64,000 nucleotides of DNA, taken from contig ALYF01000003.1 of the NCBI GenBank assembly GCA_000293845.2, forward strand, positions 620,001-684,000, given 5' to 3'. The position numbers were made by a program, and so were the translations under genes. This DNA is from an alpha proteobacterium IMCC14465 (lineage in GTDB: Bacteria > Pseudomonadota > Alphaproteobacteria > RS24). The notes below the pieces were generated by a model. It was not told the DNA's origin and made no database searches. It saw nothing but the letters and a program-made list of their open reading frames with translations. This document shows, piece after piece, positions 1 to 64,000 of the stretch; the stretch's first letter is position 1; every line of letters starts with the position of its first letter.

Positions 1-186
1 TTCTGATTAGGGGGATCCCTATTTTGAGACCCTGTTTTAAGGTAAAGCTCAAAAGATAAAGCCTGTTAGATAATATGTTGCGTCTTGTCCGCATGTCAAA
101 AAATCAGTCTGATATGCTTTTGACATATATCTATCAAAACCTCACATTATTTATCAGACGTGTGAATTTACGCCCTCTGAAAGTCG
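1..186. other. Intergenic DNA at window edge, no gene recognised
   Basis: AT-rich stretch with no credible reading frame on either strand. It lies downstream of the leftward 78-aa gene. The only structure I see is a short 11-bp palindrome, ATCAG-T-CTGAT, near 105-115. It may hold the 3' end of that transcript or regulatory DNA of a gene outside the window. Confidence 0.4.
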
Positions 187-423
187 TTATGAAATCTGAT
201 ACACAGACTCAAATGATTTTAAGCGGTCAGTATTTGGCGCGGTAATTGTTTGGACACGCTTTCCCAGATGCCTTTGCAGAAGATCAATATCACCGCTATT
301 GCCATTTTCGTTTCTAAGCTCAACTCTACGGCCGTCATCTGTGGTGATGCCAATTATAATGACAGACCCATCAGGACCTGATGCTGAAACAGAAACTAAT
401 TCTCCAGTAATGCCTAAACCCAT
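187..423 (-). CDS. Small hypothetical protein, 78 aa
   Basis: I do not recognise a family. The start is supported by a good Shine-Dalgarno (AAGGAGA) about 6 nt upstream of the ATG on the minus strand. The protein is soluble and compact: a glycine/valine-rich N-terminal half that reads like beta strands (GELVSVSASGPDGSVIIIG), then a charged segment and a short helix-like stretch (IDLLQRHLGKRV). There is no signal peptide, membrane segment or cysteine. It is transcribed divergently from the cytochrome oxidase operon across 335 bp that contain a small repeat array. Function unknown. Confidence 0.6.
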   Translation of the reverse strand: MGLGITGELVSVSASGPDGSVIIIGITTDDGRRVELRNENGNSGDIDLLQRHLGKRVQTITAPNTDRLKSFESVYQIS

Positions 424-758
424 TTTATTCTCCTTATTGTTTTTATTGTTAATTATTTTGAGTGTTAGCTTGAGACGCTTTTAACAATTTAATACAGACT
501 TTAAATATAGACTTTTTATACAGACTTTTTAATACAGAGTGGCGCCCCGAAAACTATCGCATGACTTATTTTCATGCGCTATAGAAAATTCATGCATTTA
601 AAAAGCTACAAAACTGTATGAATGCGCCATATTTGGCTTATGATTTAAGGAGTGTGCGTTTTGGGCATTTGGTCGCACGGTCACATAAGGCAGTGATTTT
701 GTGCATGGGAAGACTATAATATAATCATAATCAATTAACCGAATTTGAAGGTAATTTC
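424..758. promoter_or_regulatory. Divergent intergenic region with repeat array and coxB promoter region
   Basis: This 335-bp gap separates the 78-aa gene from coxB. Positions 491-539 hold three to four degenerate copies of a 13-14 bp unit, ATACAGACTTTTT-like. A TATAAT hexamer sits at 715-720, about 39 nt before the coxB ATG, and a GAAGGT ribosome binding site at 747-752. I see no convincing -35 box. The repeats could be regulator sites or neutral tandem duplication. Confidence 0.45.
491..539. repeat. Short degenerate tandem repeat (13-14 bp unit)
   Basis: Copies near 492-504, 505-517, 518-530 and a partial copy at 532-538 share the core ATACAGACTTT. They lie between the start of the 78-aa gene and the coxB promoter region. 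Confidence 0.65.
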
Positions 759-3246
<2,488 letters not shown>

Positions 3247-3263
3247 GGTCGGAGATACCCTAT

Positions 3264-4238
3264 ATGACGGATAACAGCACCGATTTGCCGGTCTTTGACA
3301 CATCTGCCCAGCGGGCAGGTGATGTCGCAGAAGTGGCCACTGAAATGGCCACTGAAATGGCAAGCGCTGCTGATTATTTTGAGTTGCTCAAACCGCGTGT
3401 CATGTCTCTGGTGGTTTTTACCACTCTTATCGGCATGATTATGGCACCTAGTGGAGCGACAGGTGGGGTGCATCCGGTTGTTGCCTTCACGGCTCTTTTG
3501 CTGATTGCTGTTGGGGCAGGCGCCTCAGGTGCCTTGAATATGTGGTATGATGCAGATATTGACGCGAATATGGAACGCACGCGCACGCGGCCTATTCCAT
3601 CCGGTCGTATCTCGCGGGACTCGGCGCTTGGTTTTGGATTGACGTTGTCAGCAGGGTCGGTGATGTGCCTCGGCGTTTTCGTTAATTGGCTATCTGCCGG
3701 ACTTCTGGCCTTCACGATTTTCTTTTATGCCGTCATTTACACGGTATGGCTCAAGCGACATACGGCGCAGAATATTGTTATTGGCGGTGCCGCAGGTGCG
3801 TTTCCGCCCGTTGTTGGCTGGGCGGCTGCAACAGGGTCGGTTGATGTGCTACCGGTTTTGATGTTTGCCATCATCTTTTTCTGGACGCCGCCACATTTTT
3901 GGGCGCTCGCGCTTTTGAAAAATAAAGATTACACAGACAATAACATTCCAATGATGCCGGTTGTCGCCGGATCTAAAAACACACGGTTTCAGATGCTCGT
4001 CTATGCGCTGGTGATGGCGGTTTTTGCGGCATTGCCGGCGGTTCTGGGTCACACAGGTCTTTTTTATGCGCTGTTTTCAACGGCCTTGAGCAGCGTGTTT
4101 GTTGCGATGAGCCTTTGGCTGTTCATCGCCCCTGAAGCGCGTCAGCCATCGGCGGCTAAGGCGCTGTTTGCTTATTCCATTTTGTATTTATTCCTGCTTT
4201 TTGGCGGTTTTCCCGCTGATAAGCTTATTGGTATTTAG
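3264..4238 (+). CDS. ctaB: Protohaem IX farnesyltransferase (haem O synthase)
   Basis: UbiA-family membrane prenyltransferase that adds a farnesyl group to haem b to give haem O, precursor of the haem A in CoxA. The diphosphate-binding motif N92-x3-D96-x3-D100 ([19 protein letters not shown]) is clear, and about eight or nine hydrophobic helices follow. The cytoplasmic N-terminal tail carries a perfect 12-bp tandem duplication at about 3335-3358, read as ATEMATEM, outside the catalytic core. It is 17 bp after coxA, in the same operon. The family is certain; ctaB or cyoE are alternative symbols. Confidence 0.96.
3335..3361. repeat. 12-bp in-frame tandem duplication in ctaB
   Basis: Two perfect copies of a 12-bp unit (GGCCACTGAAAT) followed by a partial third add four residues to the N-terminal tail of CtaB. 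Confidence 0.85.
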
Positions 4239-4251
4239 GTAGGTGTTTTAG

Positions 4252-4416
4252 ATGACAGAAAAATATGACGGAACGCCTGAATGGAGCGATGAATTGCTCG
4301 CGCGTCGGCGCAAAAGAGCCGCAGTCATGGGCTGGGTTCTCGCCGGTTTTGTTGTGCTGTTTTTCCTCGTTACAGTTGTGAAACTCGGCTCAAATATCGT
4401 GCAAAGACCACTTTAA
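4252..4416 (+). CDS. CoxF-like small membrane protein, 54 aa
   Basis: Short frame between ctaB and ctaG beginning MTEKYDGTPEWSDELLARRR. It has a charged N-terminus with an RRRKR basic stretch, then one hydrophobic helix (about residues 25-46), and ends LGSNIVQRPL. Size, topology and position match the small CoxF-type proteins often encoded just before ctaG in alphaproteobacterial cox operons. I infer a role in oxidase assembly or stability. Intergenic spacing is 13 bp upstream and 21 bp downstream, so it is almost certainly co-transcribed. It is short enough to be missed by length cut-offs. Confidence 0.8.
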   Translation: MTEKYDGTPEWSDELLARRRKRAAVMGWVLAGFVVLFFLVTVVKLGSNIVQRPL

Positions 4417-4437
4417 AGGTAGAATTGAAACTTACTC

Positions 4438-5079
4438 ATGTCACAGCAATCTTCTCCCAAAACATCACCAAATTTGAACAGAACTGTCGGGCTGTGTCTG
4501 GCGGGTGTCATTTTTATGGGGGGTATGGCCTATGCCGCGGTGCCGCTTTATGATTTGTTTTGCCGTGTGACGGGATATGGTGGCACAACCAACCGTGCTG
4601 ATGCGGCCTCTGATACCATCATTGAAAGACAAGTGACCGTGCGCTTTGACGCATCGCGCAATCGTCAAATGCCGTGGGAGTTTACCGCGCCTGATGATGC
4701 GGTCAGGTTGAAAATCGGTGAAACGGGTCTGGCTTTCTATAAGGCACATAATCCGACTGATGAAACACTGACCGGCACGGCCACATTTAATGTCACGCCG
4801 CAAAAGGCCGGATATTATTTTTCTAAAATTGATTGCTTCTGTTTTGTTGAACAGACACTTGCACCTGGCGAGACCGTAGATATGCCGGTGACGTTTTTTA
4901 TTGATCCAGAAATTGCTGAGGATGATGAGATGAAGGATGTCAAAACCATTACCTTGTCTTATACTTTCTTTTTAAAATCTGAGACTTCAAAAATTAATTT
5001 GTTAGAATCTAAGCTGGCATCTGAAAAGGTATCCAATCAGGCGACAGTTAACATAAAACAGATACCACAGGGTTCGTAA
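4438..5079 (+). CDS. ctaG: Cytochrome c oxidase assembly protein CtaG/Cox11
   Basis: Copper chaperone that delivers Cu to the CuB site of CoxA. One N-terminal membrane anchor (about residues 17-38) is followed by a periplasmic immunoglobulin-like domain. The copper-binding CFCF motif gives C133 and C135, and the extra conserved cysteine after the anchor is C42 in LFCRVTGYGG. Length of 213 aa is normal for the family. It lies between the CoxF-like peptide and coxC. I place the start at the ATG before SQQSSPKTSP; no better upstream start is seen. Confidence 0.96.
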   Translation: MSQQSSPKTSPNLNRTVGLCLAGVIFMGGMAYAAVPLYDLFCRVTGYGGTTNRADAASDTIIERQVTVRFDASRNRQMPWEFTAPDDAVRLKIGETGLAFYKAHNPTDETLTGTATFNVTPQKAGYYFSKIDCFCFVEQTLAPGETVDMPVTFFIDPEIAEDDEMKDVKTITLSYTFFLKSETSKINLLESKLASEKVSNQATVNIKQIPQGS

Positions 5080-5145
5080 GCATTTCAGTGAAATGCCTAC
5101 ACAATGAATAGACTATGAACACACGAAGAAGTTTGGGGGAAAATC

Positions 5146-5979
5146 ATGGCAGATGCACACGCTAAAAAACACGATTATCATCTTGTCAATCCAAGTCCAT
5201 GGCCGTTTGTCGGCTCGTTGAGTGCTTTTGTAATGGCTGTGGGGGCTGTTTTATTTTTCCACGATAGCGGCCCATGGGTCATGCTTATTGGTCTTGTGGG
5301 CGTGCTTTACACCATGGTAGCGTGGTGGCGTGATGTGATTATCGAAGCAAATAACGGTGATCATACACCTGTTGTTCAGCTACATCACCGTTATGGCATG
5401 ATACTGTTTATTGCCTCTGAAGTTATGTTCTTCGTCGCTTGGTTTTGGGCGTATTTTGATGCCAGCCTTTATCCGGGTGAAGCTATCCAGTATTCCAGAA
5501 CGGAACTGACTGGTGGGCATTGGCCGCCTCAAGGTATTGAAACATTCGATCCGTGGCATTTGCCGCTGATTAACACGCTGATCCTTCTGACATCCGGTAC
5601 GACAGTGACTTGGGCGCACCATGCTTTAATCGAAAATAACCGCGAAGAACTGAAATGGGGTCTTATCCTAACTGTTGGTCTCGGTGCTTTGTTTACTGTG
5701 TTTCAGGTTTATGAATATCAGCATGCGGCTTTTGGTTTCTCCGGTCACATTTACGGTGCGACCTTCTACATGGCTACCGGATTTCACGGTTTCCACGTTG
5801 TTGTCGGTACAATCTTTTTGCTGGTTTGTTTGTTACGCGCGCTAAATGGTGGATTTACTCCCAAGCAGCATTTTGGTTTTGAGGCTGCTGCTTGGTATTG
5901 GCACTTTGTCGATGTTGTATGGCTGTTCCTGTTTGTGGTGATTTACATCATTGGTGCGGGAACGCCGGCAGTACATTAG
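5146..5979 (+). CDS. coxC: Cytochrome c oxidase subunit III
   Basis: Subunit III of the aa3 oxidase, 277 aa with seven predicted membrane helices. Hallmarks are the start [12 protein letters not shown], then [18 protein letters not shown] and the C-terminal [19 protein letters not shown]. It stabilises the core and supports proton uptake into the D channel. It is 66 bp after ctaG with a GGGGGAAAATC leader before the ATG. The whole order coxB-A-ctaB-ctaG-coxC is the standard alphaproteobacterial arrangement. Confidence 0.97.
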
Positions 5980-5987
5980 CGCTATAT

Positions 5988-6356
5988 ATGGGCATTTTCT
6001 CAAACCGGTGTCCGGCATGTGAGCAAGCCTCTTTATTTAAGGGGTTTTTATCACTGCCGGAAACCTGCGCAGCCTGTAATTTTAAATATAGTGATATTGA
6101 TACAGGTGACGGCCCTGCCGTATTTGTAATTATGCTGGCAGGCTTGCTGGTGACGGGGGCGGCGCTCTACGTTGAATTGCGCTGGCAACCGGCCTATATC
6201 GTCCATATTGCATTATGGCTTCCCCTTGGTTTTGCTGTGCCAATGCTCATGTTGCGCCCTGCGAAAGCGTGGCTTATTCATTCTCAATATAAGCATAATG
6301 CGCATGAAGGCAGGCTTCATAAAACTCATGAAGATAGGCAAGATGAAGATGCGTAA
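5988..6356 (+). CDS. DUF983 family membrane protein
   Basis: 122-aa protein that begins with a zinc-ribbon-like segment, NRCPACEQASLFKGFL then CAACNFKY, giving two CxxC pairs. Two hydrophobic helices follow around PAVFVIMLAGLLVTGAALYV and HIALWLPLGFAVPMLML. This is the DUF983 pattern, commonly linked to cytochrome oxidase operons. I chose the ATG at 5988, 8 bp after coxC, because the longer in-frame extension lies wholly inside coxC. Exact role unknown; context suggests oxidase biogenesis. Confidence 0.88.
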   Translation: MGIFSNRCPACEQASLFKGFLSLPETCAACNFKYSDIDTGDGPAVFVIMLAGLLVTGAALYVELRWQPAYIVHIALWLPLGFAVPMLMLRPAKAWLIHSQYKHNAHEGRLHKTHEDRQDEDA

Positions 6357-6393
6357 TGCCTTCGTTTTTTGCTCTTTAAACGCGGATTAAACG

Positions 6394-7158
6394 ATGACGC
6401 AGTTCAGGCTTTATTTGATACCGACATTGGTTTGTCTTCCGGTCTTTTTGTTTCTTTTCAGCCTAGGCAATTGGCAGATGGAGCGGCTGGTTTGGAAGCA
6501 GAACCTTATCGAGCTTATAGAAGCGCGTCTGTCAGCCGCCGTGCAAGAAATCCCAGCGCCGCAAGACTGGCAAAATCTTTCGCCTGAAAAATATATGTAT
6601 CAACCGGTCTTTATGACGGGTGTGTTTGACCATAAAGCCGAGCAATTCTGGTTTGCGCATCACGAAAAATTTGGCGTTGGCTATCAGGTGGTGACGCCAT
6701 TTGTTATCGCAGATAATCAAATTGTCATGGTCAATCGTGGCTATGTTCCCGCATCTCAACAAGCCCCCATGACCCGACAGGCTGGTCAGCTTACCGGGGA
6801 AATACGTTTGGAAGGGCTGATGGTCTGGCCCGGCGCGCGCACTATTTTTGAGGCGCCGGATGAACCAGAAAACAACCTCTGGTTTGTGAAGGATGTAATG
6901 CCCATGGCTGAAAATGCGGGTTATACAAGTGAGAGCTGGCAGGTTGCGCCTTTTTTTGTCGATAGCCAAGAGGCATCACAAAATGTCTTTCCGGTGCAAT
7001 CGCCAATTGGTGGACAAACACGGATAAATTTGCCGAATCGGCATTTAGAATATGTTGTGACATGGTACGGGCTTGCCTTGGCTCTTGTAATTGTCTATGT
7101 GCAGTGGCTCATAAAGCAAACCAAACGTGCGAAACCTGAAAACGAGACAGAGCAGTGA
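6394..7158 (+). CDS. surf1: SURF1 family oxidase assembly protein
   Basis: Assembly factor involved in haem a insertion into CoxA. 254 aa with the classic SURF1 topology: an N-terminal helix (LIPTLVCLPVFLFLFSLGNWQ), a periplasmic domain, and a C-terminal helix (YVVTWYGLALALVIVYVQWL). Family motifs include LGNWQMERLVWK near the start, VNRGYVP in the middle and the C-terminal HLEYVVTWYGLA. It overlaps thrC by 4 bp (7155-7158), so the oxidase operon is translationally coupled to threonine biosynthesis, an arrangement common in this class. Confidence 0.94.
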   Translation: MTQFRLYLIPTLVCLPVFLFLFSLGNWQMERLVWKQNLIELIEARLSAAVQEIPAPQDWQNLSPEKYMYQPVFMTGVFDHKAEQFWFAHHEKFGVGYQVVTPFVIADNQIVMVNRGYVPASQQAPMTRQAGQLTGEIRLEGLMVWPGARTIFEAPDEPENNLWFVKDVMPMAENAGYTSESWQVAPFFVDSQEASQNVFPVQSPIGGQTRINLPNRHLEYVVTWYGLALALVIVYVQWLIKQTKRAKPENETEQ

Positions 7159-8561
7159 AATATATCAGCACACGCGGCACAGCCCCGGTTCTTGATTTTG
7201 AAGATACGCTTCTGGCGGGTCTGGCGACGGATGGCGGTCTTTATGTGCCTGAAAGCTGGCCCAGCCTATCGCGGGAGACACTCGCCAGTTTTAAAAATAA
7301 ATCCTATGCTGAAGTCGCGTATGAGGTTTTACAGCCTTTTATTGGCGGCACACCTGACAATAATCGCTTCAGGGATATTCTTGAAGAGGCCTATCAGGCA
7401 TTTGAAGTGCCGGAAGTTGCTCCCCTTGTGCCTTTGGGCGGTCAGCATTATTTGCTGGAGCTGTTTCACGGGCCCACACTCGCCTTTAAAGATGTCGCTA
7501 TGCAACTTCTTGCGCGACTTATGGATGAGGCGCTATCAAGGCGCGGGCGACGCGCCACAATTATTGGTGCGACCTCAGGCGATACTGGCGGCGCGGCGAT
7601 TGAGGCGTTTCGTGGGCGGGAAAATATAGATATTTTTATTCTCTATCCGGATGGGCGTGTCTCCGATGTCCAGAGAAAACAAATGACAACGCCGACAGAT
7701 GCCAATGTTCATACGCTGGCGATAGATGGCACATTTGATGATTGTCAGGCATTGGTTAAGGCCATGTTTAATGATGCGGCGTTCCGGCAAGAGACAGGTC
7801 TGGCGGGTGTGAATTCGATTAACTGGGCGCGTGTGATGGCACAAACAGTTTATTATTTCACGGCCGCCGCACAGCTTGGTGGGCCTGAAAAGGAAATTGC
7901 GTTTTCGGTGCCGACGGGGAATTTTGGCGATATTTTTGCCGGTTATGTGGCGAAGCAAATGGGGTTGCCAATCGCCCAGCTTATGATTGCGACAAATATA
8001 AATGATATTCTCGCGCGGGTACTTCAGACAGGCATTTACGAAATTGGTGATGTTGTCGCCTCCACCAGCCCGAGCATGGATATTCAGGTATCGAGTAATT
8101 TTGAACGCCTCCTGTTTGAAGCCACCGGTCGGAATGCCGAAGAGGTTTGCCGCCTCATGGGTGAATTGGCAGAAACACGCAAGTTTTCGCTATCTCCCGA
8201 GGTGCTGGATGTTATTCGAGCTGGCTTTGCTGCCGAACGCGTTGACGAGGTTGAGACGGCTAAAATCATCAAGACTATGTTTGAAGCGGATAAGATGTTG
8301 CTCGACCCGCATACCGCTGTTGGCTATGGCGCGGCCATGCGGAGCGACCTGCCAGCCACCACGCCAATTGTGACGCTTGCAACAGCGCATCCGGCAAAAT
8401 TCCCGGCTTCTGTTGAAAAAGCCTGTCATCGCCCGGCGGTAGATATTATATCTACCCCTCAAAGGGTGCAGGACATGATGCATCAGGAAGAGCATTTTGT
8501 TAGCCTTGCAAACAGTCTTTCTGATATTCAGGATTTTATTCGCCATAAGCAAACCCCCTGA
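7155..8561 (+). CDS. thrC: Threonine synthase
   Basis: PLP enzyme converting O-phosphohomoserine to threonine in the cytosol. The PLP lysine is K112 in HGPTLAFKDVAMQ. The phosphate-binding loop GATSGDTGGAAIEAF and later SVPTGNFGDIFAGY are both intact. 468 aa fits the long fungal/proteobacterial class of threonine synthases. It overlaps the end of surf1 by 4 bp. The partner homoserine kinase gene thrB lies 4 kb away on the other strand. Confidence 0.97.
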   Translation: MKYISTRGTAPVLDFEDTLLAGLATDGGLYVPESWPSLSRETLASFKNKSYAEVAYEVLQPFIGGTPDNNRFRDILEEAYQAFEVPEVAPLVPLGGQHYLLELFHGPTLAFKDVAMQLLARLMDEALSRRGRRATIIGATSGDTGGAAIEAFRGRENIDIFILYPDGRVSDVQRKQMTTPTDANVHTLAIDGTFDDCQALVKAMFNDAAFRQETGLAGVNSINWARVMAQTVYYFTAAAQLGGPEKEIAFSVPTGNFGDIFAGYVAKQMGLPIAQLMIATNINDILARVLQTGIYEIGDVVASTSPSMDIQVSSNFERLLFEATGRNAEEVCRLMGELAETRKFSLSPEVLDVIRAGFAAERVDEVETAKIIKTMFEADKMLLDPHTAVGYGAAMRSDLPATTPIVTLATAHPAKFPASVEKACHRPAVDIISTPQRVQDMMHQEEHFVSLANSLSDIQDFIRHKQTP

Positions 8562-8619
8562 CGCGGCCTGTTGACGAACGGCTTTTACCTTTCCTTACAT
8601 TCCATGATAGTCTGATGTT

Positions 8620-9624
8620 ATGAAAACCTTATCATCTAGCTTTTCATCAAGCTTATTGGGCGGCTTATTTGGTTCGGCAACGGTTTGTGTTGTTCGGCAT
8701 CTTCAACGCGCTGTTCCAGTGCTTTTATGTTTATTGGCATTGCTTCCGGGGCAGGGTTTTTTTGCCTCTAAGGCGCATGCAGTTGATGTTGTGCTTGTCT
8801 CCGGCACTATGCGATATGTTGACCTCACACAGCATATGAACCGCGTGGATAAGGGACATTACGATTTTGCCATTCAGAATACGGGTGATGAGACCATGTA
8901 TCTGACGCTTGAGCTGTCCCGACCTGATATTTTTCACATTGCGACAAATCCAAGGCTGGATATGCCGTTTAATTTGCGTCTTATCAGTTCAGACGACACA
9001 GAGATTGCGCCGGTCAATGCTTCCGATAATGAAATAGACTGGGAAGTCCCGCCTGGTGCGGTAAGGCGCTATATTTTGAATGGTGATATTCCTGCCAAGA
9101 CCCGTTTCTGGTTATGGAATCCGGATTATCAAGCTGAGATTGAGCAGAGACGGTTTTACTTTCACCAATTTGTGTTGGTGGCGTTGGTTTTTGTTGCCAT
9201 GCTGGCACTGGTTGTTGGTTATTTGCGGGACAGAAAGCGTCTCATGATACCATCCATGTTTGCCTTGTGCTTTGTGGTTATTATGTTGGTGCGCTGGCAA
9301 ATTTTTATGAATATTCTGGATTTGAATGAGTTGCGTCTCGCCATGGCATTGATGTCGCTGGCACTGATTATTGCGCATCTTTCCATGATGAATATGTCGG
9401 CAATTTCGGAGAGATATTGGCGGCGCGTGATATTAAATGTCGATATGATATTGCTTGGCGTTATTTTTAGTTGGGTCGCGCATTATTTTTACCCCGGCTT
9501 TTTGGGTGCGATGACTGTTGACTGGCTCGAAATGTTTATGGTTATTCCGTCCATTTTGCTGTGTCTAGCTGTGGTGATTACATTCAGACTCCCCGAAAAT
9601 TCAGAGAGTGAGACAAACGTCTAA
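8620..9624 (+). CDS. 7TM-DISM-like membrane protein without an output domain
   Basis: I recognise only a layout. There is a signal peptide (to about residue 55, cleavage near SKAHA-V), then an extracytoplasmic beta-rich domain of about 120 residues, then six or seven hydrophobic helices (from FHQFVLVALVFVAMLALVV to IPSILLCLAVVITF). This resembles 7TMR-DISM receptors, which normally continue into a kinase or GGDEF domain. Here the chain stops 12 residues after the last helix. The 3' end overlaps the convergent yqgE gene by 4 bp. The start carries a long serine-rich tail, and one of several in-frame ATGs may be used. Confidence 0.7.
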   Translation: MKTLSSSFSSSLLGGLFGSATVCVVRHLQRAVPVLLCLLALLPGQGFFASKAHAVDVVLVSGTMRYVDLTQHMNRVDKGHYDFAIQNTGDETMYLTLELSRPDIFHIATNPRLDMPFNLRLISSDDTEIAPVNASDNEIDWEVPPGAVRRYILNGDIPAKTRFWLWNPDYQAEIEQRRFYFHQFVLVALVFVAMLALVVGYLRDRKRLMIPSMFALCFVVIMLVRWQIFMNILDLNELRLAMALMSLALIIAHLSMMNMSAISERYWRRVILNVDMILLGVIFSWVAHYFYPGFLGAMTVDWLEMFMVIPSILLCLAVVITFRLPENSESETNV

Positions 9625-10190
9625 GCCTGCCCCTGATCTGAACTAAGCTTGCTCAAGTCAATCCCCATTCGTGCCATGGCGGCGGGGTATTTCTTTTCGG
9701 GGTCTATTGAAAAAATTAAATCTAAATCCGCTTCACAGGCGAGCCAAGCGTTTTCATGTAGTTCTTCATCTAATTGCCCTGCGTCCCAACCGGCATAGCC
9801 CAGAAATAATAATGATCTGTCGGGTGCGCCATGCTTGCCGAGGACTTCCATAATCTCCAATGTTGCTGTGAGGGCAATGCGGTGATTATTACCAAGGCTG
9901 GTGGTCGAGGCTGTATAATCGCTCGTATGCAAAACAAAGCCGCGTCCGGTTTCAACTGGGCCACCCAGATAGGCTTTTACCTTGTCGCCATTATCGCTCA
10001 TCGGAAGTTCGAGGCTTTCAAGAATATCGTTGAGCGATACATCTTCAGCGGGCTGATTAACCACAAACCCCATCGCCCCTTCAGGGCCATGTTCAAAAAT
10101 ATAGACAACACTGCGATCAAATCTCGAATCGCCTATGCCAGGCATGGCGATAAGCAATTGTCCGCTTAAATTTTCATTCATTAAAGACAT
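9621..10190 (-). CDS. yqgE: YqgE/AlgH (UPF0301) family protein
   Basis: 189-aa cytosolic protein with the family's opening block LSGQLLIAMPGIGDSRFDRS and VVYIFEHGPEGAMGFVVNQ, plus LGGPVETGRGFVLH in the middle and LLFLGYAGWDAGQLDEEL later. The biochemical role of this family is unsettled; it was once called a transcriptional regulator. It is divergent from the DsbD-like gene, and its 3' end touches the preceding membrane-protein gene. Length is typical. Confidence 0.93.
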   Translation of the reverse strand: MSLMNENLSGQLLIAMPGIGDSRFDRSVVYIFEHGPEGAMGFVVNQPAEDVSLNDILESLELPMSDNGDKVKAYLGGPVETGRGFVLHTSDYTASTTSLGNNHRIALTATLEIMEVLGKHGAPDRSLLFLGYAGWDAGQLDEELHENAWLACEADLDLIFSIDPEKKYPAAMARMGIDLSKLSSDQGQA

Positions 10191-10258
10191 ACCGGTTTAT
10201 ATAACCTAACATCATGATTCCAGTGAAACATCTATGCAGAACGGATGCAAATAAATCA

Positions 10259-11185
10259 ATGTTCAATAGGAAATTCTCTCTGGTTTTGACGCTTATTTTT
10301 ATGCTTTCAGGCATAGGGTGGGCTTCTCCTTTATATGCGCCAGAATATACGCCAGAATATACGGCAGACACTGACAGCCAAAGTTTGCCCGAAACTTCTT
10401 CTCATGATTGGTATGTGCCGACTTCTCTATATGGTAAGCCGCTGGAGGCTGCGAGAGCCAGGCTTGTGACAGGTGTTCATGAGGGGGCGCCGGTGATGGC
10501 GTTGCGTCTCGAAATGGCGGCGGGCTGGCATAGTTATTGGTATTTCCCGGGTTCGGCTGGTATCTCGCCAGCATTTGAGTGGTCGTCATCATCGCAAATT
10601 TCTGCCGGGGAGCCGCTTTATTTGCCCCCGAAACGCTTTAATGAGCCCAGTGGTCCAACTTATGGCTATGACGGTGAAACGGTCATTTTTGTGCCATTTA
10701 TGGTCAAAGACACGTTTAAAAAAACAGCAGAGACGGCGCTTCATCTTGATTTCACATTAACGCTGGGTCTGTGCAAAGAAATTTGTGTTCCGGCAAGCTT
10801 CACTTTTTCTGAACGCATTACCCGTGCAGATATAAACCATTCATCCGAGCAAATATGGTTGAACGAGGCTTTATCCGCTTTGCCCAAGCCCGCTGATGAT
10901 AATTTGTTTGTGAAAGAGGTTCTTTTTTCTGAAAATGTGCTTCAAGTGAGTGTCGCAGGCGTAAATTTGACCCAGCCGGAAATTTTTATTGCCGGTCGTG
11001 ACGGTGATTTTTTTGATATGCCTGAAATTGTTTCCACCTCACCAAATCTCTGGGTTTTTAAAGTGTCTGCGACACCTTTTGATGGTGATTTTATAGGTCG
11101 TGCATTGGAATTTATTGTGCAGGAGGAATCGCGTTCGATTTCTCAAATCCGCCATGTTCAGCCGAAAAAATCTGTATATGAATAG
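10259..11185 (+). CDS. Stand-alone DsbD N-terminal (alpha) domain protein
   Basis: Exported protein resembling the periplasmic alpha domain of the thiol:disulfide reductase DsbD: WHSYWYFPGSAGISPAFEW, then YGYDGETVIFVPF and the LCKEIC pair that would be its redox cysteines. I prefer the ATG at 10259 over 10214 because a clean signal peptide (FNRKFSLVLTLIFMLSGIGWA) starts there. The mature N-terminus has a 12-bp tandem duplication (PEYTPEYT). There is no membrane electron-transfer domain, so a partner (CcdA/DsbD-beta type) must be elsewhere. A role in reducing periplasmic thiols is inference. Confidence 0.8.
   Translation: MFNRKFSLVLTLIFMLSGIGWASPLYAPEYTPEYTADTDSQSLPETSSHDWYVPTSLYGKPLEAARARLVTGVHEGAPVMALRLEMAAGWHSYWYFPGSAGISPAFEWSSSSQISAGEPLYLPPKRFNEPSGPTYGYDGETVIFVPFMVKDTFKKTAETALHLDFTLTLGLCKEICVPASFTFSERITRADINHSSEQIWLNEALSALPKPADDNLFVKEVLFSENVLQVSVAGVNLTQPEIFIAGRDGDFFDMPEIVSTSPNLWVFKVSATPFDGDFIGRALEFIVQEESRSISQIRHVQPKKSVYE
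10339..10362. repeat. 12-bp in-frame tandem duplication
   Basis: Two perfect copies of GCCAGAATATAC in the region just after the signal peptide of the DsbD-alpha-like protein. Confidence 0.85.
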
Positions 11186-11251
11186 AGACCAACTCTTGGT
11201 AAACCCGCGGCGATAGGATATGGTGTCCATCCATAGTAAGAGGATATAAAT

Positions 11252-11737
11252 ATGACCATTAAAGCCGGAGAGAAACTCCCTTCAGTAACTTTTATGCATA
11301 TGTCTGATGCCGGCCCTGCGCCGATTTCAACCGAGGAACTTTTTGGTGGCAAAACAGTTGCGCTGTTTGCTGTGCCGGGTGCATTTACCCCGACATGTTC
11401 TAACCAGCACATGCCGGGTTATGTTCAACATGCCGCAAGCATTCGAGAAAAAGGCGCTGACACAATTGTTTGTGTTTCTGTCAATGATGCCTTTGTCATG
11501 GATGCCTGGGGTAAAGACCAGGGTACAGGCGGTAACATTATGATGGTTGGTGACGGCAATGGCGAGTTCACCAAAGCTATCGGCCTTGAAATGGACGGAT
11601 CCGGCTTTGGGCTGGGCACACGCTCTCTGCGTTATTCTATGATAGTGCGCGACGGCGTTGTGGAGACGCTTAATATCGAATCTAATCCCGGCGAAGCTGT
11701 CGACTCAGGTGCTGAAAACCTATTAAGCCAGCTTTAA
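11252..11737 (+). CDS. Peroxiredoxin, Prx5 subfamily
   Basis: Thiol peroxidase, 161 aa. The peroxidatic cysteine is C49 in VPGAFTPTCSNQH. The rest of the fold follows the Prx5/AhpC-TSA pattern, with VSVNDAFVMDAWGKDQ and GLGTRSLRYSMIVRDGVV. A second cysteine, C74, is present, but I cannot say whether it resolves the disulfide. Enzymes of this group reduce hydrogen peroxide and alkyl hydroperoxides using glutaredoxin or thioredoxin. It has a good AAGAGGA ribosome binding site and is convergent with rnhA 10 bp away. Confidence 0.94.
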   Translation: MTIKAGEKLPSVTFMHMSDAGPAPISTEELFGGKTVALFAVPGAFTPTCSNQHMPGYVQHAASIREKGADTIVCVSVNDAFVMDAWGKDQGTGGNIMMVGDGNGEFTKAIGLEMDGSGFGLGTRSLRYSMIVRDGVVETLNIESNPGEAVDSGAENLLSQL

Positions 11738-11747
11738 TCTATAAGAT

Positions 11748-12176
11748 TTACTGATACGCGGCCATTCCCCGACGCGCCAGCTCATCGGCGCGGTCATTTT
11801 CGGGATGGCCGCTATGACCTTTTACCCACGCCCATTCGACCTGATGCGCCGCATTTTCAGCATCTAATTCACGCCATAAATCTTCATTTTTGACAGGCTT
11901 CTTGGCCGCGGTCTTCCAGCCATTACGTTTCCAATTTGCCATCCATGAGGTGATGCCGTCTTTGACATAGGTTGAGTCGGTCACAATTTTCACCGCGCCA
12001 TTTTTGGGAAGGGCGCGAAGGGCTTCAATCGCAGCTTTAAGCTCCATTCGGTTATTGGTGGTTTCGGCCTCGCCGCCGCAAAGTTCGGACTCCTGCCCGT
12101 CAATAATCATCAACACACCCCATCCGCCTGGGCCAGGATTGCCGGAGCAAGCACCATCTGTATAGGCTATCATCAT
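11748..12176 (-). CDS. rnhA: Ribonuclease HI
   Basis: Degrades the RNA strand of RNA-DNA hybrids. All four acidic residues are recognisable: D7 ([15 protein letters not shown]), E45 ([13 protein letters not shown]), D67 (VTDSTYV) and the C-terminal Asp in [13 protein letters not shown], with the KGHSGH histidine loop. 142 aa is normal. Its ATG overlaps the stop of thrB by 4 bp, so thrB-rnhA are coupled, an order I associate with alphaproteobacterial ispH-thrB-rnhA clusters. Confidence 0.97.
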
Positions 12177-13159
12177 ATTTCTACTCCATAGTCAGCTGCG
12201 GATTTTGTTTTCTTGTGGAACCTTAATCTATGTAGGTAGTCCAGTGGGTTTTTGGGCTTAACCAGTGCGCCTTCTTGCGGGGCGAACCAGTCATGTAGTC
12301 GGGTCAGCAAAAACCGCATAGCCGCACCTGCCGCTAAAACCGGTAGCGCGTCAATCTCTGCGGGTGTGAGTTTTCTGACCGAATGATAACCATCCATCAA
12401 GGCGCGCGCTTTGGTGATGTTAAAACTTGTATCGGTTTCAAAGCACCATGCATTGAGAACAATAGCGAGGTCATAAGCCAGCATATCGGTGCAGGCAAAA
12501 TAGAAATCAATAATGCCGGACAGTTCCGTGCCAATGAAAAACACATTATCGGCAAATAAATCGGCATGAATGATGCCGCGCGGCAGGGCGGCATGCGCGT
12601 CAGGCCAAAGCTCTTTTAGTCGTGCTAATTCGCCGTCAATGAGATTGGTTAGACCGGCATGAAGCGTGTCTGCATTCTGGCGGGACGTTTCGTATAAAGC
12701 AGGCCAAGCGTCGATAGACAGATTATTTGCCCGTGTCATGTCAAAACGCTGAGCCGCGAGATGCATCTCAGCCATGCTTGCGCCGAGTGCGCGACAATGC
12801 ACAGCCTCAGGGCGGCGCAGGCTCAGGCCTTCAAGAAAGCTGATAATCGCCGCCGGGCGTCCGGCAATATTTGAAAGTGTGGCGCCATCTTTGCGTTTGA
12901 CCGGCACGGGGCAAAGCAGGCCGGACTCAGCAAGATGCGTCATGAGATTTATGAAAAATGGTAAGTCGTCCGGGTTTACCCGCTTTTCATAAAGCGTCAG
13001 GATAAATTTTTTCGGCTGACCGTTATAGTCAGTGGTGAGCAGGAAATTTGAATTTTCAACGCCCTCGGCAATCCCCTTAAGCGACAGGACATTGCCAATA
13101 TCATAATTCGACATTAAGTCGGTAAGCTGTTCATCAGTGAGGTCGGTATATACAGCCAT
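12173..13159 (-). CDS. thrB: Homoserine kinase, aminoglycoside-phosphotransferase type
   Basis: Phosphorylates homoserine for threonine synthesis. It belongs to the APH/choline-kinase fold rather than the GHMP fold: the catalytic loop is [14 protein letters not shown] followed by [12 protein letters not shown]. The N-terminal lobe has NSNFLLTT and [12 protein letters not shown] with the ATP-contact lysine. 328 aa is normal for this type of ThrB. It lies 21 bp after ispH and overlaps rnhA. Confidence 0.95.
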
Positions 13160-13180
13160 CAGGAAAAGTCTCCGGCACCT

Positions 13181-14143
13181 TTATCTTATTTGTTTTGGAA
13201 GTTTAAACTCTACCGACTCGGTTGTATGGACAACTTCTTCTATCGCCAAAGAGAAATGGGTGGATAGTTCTTCAATCACCTCATCCATCAAATTTTCGGG
13301 GGCAGATGCGCCAGCAGTCAGTCCCAATGTGGAAATATCCTTCAGCCTATCAGGCTGAATATCCTCGCGCCCTGTGATGAGATATGCCTCTGGACAACCG
13401 GATGTGAGGCTAACCTCAACCAGGCGCATTGAATTAGATGAATTCGGCGCGCCGATAACCAGCACCATATCTGATAGGGGGGCGATATCCTTCACTGCCG
13501 CCTGACGGTTAGTTGTCGCGTAACAAATATCTTGTTTATGCGGTTCAGCAATATCGGGGAAGCGGCTTTTCAGGGTCGCGACAATCGCGGCTGTGTCATC
13601 CACCGATAAGGTTGTTTGGCTGATATAAGCGAGGCGCGATGGGTCGGAAACCTCGATCGTTTCGGCATCCTCGGTATTTTCGATGAGTCTAATCGTTCCC
13701 GCCGGTAATTGACCCATTGTGCCGATAACTTCGGGGTGTCCAGCATGACCTATCATTAAAATCTCATAGCCTTTTGAGAAATGTTGCTGGGCTTCAATAT
13801 GAACTTTGGAGACAAGTGGGCAGGTCGCATCCAGCCAGTTAAGTTCCAGCCGATCAGCTTCGCTGGTCACAGCTTTTGGAACCCCATGGGCAGAGAAAAT
13901 AACCGGCGTCTTTTCATCAAGGCTATCGGGTAAATCGCTTAACTCCTCGACAAACACCGCACCCTTGGCTGCGAGGTCATCAACGACGCGCTTATTGTGA
14001 ACTATCTCATGGCGAACATAGACGGGTGGTCCATAAATTTCGAGCGCGCGCTCTACAATCAGCACAGCGCGGTCCACACCTGCACAAAAACCGCGCGGCG
14101 TGGCGAGCAGAAGTTTTAATGCGGGTTTTGTGCTATCTGACAT
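13181..14143 (-). CDS. ispH: 4-hydroxy-3-methylbut-2-enyl diphosphate reductase
   Basis: Last enzyme of the MEP isoprenoid pathway; makes IPP and DMAPP. The three 4Fe-4S cysteines appear as C20 in [12 protein letters not shown], the Cys in [13 protein letters not shown], and the later Cys of GCPEAYLI ([10 protein letters not shown]). The substrate motifs HEIVHN, SAHGVPK and [10 protein letters not shown] are present. 320 aa is typical. It is first of the leftward ispH-thrB-rnhA group. Two other isoprenoid genes, ispE and an ispA fragment, lie elsewhere in the window. Confidence 0.97.
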
Positions 14144-14309
14144 TTACTCATCCATATGCTGATAATCATGAGGCTTGCTCAATGTAATTGCCTTGGTTAG
14201 TTTAGCGCTATGCGTCTCGTGAGGCATGTGATGAGCAAATCACTGGATATTTAAAACCATAATATTTATAAACCGAAACTGACTTACAGGCGACATTATT
14301 AAAGGAAAC

Positions 14310-14840
14310 ATGATGTTTATGTCCAAAATAACAAAAACTTTTTTGCTGGTGACTTTTATGGGAACTTTCTTGGCGGCCTGTGCGGGAGAGAAGCCGCTGC
14401 CTTATGTAGCCTGTCCTAAGCCATACATTCTGGCGGATGGCGAACGCCTGATGCAGAGTCCGGAGCAAAGTTGGACGGCAGAATTAAACTGGGTCGATTT
14501 GGCATGTGAGGTTAAAGACGCATCCAGCATGGAAATAGCTCTATTTGTGAGCGGTCGCTTCTCTGCCAATATAGCGGCTCAGCATAATGCGACCTTACCG
14601 ATATTTATTGCCTTTTTGTCGCCTGAGGATGAGGTCATATCGCGGATGAGCAAAAATATTTCTGTTTCATTAAAGGCAGACAAGTCAGGTGATTTTGTTG
14701 GCTTCCAGAAAATGATTGCTGGGTTTGATGTTCCGCTGGATACAGTTTCTTCCGGCACGCAGTTTATTGTCGGTTTTGAATTATCTGCCGAAGAACTGGC
14801 ATTAAATATTTCGGAAAAAAACCGCCGACTTGGTTATTAA
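14310..14840 (+). CDS. Hypothetical lipoprotein
   Basis: 176 aa. A type II signal peptide with lipobox LAAC places the lipidated cysteine near residue 24, followed by A-G-E, so outer-membrane sorting is likely. The remainder is a beta-rich domain with a conserved-looking start (LPYVACPKPYILADGERLMQ) and ends ISEKNRRLGY. I do not recognise a family. Either of two ATGs (14310 or 14322) could start it. It stands alone between ispH and the glycine riboswitch. Confidence 0.75.
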   Translation: MMFMSKITKTFLLVTFMGTFLAACAGEKPLPYVACPKPYILADGERLMQSPEQSWTAELNWVDLACEVKDASSMEIALFVSGRFSANIAAQHNATLPIFIAFLSPEDEVISRMSKNISVSLKADKSGDFVGFQKMIAGFDVPLDTVSSGTQFIVGFELSAEELALNISEKNRRLGY

Positions 14841-14904
14841 GTTCTGATATTAAGGTCGCGACAGGGTTATTAACTGAATAAAGCCGTCTCCGCTTGGGCC
14901 AATA

Positions 14905-14933
14905 TTGACTCTTGGTCGACTCGTATCCATATT
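14905..14933 (+). promoter_or_regulatory. Putative gcv promoter with GANTC sites
   Basis: TTGACT (14905-14910), a 17-bp spacer and CATATT (14928-14933) lie 20 bp upstream of the glycine riboswitch. GANTC methylation sites fall at 14907-14911 and 14918-14922, the second between the two promoter elements, which is where GcrA/CcrM-dependent promoters carry theirs in Caulobacter. The promoter call is inference from sequence only. Confidence 0.5.
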
Positions 14934-14952
14934 ATATTTACCTTTTACATTG

Positions 14953-15050
14953 TTGCGGAAGAGACTGATTAAATTCAGCGCCGAAGGAGCAACCGCCCTC
15001 GGAAACTCTCAGGCAAAAGGACCGCTTCAATTAAGGACTCTGGAAAGCAG
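14953..15050 (+). ncRNA. Glycine riboswitch, aptamer 1
   Basis: Matches the glycine aptamer consensus closely: GCGCCGAAGGAGCAA at about 14978-14992, CTCGGAAACTCTCAGGCAAA at 14998-15017, then AGGACCG and the closing ACTCTGGAAAG. It is upstream of the glycine cleavage operon, the usual target. P3 is short. The paired 5' strand is around GGAAGAGAC (14957-14965). Confidence 0.95.
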
Positions 15051-15094
15051 ATTTGCATTCTTATTTGAATATTAATTCTTGAATATTAATTTTT

Positions 15095-15215
15095 CGAATT
15101 GCTTATCTCACCGACGGGGTAAATGGCTTATATTTGAACAGTCTCTTTAAGACATGCTTCACATAATATGATGCCATCATTCTCTCAGGTTCCCAAGACA
15201 GAGGAGGGCACTAAG
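15095..15215 (+). ncRNA. Glycine riboswitch, aptamer 2
   Basis: The second aptamer of the tandem pair is recognisable from CTCACCGACGGGGTAAA at about 15108-15123, TCTCTCAGGTTCCCAAGACA at 15181-15200 and GAGGAGGGC at 15201-15209. It deviates from the common CCGAAGGGG core (A to C). It carries a long P3 arm of about 60 nt. It is separated from aptamer 1 by about 45 AT-rich nt, whereas most tandem glycine riboswitches have only a few. No clear terminator separates it from gcvT, so control may act on translation. Confidence 0.85.
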
Positions 15216-15287
15216 CGTTCCATATGAATGGTTCGTTTTTAGTGTGTTTACTCTTGAGTTTTGGGAGCAGGTTATCCTGTCGGTTTA

Positions 15288-16475
15288 ATGGCCAACTCTA
15301 CAACAGATTTTGACGGTACAAATAGCAAGGGTACAGATGGTAAGGGTGTTACGCCTATAACACCAAGCTATGCCAGAACGCCCCTTTATGAAATGCATTT
15401 AGCTCTCGGTGCGAAAATGGTTCCCTTTGCCGGATATGAAATGCCGGTTCAATATGGGTTGGGTGTGATGGGCGAACATCTCCATACGCGCGAGAAAGCC
15501 GGTTTGTTTGATGTGTCTCATATGGGTCAGGCGCAACTCTTTCCCGAAAATGCCGATAGTGATGTCGCGCCTGTTTTTGAGGCGCTGGTTCCTGGCGGGA
15601 TTATCTCACTCAAAGAAGGTGGTATTCGCTACACGCAACTCACCAATGAAGCCGGCGGCATTCTAGATGATTTAATGGTCACCCGTTTCGGTAACACACT
15701 ATGGTTGGTTGTGAATGCTGCTTGTAAAAATGACGACTTTGCCCATATCGCCCAGTCGCTTGCAGGCAAGGCTAGATTATCGGTTGAAAATCGTGCGCTT
15801 TTGGCCTTGCAAGGGCCTCAGGCGGAAGACGTGTTGAAACAGCATCTCCCTGCGGCGGCTGATTTGGCTTTTATGCAGGCCTGCCATGCAGATTATCAGG
15901 GTGAAAATGTCATTATTTCGCGTTGTGGTTACACGGGCGAGGATGGTTTTGAGATTTCTCTCCCAAATGATATGGCGGCTCGTTTTGCCGCACATCTATT
16001 GGAAAATGATGCGGTTGAACCGATTGGTCTGGGCGCACGGGACAGCTTGCGGCTGGAAGCGGGGCTATGCCTTTACGGTCACGATATAGATACAAACACA
16101 ACCCCAGTCGAAGCCGATTTAATGTGGTCAGTACCGCGCCGTCGACGTGAGTCTCTCGATTTCCCCGGTGCGCATAAAGTATCTCAGCAATTATCTCAAA
16201 AGCCGGCGCGACTGCGTGTCGGTATTCGACCCGAAGGCCGTGCGCCTGCGCGCGAGGGCACGGAAATTCACGATATGGATAATAATCCAATCGGGCGCAT
16301 AACAAGCGGCGGGTTTGCCCCAACTCTGCAAGCGCCGATTGCAATGGGATATGTAAATGCCGACCACGCCGCAGCTGGCACACAAATTCAACTCATTATT
16401 CGCGGTAAGCCGATGATGGCGCATATCACCAGCATGCCCTTCGTAGAACATAATTATTTAAGGACAAAATCATGA
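15288..16475 (+). CDS. gcvT: Aminomethyltransferase, glycine cleavage T protein
   Basis: Transfers the methylene group from the lipoamide arm of GcvH to tetrahydrofolate and releases ammonia. Recognisable blocks are [61 protein letters not shown] and [19 protein letters not shown] take the ATG at 15288; a TTG at 15261 would add nine residues. The first 30 residues are a low-complexity Ser/Thr/Gly tail not seen in most homologues. First gene of gcvT-H-PA-PB, downstream of the riboswitch. Confidence 0.96.
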
Positions 16476-16846
16476 GCAAGAAATTTACCAAAGACCATGA
16501 ATGGATCAGCCTTGAGGGTGACATTGCGCGTATCGGCATTACAGATTACGCCCAAGAACAGCTTGGCGATGTTGTCTTTGTTGAATTGCCCGAAGCCGGA
16601 CGTGAGGTCGCCCAAGGCAATGATGCGGCAGTCGTCGAAAGCGTCAAGGCCGCGAGTGAAGTCTATGCGCCTGTATCGGGTGAAATTATAGAGCCAAATG
16701 TCAAACTGGAAGAAGAGCCTGCCTTGGTGAACCAAGACCCCGCAGAAGGTGGTTGGTTTTTCACCATGAAAGTGTCTAACCCTGACGAGTTGAATGATTT
16801 GATGGATGAGGCAGCTTATGCCGATTATTTGAAGGAGCTTGGCTAA
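16472..16846 (+). CDS. gcvH: Glycine cleavage system H protein
   Basis: Lipoyl carrier that shuttles the aminomethyl group between the P, T and L proteins. The lipoylated lysine is K59 in [20 protein letters not shown]. 124 aa is standard. It overlaps gcvT by 4 bp (ATGA) and its stop overlaps the gcvPA start, showing tight translational coupling. Confidence 0.97.
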
Positions 16847-18201
16847 TGCGTTATTTGCCACTTACCCCGACTGACCGTGGCGCGATGTTATCGCGTATCG
16901 GCGTGGATAGCATTGATGATCTTTTTATAGATGTACCCGAAGCCGCGCGGCTGGATGGCCCGATTAATTTGCCGCCGCATCAAAGTGAGATGCAGGTCGA
17001 ACGTGATCTCTTTGCGATGGCGGCGCAAAATAAAACGGCTTCCACTGTGCCGTTCTTTTGTGGCGCGGGAGCTTATAAACACCATGTGCCTGCCAGTGTT
17101 GATCATATTATTCAGCGTTCGGAGTTTTTAACCTCCTACACGCCTTATCAGCCTGAAATTACTCAAGGTACATTACAGTATTTGTTTGAATTTCAAACGC
17201 AAGTCTGTGAACTGACAGGCATGCCGGTCGCCAATGCGTCAATGTATGACGGGTCAACGGCGACGGGTGAGGCCGTGTTAATGGCGCACCGTATAACGCG
17301 TAAAAAACGGGCGGTGATTTCAGCGCGTCTGCATCCGCATTATCGCGGCGTGATTGATAATCTCTCCGATATGGGCGGGTTTGATGTCGCCTCACCTGAG
17401 GATTCAATTAATGGCGTCGAAGATCTGATTGAACTTATCGACGATGATACATCGAGTGTTGTCGTGCAGTATCCCGATTTCTTCGGCAATATTATGGATT
17501 ATACGACACTCGCGCATGAGGTTCAGGCGCGTGGATGTTTATTGATTGTTGTTGTGCCGGAAATTATTTCTTTGGGCCTGTTGAAGCGTCCCGGCGATAT
17601 GGGTGCTGACATTGTGACTGGTGAGGGGCAGAGCCTCGGCAATGGCCTTAATTTTGGTGGTCCATATGTGGGGCTGTTCGCCGCGAAAGAAAAATATCTC
17701 CGCCAGATGCCGGGTCGTTTATGTGGTGAGACTGTTGATGCTGACGGTAAGCGCGGCTTTGTGCTGACGCTCTCAACCCGGGAGCAACATATCCGACGGG
17801 ATAAGGCGACTTCCAATATTTGCACCAATTCTGGCCTGTGTTCGCTGGCCTTTACCGCGCATATGACATTGCTAGGTGGTCAGGGGCTTCGGCATTTGGC
17901 GGAGTTAAACCATGCGCGCGCCGTGCAACTGGCTGACAAGCTTGCCGATATTGACGGTGTGGAGGTGGTGACACCGGCTTTCTTTAACGAGTTCGCCATG
18001 CGCCTGCCAGCACCTGCCGCTCAGATTATTGAGGCACTGGCGGAGAAATCTGTTTTGGGGGGTGTGCCCGTATCGCGCCTTATGCCGGACGCCAATATGG
18101 ATGATGTGCTTTTGGTAGCGGCTACCGAAGCGAATAGCGAAGCGGATTTAGAGATTTATGAAGCGGCACTGCGAGAAGTGCTGAAAGGGGTATCGGCATG
18201 A
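16846..18201 (+). CDS. gcvPA: Glycine dehydrogenase (decarboxylating) subunit 1
   Basis: Alpha half of the split P protein. It carries the family signatures [55 protein letters not shown] and [14 protein letters not shown]. It lacks the PLP lysine, which is in gcvPB. 451 aa is normal for the split form. It overlaps gcvH by 1 bp and gcvPB by 4 bp, consistent with stoichiometric expression of the two halves. Confidence 0.97.
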
Positions 18202-19742
18202 ATGAGATGACACCTATTACAAAAGAAAGAAAACAAACCTTCACCGGCCATCAGGCTTTGATTTTGGAGGAGAAACTAATTTTTGAAATTGGCAGTGCCG
18301 ATAAGTCTGGCGTTGACCTTGAGCCTGTGCCGGAAGTGACCCCCAGGCTTGGCGATTGTATGGCGCCTAGCAAGCCGGATTTGCCGGGTCTATCAGAACC
18401 AGAAGCGATGCGTCACTTTGTGCGTCTGAGCCAGAAAAATCATTCGATTGATGCGGGGCTTTATCCGTTGGGTTCTTGCACTATGAAACATAATCCGCGC
18501 CTCAATGAAAAAATGGCACGTCTGCCGGGTTTTTCAGATATTCACCCGCTTCAGCCTGTGTCGACAGTGCAGGGCGCGTTGGCGCTGATGGATGAGTTGG
18601 CGCATTGGTTGAAGACATTGACCAATATGCCTGCTGTTGCGCTTTCACCCAAAGCGGGCGCGCATGGTGAATTATGCGGCATGATGGCGATACGTGCGGC
18701 GATTGAAGCGCGCGGTGAGTTGGAAACACGTCGCCGCGTGCTGGTGCCCGAATCCGCACATGGGACCAATCCGGCGACGGCGGCTTTGTTGGGCTTTAAA
18801 GTTGATGAAATCCCTGCCAATGCGGATGGTCGTGTTGACCTTGCCGCTTTCAAGGAAAAGCTGGGTGATGACGTTGCCGCGATTATGTTGACCAATCCGA
18901 ACACATGCGGCTTGTTTGAGCGCGATATCATTGAGATTGCTGATGCTCTGCATGAGGTTGGCGGCTATTTTTATTGTGACGGGGCGAATTTTAACGCCAT
19001 TGTCGGGCGTGTCAGACCGGGGGATCTCGGCATTGATGCGATGCATATTAATCTGCATAAAACTTTTTCCACGCCGCATGGTGGCGGGGGTCCGGGGTCG
19101 GGGCCGACGGTTCTGTCCGACAGGTTGGCGGCTTTTGCGCCTCTGCCTTATGTAGTGGCGGGCGAGGATGGCTTCGACCTGATTGAACTTGAAGCGCAAA
19201 GTGCTGACCAGCCATTTGGTCGGATGGTGGCGTTTCATGGGCAGATGGGCATGTTTGTCCGTGCTTTGTCTTATATGAAAAGTCATGGCTCGGATGGTTT
19301 GCGCCAAGTGGCGGAAGATGCGGTATTGAACGCCAATTATATTTTGGCGTCTTTGCAGGATGTGATGACCGCGTCATTTGCCGGACCGTGCATGCATGAG
19401 GCTTTGTTTGATGACGGCTTCTTAAAAGGCACGGGCATAGACACGCTTGATTTCGCCAAGGCCATGATTGATGAGGGCTATCACCCGATGACGATGTATT
19501 TCCCATTGGTGGTGCATGGTGCGATGCTGATTGAGCCGACGGAAACGGAAAGCCGCGACACGCTGGATTTATTTATCGCAACTTTGCGGGATTTGGTGCG
19601 CAGTGCCAATGCGGGAGAGACAGAACGCTTTACGAATGCGCCTGAGCTTGCGCCGCGTCGTCGTTTGGATGAAACCCGTGCGGCGCGTCACCCGATTTTG
19701 CGGTGGCAGACGGCTGAGGAAGCGGCACAAGCGGCTGAATAA
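18198..19742 (+). CDS. gcvPB: Glycine dehydrogenase (decarboxylating) subunit 2
   Basis: PLP-binding half of the P protein; decarboxylates glycine and loads the aminomethyl group on GcvH. The PLP lysine is K288 in [36 protein letters not shown] (from about Y89) and [11 protein letters not shown] are also clear. 514 aa is normal. The stop codon lies next to the ribosome binding site of rnhB, so rnhB may be read from the same transcript. Confidence 0.97.
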
Positions 19743-19753
19743 GAGGATACGCC

Positions 19754-20349
19754 ATAGATATCGCGGCAGAAACAGCGCGAGGCTGGCCTGAGAAAAGGGT
19801 CGTCGGGGTTGATGAGGCCGGGCGCGGCCCTTGGGCGGGTCCGGTGGTTGCGGCGGCGGTTTATTTGCCTTCTGATTATGAGGCGCGCGGTCTTATTGGC
19901 CTCAATGACAGCAAAAAACTCTCCGAAAAAAAGCGCGAGGCGTTGTTTGAGCTTATCTGCGCATTGCCTTTTGGTATTGGTATTGCCGAGGTTGCGGAAA
20001 TCGACACGCTGAATATTTTGCAGGCGAGTATGCTGGCGATGCACCGCGCTGTGTTGGCTTTGCCGTTTACGCCGGATTTCGCGCTGGTCGATGGCAATCG
20101 CCTGCCGGCATGGGATGTGCCGTCTGACTTTCTGATAGGCGGGGATGCGCGCTCGGTTTCGATTGCGGCGGCTTCGATTGTGGCGAAAGTCACCCGCGAC
20201 CGGATGATGGTGGCGCTGGATGCTGAATTTCCCGGCTATGGCTGGGCGGGGAATAAGGGATATGGTGTAAAACTGCACCAAGAGGGGCTGGCGCGGCTGG
20301 GCGTGACGCCGCATCATCGCCGCAGTTTTGCCCCGATACGCAAGATGTT

Positions 20350-20368
<19 letters not shown>
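19754..20368 (+). CDS. rnhB: Ribonuclease HII, apparent ATA start
   Basis: Cleaves RNA at RNA-DNA junctions. The catalytic block [38 protein letters not shown] and [13 protein letters not shown] are all present. The frame is open from a TGA at 19736-19738, but no ATG, GTG, TTG or CTG occurs before the DEAGRG motif; the first GTG (19844) falls after the first catalytic Asp/Glu. A good Shine-Dalgarno AGAGGA at 19742-19747, a 6-nt gap, then ATA at 19754 gives 204 aa, the expected length. A mutated ATG or a true ATA start are both possible. Confidence 0.88.
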
Positions 20369-21579
<1,211 letters not shown>

Positions 21580-21734
21580 GTTTAAATATTACTCATAATA
21601 TAAATTTAAAAAATTACTACTATAAGTAGGTTTAAATTACTGTTAAAATATGGTATATATATACTGTAAATTGCTTTTTTGTTGGATTTCTCATGTTCAT
21701 TTATTCGAGTTTAAATAAGAAAAGAAGAAAACCA

Positions 21735-21920
21735 ATGGAAGATAAACAAATACCATCAGATGAGTTATTAGAAAAAATTAAATTTCTCAGAAACCTTATG
21801 AATGATGAGGCAAATTTTTCTGAGGAAGACTTGCGACCTCTCTCAGTTCTAAAAGAAGTACCAAGTAAAACCACCAACTATACTGAGTATGTAGTTGATG
21901 ATGGTGTAAAGACACCATAA
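21735..21920 (+). CDS. Small acidic hypothetical protein (island)
   Basis: 61 aa from the ATG at 21735 (an upstream in-frame ATG at 21693 adds 14 residues). It begins MEDKQIPSDELLEKIKFLRN, likely helical, and ends in an acidic tail. I recognise no family. It is AT-rich compared with neighbouring core genes and lies 52 bp before the original ATG of the serine-protease gene, so the two could form one accessory unit. Real coding status is uncertain. Confidence 0.45.
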   Translation: MEDKQIPSDELLEKIKFLRNLMNDEANFSEEDLRPLSVLKEVPSKTTNYTEYVVDDGVKTP

Positions 21921-22029
21921 AGCTTTTCGCTAGTTAGTTTTCCAAAATCAATAATAAGTTAAGAGACTTGAAATGCCTAATTAGGGTGAAGTTTTAGAAG
22001 AAGTAGGCCATGAGCAGGCAAAAGCTACG

Positions 22030-22869
22030 TTGGCTTCTGACTTTGTTCGGCGAAAATATTTAAACAAACTTTATGAAATGACGGAACGTAATATTATTGC
22101 CTATTATTCAGGATGGCAGTCCAAGCCGGGTGTTTCAGGAACTGAAATAAGAGATGAGGACACAAACGGTTTTATGCGTGCAGTACATGGCTTGGATCGT
22201 GATAAGGGATTAGATTTAATACTCCATACTCCTGGCGGGGGTATTGCTGCCACACATTCCATCATAGATTATCTTCAGAATATTTTTAAAAAAAATATAC
22301 GTGCTTTTGTTCCTCATATGGCGATGTCGGGTGGAACGGTTATGGCTTTGTCGTGTCGGGAGATATTTATGGGCAAGCACTCCTTTATTGGTCCAATTGA
22401 TCCGCAAATAGGTGGCTTGCCAGCCAATGGTATTCTTAAGGATTTTGAGAGAGCTTTTGAGGAAGTTAGTGATGATAATGCAAGGATGATTGTGTGGGGA
22501 CCAATATTAAGTAAAATTTCACCTGGCTTTATTACTCAATGCGAGAATGCTATTGCTTTGTCGAAAAATTTTACCAAAGAGCAACTGAACAGTAATATGT
22601 TTTTTGATGATGCTGAACAAAATACAAAAGTTGCTAAAATCATAACCGCCCTTACCGAAAATGATAGTGTAAAATCACATGACCGCCACTTAAGTTGTGA
22701 TGAAGCATTGGATATTGGAATTAAAATTAAAATGTTGGAGGAAGATTCAAAGCTTCAGGATTTAGTGCTCACAATTCATCATTGTTATGTTCATGCACTA
22801 TCCAATACTCCGACTTTTAAAATTATTGAAAATCATTCAGGTGGGGCTTTTATAAAGTTGATGGCCTAA
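22030..22869 (+). CDS. ClpP-fold serine protease, SDH/SppA-like (N-terminus interrupted by amber)
   Basis: Matches the serine dehydrogenase proteinase family (ClpP/crotonase fold). LDLILHTPGGGIAATHSIID forms the oxyanion region, the likely nucleophile is S100 in PHMAMSGGTVMAL, and GPIDPQIGG carries a conserved Asp. The natural start appears to be ATG 21973, but its codon 4 is TAG; the frame then stays open into the conserved RRKYLNKLYEMTERNIIAYYSGW. Translation could restart at the TTG at 22030, or the gene may be a recent nonsense mutant. AT-rich codon use sets it apart from core genes. Confidence 0.8.
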   Translation: MASDFVRRKYLNKLYEMTERNIIAYYSGWQSKPGVSGTEIRDEDTNGFMRAVHGLDRDKGLDLILHTPGGGIAATHSIIDYLQNIFKKNIRAFVPHMAMSGGTVMALSCREIFMGKHSFIGPIDPQIGGLPANGILKDFERAFEEVSDDNARMIVWGPILSKISPGFITQCENAIALSKNFTKEQLNSNMFFDDAEQNTKVAKIITALTENDSVKSHDRHLSCDEALDIGIKIKMLEEDSKLQDLVLTIHHCYVHALSNTPTFKIIENHSGGAFIKLMA

Positions 22870-22972
22870 ACCAACTCCCTTAAAGCACCCCTCACCACCA
22901 GCGCTAAAAACTATTACATAAAACCAATTAAATCTGTTATATTCGGTTTGCGTCATGCGGACGGTATGGCGC

Positions 22973-23194
22973 GGGGTTTAGCAACCTTCACTCACAAGCC
23001 GCAATCATAAGAAAAGAGTTTGCGTATGTGGCTTGGCGCACTCTCCGTTTTACGGAGGCGGGCGTTAAGCCTTTTTTTATGGTTCGCGGGCACACTCCGT
23101 TCACCCCTTATAGGTCGGGGTGGCGGCTGAATATGGCTTCCTTCGGGAGGTCGAATAAGTCGTGGTCGGTCTTGTGAGCGGCTTGCTAACCCCC
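22973..23194 (+). ncRNA. Candidate large structured RNA upstream of the island regulator
   Basis: A long-range stem pairs 22973-22984 (GGGGTTTAGCAA) with 23183-23194 at 11 of 12 positions. A second, nested stem pairs CTCACAAG (22991-22998) with CTTGTGAG (23171-23178). Inside lie hairpins CTCCG-N5-CGGAG, CACCCC-N9-GGGGTG and CTTCC-TTCG-GGAGG. A strong terminator follows at once. There is no credible ORF across it. I assign no family; it could be a leader of the downstream regulator gene or an independent RNA. Confidence 0.6.
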
Positions 23195-23228
23195 GACACC
23201 AAGGGCAACCTTGGTGTCGTTTTCTTTG
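23195..23228 (+). terminator. Rho-independent terminator
   Basis: Perfect 10-bp stem GACACCAAGG / CCTTGGTGTC with a GCAA tetraloop, followed by GTTTTCTTT. It lies between the structured RNA and the XRE-like gene, so it either ends the RNA or acts as an attenuator. Confidence 0.85.
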
Positions 23229-23250
23229 ATAATTAAAAGAGGGGGCGCAT

Positions 23251-23655
23251 ATGACGAATAACAACACCCAAAACCATCTCACCCAAAACCATCTCACGCA
23301 AAACCATATGGCTGAAAACCATCTCACCGAAAAAGAGGCGGGGCATCTGGCCGATAATCTCTGGCTCTATAGATTGCGCTACCGCAAAACCCGCGAGGCC
23401 ATGGCTAAGGGGATTTGCGCTTTCGACGATTACCGCGATTATGAATATGGCACGCTGGTGCCGCCGCCCGAAAGGCTGGCGCAATTCGCGGAACGCCTGC
23501 ATGTGTCCGTCGCCACGCTGAGCGACCCGCCCGACTATGCGCGGTTGCTCAAAAACTACCGCATCCGCAAAGTGACCGAACTCTATTGCCTGCTGCCGAA
23601 AAAACGCCAACGCAACGCAATCCTCAACCTCCTCCGCGATTTGGTTACGGGGTAG
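23251..23655 (+). CDS. XRE-like helix-turn-helix protein with Asn-His repeat tail
   Basis: 134 aa. The first 25 residues are four copies of a 15-bp unit read as QNHLT-like. After that comes LADNLWLYRLRYRKTREAMA, then YRDYEYGTLVPPPERLAQFA and LHVSVATLSD, which has the spacing of a Cro/CI-type helix-turn-helix. The C-terminus (KVTELYCLLPKKRQRNAILN) is basic. It is GC-rich, unlike the protease and nuclease genes on either side. Start ATG 23251 has an AAAGAGGGGG ribosome binding site and lies 23 bp after the terminator. Probable island regulator; target unknown. Confidence 0.7.
   Translation: MTNNNTQNHLTQNHLTQNHMAENHLTEKEAGHLADNLWLYRLRYRKTREAMAKGICAFDDYRDYEYGTLVPPPERLAQFAERLHVSVATLSDPPDYARLLKNYRIRKVTELYCLLPKKRQRNAILNLLRDLVTG
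23266..23325. repeat. 15-bp tandem repeat inside XRE-like gene
   Basis: Four in-frame copies (23266-23280, 23281-23295, 23296-23310, 23311-23325) of ACCCAAAACCATCTC with small changes, coding for the Asn-His-rich tail. Confidence 0.85.
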
Positions 23656-24284
23656 GTGAGGGGGGCGGTGCGTATTTGTCCGGCCTAATAATCATTCCTT
23701 TGGCTGTTTGAATTTCTTCAGGGAATAAATTATCGGCGAGGTGATGGGCTCGGAGTTCTCTAAAACGATCTCCTATGCGCCTCATTTCAGAATTTGCGCG
23801 CCGTGGTGGTGCGATTATCTTAATTATTTTATCAGGGTAATTTTCTTTTATGAATTTAATCGCCGGAGATAAATCTGTGTCACCTGATATCAGAATGAAA
23901 TAATCCACCTCGTCTGAGTGAGCAGCATCAATCATATGAACAGCAATATTTACGTCTGTTTCTTTTTCTTCATGTTTAGAAAATTCTTTCTCACATATTT
24001 TACACTTGATGTTTTTTTTTCTTAAAGCGACCAAGAATTATTTCAACCTTTGTGGTTGATAAGGCACGAACATACCTTTGGTGACGTTTGTGTTCTTCTG
24101 GGCGCCATCGGGCATAAGATGTGAAATACTTTATCCCAACAACAGTGTGTACATTTTCATCAATATACACGCCTGTGAGTTTTTCAATATTCAGCCATTT
24201 GAGATGATCTTGTTCAAGGTCATCAATACCGTGGTATAAATTATATCCATCAATTAGAACAAGAACCTGTTTTTTTGTTGTCAT
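23645..24284 (-). pseudogene. NYN-domain nuclease (LabA/DUF88-like), frame split at an A9 run
   Basis: Two overlapping minus-strand frames make one NYN (PIN-like) nuclease. The upstream part (24284-24000) has VLVLIDGYNLYHG with the first catalytic Asp. The downstream part, from about 24010, has EKETDVNIAVHMIDAAHSDE and YFILISGDTDLSPAIKFIKE with the other acidic residues. They join at a run of nine A on the coding strand (24012-24020 as T); eight A would restore GRFKKKNIKCKICEKEF. This is a real frameshift, a sequencing error, or decoding by slippage. A CxxC (CKIC) sits at the join. Intact length would be about 210 aa. Such nucleases typically act on RNA. Confidence 0.82.
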
Positions 24285-24349
24285 TTCAGGTCCTGATGTT
24301 GCAAGACCGCCAACCCGTGAAGGCGGCGGCCGATGAGCTGGAGTTGCAT
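24281..24349 (-). CDS. 22-aa leader peptide coupled to the NYN gene
   Basis: Reads MQLQLIGRRLHGLAVLQHQD plus two residues, and stops in an ATGA overlap with the NYN start codon. It has a strong GGAGGA ribosome binding site 4 nt upstream. In the RNA, CTGGAG around that site can pair with CTCCAG at codons 3-5, hiding the site. Base composition is markedly GC-rich against its AT-rich surroundings. I infer translational coupling or leader-peptide control of the nuclease. It is too short for homology to decide. Confidence 0.5.
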   Translation of the reverse strand: MQLQLIGRRLHGLAVLQHQDLK

Positions 24350-24390
24350 AACGTCCTCCAGGTAGACAACTATGTTATATCATTTTTTTA

Positions 24391-24457
24391 TGAATATTGT
24401 CAATTTGACAATATTCATTCGCAATATTCATTCGCAATATTCATTCGCAATATTTAC
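24391..24457. promoter_or_regulatory. 29-bp perfect palindrome plus 13-bp tandem repeats
   Basis: Arms ATGAATATTGTCAA and TTGACAATATTCAT are perfect inverted repeats around one central T (24391-24419). The right arm continues into three copies of CAATATTCATTCG (24410, 24423, 24436) and a partial fourth. It sits about 40 bp upstream of the leader peptide, where an operator for the NYN transcript would lie. Confidence 0.8.
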
Positions 24458-24498
24458 GACTATTAGTTGGTTTAATGTAGATGTATTAATAGAATTCA

Positions 24499-24532
24499 CC
24501 CCACCCTAAAATTTACCCCACCCTAAAATTTA
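24499..24532. repeat. 17-bp tandem duplication at the mutY 3' end
   Basis: Two perfect copies (24499-24515 and 24516-24532) of CCCCACCCTAAAATTTA; the second includes the mutY stop codon. It marks the right boundary of the accessory island. Confidence 0.85.
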
Positions 24533-25648
24533 CCCCAAAACATGCGTTACGACTTTGCGCATCACGCTGGGCAGGGCCGTGTCGTGGAAGTCTTTCGGAT
24601 GCACCCAAATATGCGCGGCGGGCGGTTCGAAGGGCGGCGGCGCACCAGTTAGGGGCGTTAGTATTAGGCGTTCGACCTTCAGCGTCAGCCGGAAATGCGT
24701 GAACACATGCACCACGCTACCGGCTAGCGGCGTCCAATCATGGGGCAAAATATCGCGAAGCGTGCTGTCATTATCAGGGTCCCATCCGGCGGAGGGCAAC
24801 ATCATCATCCCACCCAGCAACCCCTTTTCGGGGCGGCGATGCATCAGCACTTCGCCTTTCTCATTTTCCAACCACCAGACCGTGCCTTGGCGTTCGGGCT
24901 TGGGCTTTTTGGGCGCGCGGCGCGGCAGAGTTTCCTCAATGCCTTGGCGCTTGGCGGCGCAATCTTCTTGCCATGGGCAGAGCAAACAATTCGGGCGCTT
25001 GGGGGTGCATATGGTTGCGCCAAGATCCATCATGGCCTGCGCGATATCGCCCGGTCGGGTGTGAGGGGGTCTGTTATCATAAAGTCGATTTTGAGGCGCA
25101 TCCGGTTCAAGCAATTGCGCGGCATAGGTTTTGACCTCGGCTTTTAATTTGGGAAGCGGCGTGGTGAGCGCCAATAGCCGTGCCAGCACACGCTCAATAT
25201 TACCATCCACCGGCGCGGCTTGTTGGTTAAAGGCAATCGCCGCAATCGCCGCCGCCGTGTAAGGCCCAATGCCGGGCAGGGTCAGCAACGCGCTTTCCTC
25301 TTGCGGGAATATCCCGTCATGCTCGGCTACAAGTGTGCGCGCACATTTGAGCAAATTGCGGGCGCGGCTGTAATATCCAAGCCCCGCCCAAGCCGTCATC
25401 ACCGCATCATCGGGCGCGGCGGCAAGGTCTTGCAGGGTCGGGAAGAGCGTTAAGAACTTCTCATAATAGGGCTTCACCGTCACAACGGTTGTTTGTTGCA
25501 GCATGATTTCGGACAGCCAGACGCAATAAGGGTCAGGCGTCTCATCCGGCAAGGCACGCCATGGCAAAACACGCCGATGGCGGTCATACCAGCCTAACAG
25601 TTTTTGGGCGGCTTGTTTTTCAGCCAGAATATTTTTGCGCTCGGGCAT
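24530..25648 (-). CDS. mutY: A/G-specific adenine glycosylase
   Basis: Removes adenine mispaired with 8-oxoguanine. The catalytic Glu is in VWLSEIMLQQTTV and the catalytic Asp in APVDGNIERVLARL, after the LPGIGPYTAAAIAAIAF helix-hairpin-helix. The 4Fe-4S cluster motif C-x6-C-x2-C-x5-C reads CTPKRPNCLLCPWQEDC. A C-terminal NUDIX-like domain (VWWLENEKGEVLMHRRPEKG) recognises 8-oxoG. I start at ATG 25648 (372 aa); a longer open extension runs antisense through the DUF721 gene and is not real. Divergent from DUF721. Confidence 0.96.
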   Translation of the reverse strand: MPERKNILAEKQAAQKLLGWYDRHRRVLPWRALPDETPDPYCVWLSEIMLQQTTVVTVKPYYEKFLTLFPTLQDLAAAPDDAVMTAWAGLGYYSRARNLLKCARTLVAEHDGIFPQEESALLTLPGIGPYTAAAIAAIAFNQQAAPVDGNIERVLARLLALTTPLPKLKAEVKTYAAQLLEPDAPQNRLYDNRPPHTRPGDIAQAMMDLGATICTPKRPNCLLCPWQEDCAAKRQGIEETLPRRAPKKPKPERQGTVWWLENEKGEVLMHRRPEKGLLGGMMMLPSAGWDPDNDSTLRDILPHDWTPLAGSVVHVFTHFRLTLKVERLILTPLTGAPPPFEPPAAHIWVHPKDFHDTALPSVMRKVVTHVLG

Positions 25649-25675
25649 GAGTTTCTTGTAACATGAAGACAGATT

Positions 25676-26182
25676 ATGACCGATAAATTTGACAGCAACC
25701 CGCTCCGCAGTTACGGCACGCCGCATGTGTCGAAAGTGCTGGGGCGCATTACAGGACGCACTATGAACCGGCGCGGCTTTAGTGATAGCCGTATGCTGGA
25801 AAATTGGGCGGCGATTGTCGGGCCTCAACTTGCCGCGATGAGCCAGCCTGTGCGTCTGTCCCGCCGCAAAAGCGGGCGCGATGGTGAGGAAACAGCAGGC
25901 GGCGTGCTGACCGTCAAAGCTGAAGGCGCGATTGCGCTGGAAATCCAGCATCTTGCGCCGCAGATTATTGACCGCCTCAACAGCTATTATGGGCATGCCG
26001 CGATTGCGCGGCTGAATATTATTCAAGGGCCGGTGACGGTAACGCCGTCGCCGCTTAACCCGCCGCCGATAAAAGAAGAAGATATTTCCGCCCTGGCTGA
26101 TGATTTTGAGGATATTGAAACCCCGCGCCTGAAGCGGGCTTTGGCCTCGCTTGCCCTGCTTATGCGGCGAGATAAGGGCTAA
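25676..26182 (+). CDS. DUF721 (DciA-like) protein
   Basis: 168 aa. The recognisable core is MLENWAAIVGPQLAAMSQPV, then LTVKAEGAIALEIQHLAPQI and IDRLNSYYGHAAIARLNIIQ, the DUF721/DciA pattern. DciA-type proteins load the replicative helicase where DnaC is absent. In alphaproteobacteria this gene commonly lies between mutY and a DsbA-like gene before smc, exactly as here. The last 50 residues are an acidic, proline-containing tail. Confidence 0.88.
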   Translation: MTDKFDSNPLRSYGTPHVSKVLGRITGRTMNRRGFSDSRMLENWAAIVGPQLAAMSQPVRLSRRKSGRDGEETAGGVLTVKAEGAIALEIQHLAPQIIDRLNSYYGHAAIARLNIIQGPVTVTPSPLNPPPIKEEDISALADDFEDIETPRLKRALASLALLMRRDKG

Positions 26183-26329
26183 AACTGTCCACAGCTTGCG
26201 TTAATGCCAGCCCTCAATTGATGTTTCCGGATTCGGCTTGTGCGCGCCATAAGGCTATAATTAAAAAGAAATGTGATTCGGAAGTTTCAGGCTTATGACG
26301 CATTAGAAGTTTATAATCGAAAGCAAATC

Positions 26330-27100
26330 ATGAAGCAGTTAAACCTTATTCTTACGTCAATCGCCATGCTGGTCTGCCTGGCAGTGCTTGTCTCTGTTTT
26401 AACAGATATGGATGGACAGCAGTCAGCGCCCGCGACAGTGGAGATGATGAATGACGCAGCACCAGAAATTGTAAAGGCCGCTTCTTCTGATGCGCAAATT
26501 ATCGACGTCAAATCGGGTGGGGCGCTGGATACACCTAATCCATTGGGTGAGATTACAGTCGGCGACGCAAATGCCCCGATTAAGGTTTATGAATATGCTT
26601 CCCTGACTTGCGGGCATTGTGCGGCCTTTCATAATGACGTTCTGCCGGATTTGAAAACACGATATGTCGATACGGGGCTGGTGCAGTTTAACTTCCGGCC
26701 TTTCCCGCTTGACCCCTATGCCATGACGGGCGCGATGCTGGTGCAATGCGCCGCCCCGCAAACGCGAATGGCGTTTCTGGAGACTTTATTCAAACGTCAG
26801 ATGCAATGGGTCAGAAGCGACGACCCGCTTAACAGCCTGCGTGCCTATGCCAAGCAAGCTGGGATGAGTGGTGAAAATTTTGTGATGTGTCTCCAAAGTG
26901 AGGACAATCTGACAGCCGTGCGGAGCATGTATTCCGCCGCTAAGGATGAGTTGGGGGTTCAATCCACCCCGACATTCTTTGTTAATGGGGAAAAAGTTGC
27001 GGGCAATATCGGTCTCGAAAAGTTCAAAGAAATGTTCGACGAAAAACTGAAAAAAATGGGCATTGAAGTGCCTCAAGAAAAAGAAAGTTCCGGTCTATGA
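26330..27100 (+). CDS. DsbA-family thiol:disulfide protein
   Basis: Periplasmic thioredoxin-fold protein. I start at ATG 26330 because a signal anchor (QLNLILTSIAMLVCLAVLVS) begins there; the frame opens at 26273. The thioredoxin motif is CGHC in YASLTCGHCAAFHNDVLPDL. The cis-proline loop STPTFFVNG is near the C-terminus. 256 aa. It overlaps smc by 4 bp (27097-27100). This resembles the DsbA/BdbD (DUF953-free) group found before smc in related bacteria. Likely oxidises periplasmic cysteines. Confidence 0.9.
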   Translation: MKQLNLILTSIAMLVCLAVLVSVLTDMDGQQSAPATVEMMNDAAPEIVKAASSDAQIIDVKSGGALDTPNPLGEITVGDANAPIKVYEYASLTCGHCAAFHNDVLPDLKTRYVDTGLVQFNFRPFPLDPYAMTGAMLVQCAAPQTRMAFLETLFKRQMQWVRSDDPLNSLRAYAKQAGMSGENFVMCLQSEDNLTAVRSMYSAAKDELGVQSTPTFFVNGEKVAGNIGLEKFKEMFDEKLKKMGIEVPQEKESSGL

Positions 27101-30100
27101 AATTTGATCGCCTGCGACTATCCGGATTTAAATCTTTTGTTGATCCGGTCGATTTGCAAATCCTTCCCGGTCTGACGGGGGTTGTCGGCCCGAATGGGTG
27201 CGGCAAATCTAATCTGCTGGAAGCCCTGCGCTGGGTGATGGGGGAAACCTCATATAAATCCATGCGTGGTGCGGGCATGGAAGATGTTATTTTTTCCGGC
27301 ACAACGGGTCGCCCGTCCCGCAATAATGCTGAGGTCTCCTTATTGCTGGATAATCAGGATAAATCTGCGCCGCCTGAATTTAATGGTGAAGAAAATGTTG
27401 AAGTCACCCGCCGCATTGAACGCGATGCCGGCTCGGCCTATCGCATTAACGGGCGTGATGTTCGTGCCAAAGATGTGCAGCTTTTATTTGCTGATGCGTC
27501 TACAGGTGCGCGTTCGCCGGCGCTGGTTAAGCAGGGGCAGATTGGTGAGCTGATTAATGCCAAGCCGGAGGCACGTCGTAAAATTCTTGAAGAAGCGGCA
27601 GGCATATCCGGTTTGCATACGCGCCGTCATGATGCTGAGTTGCGGCTTAGAGGTGCTGAAAGCAATCTCGAAAAAGTCGACGATACGCTGGAAAATTTGC
27701 ACAATAATTTACGCGCCTTAAAGCGGCAGGTCAGGCAGGCGACGCGATATAAAAATCTGTCGGGTCAGATTAAAGAGGTTGAGGCGCTTGCGCTTCATCT
27801 TCGCTGGCAACAAGCGCTTGATGCGGCAACAGAGGCCGAAAACGCGCTTGCCGCGGCGGAAGCATCTGTTGCAAGTCTGACAAGCGATTCGGCAACAGCC
27901 AGCACTGAACAGCTTTCCGCGCAAGATGCTTTGCCGCCTTTGCGCGAAAAAGAGGCTGAATGTGCTGCGATTTATCGTCGTTTAACGATTGAACAGGATG
28001 GGTTAGAAAAAGAAGCCCAGCGGGCGACCGAAACGGTTAACCGCCTCGCCTCGCAGATTGAGACCATTCAAGAAGATGTGCGTCGCGAGCAAGGTTTCCT
28101 CACCGACTCTGAAAATCAGTTGAAGCAAATCACGGAAGAAACAGAAATCTTGCAGGAGAAAAATGCCGGTGCGTCAGGTGAAGCTGTCCGTGCTGCCGAA
28201 AAAGCCGCGCAAGAAAAATGTGATGCGTCTGAAAAGCGCCTTGCGGATGCCGAAAATGAGCTTAATGCGACCATCCGAAAACTTGCGGCGCATCAGGCCA
28301 GAAAAACCGAGATAAATTCAGCGCTTGAGACGAACCAAAAGAAGCATACCCGTATTGAAGAAGAGCGGACGCGCCTTGAGCAAGAGCGCGACACCTTGCT
28401 TGAAGAGGGCGTGTCGGAGACGCGGCGTCAAGAATTAAAAACCAGCATAAGTGCGCTTTCAGAGGATTATAAGACAGCCGCTGAGACGGTGCAGTCATCA
28501 CATGATAAATTGGCGCGTTGTACCGATAAGGCGGAGGCTCTTGCCGAGCCGTCACGTCAGGCGCATGCAGTGCTGGAACGTCTGCTGGGTGAGCAATCGG
28601 CTTTACAGGCTATTTTAAGTGTGTCCGAAGAAAAGGATATGCCCGGCCTGATTGAGACACTCAAAGTTGAAGCCGGATATGAGGCGGCGCTGGGTGCGGC
28701 TTTTGGTGATGATTTGAATGCCCCTTCTGATGCGGAGGCCGCGGCGCATTGGCTGGCTTTGCCACCACTAACGTCATCACCGTCTTTGCCGGCAGGGGTG
28801 ACACCTTTATCGGGGTTTGTTGATGGTTCAGATGTCTTGACGCGCAGCCTGTCGCTGGTCGGTCTGGTTGACCGCGCGCAAGGTGCAGAGCTTCAAAAGC
28901 ATCTTTCAGCGGGTCAGCGATTGGTGAGTCTGGAAGGTGATTTGTGGCGTTGGGATGGCTATTGCGCCACTGCCGAGGCGAAAACCCCGGCGGCACAGAG
29001 ATTGGCGCAAATGAACCGCCTCGACGCGCTGACACCAGAAATCGCTCAAGCGGAAAAAAATGCCAATGCGGCTGATGAAGCGATGCAAACGGCACGCGCA
29101 GATGTCCGGGATGCTGCTGAGGCTGATAATAGTAGCCGGGCGCAGTTAAAGCAGATTCAGACAAAACTGACCGAGGCACGCGACGAGCTTTCCGAAATGG
29201 AAACCGGCGCGGAGAAACAAATCTCGCGTCTCGCCGCGATTGAAGAAGCCTGTCAGCGCATGACATCTGATATTGATGAGCTGGCGGGGATGATTAAAGC
29301 CGGTGAGACTGACCTGCAGGCTCTGGTGGATGGTGGGGATGCGCTCACAGCTGAACAGTCAACGCATCAGGAGCTGGTCGGTGAGGCGCGTAGTGTCTTT
29401 GCGCAGGACCGCGCCGAGCGTGAAAGTCTCGTACGAGAAAGAAACGAGCGCGAAAATAGATTAAAGCGTCTGCAGCAAGATGCCGAGAGCTGGCAGAACA
29501 GGCTAGAAAACTCGCGTCAGCAGATTGAAAGCCTAAATACGCGCAAAACCCAGACTGAGCTGGAAAAAGGGGAAGCTGAAAGTATTCCCGAAAAACTTGC
29601 AGAGCGCAGTTCTGCGCTGGTTGAGCAGATTAATCTTGCCGAAACCAATCGCAAACAGGCGGCGGATACCTTAGCTGAGGCGGAAAACCGTCTTGCTGAG
29701 GCTGACAAGCGCCATCGTGCGGCGCAATCTGCGCTATCCGAGGTGCGTGAAACCCGTGCCGCATTGGAAGCGAAAACGACGGCCGCAAAGGAAAGATTGG
29801 AAGAAATCGGACAGCATATTAAGGACACGCTTCACTGTGCGCCTGAAGACGCGCTGGCGATTGCCAATTTCGACCCTGAGAAAAAATTCCCTGAAAGCGA
29901 AGAGATTGAAGCCAAACTCGAACGCTATCGCCGCGAAAGAGAAAGTCTTGGCGGGGTTAATCTGCGTGCTGAGGAAGAAGCGACGGAAGTTGAAGCGCAA
30001 ATTACTGAGATTCAGACGGAGCGTGATGATTTATCTCAGGCGATTAACAAATTGCGCTATGGCATTGGTCAGTTGAACCGCGAAGGGCGGGAGCGTCTGC

Positions 30101-30621
30101 TGGCGGCATTTGAGACGGTGAATGGTCATTTCGCTAAATTGTTTACACAACTTTTTGGTGGCGGCACGGCGGAACTTAAACTGACAGAATCCGACGATCC
30201 GCTGGAAGCCGGATTGGAAATCATTGCCCACCCGCCTGGCAAAAAACCTCAGGTCATGTCGTTGCTGTCGGGCGGTGAGCAGGCATTAACGGCAATGTCG
30301 TTAATTTTTGCCGTTTTTCTCACCAACCCGTCCCCTATTTGTGTGCTGGATGAGGTTGATGCGCCGCTGGATGATGCGAATGTTGAGCGTTTTTGCAATA
30401 TGTTGACGACGATTGCGGAGACTTCTGATACGCGCTTTTTGATTATTACGCACCATGCTTTGACCATGGCGCGGGTGAACCGTCTATTTGGTGTCACTAT
30501 GCAGGAGCGTGGTGTCAGCCAGCTGATTTCGGTTGATTTGGCGACGGCGGAGCAATTTGCAGAAACCGGACGTGATTTGTCAACGGATCAAAATAAAGAT
30601 GAAATGAAATCAGTAGGTTAG
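27097..30621 (+). CDS. smc: Chromosome segregation protein SMC
   Basis: Condensin ATPase, 1174 aa. Walker A is GPNGCGKSN at residues 31-39. Long coiled coils, rich in Ala/Glu/Arg, run from about 170 to 500 and 670 to 1000 and flank a hinge (around KDMPGLIETLKVEAGYEAAL). The C-terminal head has LLSGGEQALTAMSLIFA and the Walker B CVLDEVDAPLDDANVERF. It organises and segregates the chromosome with ScpA/ScpB, which are not in this window. It follows the DsbA-like gene with a 4-bp overlap. Confidence 0.97.
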   Translation: MKFDRLRLSGFKSFVDPVDLQILPGLTGVVGPNGCGKSNLLEALRWVMGETSYKSMRGAGMEDVIFSGTTGRPSRNNAEVSLLLDNQDKSAPPEFNGEENVEVTRRIERDAGSAYRINGRDVRAKDVQLLFADASTGARSPALVKQGQIGELINAKPEARRKILEEAAGISGLHTRRHDAELRLRGAESNLEKVDDTLENLHNNLRALKRQVRQATRYKNLSGQIKEVEALALHLRWQQALDAATEAENALAAAEASVASLTSDSATASTEQLSAQDALPPLREKEAECAAIYRRLTIEQDGLEKEAQRATETVNRLASQIETIQEDVRREQGFLTDSENQLKQITEETEILQEKNAGASGEAVRAAEKAAQEKCDASEKRLADAENELNATIRKLAAHQARKTEINSALETNQKKHTRIEEERTRLEQERDTLLEEGVSETRRQELKTSISALSEDYKTAAETVQSSHDKLARCTDKAEALAEPSRQAHAVLERLLGEQSALQAILSVSEEKDMPGLIETLKVEAGYEAALGAAFGDDLNAPSDAEAAAHWLALPPLTSSPSLPAGVTPLSGFVDGSDVLTRSLSLVGLVDRAQGAELQKHLSAGQRLVSLEGDLWRWDGYCATAEAKTPAAQRLAQMNRLDALTPEIAQAEKNANAADEAMQTARADVRDAAEADNSSRAQLKQIQTKLTEARDELSEMETGAEKQISRLAAIEEACQRMTSDIDELAGMIKAGETDLQALVDGGDALTAEQSTHQELVGEARSVFAQDRAERESLVRERNERENRLKRLQQDAESWQNRLENSRQQIESLNTRKTQTELEKGEAESIPEKLAERSSALVEQINLAETNRKQAADTLAEAENRLAEADKRHRAAQSALSEVRETRAALEAKTTAAKERLEEIGQHIKDTLHCAPEDALAIANFDPEKKFPESEEIEAKLERYRRERESLGGVNLRAEEEATEVEAQITEIQTERDDLSQAINKLRYGIGQLNREGRERLLAAFETVNGHFAKLFTQLFGGGTAELKLTESDDPLEAGLEIIAHPPGKKPQVMSLLSGGEQALTAMSLIFAVFLTNPSPICVLDEVDAPLDDANVERFCNMLTTIAETSDTRFLIITHHALTMARVNRLFGVTMQERGVSQLISVDLATAEQFAETGRDLSTDQNKDEMKSVG

Positions 30622-30636
30622 TAGCTTGCTCGTGGC

Positions 30637-30665
30637 TTGACAGGCGTTTCTGCTGGGGATAGTGT
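30637..30665 (+). promoter_or_regulatory. Putative atp operon promoter
   Basis: TTGACA at 30637-30642, a 17-bp spacer and TAGTGT at 30660-30665 lie 44 bp upstream of the atpI start. The -35 is perfect and the -10 weak. Confidence 0.5.
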
Positions 30666-30708
30666 GCGCGCAAGTTTGGGTGTTTCTTACCCGCTTTGAG
30701 GGAGCATT

Positions 30709-31182
30709 TTGAGCCATCACGATAAAGCCGATAAATCAGGTAAATCCAGTGTCGCGCCACCTAAAGATAAGGTAGCGGATAAGATGGCTGAAACTGATTT
30801 AGATACCGGTTTTAATCCTGAGGCTTTATCTCGTCTTGAAGCGCGGGTAAATCAGGCACGCAAACCGCAAACCCCGGAAAACGATACACGTGGACGGGGG
30901 TCTGCTATCGGAATGGCATACCGGCTATCTATGGAATTGGTTGTCGGTATTGTTGTTGGCGGGTTTATCGGCTGGTGGGTGGATAAATGGCTTTCGACCA
31001 AACCGATTTTTTTGCTGGTCATGCTGCTATTGGGTATGATAGCAGGTGTGGTGAATATGTTGCGGACAGCCCGTGACATGAGACAAGTTTTAGGTGTTGA
31101 TGAAACGCCGGTTTCTGAGGTTGGAACACAAGCAACAACAGAAGCAAAAACCAAGACTAAAGAGTTTCCTGACGGCTCTTAA
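30709..31182 (+). CDS. atpI: ATP synthase assembly protein AtpI
   Basis: 157 aa. A long charged N-terminus is followed by two membrane helices, MELVVGIVVGGFIGWWVDKW and PIFLLVMLLLGMIAGVVNML, the AtpI pattern; this family aids assembly of the c-ring. The start is a TTG with GAGGGAGC upstream. It is first of the Fo gene group, as in most bacterial atp operons. The C-terminal tail is low-complexity Thr/Lys. Confidence 0.88.
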   Translation: MSHHDKADKSGKSSVAPPKDKVADKMAETDLDTGFNPEALSRLEARVNQARKPQTPENDTRGRGSAIGMAYRLSMELVVGIVVGGFIGWWVDKWLSTKPIFLLVMLLLGMIAGVVNMLRTARDMRQVLGVDETPVSEVGTQATTEAKTKTKEFPDGS

Positions 31183-31266
31183 AACCTGTTCAGAGAGATT
31201 GTTTTCGGACATATCTTCAGATGGATAAGACGCTGGAAGATATGTTCTCAAGATATGGAGTAAAAA

Positions 31267-32067
31267 TTGGCTTCTAAATCTCACGGTGAGGCAAATGGGC
31301 AAGATGCCGGCGGGTTCAATGTAGACCCGATGCACCAGTTTGAGGTTCACGCGATTTATGACCTGCCACCTGTGGCCGGCATTAATGTGTCCTTCACCAA
31401 TTCATCGCTCTGGATGATGATTGCCATTACTGTGGCATCTCTTTTATTTATCTTTTCAGCCCGTAAGCCGTCGCTTGTTCCAAGCAGACTTCAGTCTTTC
31501 GGTGAGCTGACCTATGAATTTGTCGCCAATATGATTAGAGACAATGCCGGCAAAGAAGGCATGAAGTATTTTCCTTTTGTCTTCACGCTGTTTGTCTTTG
31601 TGCTGTTTTGCAACATGCTCGGCATGATTCCCTATTCCTTCACGGTCACAAGCCATCTTATTGTTACATTCGCGCTGGCCTCTGCCGTGTTTTTACTTGT
31701 AACGGGTGTTGGTATTGTCCGTCACGGTGTCGGCTTTTTGAAGCTGTTTGTACCCTCGGGTATTCCGGTGGCGTTGTTACCGCTTTTGGTGGTGATTGAG
31801 CTTATCTCATATCTAACCCGTCCGGTCAGCCTGTCAGTGCGCTTATTTGCCAATATGATGGCCGGACACACAATGTTAAAAGTCTTTGGCGGTTTTGCCG
31901 TCGCATTCTTGTCTGCCGGTGGTGTGATGTCCGTCGGTGTGATTGCCCCTGTTGCCATGATGGTTGCTTTTACGGGGCTGGAATTTCTCATCGCCTTTTT
32001 GCAGGCCTATGTCTTTACGATTTTGACCTGCATTTACTTAAATGATGCCATTCATTTGGATCACTAA
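31267..32067 (+). CDS. atpB: ATP synthase Fo subunit a
   Basis: Proton channel subunit, 266 aa. FNVDPMHQFEVHAIYDL at the N-terminus and the essential arginine in PVSLSVRLFANMMAGHTMLK are diagnostic; AFTGLEFLIAFLQAYVFTIL lies near the end. Five or six membrane helices. The start is TTG at 31267 after ATGGAG. It works with the c-ring from the next gene. Confidence 0.97.
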   Translation: MASKSHGEANGQDAGGFNVDPMHQFEVHAIYDLPPVAGINVSFTNSSLWMMIAITVASLLFIFSARKPSLVPSRLQSFGELTYEFVANMIRDNAGKEGMKYFPFVFTLFVFVLFCNMLGMIPYSFTVTSHLIVTFALASAVFLLVTGVGIVRHGVGFLKLFVPSGIPVALLPLLVVIELISYLTRPVSLSVRLFANMMAGHTMLKVFGGFAVAFLSAGGVMSVGVIAPVAMMVAFTGLEFLIAFLQAYVFTILTCIYLNDAIHLDH

Positions 32068-32110
32068 TTTTAACTAACCGCCCAAATGGGCACATAAATG
32101 GAGAGAAACT

Positions 32111-32338
32111 ATGGAAGCAGAAGCAGCAAAATATATCGGCGCAGGCATTGCATGTATTGCCCTTGCAGGTGCAGGTATTTCAATCGGTACGATTTTTGGT
32201 AATTACCTAGCCGGTGCCCTTCGTAATCCTTCAGCAGCACAAAGCCAGTTCCCGAATCTTCTTCTCGGCTTTGCTCTGGCAGAAGCGACAGGCCTTTTCG
32301 GTCTTATCGTTGCCCTTATTCTGCTGTTTGTTGTTTAA
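32111..32338 (+). CDS. atpE: ATP synthase Fo subunit c
   Basis: 75-aa hairpin of two membrane helices. The proton-carrying acid is E58 in LLLGFALAEATGLFGLI. The glycine-rich first helix (GAGIACIALAGAGISIGTIF) and the R38-N39-P40 loop are classic. A strong GGAGAGAAACT ribosome binding site fits its high copy number in the ring. Confidence 0.98.
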   Translation: MEAEAAKYIGAGIACIALAGAGISIGTIFGNYLAGALRNPSAAQSQFPNLLLGFALAEATGLFGLIVALILLFVV

Positions 32339-32360
32339 GTTAACGAACAGAGAGACATAA

Positions 32361-32852
32361 ATGCCTCAGCTCGATCCGGCATCCTTTGCGCCGCAACTCG
32401 TTTGGCTGTTTATCAGCTTTATCGCCCTGTATTTTTTGCTGGGTCGTTTTGCCTTGCCCAAAATCGGCGGCATTATTAAAGCGCGACAAGACAGGCTAGA
32501 CGATGACTTAAGTCAGGCAGAAACCTATCGGCAGGAAGCCGAGCAGGCTATGGCTGATTATGAAGCGGCACTGGCAGAAGCCAGAGGCAAAGCTGCCGAG
32601 ATTATTCAGGAAGTCAGGGACGCAACCGCTGCTGAACTGGCGAAGCAGGAGGCAGAGCTTGAGGGGAAACTCTCAGCTCAGGCAGCTGAGGCTGAGGCGC
32701 GTATTCAAGCGTCTCGTGAGGCGGCATTAACAGGCATTCAAGAGACGGCTGAAGCGGTCGTTGCTGAGATTGTCCAAATGACCATCGGTCAGGACGTTAA
32801 GGATGATGCTGTTAAAAAAGCCGTCTCAGAAGAAATGAACAACCGGAGATAA
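32361..32852 (+). CDS. atpF': ATP synthase Fo subunit b'
   Basis: 163 aa. An N-terminal membrane helix (FAPQLVWLFISFIALYFLLG) is followed by a long Ala/Glu-rich coiled coil. Along with the next gene it forms a b/b' heterodimeric stator, as in photosynthetic and many other alphaproteobacteria. It is 22 bp after atpE. Sometimes named atpG or atpX. Confidence 0.93.
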   Translation: MPQLDPASFAPQLVWLFISFIALYFLLGRFALPKIGGIIKARQDRLDDDLSQAETYRQEAEQAMADYEAALAEARGKAAEIIQEVRDATAAELAKQEAELEGKLSAQAAEAEARIQASREAALTGIQETAEAVVAEIVQMTIGQDVKDDAVKKAVSEEMNNRR

Positions 32853-32855
32853 CGC

Positions 32856-33341
32856 ATGAGTTTTGACGCTTCCTTTTTTGTTGCTCTTTCTTTTGCCCTG
32901 GTCATTCTCTGGTTTCTAAAACTCGGATTGCCTGGGCGTGTTGCATCCATGCTAGATGAGCGCGCTGATAAAATCCGCGAGGAGCTTGACCAGGCTCAAA
33001 GTCTTCGCGATGAGGCGCAAGCCTTGCTGAAAAACTATCGTCAGCGTGTCAAAAAGGCCGAAGAAGAGTCCAAGTCTATGATTGAACAGGCCAAGCTGGA
33101 CTCCGAAAAAATGGCGGAAGATGCTCAGATTGCTTTGCAAGCCCGACTGGAAAGAAAAACCCGTCAGGCGGAAGATAAAATCGCACAAGCAGAAGCACAG
33201 CTTTCACAAGAAATTCGGGCGGTGTCTGCAGAGCTTGCTATTTCAGCGGCGGGTAAACTTATCAGTGAGAATATGACCACTGAAACCGCGGATAAAATCC
33301 TCAATAATTCAATTCAAAACGTCAGCAGTCACCTTAACTGA
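32856..33341 (+). CDS. atpF: ATP synthase Fo subunit b
   Basis: 161 aa. N-terminal helix (FFVALSFALVILWFLKLGLP) and a coiled-coil stalk. It starts 3 bp after the b' stop. The F1 genes do not follow, so Fo and F1 are in separate operons, as in other alphaproteobacteria. Its 3' end overlaps the convergent slt gene by 33 bp. Confidence 0.94.
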   Translation: MSFDASFFVALSFALVILWFLKLGLPGRVASMLDERADKIREELDQAQSLRDEAQALLKNYRQRVKKAEEESKSMIEQAKLDSEKMAEDAQIALQARLERKTRQAEDKIAQAEAQLSQEIRAVSAELAISAAGKLISENMTTETADKILNNSIQNVSSHLN

Positions 33342-35102
33342 TCCGGTTTTACTGCGCGTCGTTTCCACTTGCATGTCAGTTTGACTTCGATATATCGGCC
33401 ATTCTCCGGCGGCGAGTTCATCTAGACTTGGGCTGGATTGGTTGAGCCTATCTCTATAAATCCAAAGATTAGCCATTACCTTTTGCACATATAGTCTTGT
33501 TTCGGGTGCGCGCATGCTCTCAAGGAATAGGAGCGGGTCTTGTGCGCGGCCAATTTCGCGGGCCCATCTTTTCACATTGCCTGGGCCGGCATTATAGGAG
33601 GCGAGGGCTTTAATGAGATTATTTTCCATTGTTTCTTCGCCGAGCAATTTATCAAGATAGGTTTGCCCAATATCCAGATTGACCGGAATGTTGTAGAGGC
33701 GATCGCGCCCAGATTTGTAACGGAACTTCCTATCACCGGACACAAAGGCGGCAGTGGCGGGCATAATTTGCATAAGTCCCCGCGCACCGGCATGAGATTT
33801 GGCACGCGCCTTAAAACGACTTTCCTGGCGGATAAGGGCAAAGATAAGTGCTTTATCCACTTTGTAATCAGCCGATGGCATATAATCATGTATTGGATAA
33901 TACCCCTCCGGCAGCACATGCGGTGTGCGCTCATTGCCATATTCCAAAATTTCAGTCATAGCCAGTTCAACGGCAGAAAGTTTAAGGTCAAGCGCAAGCC
34001 TGAGCAGCGCCCTCTGCTGAGGCGGGGTGAGACGGTTTCGGATGTTGAGCAATTCAAGCTCAGTCAATTCCTGCTGATTAGCTTCGAGTAGTTTGATGGC
34101 ACGTTGCACAGCATCAAGGTTTTCGATGGTTTCGGTTTCCTGCAGGCTGGTCTGCGTCCATGAGAAGGCGACCGGGCCATTCAAGCGCCGATAGGCCAAG
34201 AGGCCATAGAAATCATTGCCGCCATATCTGACCGCATTTTCAAGCATTGAGGTGGCTTCAGGGTTTTTGTTTAAAGCAAGATAGCTCCGTGCCGCCCAGA
34301 CCGAGGCGGCGGCGCGATGACGGTTTTTAGCGTTTTCATTTTCAGACAGGTAAGTGAAATGCGTCACAGCGACATTAAATTTGTTGAGACGCCATGCTGC
34401 CAGCCCCGCATGCCAATCAGACAGCGTGACCACATGACGGCTGCGTGTGGCAAGCTGAGCAATTTCGAGTGCCTTTGACGGCTTGCCCTCAATAAAATAG
34501 GAGCGTGCGATTTTTGAACGTAACAAATCTGTTTCGGCGGCGGAAAGTTGTCTATCTACCGATTTTTTGGAGATATAACGCAGAGCCTGTGTCGGGCGTT
34601 CACGATAAGTCAGGCGGTTAACCTCACGCCGGATACGCCGTGTACTGCGTTTATAAAACGTGCGCACAACTGGCAGGGAAGAGACGTAAGTTTGATTATA
34701 AATGCGCGCAGGGGGCGGTTTTGGCATGCGTGCCCCTGTAGGGCGGCGCTTCTTGGCGAGGTGATACACTTGCCACGCACCCGGATGGTCGGCATATTTT
34801 TTCAGCCAGTCACGCAATTCTGTCCAATTGGAGCGATAGGCTGTCGGGTGCATATATCTCAGACGATAGACATGCCCCAGCAAAGATGTGTCATCGAGTT
34901 CTCTAATAAGCCTATCTGCCGCCGCCCATTTGGCGCTTTCCTGTAATTCAAAAATTCTTTTATAGATTTCATGGTCAGGCAGTTTGGGTGGTGGTTGGTA
35001 GGCTGGTCTGGGTTCCGGCGGGCCAAGTGTGCGTGCCGCAACTTGTTCGCCGCTGCTTAAAAGCAAAACACTCAAAAGGATGAGGCAGGAAAATAAACGC
35101 AT
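33309..35102 (-). CDS. slt: Soluble lytic murein transglycosylase
   Basis: 597 aa, exported (signal RLFSCLILLSVLLLSSGEQ). A large helical superhelix is followed by the C-terminal catalytic domain: catalytic Glu in ALIFALIRQESRFKARAKS, then HAGARGLMQIMPATA and ASYNAGPGNVKRWAREIG. It cleaves peptidoglycan glycan strands to 1,6-anhydro ends. The start overlaps the stop of the upstream glycosylase gene (TAATG). A proline-rich stretch follows the signal peptide. The last codons overlap atpF on the other strand. Confidence 0.94.
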   Translation of the reverse strand: MRLFSCLILLSVLLLSSGEQVAARTLGPPEPRPAYQPPPKLPDHEIYKRIFELQESAKWAAADRLIRELDDTSLLGHVYRLRYMHPTAYRSNWTELRDWLKKYADHPGAWQVYHLAKKRRPTGARMPKPPPARIYNQTYVSSLPVVRTFYKRSTRRIRREVNRLTYRERPTQALRYISKKSVDRQLSAAETDLLRSKIARSYFIEGKPSKALEIAQLATRSRHVVTLSDWHAGLAAWRLNKFNVAVTHFTYLSENENAKNRHRAAASVWAARSYLALNKNPEATSMLENAVRYGGNDFYGLLAYRRLNGPVAFSWTQTSLQETETIENLDAVQRAIKLLEANQQELTELELLNIRNRLTPPQQRALLRLALDLKLSAVELAMTEILEYGNERTPHVLPEGYYPIHDYMPSADYKVDKALIFALIRQESRFKARAKSHAGARGLMQIMPATAAFVSGDRKFRYKSGRDRLYNIPVNLDIGQTYLDKLLGEETMENNLIKALASYNAGPGNVKRWAREIGRAQDPLLFLESMRAPETRLYVQKVMANLWIYRDRLNQSSPSLDELAAGEWPIYRSQTDMQVETTRSKTGSVKVTADVLN

Positions 35103-36160
35103 TAGTTTGTCTCGTCCGTTTTGTTCCTAGCTTGTGCCGGCACGGTATCTGGAAGCCTTTTTTGTAGACTACATAAATCCCGCCATGTTTCAGCCTTACG
35201 CGCAGGGTTTCTGAGGAGATAGGCGGGGTGTAATATTGGTAAAGCGGGTATTTTGCGACCTTTAATGTCGATGTCCTGCCATGAGCCACGCAATTTGGTA
35301 ATACCAAGCGTGCTGTTCAGCATTTCTTTTGCTGAAACACCGCCGACAAGAACAAGGATGTCCGGTTCTATCAATTCAATATGCCTTAACAAAAATGGAC
35401 GGCATAAAGCTGTTTCGTCGGGTGTCGGGGTTCTGTTACCTGTCGGACGCCACGGGACGAGATTGGTGATGTAGATATCATTGCGGTCAAGACCAATAGC
35501 GGCGAACATTTTATCCAGCAATTTGCCACTGCGCCCGATAAAAGGTTTGCCTTCACGGTCTTCATCCCGCCCGGGTGCTTCTCCGACCAGCATGATTTTG
35601 GCAGCAGGGTTGCCGTCGGAAAATACAGTGTTTTTGGCGGCTCGTTTTAGCGCACAGCCTTCAAAGGCTTCCATCGCTTCTTTTAAGGCTTCACGCGTAT
35701 CGGCTTGCTGTGCAGCGGCTTCTGCTGCGGATATATTTCCTGCTTCTGAGGCGCGTTCTGCGCTTATTGTCAGGCCTGCTTGCTCTGCTTGTGGTGCTTG
35801 TCCAGCTTGAGGGGTACTTTCGCGCAAAACCGCGTGGGCGACAGGGCGGGGTGCTGTTGTGTCATATGAAGGCATTTCATAATTTTGTTCAGATGTCACC
35901 GATGCCGGTTCAGCAGTTTTAGCCTCACTATTTTCAGAAGATTGTTGATGACCCGCCTCTGGCTGACTTTGTGGAGCCGGAGACGGTATTTTTGTATTTG
36001 GCGGCGCCTCAAATCGGTTAACGGGTTCGGCCTCCAGAAACACATCAATTCCGGCATTTATTTGGAATTCCAGCGCATGAATAAGGCCCATATAGTCTTC
36101 ATGACGGATAGGTGCCTGTTGCGTTGCGGGTGATGTGTCTGTCACGGGGTGATTATCCAA
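35102..36160 (-). CDS. Uracil-DNA glycosylase, family 4
   Basis: 352 aa. The first 150 residues are a Pro/Gln/Ala-rich, low-complexity linker. The catalytic domain starts near CALKRAAKNTVF, then MLVGEAPGRDEDREGKPFIG and SGKLLDKMFAAIGLDRND, with the leucine-loop region PALPILHPAYLLRNPARK. It excises uracil from DNA. Only one cysteine is seen where many family-4 members have CxxC (CALK), although another cysteine occurs in ETALCRPFLLRH. Stop overlaps the slt start, so the two are co-transcribed. Confidence 0.9.
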   Translation of the reverse strand: MDNHPVTDTSPATQQAPIRHEDYMGLIHALEFQINAGIDVFLEAEPVNRFEAPPNTKIPSPAPQSQPEAGHQQSSENSEAKTAEPASVTSEQNYEMPSYDTTAPRPVAHAVLRESTPQAGQAPQAEQAGLTISAERASEAGNISAAEAAAQQADTREALKEAMEAFEGCALKRAAKNTVFSDGNPAAKIMLVGEAPGRDEDREGKPFIGRSGKLLDKMFAAIGLDRNDIYITNLVPWRPTGNRTPTPDETALCRPFLLRHIELIEPDILVLVGGVSAKEMLNSTLGITKLRGSWQDIDIKGRKIPALPILHPAYLLRNPARKAETWRDLCSLQKRLPDTVPAQARNKTDETN

Positions 36161-36459
36161 ATCAGTATCAATGTTGCATTATAATATAGATGTATTTGTC
36201 AGTCGCTTAAAACATCTATTTTAAGTTGGGTAAACGACATTTATTTGTCATGTCGACTTGTTTAGCATCCGGCCTTTACAACTTTTGGCATATCACACCC
36301 TGATTTAGATGATAGGCTCGAAACGATAGGCTAAAGACATTAGGCTAAAGACATTAGGTCGCATATGACACGAACGAGGGTCAATGTGGTTTGCAATCCG
36401 TCTGATTCGTCTTAAAATAGTGTATATACTTTATCTATTGCATATTCTGGTTCTTCTAT
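36161..36459. promoter_or_regulatory. Divergent intergenic region (UDG / ETF-QO)
   Basis: About 300 bp without a gene. It holds a 14-bp tandem duplication (TAGGCTAAAGACAT at 36327 and 36341, then TAGG) and AT-rich sequence suited to divergent promoters. TATACT occurs near 36424-36429 ahead of the ETF-QO gene. No RNA gene is seen. Confidence 0.4.
36327..36358. repeat. 14-bp tandem duplication upstream of ETF-QO
   Basis: Two perfect copies of TAGGCTAAAGACAT plus a partial third, about 130 bp before the gene. Confidence 0.8.
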
Positions 36460-36489
36460 GTGTCAGATGCGTGTGAAAAGGAGAAGCCG

Positions 36490-38202
36490 TTGTCAAACTT
36501 ACCGGTAAATGAGGTAAACACCCTTCAGGGCTGGGCACTTGCGCCTGAAGAGCGCGAAGCTATGGAATTTGATGTTGTTATTGTCGGTGCGGGTCCTGCG
36601 GGTCTATCGGCAGCTATTCGGCTGAAACAACAAACCAATGAAGCGGGTAACGATATTTCGGTTTGTGTTCTTGAAAAAGGCTCTGAAGTGGGGGCGCATA
36701 TATTGTCCGGTGCGGTTATTGACCCGCGCGGGATGAACAAGTTATTTAGCGACTGGAAAGAGCGTGGCGCGCCTATGGAAACGCCTGTGACCCGTGACCG
36801 TTTTCTGTGGCTCGGCCATTCTGGGGCCTTGCCTTTGCCAAATATCATGTTGCCGCCTCTGATGAAAAATCACGGTAATTATATTGCCAGTCTCGGCAAT
36901 GTGACGCGCTGGCTTGGTGAACAGGCTGAAGCGCTTGGCGTGGAGATTTATCCCGGCTTTGCCGCTGCTCAATTACTGTTTGATGATAATGGTGCTGTGC
37001 GCGGAGTTGCGACTGGCGATATGGGCGTATCCAAAGATGGCGACAAGAAAGATAGCTGGATGGCAGGTATGGAATTGCATGCCAAATATACTTTACTGGC
37101 TGAAGGCGTTCGTGGGTCATTATCTAAGGCGACAATTGCTCATTATGAACTCGACAAAGATGCTGACCATCAAAAATACGGTATTGGTATTAAGGAATTA
37201 TGGCAGGTTGCCCCAGAAAAATTCAGATCCGGTTATGTTCAGCATACGCTTGGTTGGCCGCTTGATAATAAAACAGGCGGCGGGTCTTTCCTTTATCACT
37301 TTGGCGATAATTATGTCTCTATCGGTTTTGTGACCCATCTGAATTACCAGAATCCTTATCTGTCTCCTTATGACGAATTCCAGCGTTTTAAAATGCATCC
37401 GGCAATTCGGGAGACTTTAGAAGGCGGCAAACGCATTTCTTATGGTGCGCGGGCGATTACTGAGGGGGGGTATCAGTCAGTACCAAAACTTGTATTCCCA
37501 GGCGGCGCTCTATTAGGTTGTGCGGCAGGGTTTGTGAATGTGCCGCGTATTAAAGGCAGTCACAATGCCATGGAAAGTGGCATAATGGCGGCGGATGCAG
37601 TCTATGAGGCCATTTCGGCTGGGCGCGCGCAAGATGAATTAACTGCCTATCAGGAAGCTTATGATGCCTCCGATATCAAAAAAGAGTTGAAACTGGTCAG
37701 AAATGTGAAGCCACTCTTATCTAAATTTGGCACATTTCTCGGTACGATACTGGGCGGTTTTGAAATGTGGATGCAGACGCTCAAAATTGGTCTGCCCTAT
37801 ACGCTGAGCCACGGTAAGCCCGACCATGCCGCGCTCAAAAAAGCCTCTGCCAGTAAGCCGATTGATTATCCCAAGCCGGATAATATTGTGGCTTTTGATA
37901 AGCTGTCTTCGGTTTTTCTGTCGGCGACCAATCATGAGGAAGACCAGCCTGCGCATTTAACACTTAAGGACGCAAGCGTTCCGGTTGAGGTGAACCTTCC
38001 CGATTTTGCCGAACCTGCACAACGCTATTGCCCTGCCGGGGTTTATGAGATTGTTGGTGAGGAAGCGGGTGAAGAACCGCGTTTGCAGATTAATGCGCAA
38101 AATTGTGTGCATTGTAAAACCTGTGATATTAAATGTCCGTCTCAGAATATTAATTGGGTCGTGCCGGAAGGTGGCGGAGGCCCGAATTACCCGAATATGT
38201 AG
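36490..38202 (+). CDS. Electron transfer flavoprotein-ubiquinone oxidoreductase
   Basis: Inner-membrane-associated FAD and 4Fe-4S enzyme that passes electrons from ETF to ubiquinone. The FAD site is DVVIVGAGPAGLSAAIRLKQ near the start. The C-terminal ferredoxin-like domain has QRYCPAGVYEI and CVHCKTCDIKCPSQNINWV, with the cluster cysteines. I take TTG at 36490 as start, because an AAGGAG ribosome binding site sits 6 nt before it; a GTG at 36460 is the alternative. 570 aa matches the family. Confidence 0.95.
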   Translation: MSNLPVNEVNTLQGWALAPEEREAMEFDVVIVGAGPAGLSAAIRLKQQTNEAGNDISVCVLEKGSEVGAHILSGAVIDPRGMNKLFSDWKERGAPMETPVTRDRFLWLGHSGALPLPNIMLPPLMKNHGNYIASLGNVTRWLGEQAEALGVEIYPGFAAAQLLFDDNGAVRGVATGDMGVSKDGDKKDSWMAGMELHAKYTLLAEGVRGSLSKATIAHYELDKDADHQKYGIGIKELWQVAPEKFRSGYVQHTLGWPLDNKTGGGSFLYHFGDNYVSIGFVTHLNYQNPYLSPYDEFQRFKMHPAIRETLEGGKRISYGARAITEGGYQSVPKLVFPGGALLGCAAGFVNVPRIKGSHNAMESGIMAADAVYEAISAGRAQDELTAYQEAYDASDIKKELKLVRNVKPLLSKFGTFLGTILGGFEMWMQTLKIGLPYTLSHGKPDHAALKKASASKPIDYPKPDNIVAFDKLSSVFLSATNHEEDQPAHLTLKDASVPVEVNLPDFAEPAQRYCPAGVYEIVGEEAGEEPRLQINAQNCVHCKTCDIKCPSQNINWVVPEGGGGPNYPNM

Positions 38203-38246
38203 AACACGCTTCTCAGGGGGCGTCTAAGCGGAGAAGCTAAAATATC

Positions 38247-40004
38247 ATGTCAGATCAAAAATCATCTGTTTTGACAAAACTACGTTTTTTGATGCCTATT
38301 ATTCTGGGTGGTGTCATCTTCTCAATGCTTGTCGTGATGCCGTTATTGCGCTCTCGAAATTTACCAATTTTGCAAGATACCGGCCCGTCTCTGACGGGGC
38401 ATATTCTGGCAGGTAGTTTCGCGCATGAGCAGAAAGATTTATCTGCCGCGATTAAATATTATGAAGTGGCGCTCGGTGTTAATTCCGATAATCCTGCTTT
38501 GCTTGAAAAACTTTTCAGTCTTTACATGTCAGCCGGTGATATGGATAAGGCCGTCGGCCTCGCACCGCTTTTGCTGAATAAGGAACAAGATGTCCAACAG
38601 GCGCAGCTCGTCCTCGCCGTCGAAAAATTTAAAGATAAAAAATATGAGCAGGCGGAAGCTATTATTGAGCAGACGCGTGATGACCCATTTTCGGTTTTTG
38701 TGAAAAACATGTTTCTCATGTGGGCAGCCTATGGGCGGGACGAAGATGAGCTTGCCCGCGCCCATGCGGAAACTTTGCTCGGTCTTAATACGCTCAATAC
38801 GCTGGCAAGATGGAATATTGCCCGTCTCTTTGAAGCGCTGGGCGATGATAAGCGCGCCAATGAATTATTTATCTCAGTCATTCAGAAAAATGCTCAAAAC
38901 AATGTCATGAGGGGGAGCAGTTTTTTCTCGGATTATATGGGCTTTCTGGTCGCTCAAGGTCGTGGTGATGAAGCTATGATGCTGCTTGAAAGCCATTTGC
39001 CGCAAAAAGACCAGACCCCTTACACGCTGGATGCCTATCGTGTGGTTGAAACGCCAAATAAACGCAACGCTCTGTCGCCAGCAGAAGGGCTGGCAATGGG
39101 GTTTCTGGAGCTGGGAGTGATTTTTAGCGGTGAATTACCCGCTGAAATTACCCTGCCATATCTGCATCAGGCGCTCTGGCTGAATAACAAATCCGACAAA
39201 GCCCGCGTGGTGATTGGCGAGTTACTGACAGGGATGGGGGATGAAAATCGCGCGCTGGATATTTATGGTGCGGTGACGTCATCTTCAGTATCTCGAATTT
39301 TTGCACGCCTATCTGAGGCGAGAATACTAGAAAATCTAGGACGCAAAGCAGAGGCGCAGTCTTTGCTTGAAAAATTGGCAGATAAAGAAACCCATGCCTT
39401 CACCTTGCAATCTCTGGCTGATTTTTATCGTCGTGATGAACAAATGGCCAAGGCTGAATTAATCTATAACAAGTTGATTGATGCGCTTGGCGAAGATGAA
39501 AGCCTCAACTGGGAGCTGTATTTTTATCGCGGCATCACGCTTGAACAGCAAGACAAATGGGATGCGGCGGAAGCTGATTTGTTGAGGGCGCGACGTCTAT
39601 CGGGCAACCAGCCATTTGTGTTGAACTATCTCGGCTATAGCTGGATTGATAATGGCGTTAATCTCTATCAGGGATTGGAAATGATTAAGAAGGCGGTGGC
39701 GCAGGAGCCACGCAATGGCTTCTTTGTCGACAGTCTGGGATGGGCGTTTTACCGGATGAAAGATTTCGACACGGCGGTGCAGTTTCTGGAAAAAGCGACT
39801 GAGTTGGAACCGGATGACCCCGAGATTATTGACCATTTAGGGGATGCTTTGTGGCAATCCGGTCGCCAGATTGAGGCGCGTTATCAGTGGCGCCGCGCGC
39901 TTGCACTCGAAGATGAATCTGCGAAGCAAAAAGAAATCGAAGATAAAATCGATCATGGTGTCCTTCAAGATGCCGCAGGCGCTGGCTCTGGCACTTCTAT
40001 CTGA
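38247..40004 (+). CDS. TPR-repeat protein, membrane anchored
   Basis: 585 aa. One N-terminal helix (FLMPIILGGVIFSMLVVMPL) anchors a long series of tetratricopeptide repeats, for example AIKYYEVALGVNSDNPALLE and the C-terminal FFVDSLGWAFYRMKDFDTAV then EPDDPEIIDHLGDALWQSGR. It probably acts as a periplasmic scaffold. It sits between ETF-QO and ispE, a placement I know from other alphaproteobacteria. No enzymatic motif is seen. Confidence 0.88.
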   Translation: MSDQKSSVLTKLRFLMPIILGGVIFSMLVVMPLLRSRNLPILQDTGPSLTGHILAGSFAHEQKDLSAAIKYYEVALGVNSDNPALLEKLFSLYMSAGDMDKAVGLAPLLLNKEQDVQQAQLVLAVEKFKDKKYEQAEAIIEQTRDDPFSVFVKNMFLMWAAYGRDEDELARAHAETLLGLNTLNTLARWNIARLFEALGDDKRANELFISVIQKNAQNNVMRGSSFFSDYMGFLVAQGRGDEAMMLLESHLPQKDQTPYTLDAYRVVETPNKRNALSPAEGLAMGFLELGVIFSGELPAEITLPYLHQALWLNNKSDKARVVIGELLTGMGDENRALDIYGAVTSSSVSRIFARLSEARILENLGRKAEAQSLLEKLADKETHAFTLQSLADFYRRDEQMAKAELIYNKLIDALGEDESLNWELYFYRGITLEQQDKWDAAEADLLRARRLSGNQPFVLNYLGYSWIDNGVNLYQGLEMIKKAVAQEPRNGFFVDSLGWAFYRMKDFDTAVQFLEKATELEPDDPEIIDHLGDALWQSGRQIEARYQWRRALALEDESAKQKEIEDKIDHGVLQDAAGAGSGTSI

Positions 40005-40011
40005 CATTTGT

Positions 40012-40926
40012 ATGACTGACGGCATCTCATTTTCAGAATTCGCAAACGCAAAAATTAATCTCAACCTTACTGTTTTGGGAAAAAGACCGGACGGGTATCA
40101 CGCGCTGGATAGTCTGGTCGTATTTGCGCTGCTTGGTGATAGCGTGTCCGTCTCGCCTTCTGACGATATCACGCTCACTTATGCAGGCACCTTTGCGGCT
40201 GAGTTACAGGCTTCATTTGCGCCCGATGCCGAAGATTTAGTTTTGACAGCCGCCCGCATGCTGCGCGCGGAGAGCGGTGTAACCACAGGCGCGGCTTTGC
40301 AATTGCATAAATCCGTTCCGCTTGGTGCGGGTCTGGGCGGCGGGTCGGCGGATGCGGCGGCATGTCTGCGACTGCTGAACAGTTTTTGGAAACTTGATTG
40401 GTCATTGGACGCATTAATGGCCTTGGGCGCCCGGATTGGGTCAGATGTACCTGCTTGTGTGATGAACACATCTTGCCGGATGACCGGACGCGGCGAGCAT
40501 GTTGAAAAAGTCGAAAACCTGCCAGGTCTATTTTGTGTGCTTGTAAATCCGGGGGTGCATGTTTCCACAGCAGAAATTTTCCGTCAGATGAAAAAGCCAC
40601 AAATAAGCGCGGATATAGTGGGCGCCCCCCTCCAGCCGTTTCCGGATTTTTCTATCCCTGCGACGCTTTATGCTTATCTGGAAGCAACCGGCAACGACCT
40701 ATTGATGCCTGCGATTGCGGCAGCACCTGTTATCCAGGATGTGTTGGCTGCGCTTAATGATGTCGGGGCGGATATATCTGCTATGACGGGGAGCGGTAGC
40801 ACTTGTTTTGGCCTGTTCTTGGATGAGAAGACAGCCCAGCGCGCGCAAGCGAAACTTAAAGGCTTATTTCCAGACTATTGGGTTGAAGCAACACTACTCA
40901 AAACAACTGTGCTTAAAACTGATTAG
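40012..40926 (+). CDS. ispE: 4-diphosphocytidyl-2-C-methyl-D-erythritol kinase
   Basis: MEP pathway GHMP kinase. Start at ATG 40012 gives FANAKINLNLTVLGKRPDGY at the N-terminus. The phosphate loop is VPLGAGLGGGSADAAACLRL and the C-terminal GHMP motif is MTGSGSTCFGLF. 304 aa. It begins 7 bp after the TPR gene stop; the longer open frame upstream overlaps that gene. Convergent with the polyprenyl synthase gene by a 4-bp overlap. Confidence 0.96.
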   Translation: MTDGISFSEFANAKINLNLTVLGKRPDGYHALDSLVVFALLGDSVSVSPSDDITLTYAGTFAAELQASFAPDAEDLVLTAARMLRAESGVTTGAALQLHKSVPLGAGLGGGSADAAACLRLLNSFWKLDWSLDALMALGARIGSDVPACVMNTSCRMTGRGEHVEKVENLPGLFCVLVNPGVHVSTAEIFRQMKKPQISADIVGAPLQPFPDFSIPATLYAYLEATGNDLLMPAIAAAPVIQDVLAALNDVGADISAMTGSGSTCFGLFLDEKTAQRAQAKLKGLFPDYWVEATLLKTTVLKTD

Positions 40927-41933
40927 TAAGCGCGGGAAATACAGAAATTTATGACATCCAGCATTTGCTGGCGGGTTTCGGTTTCCCGGAATGTCACCAA
41001 TGCATCTTTAGCAATACTGCCATAATGCGCGGCGCGGTCGCGCGTATCTTCGAGCGTTTTGTATTTTGTTAAAAGATTGCAGGCTTTTTCGAAGTCATCT
41101 TCTTTTTGGTCGCGTGCCTCAATAGTGCGGCGCCAAAATTCTCTTTCGCTTTCATCCCCCCTGCGATACGCCAGAATAATCGGCAGGGTAATCTTTCCCT
41201 CACGGAAATCATCACCGGCATTTTTACCAATATCCGAGGAGTGTCCATAATCAAGAACATCATCGACGAGCTGAAAAGCGATGCCCAGATTGCGCCCATA
41301 TGAAGCGAGTGCGGCGGCGACGGAATGATCTTGGTCACCGATAAGTGCGCCAACTTCAGTCGCCGCAGAGAACAAGGCTGCGGTCTTTGAGTCGACAACA
41401 CGCATATAAGCATCTTCAGTGGTATCGAGATTATTCATTATACTCAGTTGTAACACCTCGCCTTCGGCGATAATGGCGGCGGCATCGGAAAGGACCTTCA
41501 AGGCCGGTATAGAGCCGGTAGACACCATGAGGCGAAAAGCCTGACCGAGCAAATAATCACCAACCAAAACACTGGCCGCATTACCCCAGCCCATGCGGGC
41601 AGTTTGACGACCACGACGCATATCGCTTTCATCGACCACATCATCATGTAAGAGCGTTGCCGTGTGCATTAATTCAACAGATGCCGCAAGCGTAATATGG
41701 CTTTTGCCCGCATATTCCGTCAGCCGTGCTGAAGCGAGTGTTAGAAGTGGTCTCAGTCTTTTGCCGCCGGATATGAAAATATGGTTGCTAATGTCCGGCA
41801 CATTTGTCACGTCGGATACAATTTTGTTGCGGATGATTTGGTCAACCGATTGCATTTCTTTTTGAAAAGCTGACAGCAGATTGCTTAGAACGTCTTCACG
41901 TTTAAAATTTTCAAAAAAAACAACGCTTTCCAT
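40923..41933 (-). CDS. ispB: Long-chain polyprenyl diphosphate synthase
   Basis: Trans-prenyltransferase making the ubiquinone side chain. The first aspartate-rich motif is LLHDDVVDESDMRRGRQTAR and the second is QLVDDVLDYGHSSDIGKNAG. FISGGKRLRPLLTLASARL is the start-of-domain signature. 336 aa is the length of octaprenyl or decaprenyl synthases; chain length cannot be told by eye. Divergent from trmN6. Confidence 0.93.
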   Translation of the reverse strand: MESVVFFENFKREDVLSNLLSAFQKEMQSVDQIIRNKIVSDVTNVPDISNHIFISGGKRLRPLLTLASARLTEYAGKSHITLAASVELMHTATLLHDDVVDESDMRRGRQTARMGWGNAASVLVGDYLLGQAFRLMVSTGSIPALKVLSDAAAIIAEGEVLQLSIMNNLDTTEDAYMRVVDSKTAALFSAATEVGALIGDQDHSVAAALASYGRNLGIAFQLVDDVLDYGHSSDIGKNAGDDFREGKITLPIILAYRRGDESEREFWRRTIEARDQKEDDFEKACNLLTKYKTLEDTRDRAAHYGSIAKDALVTFRETETRQQMLDVINFCISRAY

Positions 41934-42047
41934 AACCTAATCGCTTTTCAAATATGGTATGTTCAACTTGCTGGAGTAAATCAGCCTAGAGATGAAGTTT
42001 CAAGTGCTTCATCTCGTCTCATAAAGGATATAAAACGGGACGAAGAG

Positions 42048-42836
42048 ATGTCGACTGAATTCCGGCAAACCACATGTGATAAATTTCTGGGTGGGCAAAT
42101 TCAAGCCTATCAACCTGAAAAAGGCTTTCGTAGCGGCTCAGATGCGGTTTTGCTAGCTGCCGCCGTGCAAATGCAGACTGGCGCGACTTACCTCGAATTT
42201 GGTTGCGGTGTTGGGGTGGCGTCTTTGTGTCTTGCTCACAGGCTGCTTAAGGAAGGCATTCATCACAGCATTACAGCGCTTGATATCCAGCCGGGACTTA
42301 TTGATTTGGCGCGTCAAAATACGGATATGAACAAGATAAAGCCAAAGCCGGATTTTTTTGTTCAGGACATTACGGCTAAGTTTTCTGATTGGGCAAATAT
42401 GCCGCCAGCCGGTTTTCATCATGTTTTTGCCAACCCGCCTTATTTTGAAACAGACAAAAGTTTTGCCCCGCCGGATGAGAGCAAAGCGCAGGCGCATGTT
42501 TCAGACACTGCGGATTTGGCAATATGGATTAAACGCGCTGCCGCGTGCCTGACCGGTGGGGGGCAATTGACGCTGATTTACAGAGCTGATGCGCTCGATA
42601 GGCTGTTAAGTGCTTTATCACCACAATTTGGCAATATCGCTATTTTGCCAATCACTGCCGCGCCAGATAAACCGGCAAGCCGGGTGATTGTAAGCGCCAG
42701 GCGGGATGCGAAAGGTAAACTGCATTTACTGCCGCCTTTGGTGACGCATAAAGATAATGTTTATACGGACGAGCTTGAGCAAATTCTGCGCGGTGGTGGA
42801 AGTTTGCAGAAAAGGTTTGAAGTCTCATCGTTTTAA
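42048..42836 (+). CDS. TrmN6-like tRNA adenine-N6 methyltransferase
   Basis: 262 aa Rossmann methyltransferase. FLGGQIQAYQPEKGFRSGSD and AVLLAAAV match the TrmN6/YfiC group; the SAM site is YLEFGCGVGVASLCLAHRL and the catalytic motif NPPYF. This group methylates A37 of tRNA-Val in E. coli. It lies between the divergent polyprenyl synthase gene and glyQ, as in many alphaproteobacteria. Confidence 0.88.
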   Translation: MSTEFRQTTCDKFLGGQIQAYQPEKGFRSGSDAVLLAAAVQMQTGATYLEFGCGVGVASLCLAHRLLKEGIHHSITALDIQPGLIDLARQNTDMNKIKPKPDFFVQDITAKFSDWANMPPAGFHHVFANPPYFETDKSFAPPDESKAQAHVSDTADLAIWIKRAAACLTGGGQLTLIYRADALDRLLSALSPQFGNIAILPITAAPDKPASRVIVSARRDAKGKLHLLPPLVTHKDNVYTDELEQILRGGGSLQKRFEVSSF

Positions 42837-42888
42837 TCTGTGTTTTAATCTTTGTTTTTATTCTGTGTTTTTATTCTGTGTTTTTTAA
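42836..42888. repeat. T-rich tandem repeat downstream of trmN6-like gene
   Basis: Four related copies of a 13-bp unit, TTCTGTGTTTTTA (clear copies at 42861 and 42874). It may act as a U-rich 3' end, but no stable stem precedes it. Confidence 0.7.
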
Positions 42889-42956
42889 TCCGTTAGGATT
42901 GCAATTCGACCTCTGAGTGGATAGTTTCGCTTGAATTCAAGGAACGCTTTGAACCC

Positions 42957-43832
42957 ATGGCAAATGACGTAAAAAATTCATTTCAAGACCTCATTCTGAA
43001 CTTGCAAAGGTATTGGGCGGATCAAGGATGCGTTATTTTACAGCCCTATGATATGGAAATGGGGGCCGGGACGTTCCATCCCGCGACTGTGTTGCGCGCT
43101 TTAGGGCCAGAAGAGTGGAATGTGGCTTATGTTCAGCCTTCCCGCCGCCCGACAGATGGTCGCTATGGTGAGAACCCTAATCGCTTCCAGCATTATTATC
43201 AGTTCCAAGTTATTTTGAAGCCATCCCCGGATAATATTCAGCAGCTTTATCTCGATAGCCTCGCTGTGCTGGGGATTGACTCGAAAGCCCATGATATCCG
43301 CTTTGTTGAGGATGACTGGGAAAGCCCCACACTGGGCGCATGGGGTTTGGGCTGGGAGGTCTGGTGTGATGGTATGGAAGTTTCTCAATTTACCTATTTC
43401 CAGCAGGTTGGCGGTATTGATGTAGATATTGTCTCGGGTGAACTGACCTATGGTCTCGAACGCCTGGCTATGTATGTTCAGGGCGTCGATAATGGTTATG
43501 AGCTTGATTTTAACGGTAGGGGCGTGACCTATGGTGATGTTTTTCACCGCAATGAGGTGGAATTTTCACATTATAATTTTGAGGCCGCTGATACGGATAT
43601 TCTGCTGCGCCATTTTGAGGATGCCGAAACCGAATGTCGCCAGCTTGCCGAAAAGGGGTTGGCTTTACCTGCCTATGACCAATGTATGAAAGCCAGTCAT
43701 AATTTCAATCTTCTGGATGCGCGCGGGGTGATTTCGGTGACCGAACGTCAGGCCTATATCGGGCGTGTGCGGGCATTGGCAAAAATCTGCGCTGAAACAT
43801 GGCTAGGTCAAGACGGGTCAAATAATGACTGA
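42957..43832 (+). CDS. glyQ: Glycyl-tRNA synthetase alpha subunit
   Basis: Class II synthetase catalytic subunit of the alpha2beta2 enzyme. [40 protein letters not shown] and [20 protein letters not shown] are unmistakable. 291 aa is normal. It overlaps glyS by 8 bp. Confidence 0.98.
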
Positions 43833-45933
43833 TTTGATTCTTGAATTTTACTCGGAAGAAATTCCTGCGGCTATGCAAGCGCCGGCGGCGGCTGACTTAC
43901 ACAAAAAAGTCGCTGATTTTTTGACATCTAATGGCATTGAAGATGCCGCGCTTGAAACATATTGCGCGCCGCAAAGATTGGCTTTGTTTGGGCGCAATCT
44001 GCCTGCTGAACTGGCTGAAAAAAGAGAAGAGAAAAAAGGCCCGCGTATTGATGCCCCTGAAAAGGCGATTGAGGGTTTTCTCAAAGCGAATGGTCTTTCA
44101 AACACACAGAGCCTGACGGTGCGTGACGACCCGAAAGGGGCGTTTTATATTCTTGAAAAGATTATACCCGGGTGCGATTTCAGCACAGCGTTGGAAGCCT
44201 TTATCCCTGAACTTGTGCGCGGTTTTAATTGGCCGAAATCCATGCGGTGGGGTAATGGCACTCTGCGCTGGGTACGCCCGTTACGGGGGCTTTTATGTGT
44301 GTTTAACGGCAAGGTTCTCTCTTGTTCGGTTGAAGGTATTGAAGCCGGGAATATCACATACGGGCATAGATTTATGGCACCTGATGCGCTGACGCTGGAA
44401 AAGGCTGATGACTATCTGCCCAAGCTCGAGCAGGCTTATGTGATTGCCGATAGGTCGAAGCGTCAGGCGCTGATACACGAAAAGGCGCAAGCCTTAGCCA
44501 CAGCTGAGGGATTGGTGCTGATGGATGATGCTGGCCTGTTATCGGAAGTTGCCGGACTTGTAGAATGGCCAGTGCCCCTTATGGGGCGGATTGATGATGC
44601 GTTTATGGATGTGCCGGAAGAAGTGCTTGTCTCGGTGATGCGGACACATCAAAAATATCTTACCCTGCGTGATAAGGACGGCAAGCTTGCGCCGCGTTTT
44701 ATCACCATAGCCAATATCGAAACGTCTGATGAGGGGGCTAAAATTATTGCCGGTAATGAGCGCGTATTGCGGGCGCGGCTATCAGATGCGCGTTTCTTTT
44801 GGGATGAAGATAGGAAAACCGAACTATCCGCCCGTAAGCAGGATTTAAATAAAGTAACCTTTCACGCCAAGCTCGGTACGGTCAGTGATAAAACTGACCG
44901 CATTGAAAAACTCGTGGCTTATTTTGCTGATATCGAAGCCGGTTTCAGTTTTGACGATTTGCCGCTAAATGCTTCTGATGAGGCCGTCATACAGGCGGCG
45001 ACATTGTGCAAGGCAGACCTCGTTACGGGTATGGTTTATGAGTTCCCTGAATTGCAGGGTATTATGGGCGGCTATTACACAACGCTTCAATTTGAGGACG
45101 CAAAAATCGGTGATGCCATTCGTGACCATTATAAACCTCTTGGGCCGAATGATGCGATACCGGCAACGGCGGAAGGGCGTCTTGTTGCTATGGCGGATAA
45201 GATGGATACGTTGGCGGGGTTTTGGTTAATTGATGAATTGCCGACAGGCTCGAAAGACCCTTATGCGCTTAGACGGGCATCTCTCGGCATTATCCGTATG
45301 CTGATTGAAGGCGAAAAGCGGCTTAATCTGGCTGACTTCATCCATGCTGCCATGCAGAACTATCCAGCGCCCCTAAAGGATAATGCGACAGCTGGGCAAG
45401 AAGCGGAAAAATTAAGACTGTTCTTTATTGACCGCCTGAAAATTTATCTGCGCGATAAAAAAGATATCCGCCCTGATATTGTCGATGCGGTGCTGGCTGT
45501 GTCGGTTCAGGCATATCGTGATGATATTTATGTGCTGTCGCTGATGGCAGAAGCGTTGAAAACTTTTCTGGCTTCTGAAAATGGCACAAATTTGCTTGCC
45601 GGTTATCGCCGTGTGCGCGGGATTTTGAAAAAGTCACCTGCGGAGGCTTTACAAATTGAGGCTTTGCAAATTAACGAGTCGCTCCTGACCAGTGAGGCGG
45701 AAAAAACATTCTTCGCAGCATTGAACGGTTTGCAAATTGCTGAGATTACTTCTGTTGCTGATTACACGAAAAATCTTGAAAATCTTGCGGCCCTGCGTGA
45801 ACCGGTTGATATATTTTTCGACCATGTTTTGGTGCAGGATGAGGATGAAAAAATTCGCCAGAATCGCCTAGCTTTGATAAACCAACTCATTATTGCTATG
45901 GATAGCGCGGCTGATTTCAGCTTAATTGAATAG
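43825..45933 (+). CDS. glyS: Glycyl-tRNA synthetase beta subunit
   Basis: 702 aa; tRNA recognition and HD-like domain. [20 protein letters not shown] is the start, [20 protein letters not shown] and [19 protein letters not shown] are signatures. The C-terminal region carries a 15-bp tandem duplication (45643-45672) read as [10 protein letters not shown]. Works with GlyQ to charge glycine tRNA; in a genome that also invests in a glycine riboswitch. Confidence 0.97.
45643..45672. repeat. 15-bp in-frame tandem duplication in glyS
   Basis: GAGGCTTTACAAATT followed by GAGGCTTTGCAAATT, one base apart, adding five residues to GlyS. Confidence 0.85.
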
Positions 45934-45975
45934 GCGCTTTGTCGCGTAAGAATTTTAGAAGCTTTAGGTGTTGTG

Positions 45976-48654
45976 ATGTCTGATACCAAATGGGTTTATA
46001 GTTTTGGAGATGGCTCTGCCGAAGGGTCCGCAGAGATGAAAAATCTGCTGGGTGGCAAGGGTGCTAATCTGGCTGAAATGTGCCGCCTCGGTCTCCCTGT
46101 CCCGCCCGGCCTTACCATTACCACCGAAGTCTGTTCAGCTTTTTATGACAATGACCGCAACTATCCGGATGGATTAGATAGCCAGCTGAATGATGCGCTG
46201 ACGGCTATCAGCAAAGCGGTTGGAAGTGATTTCGGTAATCCTGAAAACCCTTTGCTTGTTTCTGTGCGCTCTGGTGCGCGTGCCTCGATGCCGGGGATGA
46301 TGGATACGGTTCTCAATCTTGGCATGAATGATGCCACGGTTGCCGGTCTTGCCAAACGCGCCGGAGATGAGAGATTTGCGTGGGACAGCTATCGACGCTT
46401 TATCCAGATGTATTCCGATGTGGTTTTGGGTGTCGGTCACGATAATTTCGAGGAAATTCTCGACGATTATAAAATGCAACAAGGCCATTATGTCGATACG
46501 GATTTAACCGCTGAAGACTGGCAGTATATTGTGACGTCTTACAAGCAACGGGTGAATGAGGTTTATGGCGCTGATTTTCCTCAAGATGTGATGGAACAGC
46601 TCTGGGGCGCGGTTGGGGCGGTCTTCGGGTCATGGCGCAATGCACGGGCTGAAACCTATCGCCGCTTGAATAATATTCCTGAAAGCTGGGGTACGGCAGT
46701 CAATGTGCAGGCCATGGTGTTTGGCAATCTCGGGCCGACCTCGGCGACGGGCGTTGCCTTTACGCGTAACCCCTCAACGGGTGAAAATGCTCTTTATGGT
46801 GAGTTTCTGGTCAACGCGCAGGGCGAAGATGTCGTCGCCGGTATTCGGACCCCGCAAAACCTCACCAAAATCGCCAGAGAAGAAGCGGGCAGTGACATGC
46901 CTTCCATGGAAGAGGTCATGCCAGAAGTCTTCGGTCAATTGGTGGATGTGAATCTCAAGCTCGAAAATCATTACCGCGACATGCAGGATATTGAATTTAC
47001 CGTTCAAGACGGCAAATTATGGATGCTGCAAACGCGCTCGGGTAAACGCACGACAGCGGCGGCACTTAAAATCGCCGTCGATATGGTCGCAGAAGGTCTT
47101 ATCACCAAAGATGAGGCGGTGTTGCGTATTGACCCGATGTCGCTTGATCAACTGCTCCATCCAATGCTGGACCCTGATGCCAAATTCGACATTATCGCAA
47201 GTGGTCTTCCTGCTTCTCCTGGAGCGGCAAGTGGTGCTGTTGTCTTTAGTGCTGATGAAGCCGAAAAAGCCAAGGCAGATGGGCGAAAAGTTATTCTTGT
47301 GCGGATGGAAACCAGTCCGGAGGATATTCACGGCATGCATGCTGCTGAAGGTATTCTGACATCCAGAGGTGGGATGACCAGTCACGCGGCTGTGGTGGCG
47401 CGTGGTATGGGGCGGCCTTGTGTGTCTGGTGCTGGCAGTGTGCGAATAGATTATGACAAGCAAGAATTTCAAGTGGCCGGCGTAAAGGTCGGTGTGGGTG
47501 AGACGATTACGCTGGATGGGGGAACGGGACGCGTCATGGCAGGGGAAGTGCCGACACGTCAGCCGGAACTCTCCGGCGACTTTGCCAGCCTGATTGCTTG
47601 GGCAGATGACATACGCCGCATGCGTGTTCGGACGAATGCAGAGACACCTGCTGATGCGGCCACAGCTATTAAGTTCGGCGCCGAAGGTATCGGGCTGTGC
47701 CGTACCGAGCATATGTTCTTTGATGCCAATAGGATTATGGCGGTACGAGAAATGATACTTGCCGAGACCCCTGAAGACCGTGCGAAGCCACTTGAGCGCA
47801 TTTTGCCAATGCAGCGTGATGATTTTACCGAGCTGTTTACGATTATGACGGGCATGCCTGTTACAATTAGATTGCTTGACCCGCCGCTTCATGAGTTTTT
47901 ACCCCAAAATGAAGAAGATATATTGCAGGTCGCCGCCGCGATTGGCATGACACAAGATAAACTCAAGCGTCGCATTCGAGAGCTGGAAGAAGTGAACCCG
48001 ATGCTGGGGCATCGTGGCTGTCGCATGGGGCTGACCTATCCGGAAATATATGAAATGCAGGCACGGGCCATTTTTGAGGCCGCGATTAATGTCGCCAAAA
48101 CATCCGGCTCGACAGTTGTGCCGGAGGTGATGATACCGCTTGTCGCCGATCATAGTGAGTTGAAAGAATTGGCAACCCGTATTGAGCGTATCGCCCAAGA
48201 TGTTATCCAAGAACAAAGTGCTGAAATTGATTATCTCATTGGCACTATGATTGAATTGCCGCGGGCGGCATTACGGGCGGCTGATATTGCTCAGACGGCT
48301 AAGTTTTTCTCTTTCGGTACAAATGATTTAACCCAGACGACGTTCGGCATCAGCCGAGATGATGCGGCATCCTTTATGGAGCCTTATTTATCCAGAGGTC
48401 TTTTTGAGTATGACCCTTTTGTCAGTCTTGATCAGGACGGGGTGGGTGAATTGGTTGAAATTGCTGTGGAACGCGGGCGTTCTGCGCGTGACGATCTAAA
48501 ACTTGGCATTTGTGGAGAGCATGGCGGTGATCCGGCTTCTATCGCGTTTTGTGAGAAAACCGGCCTTGATTATGTCTCTTGCTCGCCATACCGCGTGCCA
48601 ATCGCTCGACTTGCAGCGGCACAATCTTATTTACAGGCACGTAAAAAGAGCTAA
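45976..48654 (+). CDS. ppdK: Pyruvate, phosphate dikinase
   Basis: Interconverts pyruvate, ATP and Pi with PEP, AMP and PPi. N-terminal nucleotide-binding domain starts VYSFGDGSAEGSAEMKNLLG. The phospho-His is in LTSRGGMTSHAAVVARGMGR. The C-terminal PEP-binding barrel has GLCRTEHMFF and FSFGTNDLTQTTFGISRDDA. 892 aa is standard. The GTG at 45973 adjoins the ATG I use. It is followed by a terminator. Confidence 0.97.
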   Translation: MSDTKWVYSFGDGSAEGSAEMKNLLGGKGANLAEMCRLGLPVPPGLTITTEVCSAFYDNDRNYPDGLDSQLNDALTAISKAVGSDFGNPENPLLVSVRSGARASMPGMMDTVLNLGMNDATVAGLAKRAGDERFAWDSYRRFIQMYSDVVLGVGHDNFEEILDDYKMQQGHYVDTDLTAEDWQYIVTSYKQRVNEVYGADFPQDVMEQLWGAVGAVFGSWRNARAETYRRLNNIPESWGTAVNVQAMVFGNLGPTSATGVAFTRNPSTGENALYGEFLVNAQGEDVVAGIRTPQNLTKIAREEAGSDMPSMEEVMPEVFGQLVDVNLKLENHYRDMQDIEFTVQDGKLWMLQTRSGKRTTAAALKIAVDMVAEGLITKDEAVLRIDPMSLDQLLHPMLDPDAKFDIIASGLPASPGAASGAVVFSADEAEKAKADGRKVILVRMETSPEDIHGMHAAEGILTSRGGMTSHAAVVARGMGRPCVSGAGSVRIDYDKQEFQVAGVKVGVGETITLDGGTGRVMAGEVPTRQPELSGDFASLIAWADDIRRMRVRTNAETPADAATAIKFGAEGIGLCRTEHMFFDANRIMAVREMILAETPEDRAKPLERILPMQRDDFTELFTIMTGMPVTIRLLDPPLHEFLPQNEEDILQVAAAIGMTQDKLKRRIRELEEVNPMLGHRGCRMGLTYPEIYEMQARAIFEAAINVAKTSGSTVVPEVMIPLVADHSELKELATRIERIAQDVIQEQSAEIDYLIGTMIELPRAALRAADIAQTAKFFSFGTNDLTQTTFGISRDDAASFMEPYLSRGLFEYDPFVSLDQDGVGELVEIAVERGRSARDDLKLGICGEHGGDPASIAFCEKTGLDYVSCSPYRVPIARLAAAQSYLQARKKS

Positions 48655-48658
48655 AAAA

Positions 48659-48722
48659 CACCAAAAAGGCCTTAAAATACGTCAAAACAGCCTCTTTTAT
48701 GTAAAAAACGGGTTTTTTGGTG
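48659..48722 (+). terminator. Terminator-like hairpin after ppdK
   Basis: CACCAAAAA (48659-48667) pairs with TTTTTGGTG (48714-48722) and encloses an inner hairpin AAAAAA-CGGG-TTTTTT (48703-48718). T-rich sequence follows. It begins 5 bp after the stop codon. Confidence 0.6.
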
Positions 48723-48802
48723 CTTTCTTGTTTTAGATTTCACATTTCAGCCTGTTAAACCGGCCTCACGCTATTGTCACATTTTACTCACAGTATTTTG
48801 TA

Positions 48803-48929
48803 TCGAATCAAAATTGCAAATTTGTATACTGGTCTCATCTGATTTACGTCAAACAACGTAAATTAAAGGCTTTTGTAAACTTAGCTAATTAAGCTGTATG
48901 GGCTGATTAAGCTAAATGGGCTGATTAGG
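48803..48929 (+). promoter_or_regulatory. sleB upstream region: GANTC, inverted repeat, tandem repeat
   Basis: GAATC at 48805-48809, a TATACT -10-like hexamer at 48825-48830, an inverted repeat TTTACGT-N6-ACGTAAA at 48843-48862, and two copies of an 18-bp unit (48888-48905, 48906-48923) plus a partial third precede the cell-wall hydrolase gene. No regulator can be named. Confidence 0.5.
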
Positions 48930-48938
48930 TGGAATGGA

Positions 48939-49685
48939 ATGCTGGCACTTATTCAATGGCTAGAACTTGATAGATATCTCTATCGTTCCAGATGGCGTCT
49001 TTTTGGACATGTCTGTCTTGCCATGATTATTGCAAATGTTGGTTTGGTTGGATATCGCATCTATCTGGCGGTATCGCCGGATATGACTGTTATGACCGGC
49101 TCAGATTACGAAATCGCCCGCGTTGCGACCGTACCGCTTTATCTGCCGGAAAATATTGATGGTAAAATCCGTATGGCGCGGGTTGAAAGCCTCTATGACA
49201 CGGCCTCTGATAATCCTAATCATGAAACTCTTGAAGAAGCGCAACATTGTCTTGCTCAGGCGATTTATTTTGAAGCCAGAGGCGAGCCTGTTGAGGGCTG
49301 GGAGGCTGTCGGGCAGGTTGTGATTAATCGTGTCAGGGATAAGAGATATCCTGGCCAGATTTGTGATGTTGTCTTTCAAGGTGAATATCGTCGCCATCGT
49401 TGCCAGTTTTCATTTGCTTGTGATGGGGTCTCTGATCGCCCTTATGATAAAGACGCATGGCAGGCCGTTTATAACCTTTCCGGGAAACTGCTGACGCGTG
49501 GGATTGCGTCACAAACCGTCTCCCCGATAGTTGGCACGGCGACGCATTATCATGCTGATTATGTTGTGCCACATTGGTCGTCATCTCTGACACCTATCCG
49601 TAAAATCGGGCGGCATATTTTCTATCGTGAAGAGCCGGGTGGTGTTGCACCTAAGCCGCGCAAACGACCGGATTTATCATCCTAA
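48939..49685 (+). CDS. SleB-type cell wall hydrolase
   Basis: 248 aa. One N-terminal membrane helix (LFGHVCLAMIIANVGLVGYR) exposes a hydrolase-2 domain: EEAQHCLAQAIYFEARGEPV with the presumed catalytic Glu, WEAVGQVVINRVRDKRYPGQ, CQFSFACDG. Family members cleave peptidoglycan, in spores or in growing walls. GANTC and an inverted repeat in its leader suggest regulated expression. Convergent with nadC 13 bp away. Confidence 0.9.
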   Translation: MLALIQWLELDRYLYRSRWRLFGHVCLAMIIANVGLVGYRIYLAVSPDMTVMTGSDYEIARVATVPLYLPENIDGKIRMARVESLYDTASDNPNHETLEEAQHCLAQAIYFEARGEPVEGWEAVGQVVINRVRDKRYPGQICDVVFQGEYRRHRCQFSFACDGVSDRPYDKDAWQAVYNLSGKLLTRGIASQTVSPIVGTATHYHADYVVPHWSSSLTPIRKIGRHIFYREEPGGVAPKPRKRPDLSS

Positions 49686-49698
49686 TTGGGTTTTGCTG

Positions 49699-50559
49699 TT
49701 AGCTGAAAATTTCCATATCCAACCCAAAATCCATGGTTGGTGATGAATGGGTGATTTTACCTACCGAGATATAATCAACGCCCGTTTGCGCAATATCTGC
49801 CACGGTCTCAAGACTGACACGACCTGAGGCTTCAGTCGTTGCTTGACCGTTCACCTTGGCGACAGCTTCGCGCAACATATCCGGCGTCATATTATCGAGC
49901 AACACGACATCTGTCCCTTCTTGCAAGGCTTCGTCGAGTTGGGCCAACGTGTCAATTTCAATTTCTATTGTCACCATATGTCCGGCATTTTCTTTGGCGG
50001 CTTTAAGCGCGGCTGTAACGCTTCCGGCAACGGCGATATGATTATCCTTAATCAGAATGGCATCATCCAATCCAAAGCGGTGATTATAGCCGCCGCCAGT
50101 CCGCACGGCATATTTTTCAAGCGCGCGCAGACCTGGCGTGGTTTTGCGCGTACATGTAATCCGCGCCTTTGTGCCAGAGATTGCCGCGACAAAAGCCGCC
50201 GTATGGCTTGCAATGCCGGAGAGGTGACTGACAAAATTGAGCGCGACACGTTCCCCCGCCAGCAGACTTCTTGCATTGGTCTCAATGGTTAATACCGTAT
50301 CCCCGGGCGTAATATTCGTGCCATCTGCAACAGCATTGGAGAAGCTGGCAGCAGAGTCATTTTGAGAAAAGGCTTCCATTGCCAAATCAAGTCCAGCCAG
50401 AACGCCTTGCTCACGGCTCACAATTGATGCCTTAGCGCGGGCATTTTCGGGGATGACGCTTTGCGAGGTAATATCTCCGGCGCGACCTAAATCTTCAGCC
50501 AGTGCAAGGGAGACGGCGGAACGGGACAAGCTTTTGGGAATGGGCGCAATGAGGGGCAT
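49699..50559 (-). CDS. nadC: Nicotinate-nucleotide pyrophosphorylase (carboxylating)
   Basis: Converts quinolinate and PRPP to nicotinate mononucleotide. [59 protein letters not shown] and [14 protein letters not shown] are family blocks. 286 aa is normal. Third of nadA-nadB-nadC, 20 bp after nadB. Confidence 0.97.
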
Positions 50560-50579
50560 TGGGTTCTCTTTTGTAAAGC

Positions 50580-52193
50580 CTAAGCTGTTATCTGGCTACC
50601 ATCTGTTTCTTGGTCGTGAGGGTGAGCATCATAATAAGTTGTGGCAATGGCGCGGGCCGCATCCAAAGTCAGTGTGCTTCTCTCGGCAATTGCGTGTTTC
50701 TCGGGGAAATCAGATCTAAAATGACTGCCACGGCTTTCAGTGCGTTGATAGGCAGCGGCTGTAATCATGAGGGCTGTCACGACCATATTAGATAAGTCCG
50801 GCGTACCGGCGGCAACACGCTCCAACCTTAGAAGTTGCTTAAAGGCTTCTTCTAGGCCGTCGCGTGTACGGACCACACCAACATGACGCGCCATACAATC
50901 GCGCAGTTTTTGCATGGCAGGCATGACCTGTTGAATGGTCGTATTTGGCGCCAGCTTGGGTGGTTGCGGTGATGAGGATGCGCGCACTGGCACGGTGAAA
51001 TCAATATGCTCCGCAATGCGAGCACCAAATACCAGCGCCTCAAGCAGAGAGTTACTTGCCAGCCTGTTCGCACCATGTGCACCGGTAGAAGCGCATTCAC
51101 CACACGCCCAAAGACCTGGCAGGCTGGTGCGACCATTTTGGTCAACTTTAATACCGCCCATATGGTAATGCGCGGCAGGGGCAACAGGAATAGGAGACAG
51201 GTGCGGGTCAACGCCACCTTCTTTGCAATAAGACGCCACAGTTGGGAATCTGTCATCTAGTGTTTCGGCAATATGGCCGCGTAGATCCAATCCGACAGAA
51301 CCCGTTTTGTGTATTTCGTCAAATACGGCACGTGCCACAATATCTCTCGGTGCCATTTCAGCATCGGCATGATAGGCGGCCATAAAGCGATCACCGTGAG
51401 CATTAACAAGTTTTGCTCCTTCCCCGCGTAAAGCTTCCGTGGCAAGTGGGGCAGGGTCGCCCATACCGTGGATGGCGGTGGGGTGGAATTGCACGAATTC
51501 AGCATCCGCAATGGTCGCACCTGCGCGTGCTGCCATGGCAAGGGCCGCTCCATTGGCGAATTCAGGATTGGTTGTTGTGGCGTAAAGATAGCCGCTTCCA
51601 CCACAGGCTAAAATAACGGCGCGCGCCTTGATGAGTGTTGTGCCGAAAGGGTGCTTTCCCGTATCTGCAAAAATGCCAACGACACGCCCATCTTCAATCG
51701 CAAGTTCATAGGCGCTAAAGCCGTTTAGCATATTGATGGAGGGTGAGCTTTCTGCCAATCGTCCAAGGCATTTCATAATTTCGCGTCCGGCGCGGTCACC
51801 GCTGACACCCGCAATGCGGTTGCGTTGGTGCGCAGCTTCGCGTCCTAAAGCCAAATCGCCATTTTCATCTTTGTTAAACGGTACGCCGAAATCCAGCAAA
51901 TCTTGCAGACGGTCAGCCGCGTCATGTGCCAGCAGGGCGGCAATGGTTTCGTCAACAAGGCCGTCGCCGGCCTTAATTGTGTCCTCAGCATGTAACGCAG
52001 GAGTGTCATCTGCGCCAATTGCGGCGGCAATGCCCCCCTGCGCCCAGAAACTTGACGACCCTTTGCGTGTATTTGCTGACGCGATAAGCGTGACCGGACG
52101 ATGGCTGAGTTTTAATGCCGTGTATAATCCGGCTAATCCAGCGCCGACGACCAGCACATCACCTGCATCAATGATATTTGTCGGGGTCATCAC
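50580..52193 (-). CDS. nadB: L-aspartate oxidase
   Basis: FAD enzyme oxidising aspartate to iminoaspartate. The FAD fold is [50 protein letters not shown] and the [20 protein letters not shown] block are diagnostic. 537 aa. It begins 2 bp after the nadA stop, so the two are coupled. Confidence 0.97.
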
Positions 52194-52195
52194 GA

Positions 52196-53284
52196 TTAAG
52201 TATTAATATCAATCATACGCTGAACGGCAAGGCGCGCAGCGGCGGCGATATCAGTATCAACCAGCACTTCTTCACGCTCAAAAGTCAGCGCTTCAAGAAC
52301 TTTAGGTAGTGTAATCTGTTTCATATGTGGGCAGAGATTGCAGGGTCTGACGAAATTCACATTCGGGTTCTCAACGGCGACATTATCGCTCATGGAACAT
52401 TCGGTTACCATCAGCACGCGCTCGGGCTGGTTATCCTGCACCCATTTAATCATACCCGATGTTGAGCCGGAAAAATCACTTTCATCGACAACTTCTGGCG
52501 GGCATTCAGGATGCGCGATAATCACAAGTCCCGGGTCATCAGCGCGATATTGTTTGATTTCTGCGGCGGTGAATTGTTCATGGACTTCGCATCGCCCTTT
52601 CCAGGCAATGACCTCAATATCTGTTTCCCGCGCGATATTTTGCGCCAGAAACTCATCAGGAATACACAAGACTTTCTTGCTGTTAAATTCTTTTGCCATG
52701 GCCTCAACAATGGCAACCGCATTGGATGAGGTGCAGCAAATGTCGCTTTCGGCTTTCACCTCAGCGGATGTGTTCACATAGGTGACAATCGGCACACCGG
52801 GATAGGCTTGACGTAGCGCTCTAACATCTGCGCCAGTAATGCTTTCAGCGAGGGAGCACCCTGCGCCCATATCGGGGATAAGCACTTTTTTATTGGGATT
52901 AAGCAATTTGGACGTTTCGGCCATAAAGTGTACGCCGCATTGAACAATAATATCGCCTTTGGCTTGTGCCGCTTCGCGCGCGAGCTGGAGGCTATCGCCA
53001 ACAACATCCGCGACGCAGTGGAAAATTTCTGGCGTTTGGTAATTATGCGCAAGGATGACCGCGTTTTTTTCGCGCTTTATCTCATTAATGGCTTTGACAT
53101 ATGGAGCGAAAAAGGGCCACTCAATTTCCGGCACAACAGAACGGATGCGGTCATAAAGCGGAGACATTTCCTTTTCTAAGGCTGGGGTAAAGGAAATATC
53201 CATATCGGATAAAATTCCCTGCGCTTGTTGTCCCGGTACGCCAGGCGACGCATTGGTGCCTGTATTTGGGGTCAGATCTGACAT
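52196..53284 (-). CDS. nadA: Quinolinate synthase A
   Basis: 4Fe-4S enzyme that condenses iminoaspartate and DHAP to quinolinate. [52 protein letters not shown] and the cluster-binding [14 protein letters not shown] are clear. I start at ATG 53284 (362 aa); the longer frame to 53338 reads through the operator. First gene of nadABC. Confidence 0.96.
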
Positions 53285-53311
53285 AACACATCCATCATTT
53301 TTCAACTGCTT

Positions 53312-53334
53312 TTTATGCTCAAATTGAGTATAAA
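53312..53334. promoter_or_regulatory. Palindromic operator upstream of nadA
   Basis: A 23-bp near-perfect inverted repeat: TTTATGCTCAA, a central A, TTGAGTATAAA, with 10 of 11 arm positions matching. On the minus strand it lies just after a likely promoter and before nadA. It is the natural site for the adjacent NAD regulator. Confidence 0.75.
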
Positions 53335-53343
53335 TCATACCAT

Positions 53344-53373
53344 AATATATGGCTCTAAAACTGGTTTTGGCAA
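53344..53373 (-). promoter_or_regulatory. Putative nadABC promoter
   Basis: On the minus strand TTGCCA (53373-53368), an 18-bp spacer and TATATT (53349-53344). The operator begins about 10 bp further on, so a bound repressor would cover the start of transcription. Confidence 0.5.
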
Positions 53374-53396
53374 GTATTTTAAGGGGTTTTTGGTTT

Positions 53397-54389
53397 TTAG
53401 AAATTTCTAGATTTTACCGAAGGTATTCTGAGCCCTGGTAGATTGCTGCTTTGGCTGGCGTCTTGTCGGAATTTGAAAAGCTCTGCAGGTCTGCCGCGCG
53501 CTTTTGACATTTGTCCGGTTGGTTCGACCAACTCGTTTTTTGCCAGCTGACGCCTGAAATTTTGCTTATGTAATTCGGCACCTAAAATGGCTTCTGTGGT
53601 TTTTTGAACCTGAGTGAGCGTAAAGGCTGGTGGCATGAGTTCGAATACAACGGGACGATATTTTAATTTTGCGCGGAGGCGGCTCATGGCTGTTGCCAGA
53701 ATGCGGCGATGGTCGAGTTGCATGGCAATGCCGTTTTGCGCTGATATTTTCTCTTTCTGTCGGCCGTCGGCAAATGCTTCCCAGACGAGGCCAGCCTCAT
53801 ACATTAATTCATAGCGGTCGAGTACATATTCATCATTCCAGGGTTTATTGGGCCAGGGTTTATTGGGCCCAGATTTATTGGAACAAAATTTATCGGTAAA
53901 GCTGAATGCCTGTTGCAAGCGCAGACGACGCAATTCATCCGTGCCGGCCCATGTTTCCAGAGAAGGAATAATCTGCTTATTTAAGATATCCGGTCGCCCG
54001 TTCCGCCAATCTTCCCAAGGAAAATGCTTGTACCATTCACTCCATTGGTCTGGTTGCGGGCATTGTTTGCTTAGGGCGAGATAACCGACCGAAACAATAT
54101 GTTCATTTTCTTCTTTACCATCTGCACCGTCTGAACGCCGGCCTCTATCACCAAATGTATAAAGCTGCTCGACATAACCAATATCCAGCGCTGTTTGTTC
54201 AACCACCCATTGCCGCAAGCCGATTTCCATGGTGCGGTGACGGTCAGGGTAAAAAGGGCCAAAGGGAAGCCCGGGCGTTTGATAATCAGAAACATCCGGC
54301 ACGGTCAGGCAAACAGGCTGGTCACCACGCACACTAACAATGGCTGCGCTGAGATCAATCAAGACGGAGGCGGTGTGGTTCTTATCCAT
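53397..54389 (-). CDS. nadQ: Nudix-like transcriptional regulator of NAD synthesis (NadQ/NrtR type)
   Basis: 330 aa. The N-terminal half has the NrtR/NadQ Nudix-like fold without a clear catalytic Nudix box: [40 protein letters not shown]. The C-terminal half is a winged helix ([11 protein letters not shown]-like: [20 protein letters not shown], then [10 protein letters not shown]). It contains a 15-bp tandem repeat ([11 protein letters not shown]). It lies directly upstream of nadABC on the same strand, with a palindrome between, so I infer it represses that operon. The symbol rests partly on position. Confidence 0.75.
53838..53867. repeat. 15-bp in-frame tandem duplication in nadQ
   Basis: Two perfect copies of CCAGGGTTTATTGGG, with a degenerate third following, in the linker between the two domains. 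Confidence 0.85.
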
Positions 54390-54438
54390 AATAATGTCAG
54401 TCTATAGGACTGCGATGAATGTTTCAGCTAGATTTTAT

Positions 54439-55557
54439 TTAAGATTTTTTAACGATAATAGACCCAGCTGAATATCCGGCGCCAAAACTGCAAATCACGC
54501 CAATATCATCGGGGTTCAAATTATCATGGTGCTTATGAAAGCAAATCATCGACCCGGCGGAACTGGTATTTGCAAAATCTTGCAACACATTGGGCTGTTC
54601 ATCGGGTGCGGGGTCACGTCTGAAAATCTTTTTACCAATATAGTCATTCATATTTTTATTGGCTTGATGCAGCCAAAGCCGACGGATGTCTTCGAGGTTT
54701 AGATTTGTTTCTGTTATATGCGTTTCAATTAAATTAACAACCAATGGCAGAACCTCTTTAAAGACGCGCCGCCCATCCTGAACGAATAATTTATCAGTTG
54801 CCCCAACACCTTCAGGTGCGGTGCGGTTCAAAAAGCCGAAATTATTTCTGATATTATTAGAAAACTGAGTGAATAGCTTCGTGCCGATAATCTCAAAAGC
54901 TTCGTCAGATTGGCGTGTATCCTGTGCCTCGATAATCACGGCTGTGGCCACATCACCAAAAATGAAATGGCTGTCTCTGTCTCGGAAGTTGAGATGTCCG
55001 GAGCAAATTTCAGGATTAACCATTAAGACCCGTTCGGCACTGCCGGCCTTAATCATATCCGAGGCCACATTAATCCCAAAAGTTGCGGATGAGCAGGCAA
55101 CATTCATATCGAAGGCAAAGCCGTTAATGCCAAGGAATTTCTGAATTTCAATCGCCATTGCCGGATAGGCGCGTTGCATGTTCGAGCAGGCGACAATCAC
55201 GGCATCAATATCCTCGGCGGTAAGGGAGGCATCTTCCAGCGCCTTTTCAGCCGCTTTAACGCCAATTTCGGCTAAAACAGAAATCTCCTCATTGGTTCGC
55301 TCTGCCAGAACCGGTGCGAGAATATCGGGATCAATAATGCCTGATTTATTCAGGACATGACGCTTCTCAATGCCTGATGCTTTAAAGATGAAGTCACTGC
55401 TTGAATGATCTAGTGCCGTAACCTTGCCCGCTTCAATGTCTGCGGCATGGGCGGCATTGAAATTATCGACATATTGGTTAAAGGCGATAACCAATTCGTC
55501 ATTACTGACTTGTTCTTCCGGCACATATATTCCGGTACCACTCATTACTGTTTGCAA
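54439..55557 (-). CDS. Long-type beta-ketoacyl-ACP synthase III (FabH2-like)
   Basis: 372 aa, longer than housekeeping FabH. The start is a TTG at 55557 with GGAGGG 6 nt upstream. It has an inserted region near residues 25-60 (NAAHAADIEAGKVTALDHSS). The catalytic triad is visible: Cys in NVACSSATFGINVASDM, His in LWLHQANKNMNDYIGKK and Asn in FANTSSAGSMICFH. NPEICSGHLNFRDRDSHFIF is typical of the Pseudomonas PA3286 group, which feeds acyl-CoAs from beta-oxidation into fatty acid synthesis. That role here is inference. Confidence 0.88.
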   Translation of the reverse strand: MQTVMSGTGIYVPEEQVSNDELVIAFNQYVDNFNAAHAADIEAGKVTALDHSSSDFIFKASGIEKRHVLNKSGIIDPDILAPVLAERTNEEISVLAEIGVKAAEKALEDASLTAEDIDAVIVACSNMQRAYPAMAIEIQKFLGINGFAFDMNVACSSATFGINVASDMIKAGSAERVLMVNPEICSGHLNFRDRDSHFIFGDVATAVIIEAQDTRQSDEAFEIIGTKLFTQFSNNIRNNFGFLNRTAPEGVGATDKLFVQDGRRVFKEVLPLVVNLIETHITETNLNLEDIRRLWLHQANKNMNDYIGKKIFRRDPAPDEQPNVLQDFANTSSAGSMICFHKHHDNLNPDDIGVICSFGAGYSAGSIIVKKS

Positions 55558-55625
55558 TATAAACCCTCCGCAATGAGACCACCATAAAGAGTGCCGCAAA
55601 ATTTGACCAGCAAATCTGAAGGTTT

Positions 55626-56201
55626 TTACAATTTCTGCGAGAGATTTTTACAATTTTCATGTTGCGGGCAATTGATGAGGTGGTCATTCACCATGCCGAC
55701 AGCTTGCATGAAGGCGTAAACAATTACCGGACCACAAAATTTAAAACCAGCCTGCTTGAGCGCTTTCGACATTTTCTCGCTAATCTCGGTTTGAGCGGGA
55801 ATGTCTTTTGTGTTTTTAAAATGATTGACGATGGGCTGACCGTCGACAAATTGCCAGCAGAAATCGTTAAATTCCTGCCCTGCATCCTTTAGGCGGAGGA
55901 GGGCTTGCGCGTTGCCGATAGTGGCTTCAATTTTCCCGCGGTGGCGTATAATGCCCGCATCCCTGAGACAGCGTTTGATGTCTTTCTCGGTGTAGCGGGC
56001 GAGGATTTCTGGTTCAAAGCCTTCAAAAGCGGCGCGAAAATTATCGCGTTTACGCAAAATCGTAATCCATGAGAGGCCTGCCTGAAAGCCGTCTAATATG
56101 AGTTTTTCAAACAGGGCGCGCGAGTCAGTTTCTGGCACACCCCATTCTGTGTCGTGATAGGCGACATATTGAATATCTGTGCCGGGCCACGTGCAGGACA
56201 T
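55626..56201 (-). CDS. tag: DNA-3-methyladenine glycosylase I
   Basis: 191 aa. Zinc-binding residues appear at both ends: Cys3 (MSCTWPG) and His16 (AYHDTEWGVP), and HLINCPQHENC near the C-terminus. LFEKLILDGFQAGLSWITIL is the family block. It removes 3-methyladenine from alkylated DNA. The ATG adjoins the stop of ygfZ, so the two are coupled. Confidence 0.95.
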   Translation of the reverse strand: MSCTWPGTDIQYVAYHDTEWGVPETDSRALFEKLILDGFQAGLSWITILRKRDNFRAAFEGFEPEILARYTEKDIKRCLRDAGIIRHRGKIEATIGNAQALLRLKDAGQEFNDFCWQFVDGQPIVNHFKNTKDIPAQTEISEKMSKALKQAGFKFCGPVIVYAFMQAVGMVNDHLINCPQHENCKNLSQKL

Positions 56202-57052
56202 TAGTCTTGTGTTTCCTGAAGCTGTAAGGCTATGCCATTGACGGTGAGGTTTTCTTCAAGACTTTTTTTCAAATCGGCATCGCGCAATAGCGCGAGCCCT
56301 TCCGCGCCTTGCCATACGCAAATCTCACCAAGCTGACGGTCGCCACTCATTATTTTATCCTGAAAAGCAAAATCAGCATTGGCAGTGCATCTAAAGAGTG
56401 ATTTACGGACTTTGCCTCTGCGATAGGTGCGGGAGGTGACTTCTTGACCGACATAGCAGCCTTTTTGGAAATCAATGCCTGCCAGCTCGTGTAAGCCATA
56501 TTCCAGAGGGAAAGCTTGGTTGGTTGGAATTTCATCTGCCCCCTGAGGGACTTTCAGCGTGATGCGGTGTTTTTTGTACATTTCCTCATTTGAAACTTCT
56601 GAAATATTCTCAAAATTCAAAGACGCAAACATATCCAATGATGGGATGCGCAGACCCAGCTCTTTATGTCTTGGATCAAAGGGGAGATCAAAGGGGAGAT
56701 CAAAAGGGAGGTCTTGAGCGAGTGTTTCCGGTATTTCCCCCCACAAACAGGTGACTGTGAGATTTTCGAGAGCAATCTCAACATCAGCGCGTAATTTATA
56801 AAGTTTGAATTTTTTCTCGAGTTCTGCGCCGCGGGTTGTTTCAACCTCAATCATATACCCGTCTTCAGTGCGCCAGATGATGAGGTCAAATAACACTTTG
56901 CCTTGCGGGGTGAGCAAGAGCGAAAAGACAGACTGACCAGCTGTTAATCCCGTCATATCATTTGACAGAATACTCTGGAGAAAAGCCTCCGCCTCGGATC
57001 CGCTGACCAAAAGAGCGCTGCGGTCTTTTATCTCCAGTCGGTTTAATGTCAT
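56201..57052 (-). CDS. ygfZ: Folate-binding protein YgfZ
   Basis: 283 aa. The YgfZ motif KGCYVGQEVTSRTYRRGKVR is diagnostic. N-terminal GcvT-like fold (FLQSILSNDMTGLTAGQSVF). Members support iron-sulphur cluster enzymes. A 12-bp unit repeats three times (56674-56709), read as PFDLPFDLPFD in a loop. It overlaps tag by 1 bp. Confidence 0.93.
   Translation of the reverse strand: MTLNRLEIKDRSALLVSGSEAEAFLQSILSNDMTGLTAGQSVFSLLLTPQGKVLFDLIIWRTEDGYMIEVETTRGAELEKKFKLYKLRADVEIALENLTVTCLWGEIPETLAQDLPFDLPFDLPFDPRHKELGLRIPSLDMFASLNFENISEVSNEEMYKKHRITLKVPQGADEIPTNQAFPLEYGLHELAGIDFQKGCYVGQEVTSRTYRRGKVRKSLFRCTANADFAFQDKIMSGDRQLGEICVWQGAEGLALLRDADLKKSLEENLTVNGIALQLQETQD
56674..56709. repeat. 12-bp in-frame triplication in ygfZ
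   Basis: Three consecutive copies of GATCAAAGGGGA (third with one change) add four-residue FDLP units. Confidence 0.85.
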
Positions 57053-57164
57053 GCCTTAAACTCCCTTTGGGCATCTTAAATAAATTACTTGTCGTGATTT
57101 GCGAGTCGAAAAACGCGACCGGACAACGAACAAAGCTGGATAAATTCTCACGCTAATTGTAGCA

Positions 57165-57175
57165 TATAATATAAT
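57165..57175 (+). promoter_or_regulatory. -10-like element upstream of dihydroorotase
   Basis: Overlapping TATAATATAAT at 57165-57175 about 120 bp before the ATG. No convincing -35 is seen. If used, transcription would begin just before the palindromic repeats, placing them in the leader RNA. Confidence 0.4.
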
Positions 57176-57182
57176 GAAACGG

Positions 57183-57278
57183 CCTTACTAGATTGGTTTA
57201 CCAATTTAAAAAAGCCTAACTAGATTGGTTTACCAATTTAAAAAAGCCTAACTAGATTGGTTTACCAATTGAAAAAAG
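57183..57278. repeat. Three 32-bp tandem repeats, each with a palindrome
   Basis: Copies at 57183-57214, 57215-57246 and 57247-57278, nearly identical. Each carries ATTGGTTTACCAAT (57192-57205, 57224-57237, 57256-57269), with perfect 6-bp arms. The 32-bp period is about three DNA turns. They end 15 bp before the dihydroorotase ATG. Confidence 0.92.
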
Positions 57279-57293
57279 AAAGAAATCACACGC

Positions 57294-58628
57294 ATGAGCA
57301 AGAATTTTGACAGCTTAATCAAAGGCGGAACGCTCGCCACGCATCAGGGGTCTGAAACCGTTGATATCGCTATTAAAGACGGTCAATTCGCGGCGTTAGG
57401 CAGTTTTTCAGACTCAGAGGCCGGCGCGCTTGCAGATGAGGTGATTGATGCGACTGGCTTGACCATTCTCCCCGGCGTGATTGATACACAAGTTCATTTC
57501 CGTGAGCCGGGCTTGGGGGCGAAAGAAGATTTAGAGTCTGGTTCCAGAGCTGCGGTTATGGGCGGGGTTACGGCGGTTTTTGAAATGCCGAATACCAAGC
57601 CGCCGACAACCACTGCCGAAGCCGTTGCTGAAAAAGTATCACTTGGTCAAGACCGTATGCATTGCGACTTTGCTTTTTATGTTGGTGGTACGCCCGATAA
57701 TGCCGAGACGCTTCCTGAATTAGAGCAAATGACGGGTGTTTGCGGGGTGAAGGTTTTTATGGGCTCGTCCACAGGCAATTTACTTGTGGCGGATGATGAA
57801 GGCGTGGGGCGGATTTTAAAAGCTATTAAAAGACGTGCGGCTTTTCACAGTGAAGATGAGTTCCGCCTGCGCGAGCGTCGTGAAGAAGCCCAACTTGGTA
57901 AGGTTGAGACGCACCCTGTCTGGCGCGATGTGGAAACCGCTGTCTCTTCTACCCGTCGGCTGATTAATCTGGCGCGCACTGCAGGGAAACAAATTCACGT
58001 CCTGCATATCACGACGGAAGAAGAGATGATGATTCTAGCCGCCAATCGCGATATTGCTTCAGTCGAAGTGACCCCCCAGCATCTTACGCTGGCGGCGCCT
58101 GATTGCTATCAAAGGCTTGGCACTTTCGCCCAGATGAACCCACCCATCCGCGAGTCACGCCACCGCGCTGCGCTTTGGAAAGCGCTGGAGCAAAATATTG
58201 TTGATGTTGTCGGATCGGACCACGCCCCGCATACGCTGGAAGAAAAACAATCCGCCTATCCGCATTCACCTTCCGGCATGCCGGGGGTGCAAACCCTCCT
58301 GCCGCTTATGCTTAACCATATGGCGGAGGGCAAGTTGAGCCTGCAAAAACTTGTGGCACTCACCAGTTATAACGCGCATAGGCTGTTCGGCTTTGCGGCT
58401 AAAGGCGAGGTTAAAGTTGGTAATGATGCTGATTTGACATTTGTCGATTTGAACAAGACCCAGACCGTGACTGAAGACTGGCTGGAAAGTAAATGTGGCT
58501 GGTCGCCTTTCACGGGAGATGAGATTAAGGGCTGGCCCGTGGGTACGATGGTGCGCGGCAAACGCGTCATGTGGGAGGCGGAACTTGTGACTCCGTCAAC
58601 AGGCCGCCCTATCGCTTTTGCCCTTTAA
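57294..58628 (+). CDS. pyrC: Dihydroorotase family amidohydrolase
   Basis: 444 aa. GVIDTQVHFREPGLGAKEDL is the metal-site start, with Gln in the place of the first His of the usual HxH. Later ligands are present: VFMGSSTGNLLVADDEG, HVLHITTEEEMMILAANRDI and VVGSDHAPHTLEEKQ. The lysine of GVKVFMG may be the carboxylated one. It is most likely the pyrimidine-pathway dihydroorotase, but an allantoinase-like hydrolase is possible. It follows three palindromic repeats. Confidence 0.85.
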   Translation: MSKNFDSLIKGGTLATHQGSETVDIAIKDGQFAALGSFSDSEAGALADEVIDATGLTILPGVIDTQVHFREPGLGAKEDLESGSRAAVMGGVTAVFEMPNTKPPTTTAEAVAEKVSLGQDRMHCDFAFYVGGTPDNAETLPELEQMTGVCGVKVFMGSSTGNLLVADDEGVGRILKAIKRRAAFHSEDEFRLRERREEAQLGKVETHPVWRDVETAVSSTRRLINLARTAGKQIHVLHITTEEEMMILAANRDIASVEVTPQHLTLAAPDCYQRLGTFAQMNPPIRESRHRAALWKALEQNIVDVVGSDHAPHTLEEKQSAYPHSPSGMPGVQTLLPLMLNHMAEGKLSLQKLVALTSYNAHRLFGFAAKGEVKVGNDADLTFVDLNKTQTVTEDWLESKCGWSPFTGDEIKGWPVGTMVRGKRVMWEAELVTPSTGRPIAFAL

Positions 58629-58637
58629 GGATAAGCC

Positions 58638-59126
58638 ATGCGCTGGCTATTTCTTTTTCTTTTACCTTATCTGATTTTCACACCTCTCTCTGCCCAATCG
58701 CAGGATTTGCCTCAGAATTTGTCTCAGAATTTATTGGTGCTGACCATTGAGACAGAAACCAAACAGCCAATTGCCGATTTTAAAGTTGAGCTGGCGGATA
58801 CACCCGAAAAAATGTCTCGTGGTCTGATGTACCGGACTGACCTGCCGACAAATCAAGGCATGTTATTTATTCTGGGTGCGCCGCGCATTGCGACTTTCTG
58901 GATGCATAATACATTTGTGCCGCTGGATATGATTTTCATTCGGCTGAATGGGGAGATTGAAAGCATTGTGACGCGAGAAGATACCTTATCGCAGGCACGC
59001 ACCAGCTCCCAAAAACCTGTCGCCTATGTGCTTGAGATTAATGCGGGGCAATCGGCGGCACTGGGAATTAAGCCCGGGCATTTTATCCGTCTCGAGTCTG
59101 GCATCAGTGGAAGAGGCGGACGCTAA
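58638..59126 (+). CDS. DUF192 exported protein
   Basis: 162 aa with a signal peptide (RWLFLFLLPYLIFTPLSAQS). The DUF192 core is ELADTPEKMSRGLMYRTDLP, MLFILGAPRIATFWMHNTFV and PLDMIFIRLNGEIESIVTRE. A 12-bp duplication (58706-58729) gives NLSQNL in the mature N-terminus. Function unknown. It overlaps the next gene by 1 bp. Confidence 0.9.
   Translation: MRWLFLFLLPYLIFTPLSAQSQDLPQNLSQNLLVLTIETETKQPIADFKVELADTPEKMSRGLMYRTDLPTNQGMLFILGAPRIATFWMHNTFVPLDMIFIRLNGEIESIVTREDTLSQARTSSQKPVAYVLEINAGQSAALGIKPGHFIRLESGISGRGGR
58706..58729. repeat. 12-bp in-frame tandem duplication in DUF192 gene
   Basis: TTTGCCTCAGAA followed by TTTGTCTCAGAA, just after the signal-peptide region. Confidence 0.8.
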
Positions 59127-59866
59127 TGTGTGGTCGCTATGCTCTAGAAACACCTCCCGAGGCATTAAAGCGGCTTTTGCCATTTGCCAATTCGCCGAAT
59201 TTTCCGGCGTCTTATAATATAGCGCCCAGCCATCCTGTGCCGATTATGCGCGACTCGTCAGTGATAAGTGGCGCTGGTCAACATGAATGTGTCATGGTGC
59301 AATGGGGGCTGGTGCCAGGCTGGATGAAGGCAGATAAAATTGCCGAGATGTCGAGCCGCCCGCAAATCAATGCCAGAAGTGAGACCGTCACCGAGAAGCC
59401 CTTCTTTAAATCAGCGTTTAAATCAAGGCGGTGTCTTTTTCCGGCTGATGCGTTTTATGAATGGTATCGAAGCGGTAAAGGCAAGAACCAGCCTTATTGC
59501 ATCCGGCGGCAGGATGAAACGCCCTTTATGATGGCGGGTATCTGGGAGTTTTGGCAGGGAGCGGATGGAAGTGAAATCGAGACCTGTGCCATATTGACTG
59601 TTGGCGCGAATGAAACATTATCCCCGATACATCATAGAATGCCGGTTATTCTGAATGCCGCGCATTGGGCCGACTGGCTTGATACGCCTGCCGCCAAATC
59701 CGACAGTTTACGTCCTTTGCTTCAACCCGCACCGGAAGCAGATTTCAAATACTATCCGGTGTCTGAAGCAGTTAATAAGGTCGCCAATAATGCGCCCGAC
59801 TTGTTAGAGGTCGCCCCAGAGACAGACAATAGCGATCCGTCAGACGCGCAGTTTGATTTATTTTGA
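59126..59866 (+). CDS. HMCES/YedK-type SOS response-associated protein
   Basis: 246 aa. Cys2 (MCGRYALETPPEALKRLL) is the catalytic residue that bonds to abasic sites in single-stranded DNA. SYNIAPSHPVPIMRD has the conserved Asn, RCLFPADAFYEWYRSG the Glu, and SPIHHRMPVILNAAHWADWL the His. It protects abasic sites during replication. Convergent with the Sua5-type gene by a 9-bp overlap. Confidence 0.95.
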   Translation: MCGRYALETPPEALKRLLPFANSPNFPASYNIAPSHPVPIMRDSSVISGAGQHECVMVQWGLVPGWMKADKIAEMSSRPQINARSETVTEKPFFKSAFKSRRCLFPADAFYEWYRSGKGKNQPYCIRRQDETPFMMAGIWEFWQGADGSEIETCAILTVGANETLSPIHHRMPVILNAAHWADWLDTPAAKSDSLRPLLQPAPEADFKYYPVSEAVNKVANNAPDLLEVAPETDNSDPSDAQFDLF

Positions 59867-60820
59867 CGACGCGGCTTTTTTCAGCCTGTCATTAATCGCT
59901 GCACCCAGACCCTCATCGGGTATTGGCATCACAGCAATCCGATGGGTTGCGGCATCCAATTCATGCAGATAGCTGAAAAGATTTGCCGCTGCTTCTGTCA
60001 GATTTCCTGTCGGGCTAAGGTTAAGGCATAGCCCCGCATAAGACGGTATCTTTGTTCCAAAAGCGAGTAAGGCTTCATGTGCCTCAATCGTTTCGGCGTT
60101 GAGACGCAGATGAGCTTGTGGGGCGTAATGCCGTACCAGCCGCCCAGGTGCGAGTTTTGCGGTCTGACTGTCATCTTCAGGCAAGTAGCGCAGATGATGG
60201 CCGAGCGTTTCTTCAAGTGCGGCAGGGTCAAGACTGCCGCGACGAAGCAGAATAGGGTCATCTTCCAGACACCCGATAATGGTCGACTCCAACCCTTTGG
60301 CACAAGCACCACCATCCAGAATGGGGAGGTTGGGAAAATCTTTGGCAACATGCGTCGCCAGTGTTGGGCTAAGCTGACCGGATTTGTTGGCGCTAGGGGC
60401 AGCCAGAGGGCATTGCGCCGCCGCCAGTAATGCTTGGGCAACAGGATGCGCGGGGACGCGGAGTGCAAGACTTGGCAAACCCGCCGAGGCCAGCAAGCTG
60501 ACCTCATTATGAGCCTGGTTATCTGAACGGCGGGGGACAACCAAGGTCAAGGCACCGGGCCAATGTGCCTCAGCAAGTGATTTGGCAATTGGAGAAAAGA
60601 CACCCAGCGCCTCAGCTTGGGCGAGGTCGCGAATATGAATAATCAAGGGGTTGAATTGCGGGCGGCCTTTAATCTCGAAAATTTTAGCGACGGCTGTATC
60701 ATTGCACGCATCAACGCCGAGGCCGTAAACCGTTTCAGTCGGGAAGGCCACGGCCTCTCCCGCGCCAATGACGGCTGCAAGCTTGTCGATATTTTCGGCG
60801 TTTGCCGGAAATACGGTCAT
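59858..60820 (-). CDS. L-threonylcarbamoyladenylate synthase (Sua5 type)
   Basis: 320 aa, with the YrdC domain (AVAFPTETVYGLGVDACNDT, IKGRPQFNPLIIHIRDLAQA, APSANKSGQLSPTLATHVAK) and a C-terminal Sua5 domain (from about LAPGRLVRHYAPQAHL). It makes the threonylcarbamoyl-AMP used to modify tRNA A37. Start codon lies 5 bp after the SDR stop, so the two are probably co-transcribed. Confidence 0.95.
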   Translation of the reverse strand: MTVFPANAENIDKLAAVIGAGEAVAFPTETVYGLGVDACNDTAVAKIFEIKGRPQFNPLIIHIRDLAQAEALGVFSPIAKSLAEAHWPGALTLVVPRRSDNQAHNEVSLLASAGLPSLALRVPAHPVAQALLAAAQCPLAAPSANKSGQLSPTLATHVAKDFPNLPILDGGACAKGLESTIIGCLEDDPILLRRGSLDPAALEETLGHHLRYLPEDDSQTAKLAPGRLVRHYAPQAHLRLNAETIEAHEALLAFGTKIPSYAGLCLNLSPTGNLTEAAANLFSYLHELDAATHRIAVMPIPDEGLGAAINDRLKKAASSK

Positions 60821-60825
60821 ACCGT

Positions 60826-61746
60826 TTAACGTGCCTTGTCTGGTGATGCCCGCTCACGTAAGTCATTTGGAAGGGGTGTTGCGTTTCGATTATGCAAGGA
60901 GAGCAGTTTTGTTGCCAGATTTGACGGCATAATTTTGACGAAGAGATTAAGAATTTTATAAAACAGGCCATTCACGATAATGGGGCCTTTATTTTCCATA
61001 ACGGACTCATAGCTTTTGCGGCACACATCCGGCCCTGTAAGCCACATGAATTTGGGTAGGCGATTCATTTGCTCGCGGTTACCCGCAATATCGTGAAATT
61101 CGCTCAGCACAAAACCCGGGCAGAGAGCTTGCACATGAATGCCCTTATCGTGATATTCGGCGGATAGGGCTTGTGAAAATTTAATCAGATAGCTTTTTAC
61201 CGGTCCATAAAGCGTGCCGCCTGGTGAACCGGGTAAAAGACCGGCCACGGATGCCACATTAATAATGCGCCCATAGCCGCGTTCGGCCATGCCTATACCA
61301 ATCAGGTGACAGAGTTCTGTTGGCGCGATGAGCATAGTTTGGAGCATCGCCGCATGTGATTGCCATTTTACCATGTCAAAATAACCGGGAACGGTATAGC
61401 CAGCATTATTGACCAGAAAATCAATGCTCAGGCCTTCTTTATTCATTTTTTCTACCAGTCGTGTTGGCGCGCGCGGGTCGCTGAGGTCTTCAGGGATAAT
61501 ATGGACATTCACGCCGTAGGAGGCTTCCAGCCTGCCGGCTAAAGATTGTAACCTATCTTTGCGCCGTGCTGTGATGACCAAATCAAAACCTTGCTGGGCC
61601 AGCAAGGTGGCATAATCATGCCCAATACCGGCAGACGCACCCGTGACCAGTGCTGTGCGTCTGTTCAGACCTTTGTTGACATTTTTTTGTGCTGGTTTTT
61701 TCGCCAGTTTTTTCACTGGTTTCTTTGCCAGTTTTTTATCCGTCAT
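60826..61746 (-). CDS. SDR-family oxidoreductase with Lys/Ala/Pro tail
   Basis: 306 aa. After about 30 residues of KKLAKKP-type repeats comes a short-chain dehydrogenase: TALVTGASAGIGHDYATLLA (TGxxxGIG), FLVNNAGYTVPGYFDMVK (NNAG), and YGPVKSYLIKFSQALSAEY with the YxxxK pair. Substrate unknown. The basic tail looks like histone H1-like nucleic-acid-binding tails and arises from a 24-bp duplication. Upstream of the Sua5-type gene. Confidence 0.88.
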   Translation of the reverse strand: MTDKKLAKKPVKKLAKKPAQKNVNKGLNRRTALVTGASAGIGHDYATLLAQQGFDLVITARRKDRLQSLAGRLEASYGVNVHIIPEDLSDPRAPTRLVEKMNKEGLSIDFLVNNAGYTVPGYFDMVKWQSHAAMLQTMLIAPTELCHLIGIGMAERGYGRIINVASVAGLLPGSPGGTLYGPVKSYLIKFSQALSAEYHDKGIHVQALCPGFVLSEFHDIAGNREQMNRLPKFMWLTGPDVCRKSYESVMENKGPIIVNGLFYKILNLFVKIMPSNLATKLLSLHNRNATPLPNDLRERASPDKAR

Positions 61747-61833
61747 GCCATGCCCTTTTGTTTACTATGCGGATATATGCTATATAGATTTGCCGTTTTG
61801 GGCAATCAACCCTTCACCCCCAAGGAAGATAAT

Positions 61834-62895
61834 ATGGACGAAAAAAAGCAGATTGTAGAGAATGCTCACGGCCTAACCTATTTATTTGATGATAAGCCGG
61901 AACCTGCTGAAATTCGTGAGGTAGCGGAGGGTGTTCACTGGTTGCGTTTGCCTCTTTTTGAGACGCTGGACCATATAAATGTCTGGTTGCTGGAAGATGG
62001 GGACTCGTGGGTCATTGTCGATACTGGCCTTAATAATGACCGCACCAAAGAGATTTGGGAAAATGTTTTTGATAAGACATTTCAAGGTAAGCCCGTCAGC
62101 AGAATTTTGGTGACGCATATGCATCCAGACCATATTGGGCTTGCAGGTTGGATGGTTGAGAAATTCGACGTCATGCTCACCATGACGCGATTGGAATATC
62201 TGACCTGCCGCGTGCTTGCTGCCGATACGGATAAGGAAGCCCCAAAAGAGGCGCTTGATTTTCTTTATCAGGCAGGTGTGCCGGATGAGATTATCGAGGG
62301 CTATAAAAAGCGTTTTGGTATGTTCGGTGCCGCGATTTACGACCTGCCGCAAAATTTCTATCGTGTGAGTGATGAAGAAGAGATTGTTATTAACGGGCGC
62401 ATCTGGAAAGTGGCTGTTGGAAATGGGCATTCGCCAGAACATGCGTGTTTTTTCTGCCCGTCTTTGAAAGTCGTGATTTCCGGTGATCAAATTTTGCCGC
62501 GTATCTCTTCACATGTCGGTGTGTTTCCAAATGAACCAGATGCCAATAATCTTGAAGACTGGATTGGGAGTTGCAAGAAACTCCAAACTGTATTTCCAGA
62601 AGATTTGCTGGTTCTGCCGTCACATAATGAACCATTTTACGGTGTCCATAACCGATTGCAGTCTTTGATAGATGGTCATGAAAAAAGGCTGGCAAAGTTG
62701 CTGGCCGCATGCGATACGCCGCGCAGCCCTGCTGACCCTGCGCTATTTTCAATTCTGTTTAAGCGCACTATCGACAAAGGCTTGTTTATCATGGCCATAA
62801 GTGAGAGCATAGCGCACTTAAATTGCCTCTATCGTCGCGGGCTTGTGAACAAGTCGCTGGATGAGGATGGCAGGTTGAGGTTTGTAGCAAGCTGA
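61834..62895 (+). CDS. MBL-fold metallo-hydrolase
   Basis: 353 aa from ATG 61834, with an AAGGAAG ribosome binding site; the open frame further upstream overlaps the SDR gene antisense. The metal-binding signature is VTHMHPDHIGLAGWMVEKFD, then GHSPEHACFFCPSLK, VISGDQILPRISSH and LPSHNEPFYGVHNR. The C-terminal extension (from about FSILFKRTIDKGLFIM) is like that of the glyoxalase II/LACTB2-type subgroup. Substrate unknown. Confidence 0.9.
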   Translation: MDEKKQIVENAHGLTYLFDDKPEPAEIREVAEGVHWLRLPLFETLDHINVWLLEDGDSWVIVDTGLNNDRTKEIWENVFDKTFQGKPVSRILVTHMHPDHIGLAGWMVEKFDVMLTMTRLEYLTCRVLAADTDKEAPKEALDFLYQAGVPDEIIEGYKKRFGMFGAAIYDLPQNFYRVSDEEEIVINGRIWKVAVGNGHSPEHACFFCPSLKVVISGDQILPRISSHVGVFPNEPDANNLEDWIGSCKKLQTVFPEDLLVLPSHNEPFYGVHNRLQSLIDGHEKRLAKLLAACDTPRSPADPALFSILFKRTIDKGLFIMAISESIAHLNCLYRRGLVNKSLDEDGRLRFVAS

Positions 62896-62946
62896 GTCAC
62901 CCTCGTTTTACGGTCGTGATTTAGAATAAAGTGTCAGGATAACGAT

Positions 62947-63234
62947 ATGTCTGATCAAACTGAAATGGAGAAAGAAATCTCCCAAATGAGTTTTGAGCAA
63001 GCGCTCGAGGCTCTCGAAGAAATCGTGGATAGTCTGGAAAGTGGCAATGTGGCACTTGAGCAGTCTATTCAGATTTATCAGCGCGGCAATTTATTGCGCT
63101 TGCATTGTGAGGCGAAGCTGAAAGACGCACAAAGCAAAATTGAAAAAATCACAGGCGAAGGTGATGGTGGTGCAGGTGATGGTGGCGCAGGTGATGGTGA
63201 AAATCCCGGAACTGAGCCGCTCGATATAGGCTAA
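62947..63234 (+). CDS. xseB: Exodeoxyribonuclease VII small subunit
   Basis: 95 aa. MSFEQALEALEEIVDSLESG and VALEQSIQIYQRGNLLRLHC are the XseB helices; KLKDAQSKIEKI follows. The C-terminal tail is Gly/Asp repeats (GDGGAGDGGAGDG) from a 15-bp unit. It precedes ispA, the usual xseB-ispA-dxs order. Confidence 0.95.
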   Translation: MSDQTEMEKEISQMSFEQALEALEEIVDSLESGNVALEQSIQIYQRGNLLRLHCEAKLKDAQSKIEKITGEGDGGAGDGGAGDGENPGTEPLDIG

Positions 63235-63251
63235 AGCTATAGGCTGATTTT

Positions 63252-64000
63252 ATGGGTACCCCGAAACTAGAGACCGCTCTGAAAAATGCTTCCGAGCTCA
63301 TTGACCAGAGGCTCAGGGATATTTTGAGTGTACCTGACGCGCCAGAGGGTCGGGTGGTTGAAGCCATGAAATATACGCTAATGGGTGGCGGCAAACGCCT
63401 TCGCGGTTTTTTATGTATTGAAACTGCCAAATTATTTGATGTTGAAGAAACACATTATGCGCGTGTTGCCACCTCTATAGAATGCGCCCATTCTTACTCA
63501 TTGGTGCATGATGATCTTCCCGCTATGGATGATGATGATATGCGCCGCGGGCGCCCGAGCCTGCATAAGGCTTTTGATGAGGCAACGGCTATTCTTGCTG
63601 GAGACGCATTGGTGACCCTAGCCTTTGAAATTCTGGCGGATGAGCAAACCCACCCGCGCAAAGCCGTCCGGCTGGACTTGATTTCCAGCTTTTCCAAGGC
63701 ACTTGGTACGCGCGGAATGGTTGGCGGGCAGATGTTTGACCTGATGAGCCCGGAGCTTGAATTGGATGCAGGCGCGCTCACAAGATTGCAAAAAATGAAA
63801 ACAGGCGCGCTGATTGAATTCTCGGTAGAAGCAGGGTGTATATTGGGGCAAGTGCCAGACAACACCCGTATCGCCTTAAATGCTTATGCGCATGACATCG
63901 GTTTAGCTTTCCAAATTGCTGATGATTTGCTAGATGTCGAAGCCTGTCAGGATGATATAGGCAAAACACCCGGTAAGGATGAAGCGTCAGGTAAGGTAAC
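63252..64000 (+). CDS. ispA: Geranyl/farnesyl diphosphate synthase (5' part)
   Basis: The first 249 residues are in the window and the frame continues past the edge. The first aspartate-rich motif is LVHDDLPAMDDDDMRRGRPS; GGGKRLRGFLCIETAKL is the start-of-domain signature, and the second motif begins IADDLLDVEACQDDIGKTPG. It makes short-chain prenyl diphosphates for IspB and for other pathways. 17 bp after xseB. Confidence 0.95.
   Translation, partial: MGTPKLETALKNASELIDQRLRDILSVPDAPEGRVVEAMKYTLMGGGKRLRGFLCIETAKLFDVEETHYARVATSIECAHSYSLVHDDLPAMDDDDMRRGRPSLHKAFDEATAILAGDALVTLAFEILADEQTHPRKAVRLDLISSFSKALGTRGMVGGQMFDLMSPELELDAGALTRLQKMKTGALIEFSVEAGCILGQVPDNTRIALNAYAHDIGLAFQIADDLLDVEACQDDIGKTPGKDEASGKV

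Follow-up and report, generated by a model that had tools for sequence, protein, structure and literature searches.

In the window, by which we mean the whole stretch of 64,000 nt that was analysed, a structured RNA of about 275 nt (22950-23225, plus strand) adjoins an XRE-type gene on its 5' side. We consider it reasonably probable that this is a leader RNA, containing a chromosomal relative of sRNA-Xcc1 in a layout like that of phage C4 antisense RNA, which restrains the gene behind it through premature termination together with antisense pairing. The initial annotation had proposed a structured leader or a trans-acting RNA ending in a terminator, and this description is supported by the data presented below.

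Architecture, distribution and covariation of the RNA

The RNA begins about 23 nt upstream of position 22973, where the initial annotation had placed its start: an extra hairpin, P0, occupies 22950-22972, and its loop takes part in a pseudoknot. The parts of the RNA and its surroundings are:

22933..22943, plus strand: putative extended -10 promoter element TCTGTTATATT, found by eye, 7 nt 5' of P0
22950..22972, plus strand: P0, first hairpin, loop GGACG (22959-22963); the stem varies among copies with pairing kept
22973..22984, plus strand: P1 5' strand (decoy strand 1), pairing with 23183-23194
22991..22998, plus strand: P1b 5' strand CTCACAAG (decoy strand 2), hypervariable, complementary in most of 47 copies
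22999..23089, plus strand: P2/P3 arm, with covariation on core alignment A2
23097..23102, plus strand: CCGTTC, pseudoknot partner of the P0 loop, which pairs with 23098-23102
23102..23122, plus strand: P4 hairpin CACCCC/GGGGTG, 97.7% of cells paired in 44 copies
23114..23120, plus strand: strand B, GUCGGGG, with U next (23121); forms the 5' half of the acceptor-like stem closing the sRNA-Xcc1 fold, also part of P4
23123..23163, plus strand: P5 arm, GCGGC (23123-23127) with GUCGU (23159-23163), 99.5% paired in 44 copies
23164..23183, plus strand: P6 hairpin, antisense-type segment; its loop (23169-23178) and flank are the P1b and P1 3' strands
23183..23194, plus strand: P1 3' strand TTGCTAACCCCC, pairing with 22973-22984
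23191..23197, plus strand: strand C, CCCCGAC, followed by ACC(A) at 23198-23201; 3' half of the acceptor-like stem, RCC(A) signature
23194..23223, plus strand: intrinsic terminator, whose stem covaries
23240..23245, plus strand: AGGGGG, probable Shine-Dalgarno sequence of the XRE gene; five G-C pairs possible with strand C, not above chance
23251..23655, plus strand: gene for an XRE-type helix-turn-helix protein of 134 aa, conserved partner of the RNA

Both long-range stems of the initial annotation were found where it had located them, P1 with 11 bp (GGGGTT.AGCAA/TTGCTAACCCC) and P1b with 8/8 pairs (CTCACAAG/CTTGTGAG, 22991-22998 with 23171-23178), as were the inner hairpins, including the one capped by UUCG. 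Specifically, the P2/P3 arm is closed by CCGC (22999-23002) with GCGG (23086-23089) and contains P3 (23030-23039 with 23062-23071), after which follows a U-run (23072-23078), six U columns of which are invariant in 26 copies. The P5 arm shows double changes at four of its five base pairs (44 copies), encloses a twin AAUA internal loop (23130-23133 and 23154-23157) in which both blocks are invariant, and ends in a UUCG-capped tip (23135-23152). The terminator is GCAA-capped and placed as previously described, with a stem of 11 bp (23194-23219) instead of 10, followed by TTTT; the distance to the ATG of the XRE gene, given before as 23 bp, is 31 nt when counted from where the terminator stem ends and 27 nt when counted from where its T-run ends. 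The GCCGC/GCGGC switch that had been suggested is not conserved in the homologue alignment. A scan for consensus sigma-70 promoters upstream of the RNA gave no match; by eye, TCTGYTA-type elements were seen at the equivalent position 5' of most copies.

By BLAST, three copies turned up in this genome, all further ones being confined to the same family, and a pattern scan of named genomes assigned the RNA family to the marine PS1-clade 'Rhodobiaceae' Alphaproteobacteria; a pattern scan of viral contigs and a phage BLAST with the window sequence gave no match. With a covariance model of the core, matches were obtained in 19 of the 28 family genomes, and with a model of the 3' half (R2) in 22 of the 28, with up to 10 copies per genome. 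R2 also recovered diverged copies among 385 genomes of the class Alphaproteobacteria, in 22 genomes of 15 other families, one of which carries them in 10 of its 12 genomes. The PS1-clade copies are mostly syntenic, in the usual order RNA, terminator, small gene. Syntenic loci are found across genera (ccrM-RNA-XRE-mutY in g1 and g4, ychF-RNA-XRE in g1), and a mobile element was therefore ruled out. A gene-order search and the family search returned identical sets of 28 genomes.

The predicted fold of the RNA has an energy of -136.9 kcal/mol, compared to -96.0 (sd 5.2) for shuffled sequences (z = -7.8); for the minus strand, z is -6.2. Across 47 related copies, the 5' and 3' strands of P1/P1b match their own partner with a score of 34.3, against 22.3 (sd 4.1) for the partners of other copies, and we conclude on this basis that the structured RNA is not a chance fold. 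Compensatory changes in the two long stems, the lack of which the initial annotation had named as grounds for refutation, are abundant, and P1b exists in many independent sequence versions. In the core alignment (26 copies), 92.6% of cells pair and 33 cells show double changes, compared to 11.3 in shuffles. The 3'-half alignment (44 copies) gave 95.3% of cells paired, double changes at 13 of 22 pairs and 89 double-change cells, compared to 27.1 in shuffles; sliding the partners by one column lowers its pairing to 35-40%. In addition, the P0 loop, GRAYG, pairs with CGUUC 5' of P4 in 23 of 26 copies (shuffle p = 0.001), and the pair types covary: GGACG/CGTTC, GAACG/TGTTC, GAATG/CATTC and GGATG/CGTCC.

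Competing pairings of strand B and the acceptor-like stem

Strand B, the 3' arm of P4, has two alternative partners, namely CACCCC locally, within P4, and CCCCGAC (strand C) at the terminator foot, which C overlaps. The competition between the two pairings is conserved among copies. Across the 44 copies, B:C is paired in 99.7% of cells; the variable pair is U-A, C-G or U-G and never C-A, and one orthologous group reads GCUGGGG/CCCCAGC. Strong covariation of B:C is seen outside the PS1 clade, its complementarity exceeding that of permuted strands both in other Alphaproteobacteria (24.0 vs 16.5) and at loci matched by RF02221, the Rfam model of sRNA-Xcc1 (25.2 vs 18.2); examples of its versions there are GGGCGGATGT/ACATCCGCCC and GTTGGGAGG/CCTCCCAAC. 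In the PS1 clade, the values are 22.8 vs 21.8, the strands being too uniform for permutation to discriminate. B:C resembles a tRNA acceptor stem, with G as first base in 44/44 copies, seven pairs, U next in 43/44, and then R-C-C. A tRNA/tmRNA search found none. For the full RNA, the locked fold is predicted at -136.9 kcal/mol versus -113.7 kcal/mol with B:C forced, and in the excised 3' unit folding gives B:C a probability of about 0.9-1.

The double use of strand B also suits a transcription attenuator sensing a ligand or a protein, in which B would move between P4 and C so that the terminator foot is freed or blocked. In almost every copy, B can pair with P4 as well as with C, the overlap of C with the terminator foot amounts to 3-4 nt, the twin AAUA loop is invariant, and the diverged copies precede very diverse genes, many of them for lipoproteins and exported proteins. 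Transcription-attenuating riboswitch leaders likewise consist of structured leader, terminator and gene, with an alternative pairing at the terminator foot. The RNA family differs from such leaders, however, by its hypervariable covarying loop and its orphan copies: the most striking covariation, that of the hypervariable 5' strands with the hairpin loop, suits antisense or decoy pairing better than a ligand pocket, and some copies are without a downstream gene. In addition, relatives carry complements to ribosome-binding sites, B:C is not favoured in the full-length fold, and no Rfam riboswitch matched at the RNA. All together, we regard an attenuator as unlikely, though not negligibly so.

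Relation to sRNA-Xcc1 and to phage C4 RNA

The Rfam search that the initial annotation had proposed as a check found no family at the RNA: nothing reached the gathering thresholds, and up to E = 10 only five unrelated sub-threshold matches (E 0.75-1.7) appeared. RF02221, searched against 22850-23300, gave no match up to E = 10. In diverged copies, RF02221 overlaps exactly the 3' unit, with 33-56 bits, and its consensus also aligns to the 3' domain of paralogues; scores are 56.2 in L169, 42.7 in L114 and 35.2 in the same-genome paralogue L020. The membership cut-off is 53 bits, and the best PS1-clade relative, L112, reaches 43.8. The copy in the window has the structural organisation of the family, that is, a closing stem round an AAUA...AAUA arm and a second hairpin, with RCC after the stem. 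Since RF02221 does not detect it, we describe its 3' half as a distant relative of sRNA-Xcc1, and not as a member by Rfam's rule.

Specifically, sRNA-Xcc1 has a closing stem GGCCGGGG/CCCCGGCC, the AAUA-AAUA arm, the second hairpin and RCC after the stem, and the 3' unit in the window shares this plan with its 7-bp stem GUCGGGG:CCCCGAC-ACC round an AAUA/AAUA arm and a hairpin. In genuine members, the same two decoy strands occur on the 5' side, beyond the boundary set by Rfam (32.4 vs 21.5 permuted at RF02221 loci). Compared to sRNA-Xcc1, the copy in the window adds the P0 pseudoknot, the competing P4 arm and a strong terminator directly after RCC, and lies in conserved chromosomal synteny and not in an integron. 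The RF02221 loci carry a second complement downstream, over the ribosome-binding site, as in L225 (CCGAAAAGGAGCAAACAG before ATG) and in phage Aaphi23 (TCGAAAATAACAAACAGGAG before ant); they are located upstream of ant in two phages, such sRNA-Xcc1-ant leaders being those of Aaphi23 and Rac-SA53, and elsewhere upstream of genes for SymE and Bro-N proteins. Earlier reports describe sRNA-Xcc1 as an 88-nt transcript with mapped ends in X. campestris (PMC2996969), place it upstream of symE in integron cassettes (PMC12444791) and mention five clustered copies in Xylella (PMC12189769).

In L112 (1319-1403, minus strand; 43.8 bits), and also in L035, L045, L080 and L117, a second, shorter sRNA-Xcc1-like unit with the twin AAUA motif, its own closing stem and no visible 5' lock was observed 3' of gene-less copies.

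In C4 of P1/P7, RNase P makes the 5' end and loops of the processed RNA block target ribosome-binding sites, and multicopy chromosomal C4-like RNAs exist in Acinetobacter (PMC5320573); c4-a1b1 is listed as an Rfam family (PMC2864571). At the RNA in the window, RF01695 (C4) gave no match, and the c4-a1b1 model scored 13.8 bits, far below its cut-off of 46.7. The resemblance lies in the layout. With C4 of P1/P7 (RF01695; c4-2, RF02944; c4-a1b1, RF03163), the RNA shares a leader-encoded position just 5' of the gene, two short antisense segments, an upstream target-like copy that competes, and an acceptor-like stem that may suit RNase P. The c4-a1b1 family has upstream competing a1/b1 strands, and here the upstream complementary strands P1 and P1b compete in the same manner for the antisense segment; the signature G first, 7 bp, U next and RCC would be of the RNase P type. 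The antisense part differs from that of C4 in consisting of one P6 loop and its flank, with no RF01695 sequence match, and the AAUA arm is absent from the C4 description consulted. A further difference is that a target site was not found for the window copy, whose a2/b2-type complement at the downstream ribosome-binding site is limited to five pairs (p = 0.43), whereas such complements are present in RF02221 loci and other Alphaproteobacteria. The initial annotation had likened the sequence to leaders near prophage Icd-type genes; Icd is a target of phage C4 antisense RNA, and as to layout the comparison leads in the right direction. In our literature search, nothing connected sRNA-Xcc1 with C4 function, the sole joint mention being a list. 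The layout here and at sRNA-Xcc1 loci is C4-like, with the C4 order of competing strands, presumed antisense RNA and presumed target ribosome-binding site.

A sub-threshold c4-2 RNA (34.8 bits) was seen in L216 (2890-2958, minus strand), about 1.3 kb from an sRNA-Xcc1 copy and on the same strand.

Downstream genes, target sites and proposed mode of action

The XRE gene family c0 lies directly 3' of about 17 copies in several genera, its ancestral loci being ccrM-mutY, ychF and a third one. Its products form a divergent helix-turn-helix family, and the predicted fold of the XRE protein (pLDDT 78) gave weak but consistent matches to regulators of the ClgR/SinR/DdrO type (best E = 4.6e-3). Other PS1 copies precede small membrane proteins, and several are without a recognisable downstream gene, which counts against the leader reading; the diverged copies in other families precede lipoproteins, exported proteins and XRE regulators.

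Pairing with ribosome-binding sites was assessed by a gap-penalised score with permutations, which replaced RNAduplex scoring because the latter was too permissive. The XRE ribosome-binding site offers the window copy no more than GGGGG:CCCCC, a complement within chance expectation (p = 0.43), and a search of the genome with the antisense segment, at up to three mismatches, found no other site. The complement was significant at RF02221 loci (21.5 vs 15.2, Fisher 2.5e-9) and in other Alphaproteobacteria (Fisher 1e-6), where it spans up to 14 aligned positions from the Shine-Dalgarno sequence to the AUG, and weak overall in PS1 copies (5e-4, aided by the odd palindromic copy L016); these combined Fisher p-values are optimistic, as related loci were treated as independent. 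In L016, the terminator is extended into a near-perfect long palindrome (TTTCCTTCCCCAATCGACACC...) that reaches the ribosome-binding site.

The weak complement in PS1 copies, the orphan copies without a gene, and the RNA's own putative promoter and strong terminator would all fit a purely trans-acting sRNA family, to which the XRE gene would be a mere neighbour or a regulator of the sRNA promoter; the title of a cited report describes sRNA-Xcc1 as trans-acting. Against this, several genera have a c0 gene immediately after the RNA, at a number of ancestral loci, in other lineages the matching site sits on the gene behind the RNA, and the genome itself yielded no trans site. We hold this explanation to be quite unlikely.

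The order promoter, structured RNA, terminator and small gene is also that of type III toxin-antitoxin pairs, in which the RNA would directly neutralise the small protein. The downstream proteins, however, come from families with no relationship to one another (XRE, membrane proteins, lipoproteins), the XRE model suggests an ordinary helix-turn-helix fold and no endoRNase, and no tandem repeat is visible in the RNA, all of which makes such a pair very improbable.

Under the leader reading that we prefer, transcription would start just 5' of 22950 and mostly stop at the terminator before the XRE gene, giving a transcript about 275 nt long. The 3' domain of this RNA (23114-23200) could fold as an antisense-type unit composed of the 7-bp acceptor-like stem with ACC, the twin-AAUA arm and a hairpin, the last presenting the antisense loop and its flank. 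The two decoy strands of the 5' domain pair with loop and flank and would hold the 3' unit inactive until it is freed by processing at the acceptor-like stem, the probable enzyme being RNase P, which also acts on C4. The freed unit would be expected to act as an antisense on a ribosome-binding site; we infer transcription, processing and repression of the XRE gene by termination and/or antisense pairing, with a presumed target for the window copy. What the data demonstrate is the structure and its covariation, pairings that exclude one another, the kinship with sRNA-Xcc1 and the synteny with a downstream gene.

On a broader scale, the chances seem to us about even that sRNA-Xcc1, the phage ant leaders and the RNA in the window form one superfamily of self-locking, leader-encoded antisense RNAs, domesticated on many occasions for chromosomal control in Alphaproteobacteria. 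If so, up to 10 copies per genome would stand before lipoprotein, membrane-protein and XRE genes, each distinguished by a hypervariable loop/decoy code of its own, and the sRNA described as trans-acting would mainly be a cis-encoded regulator of the following gene. sRNA-Xcc1 would thereby gain a testable mechanism, in which the leader decoy restrains a loop that pairs with the following gene's ribosome-binding site, and the logic of C4, known from phage immunity, would reach into the chromosomal gene control of many alphaproteobacterial families. The 87-nt boundaries of RF02221 omit the 5' half of the element.

Some further observations concern related loci and the rest of the window. A diverged second RNA type was found in L110, L113-L115, L118, L123, L126, L129 and L130, preceding two families of small single-helix membrane proteins of about 90-108 aa, one of which has a Myb/SANT-like tail; three proteins tested had no Pfam match. 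A serC leader RNA (RF00517, 68 bits) is located a few hundred bases 3' of gene-less copies in L019 (1885-1936) and L021 (1976-2027). Within the window, an SDH/ClpP-like serine protease gene (22030-22869, plus strand), which matches phage family phrog_11747 at 1.4e-85, sits between ccrM and the RNA in this species and is absent from the syntenic g4 loci. An NYN-domain protein at 23645-24284 (minus strand) appears to be divided between two overlapping frames (129 and 94 aa), probably as a result of a frameshift, and a Glycine riboswitch (RF00504, 66.9 bits; 14946-15034, plus strand) lies upstream of a glycine-cleavage-type gene cluster.
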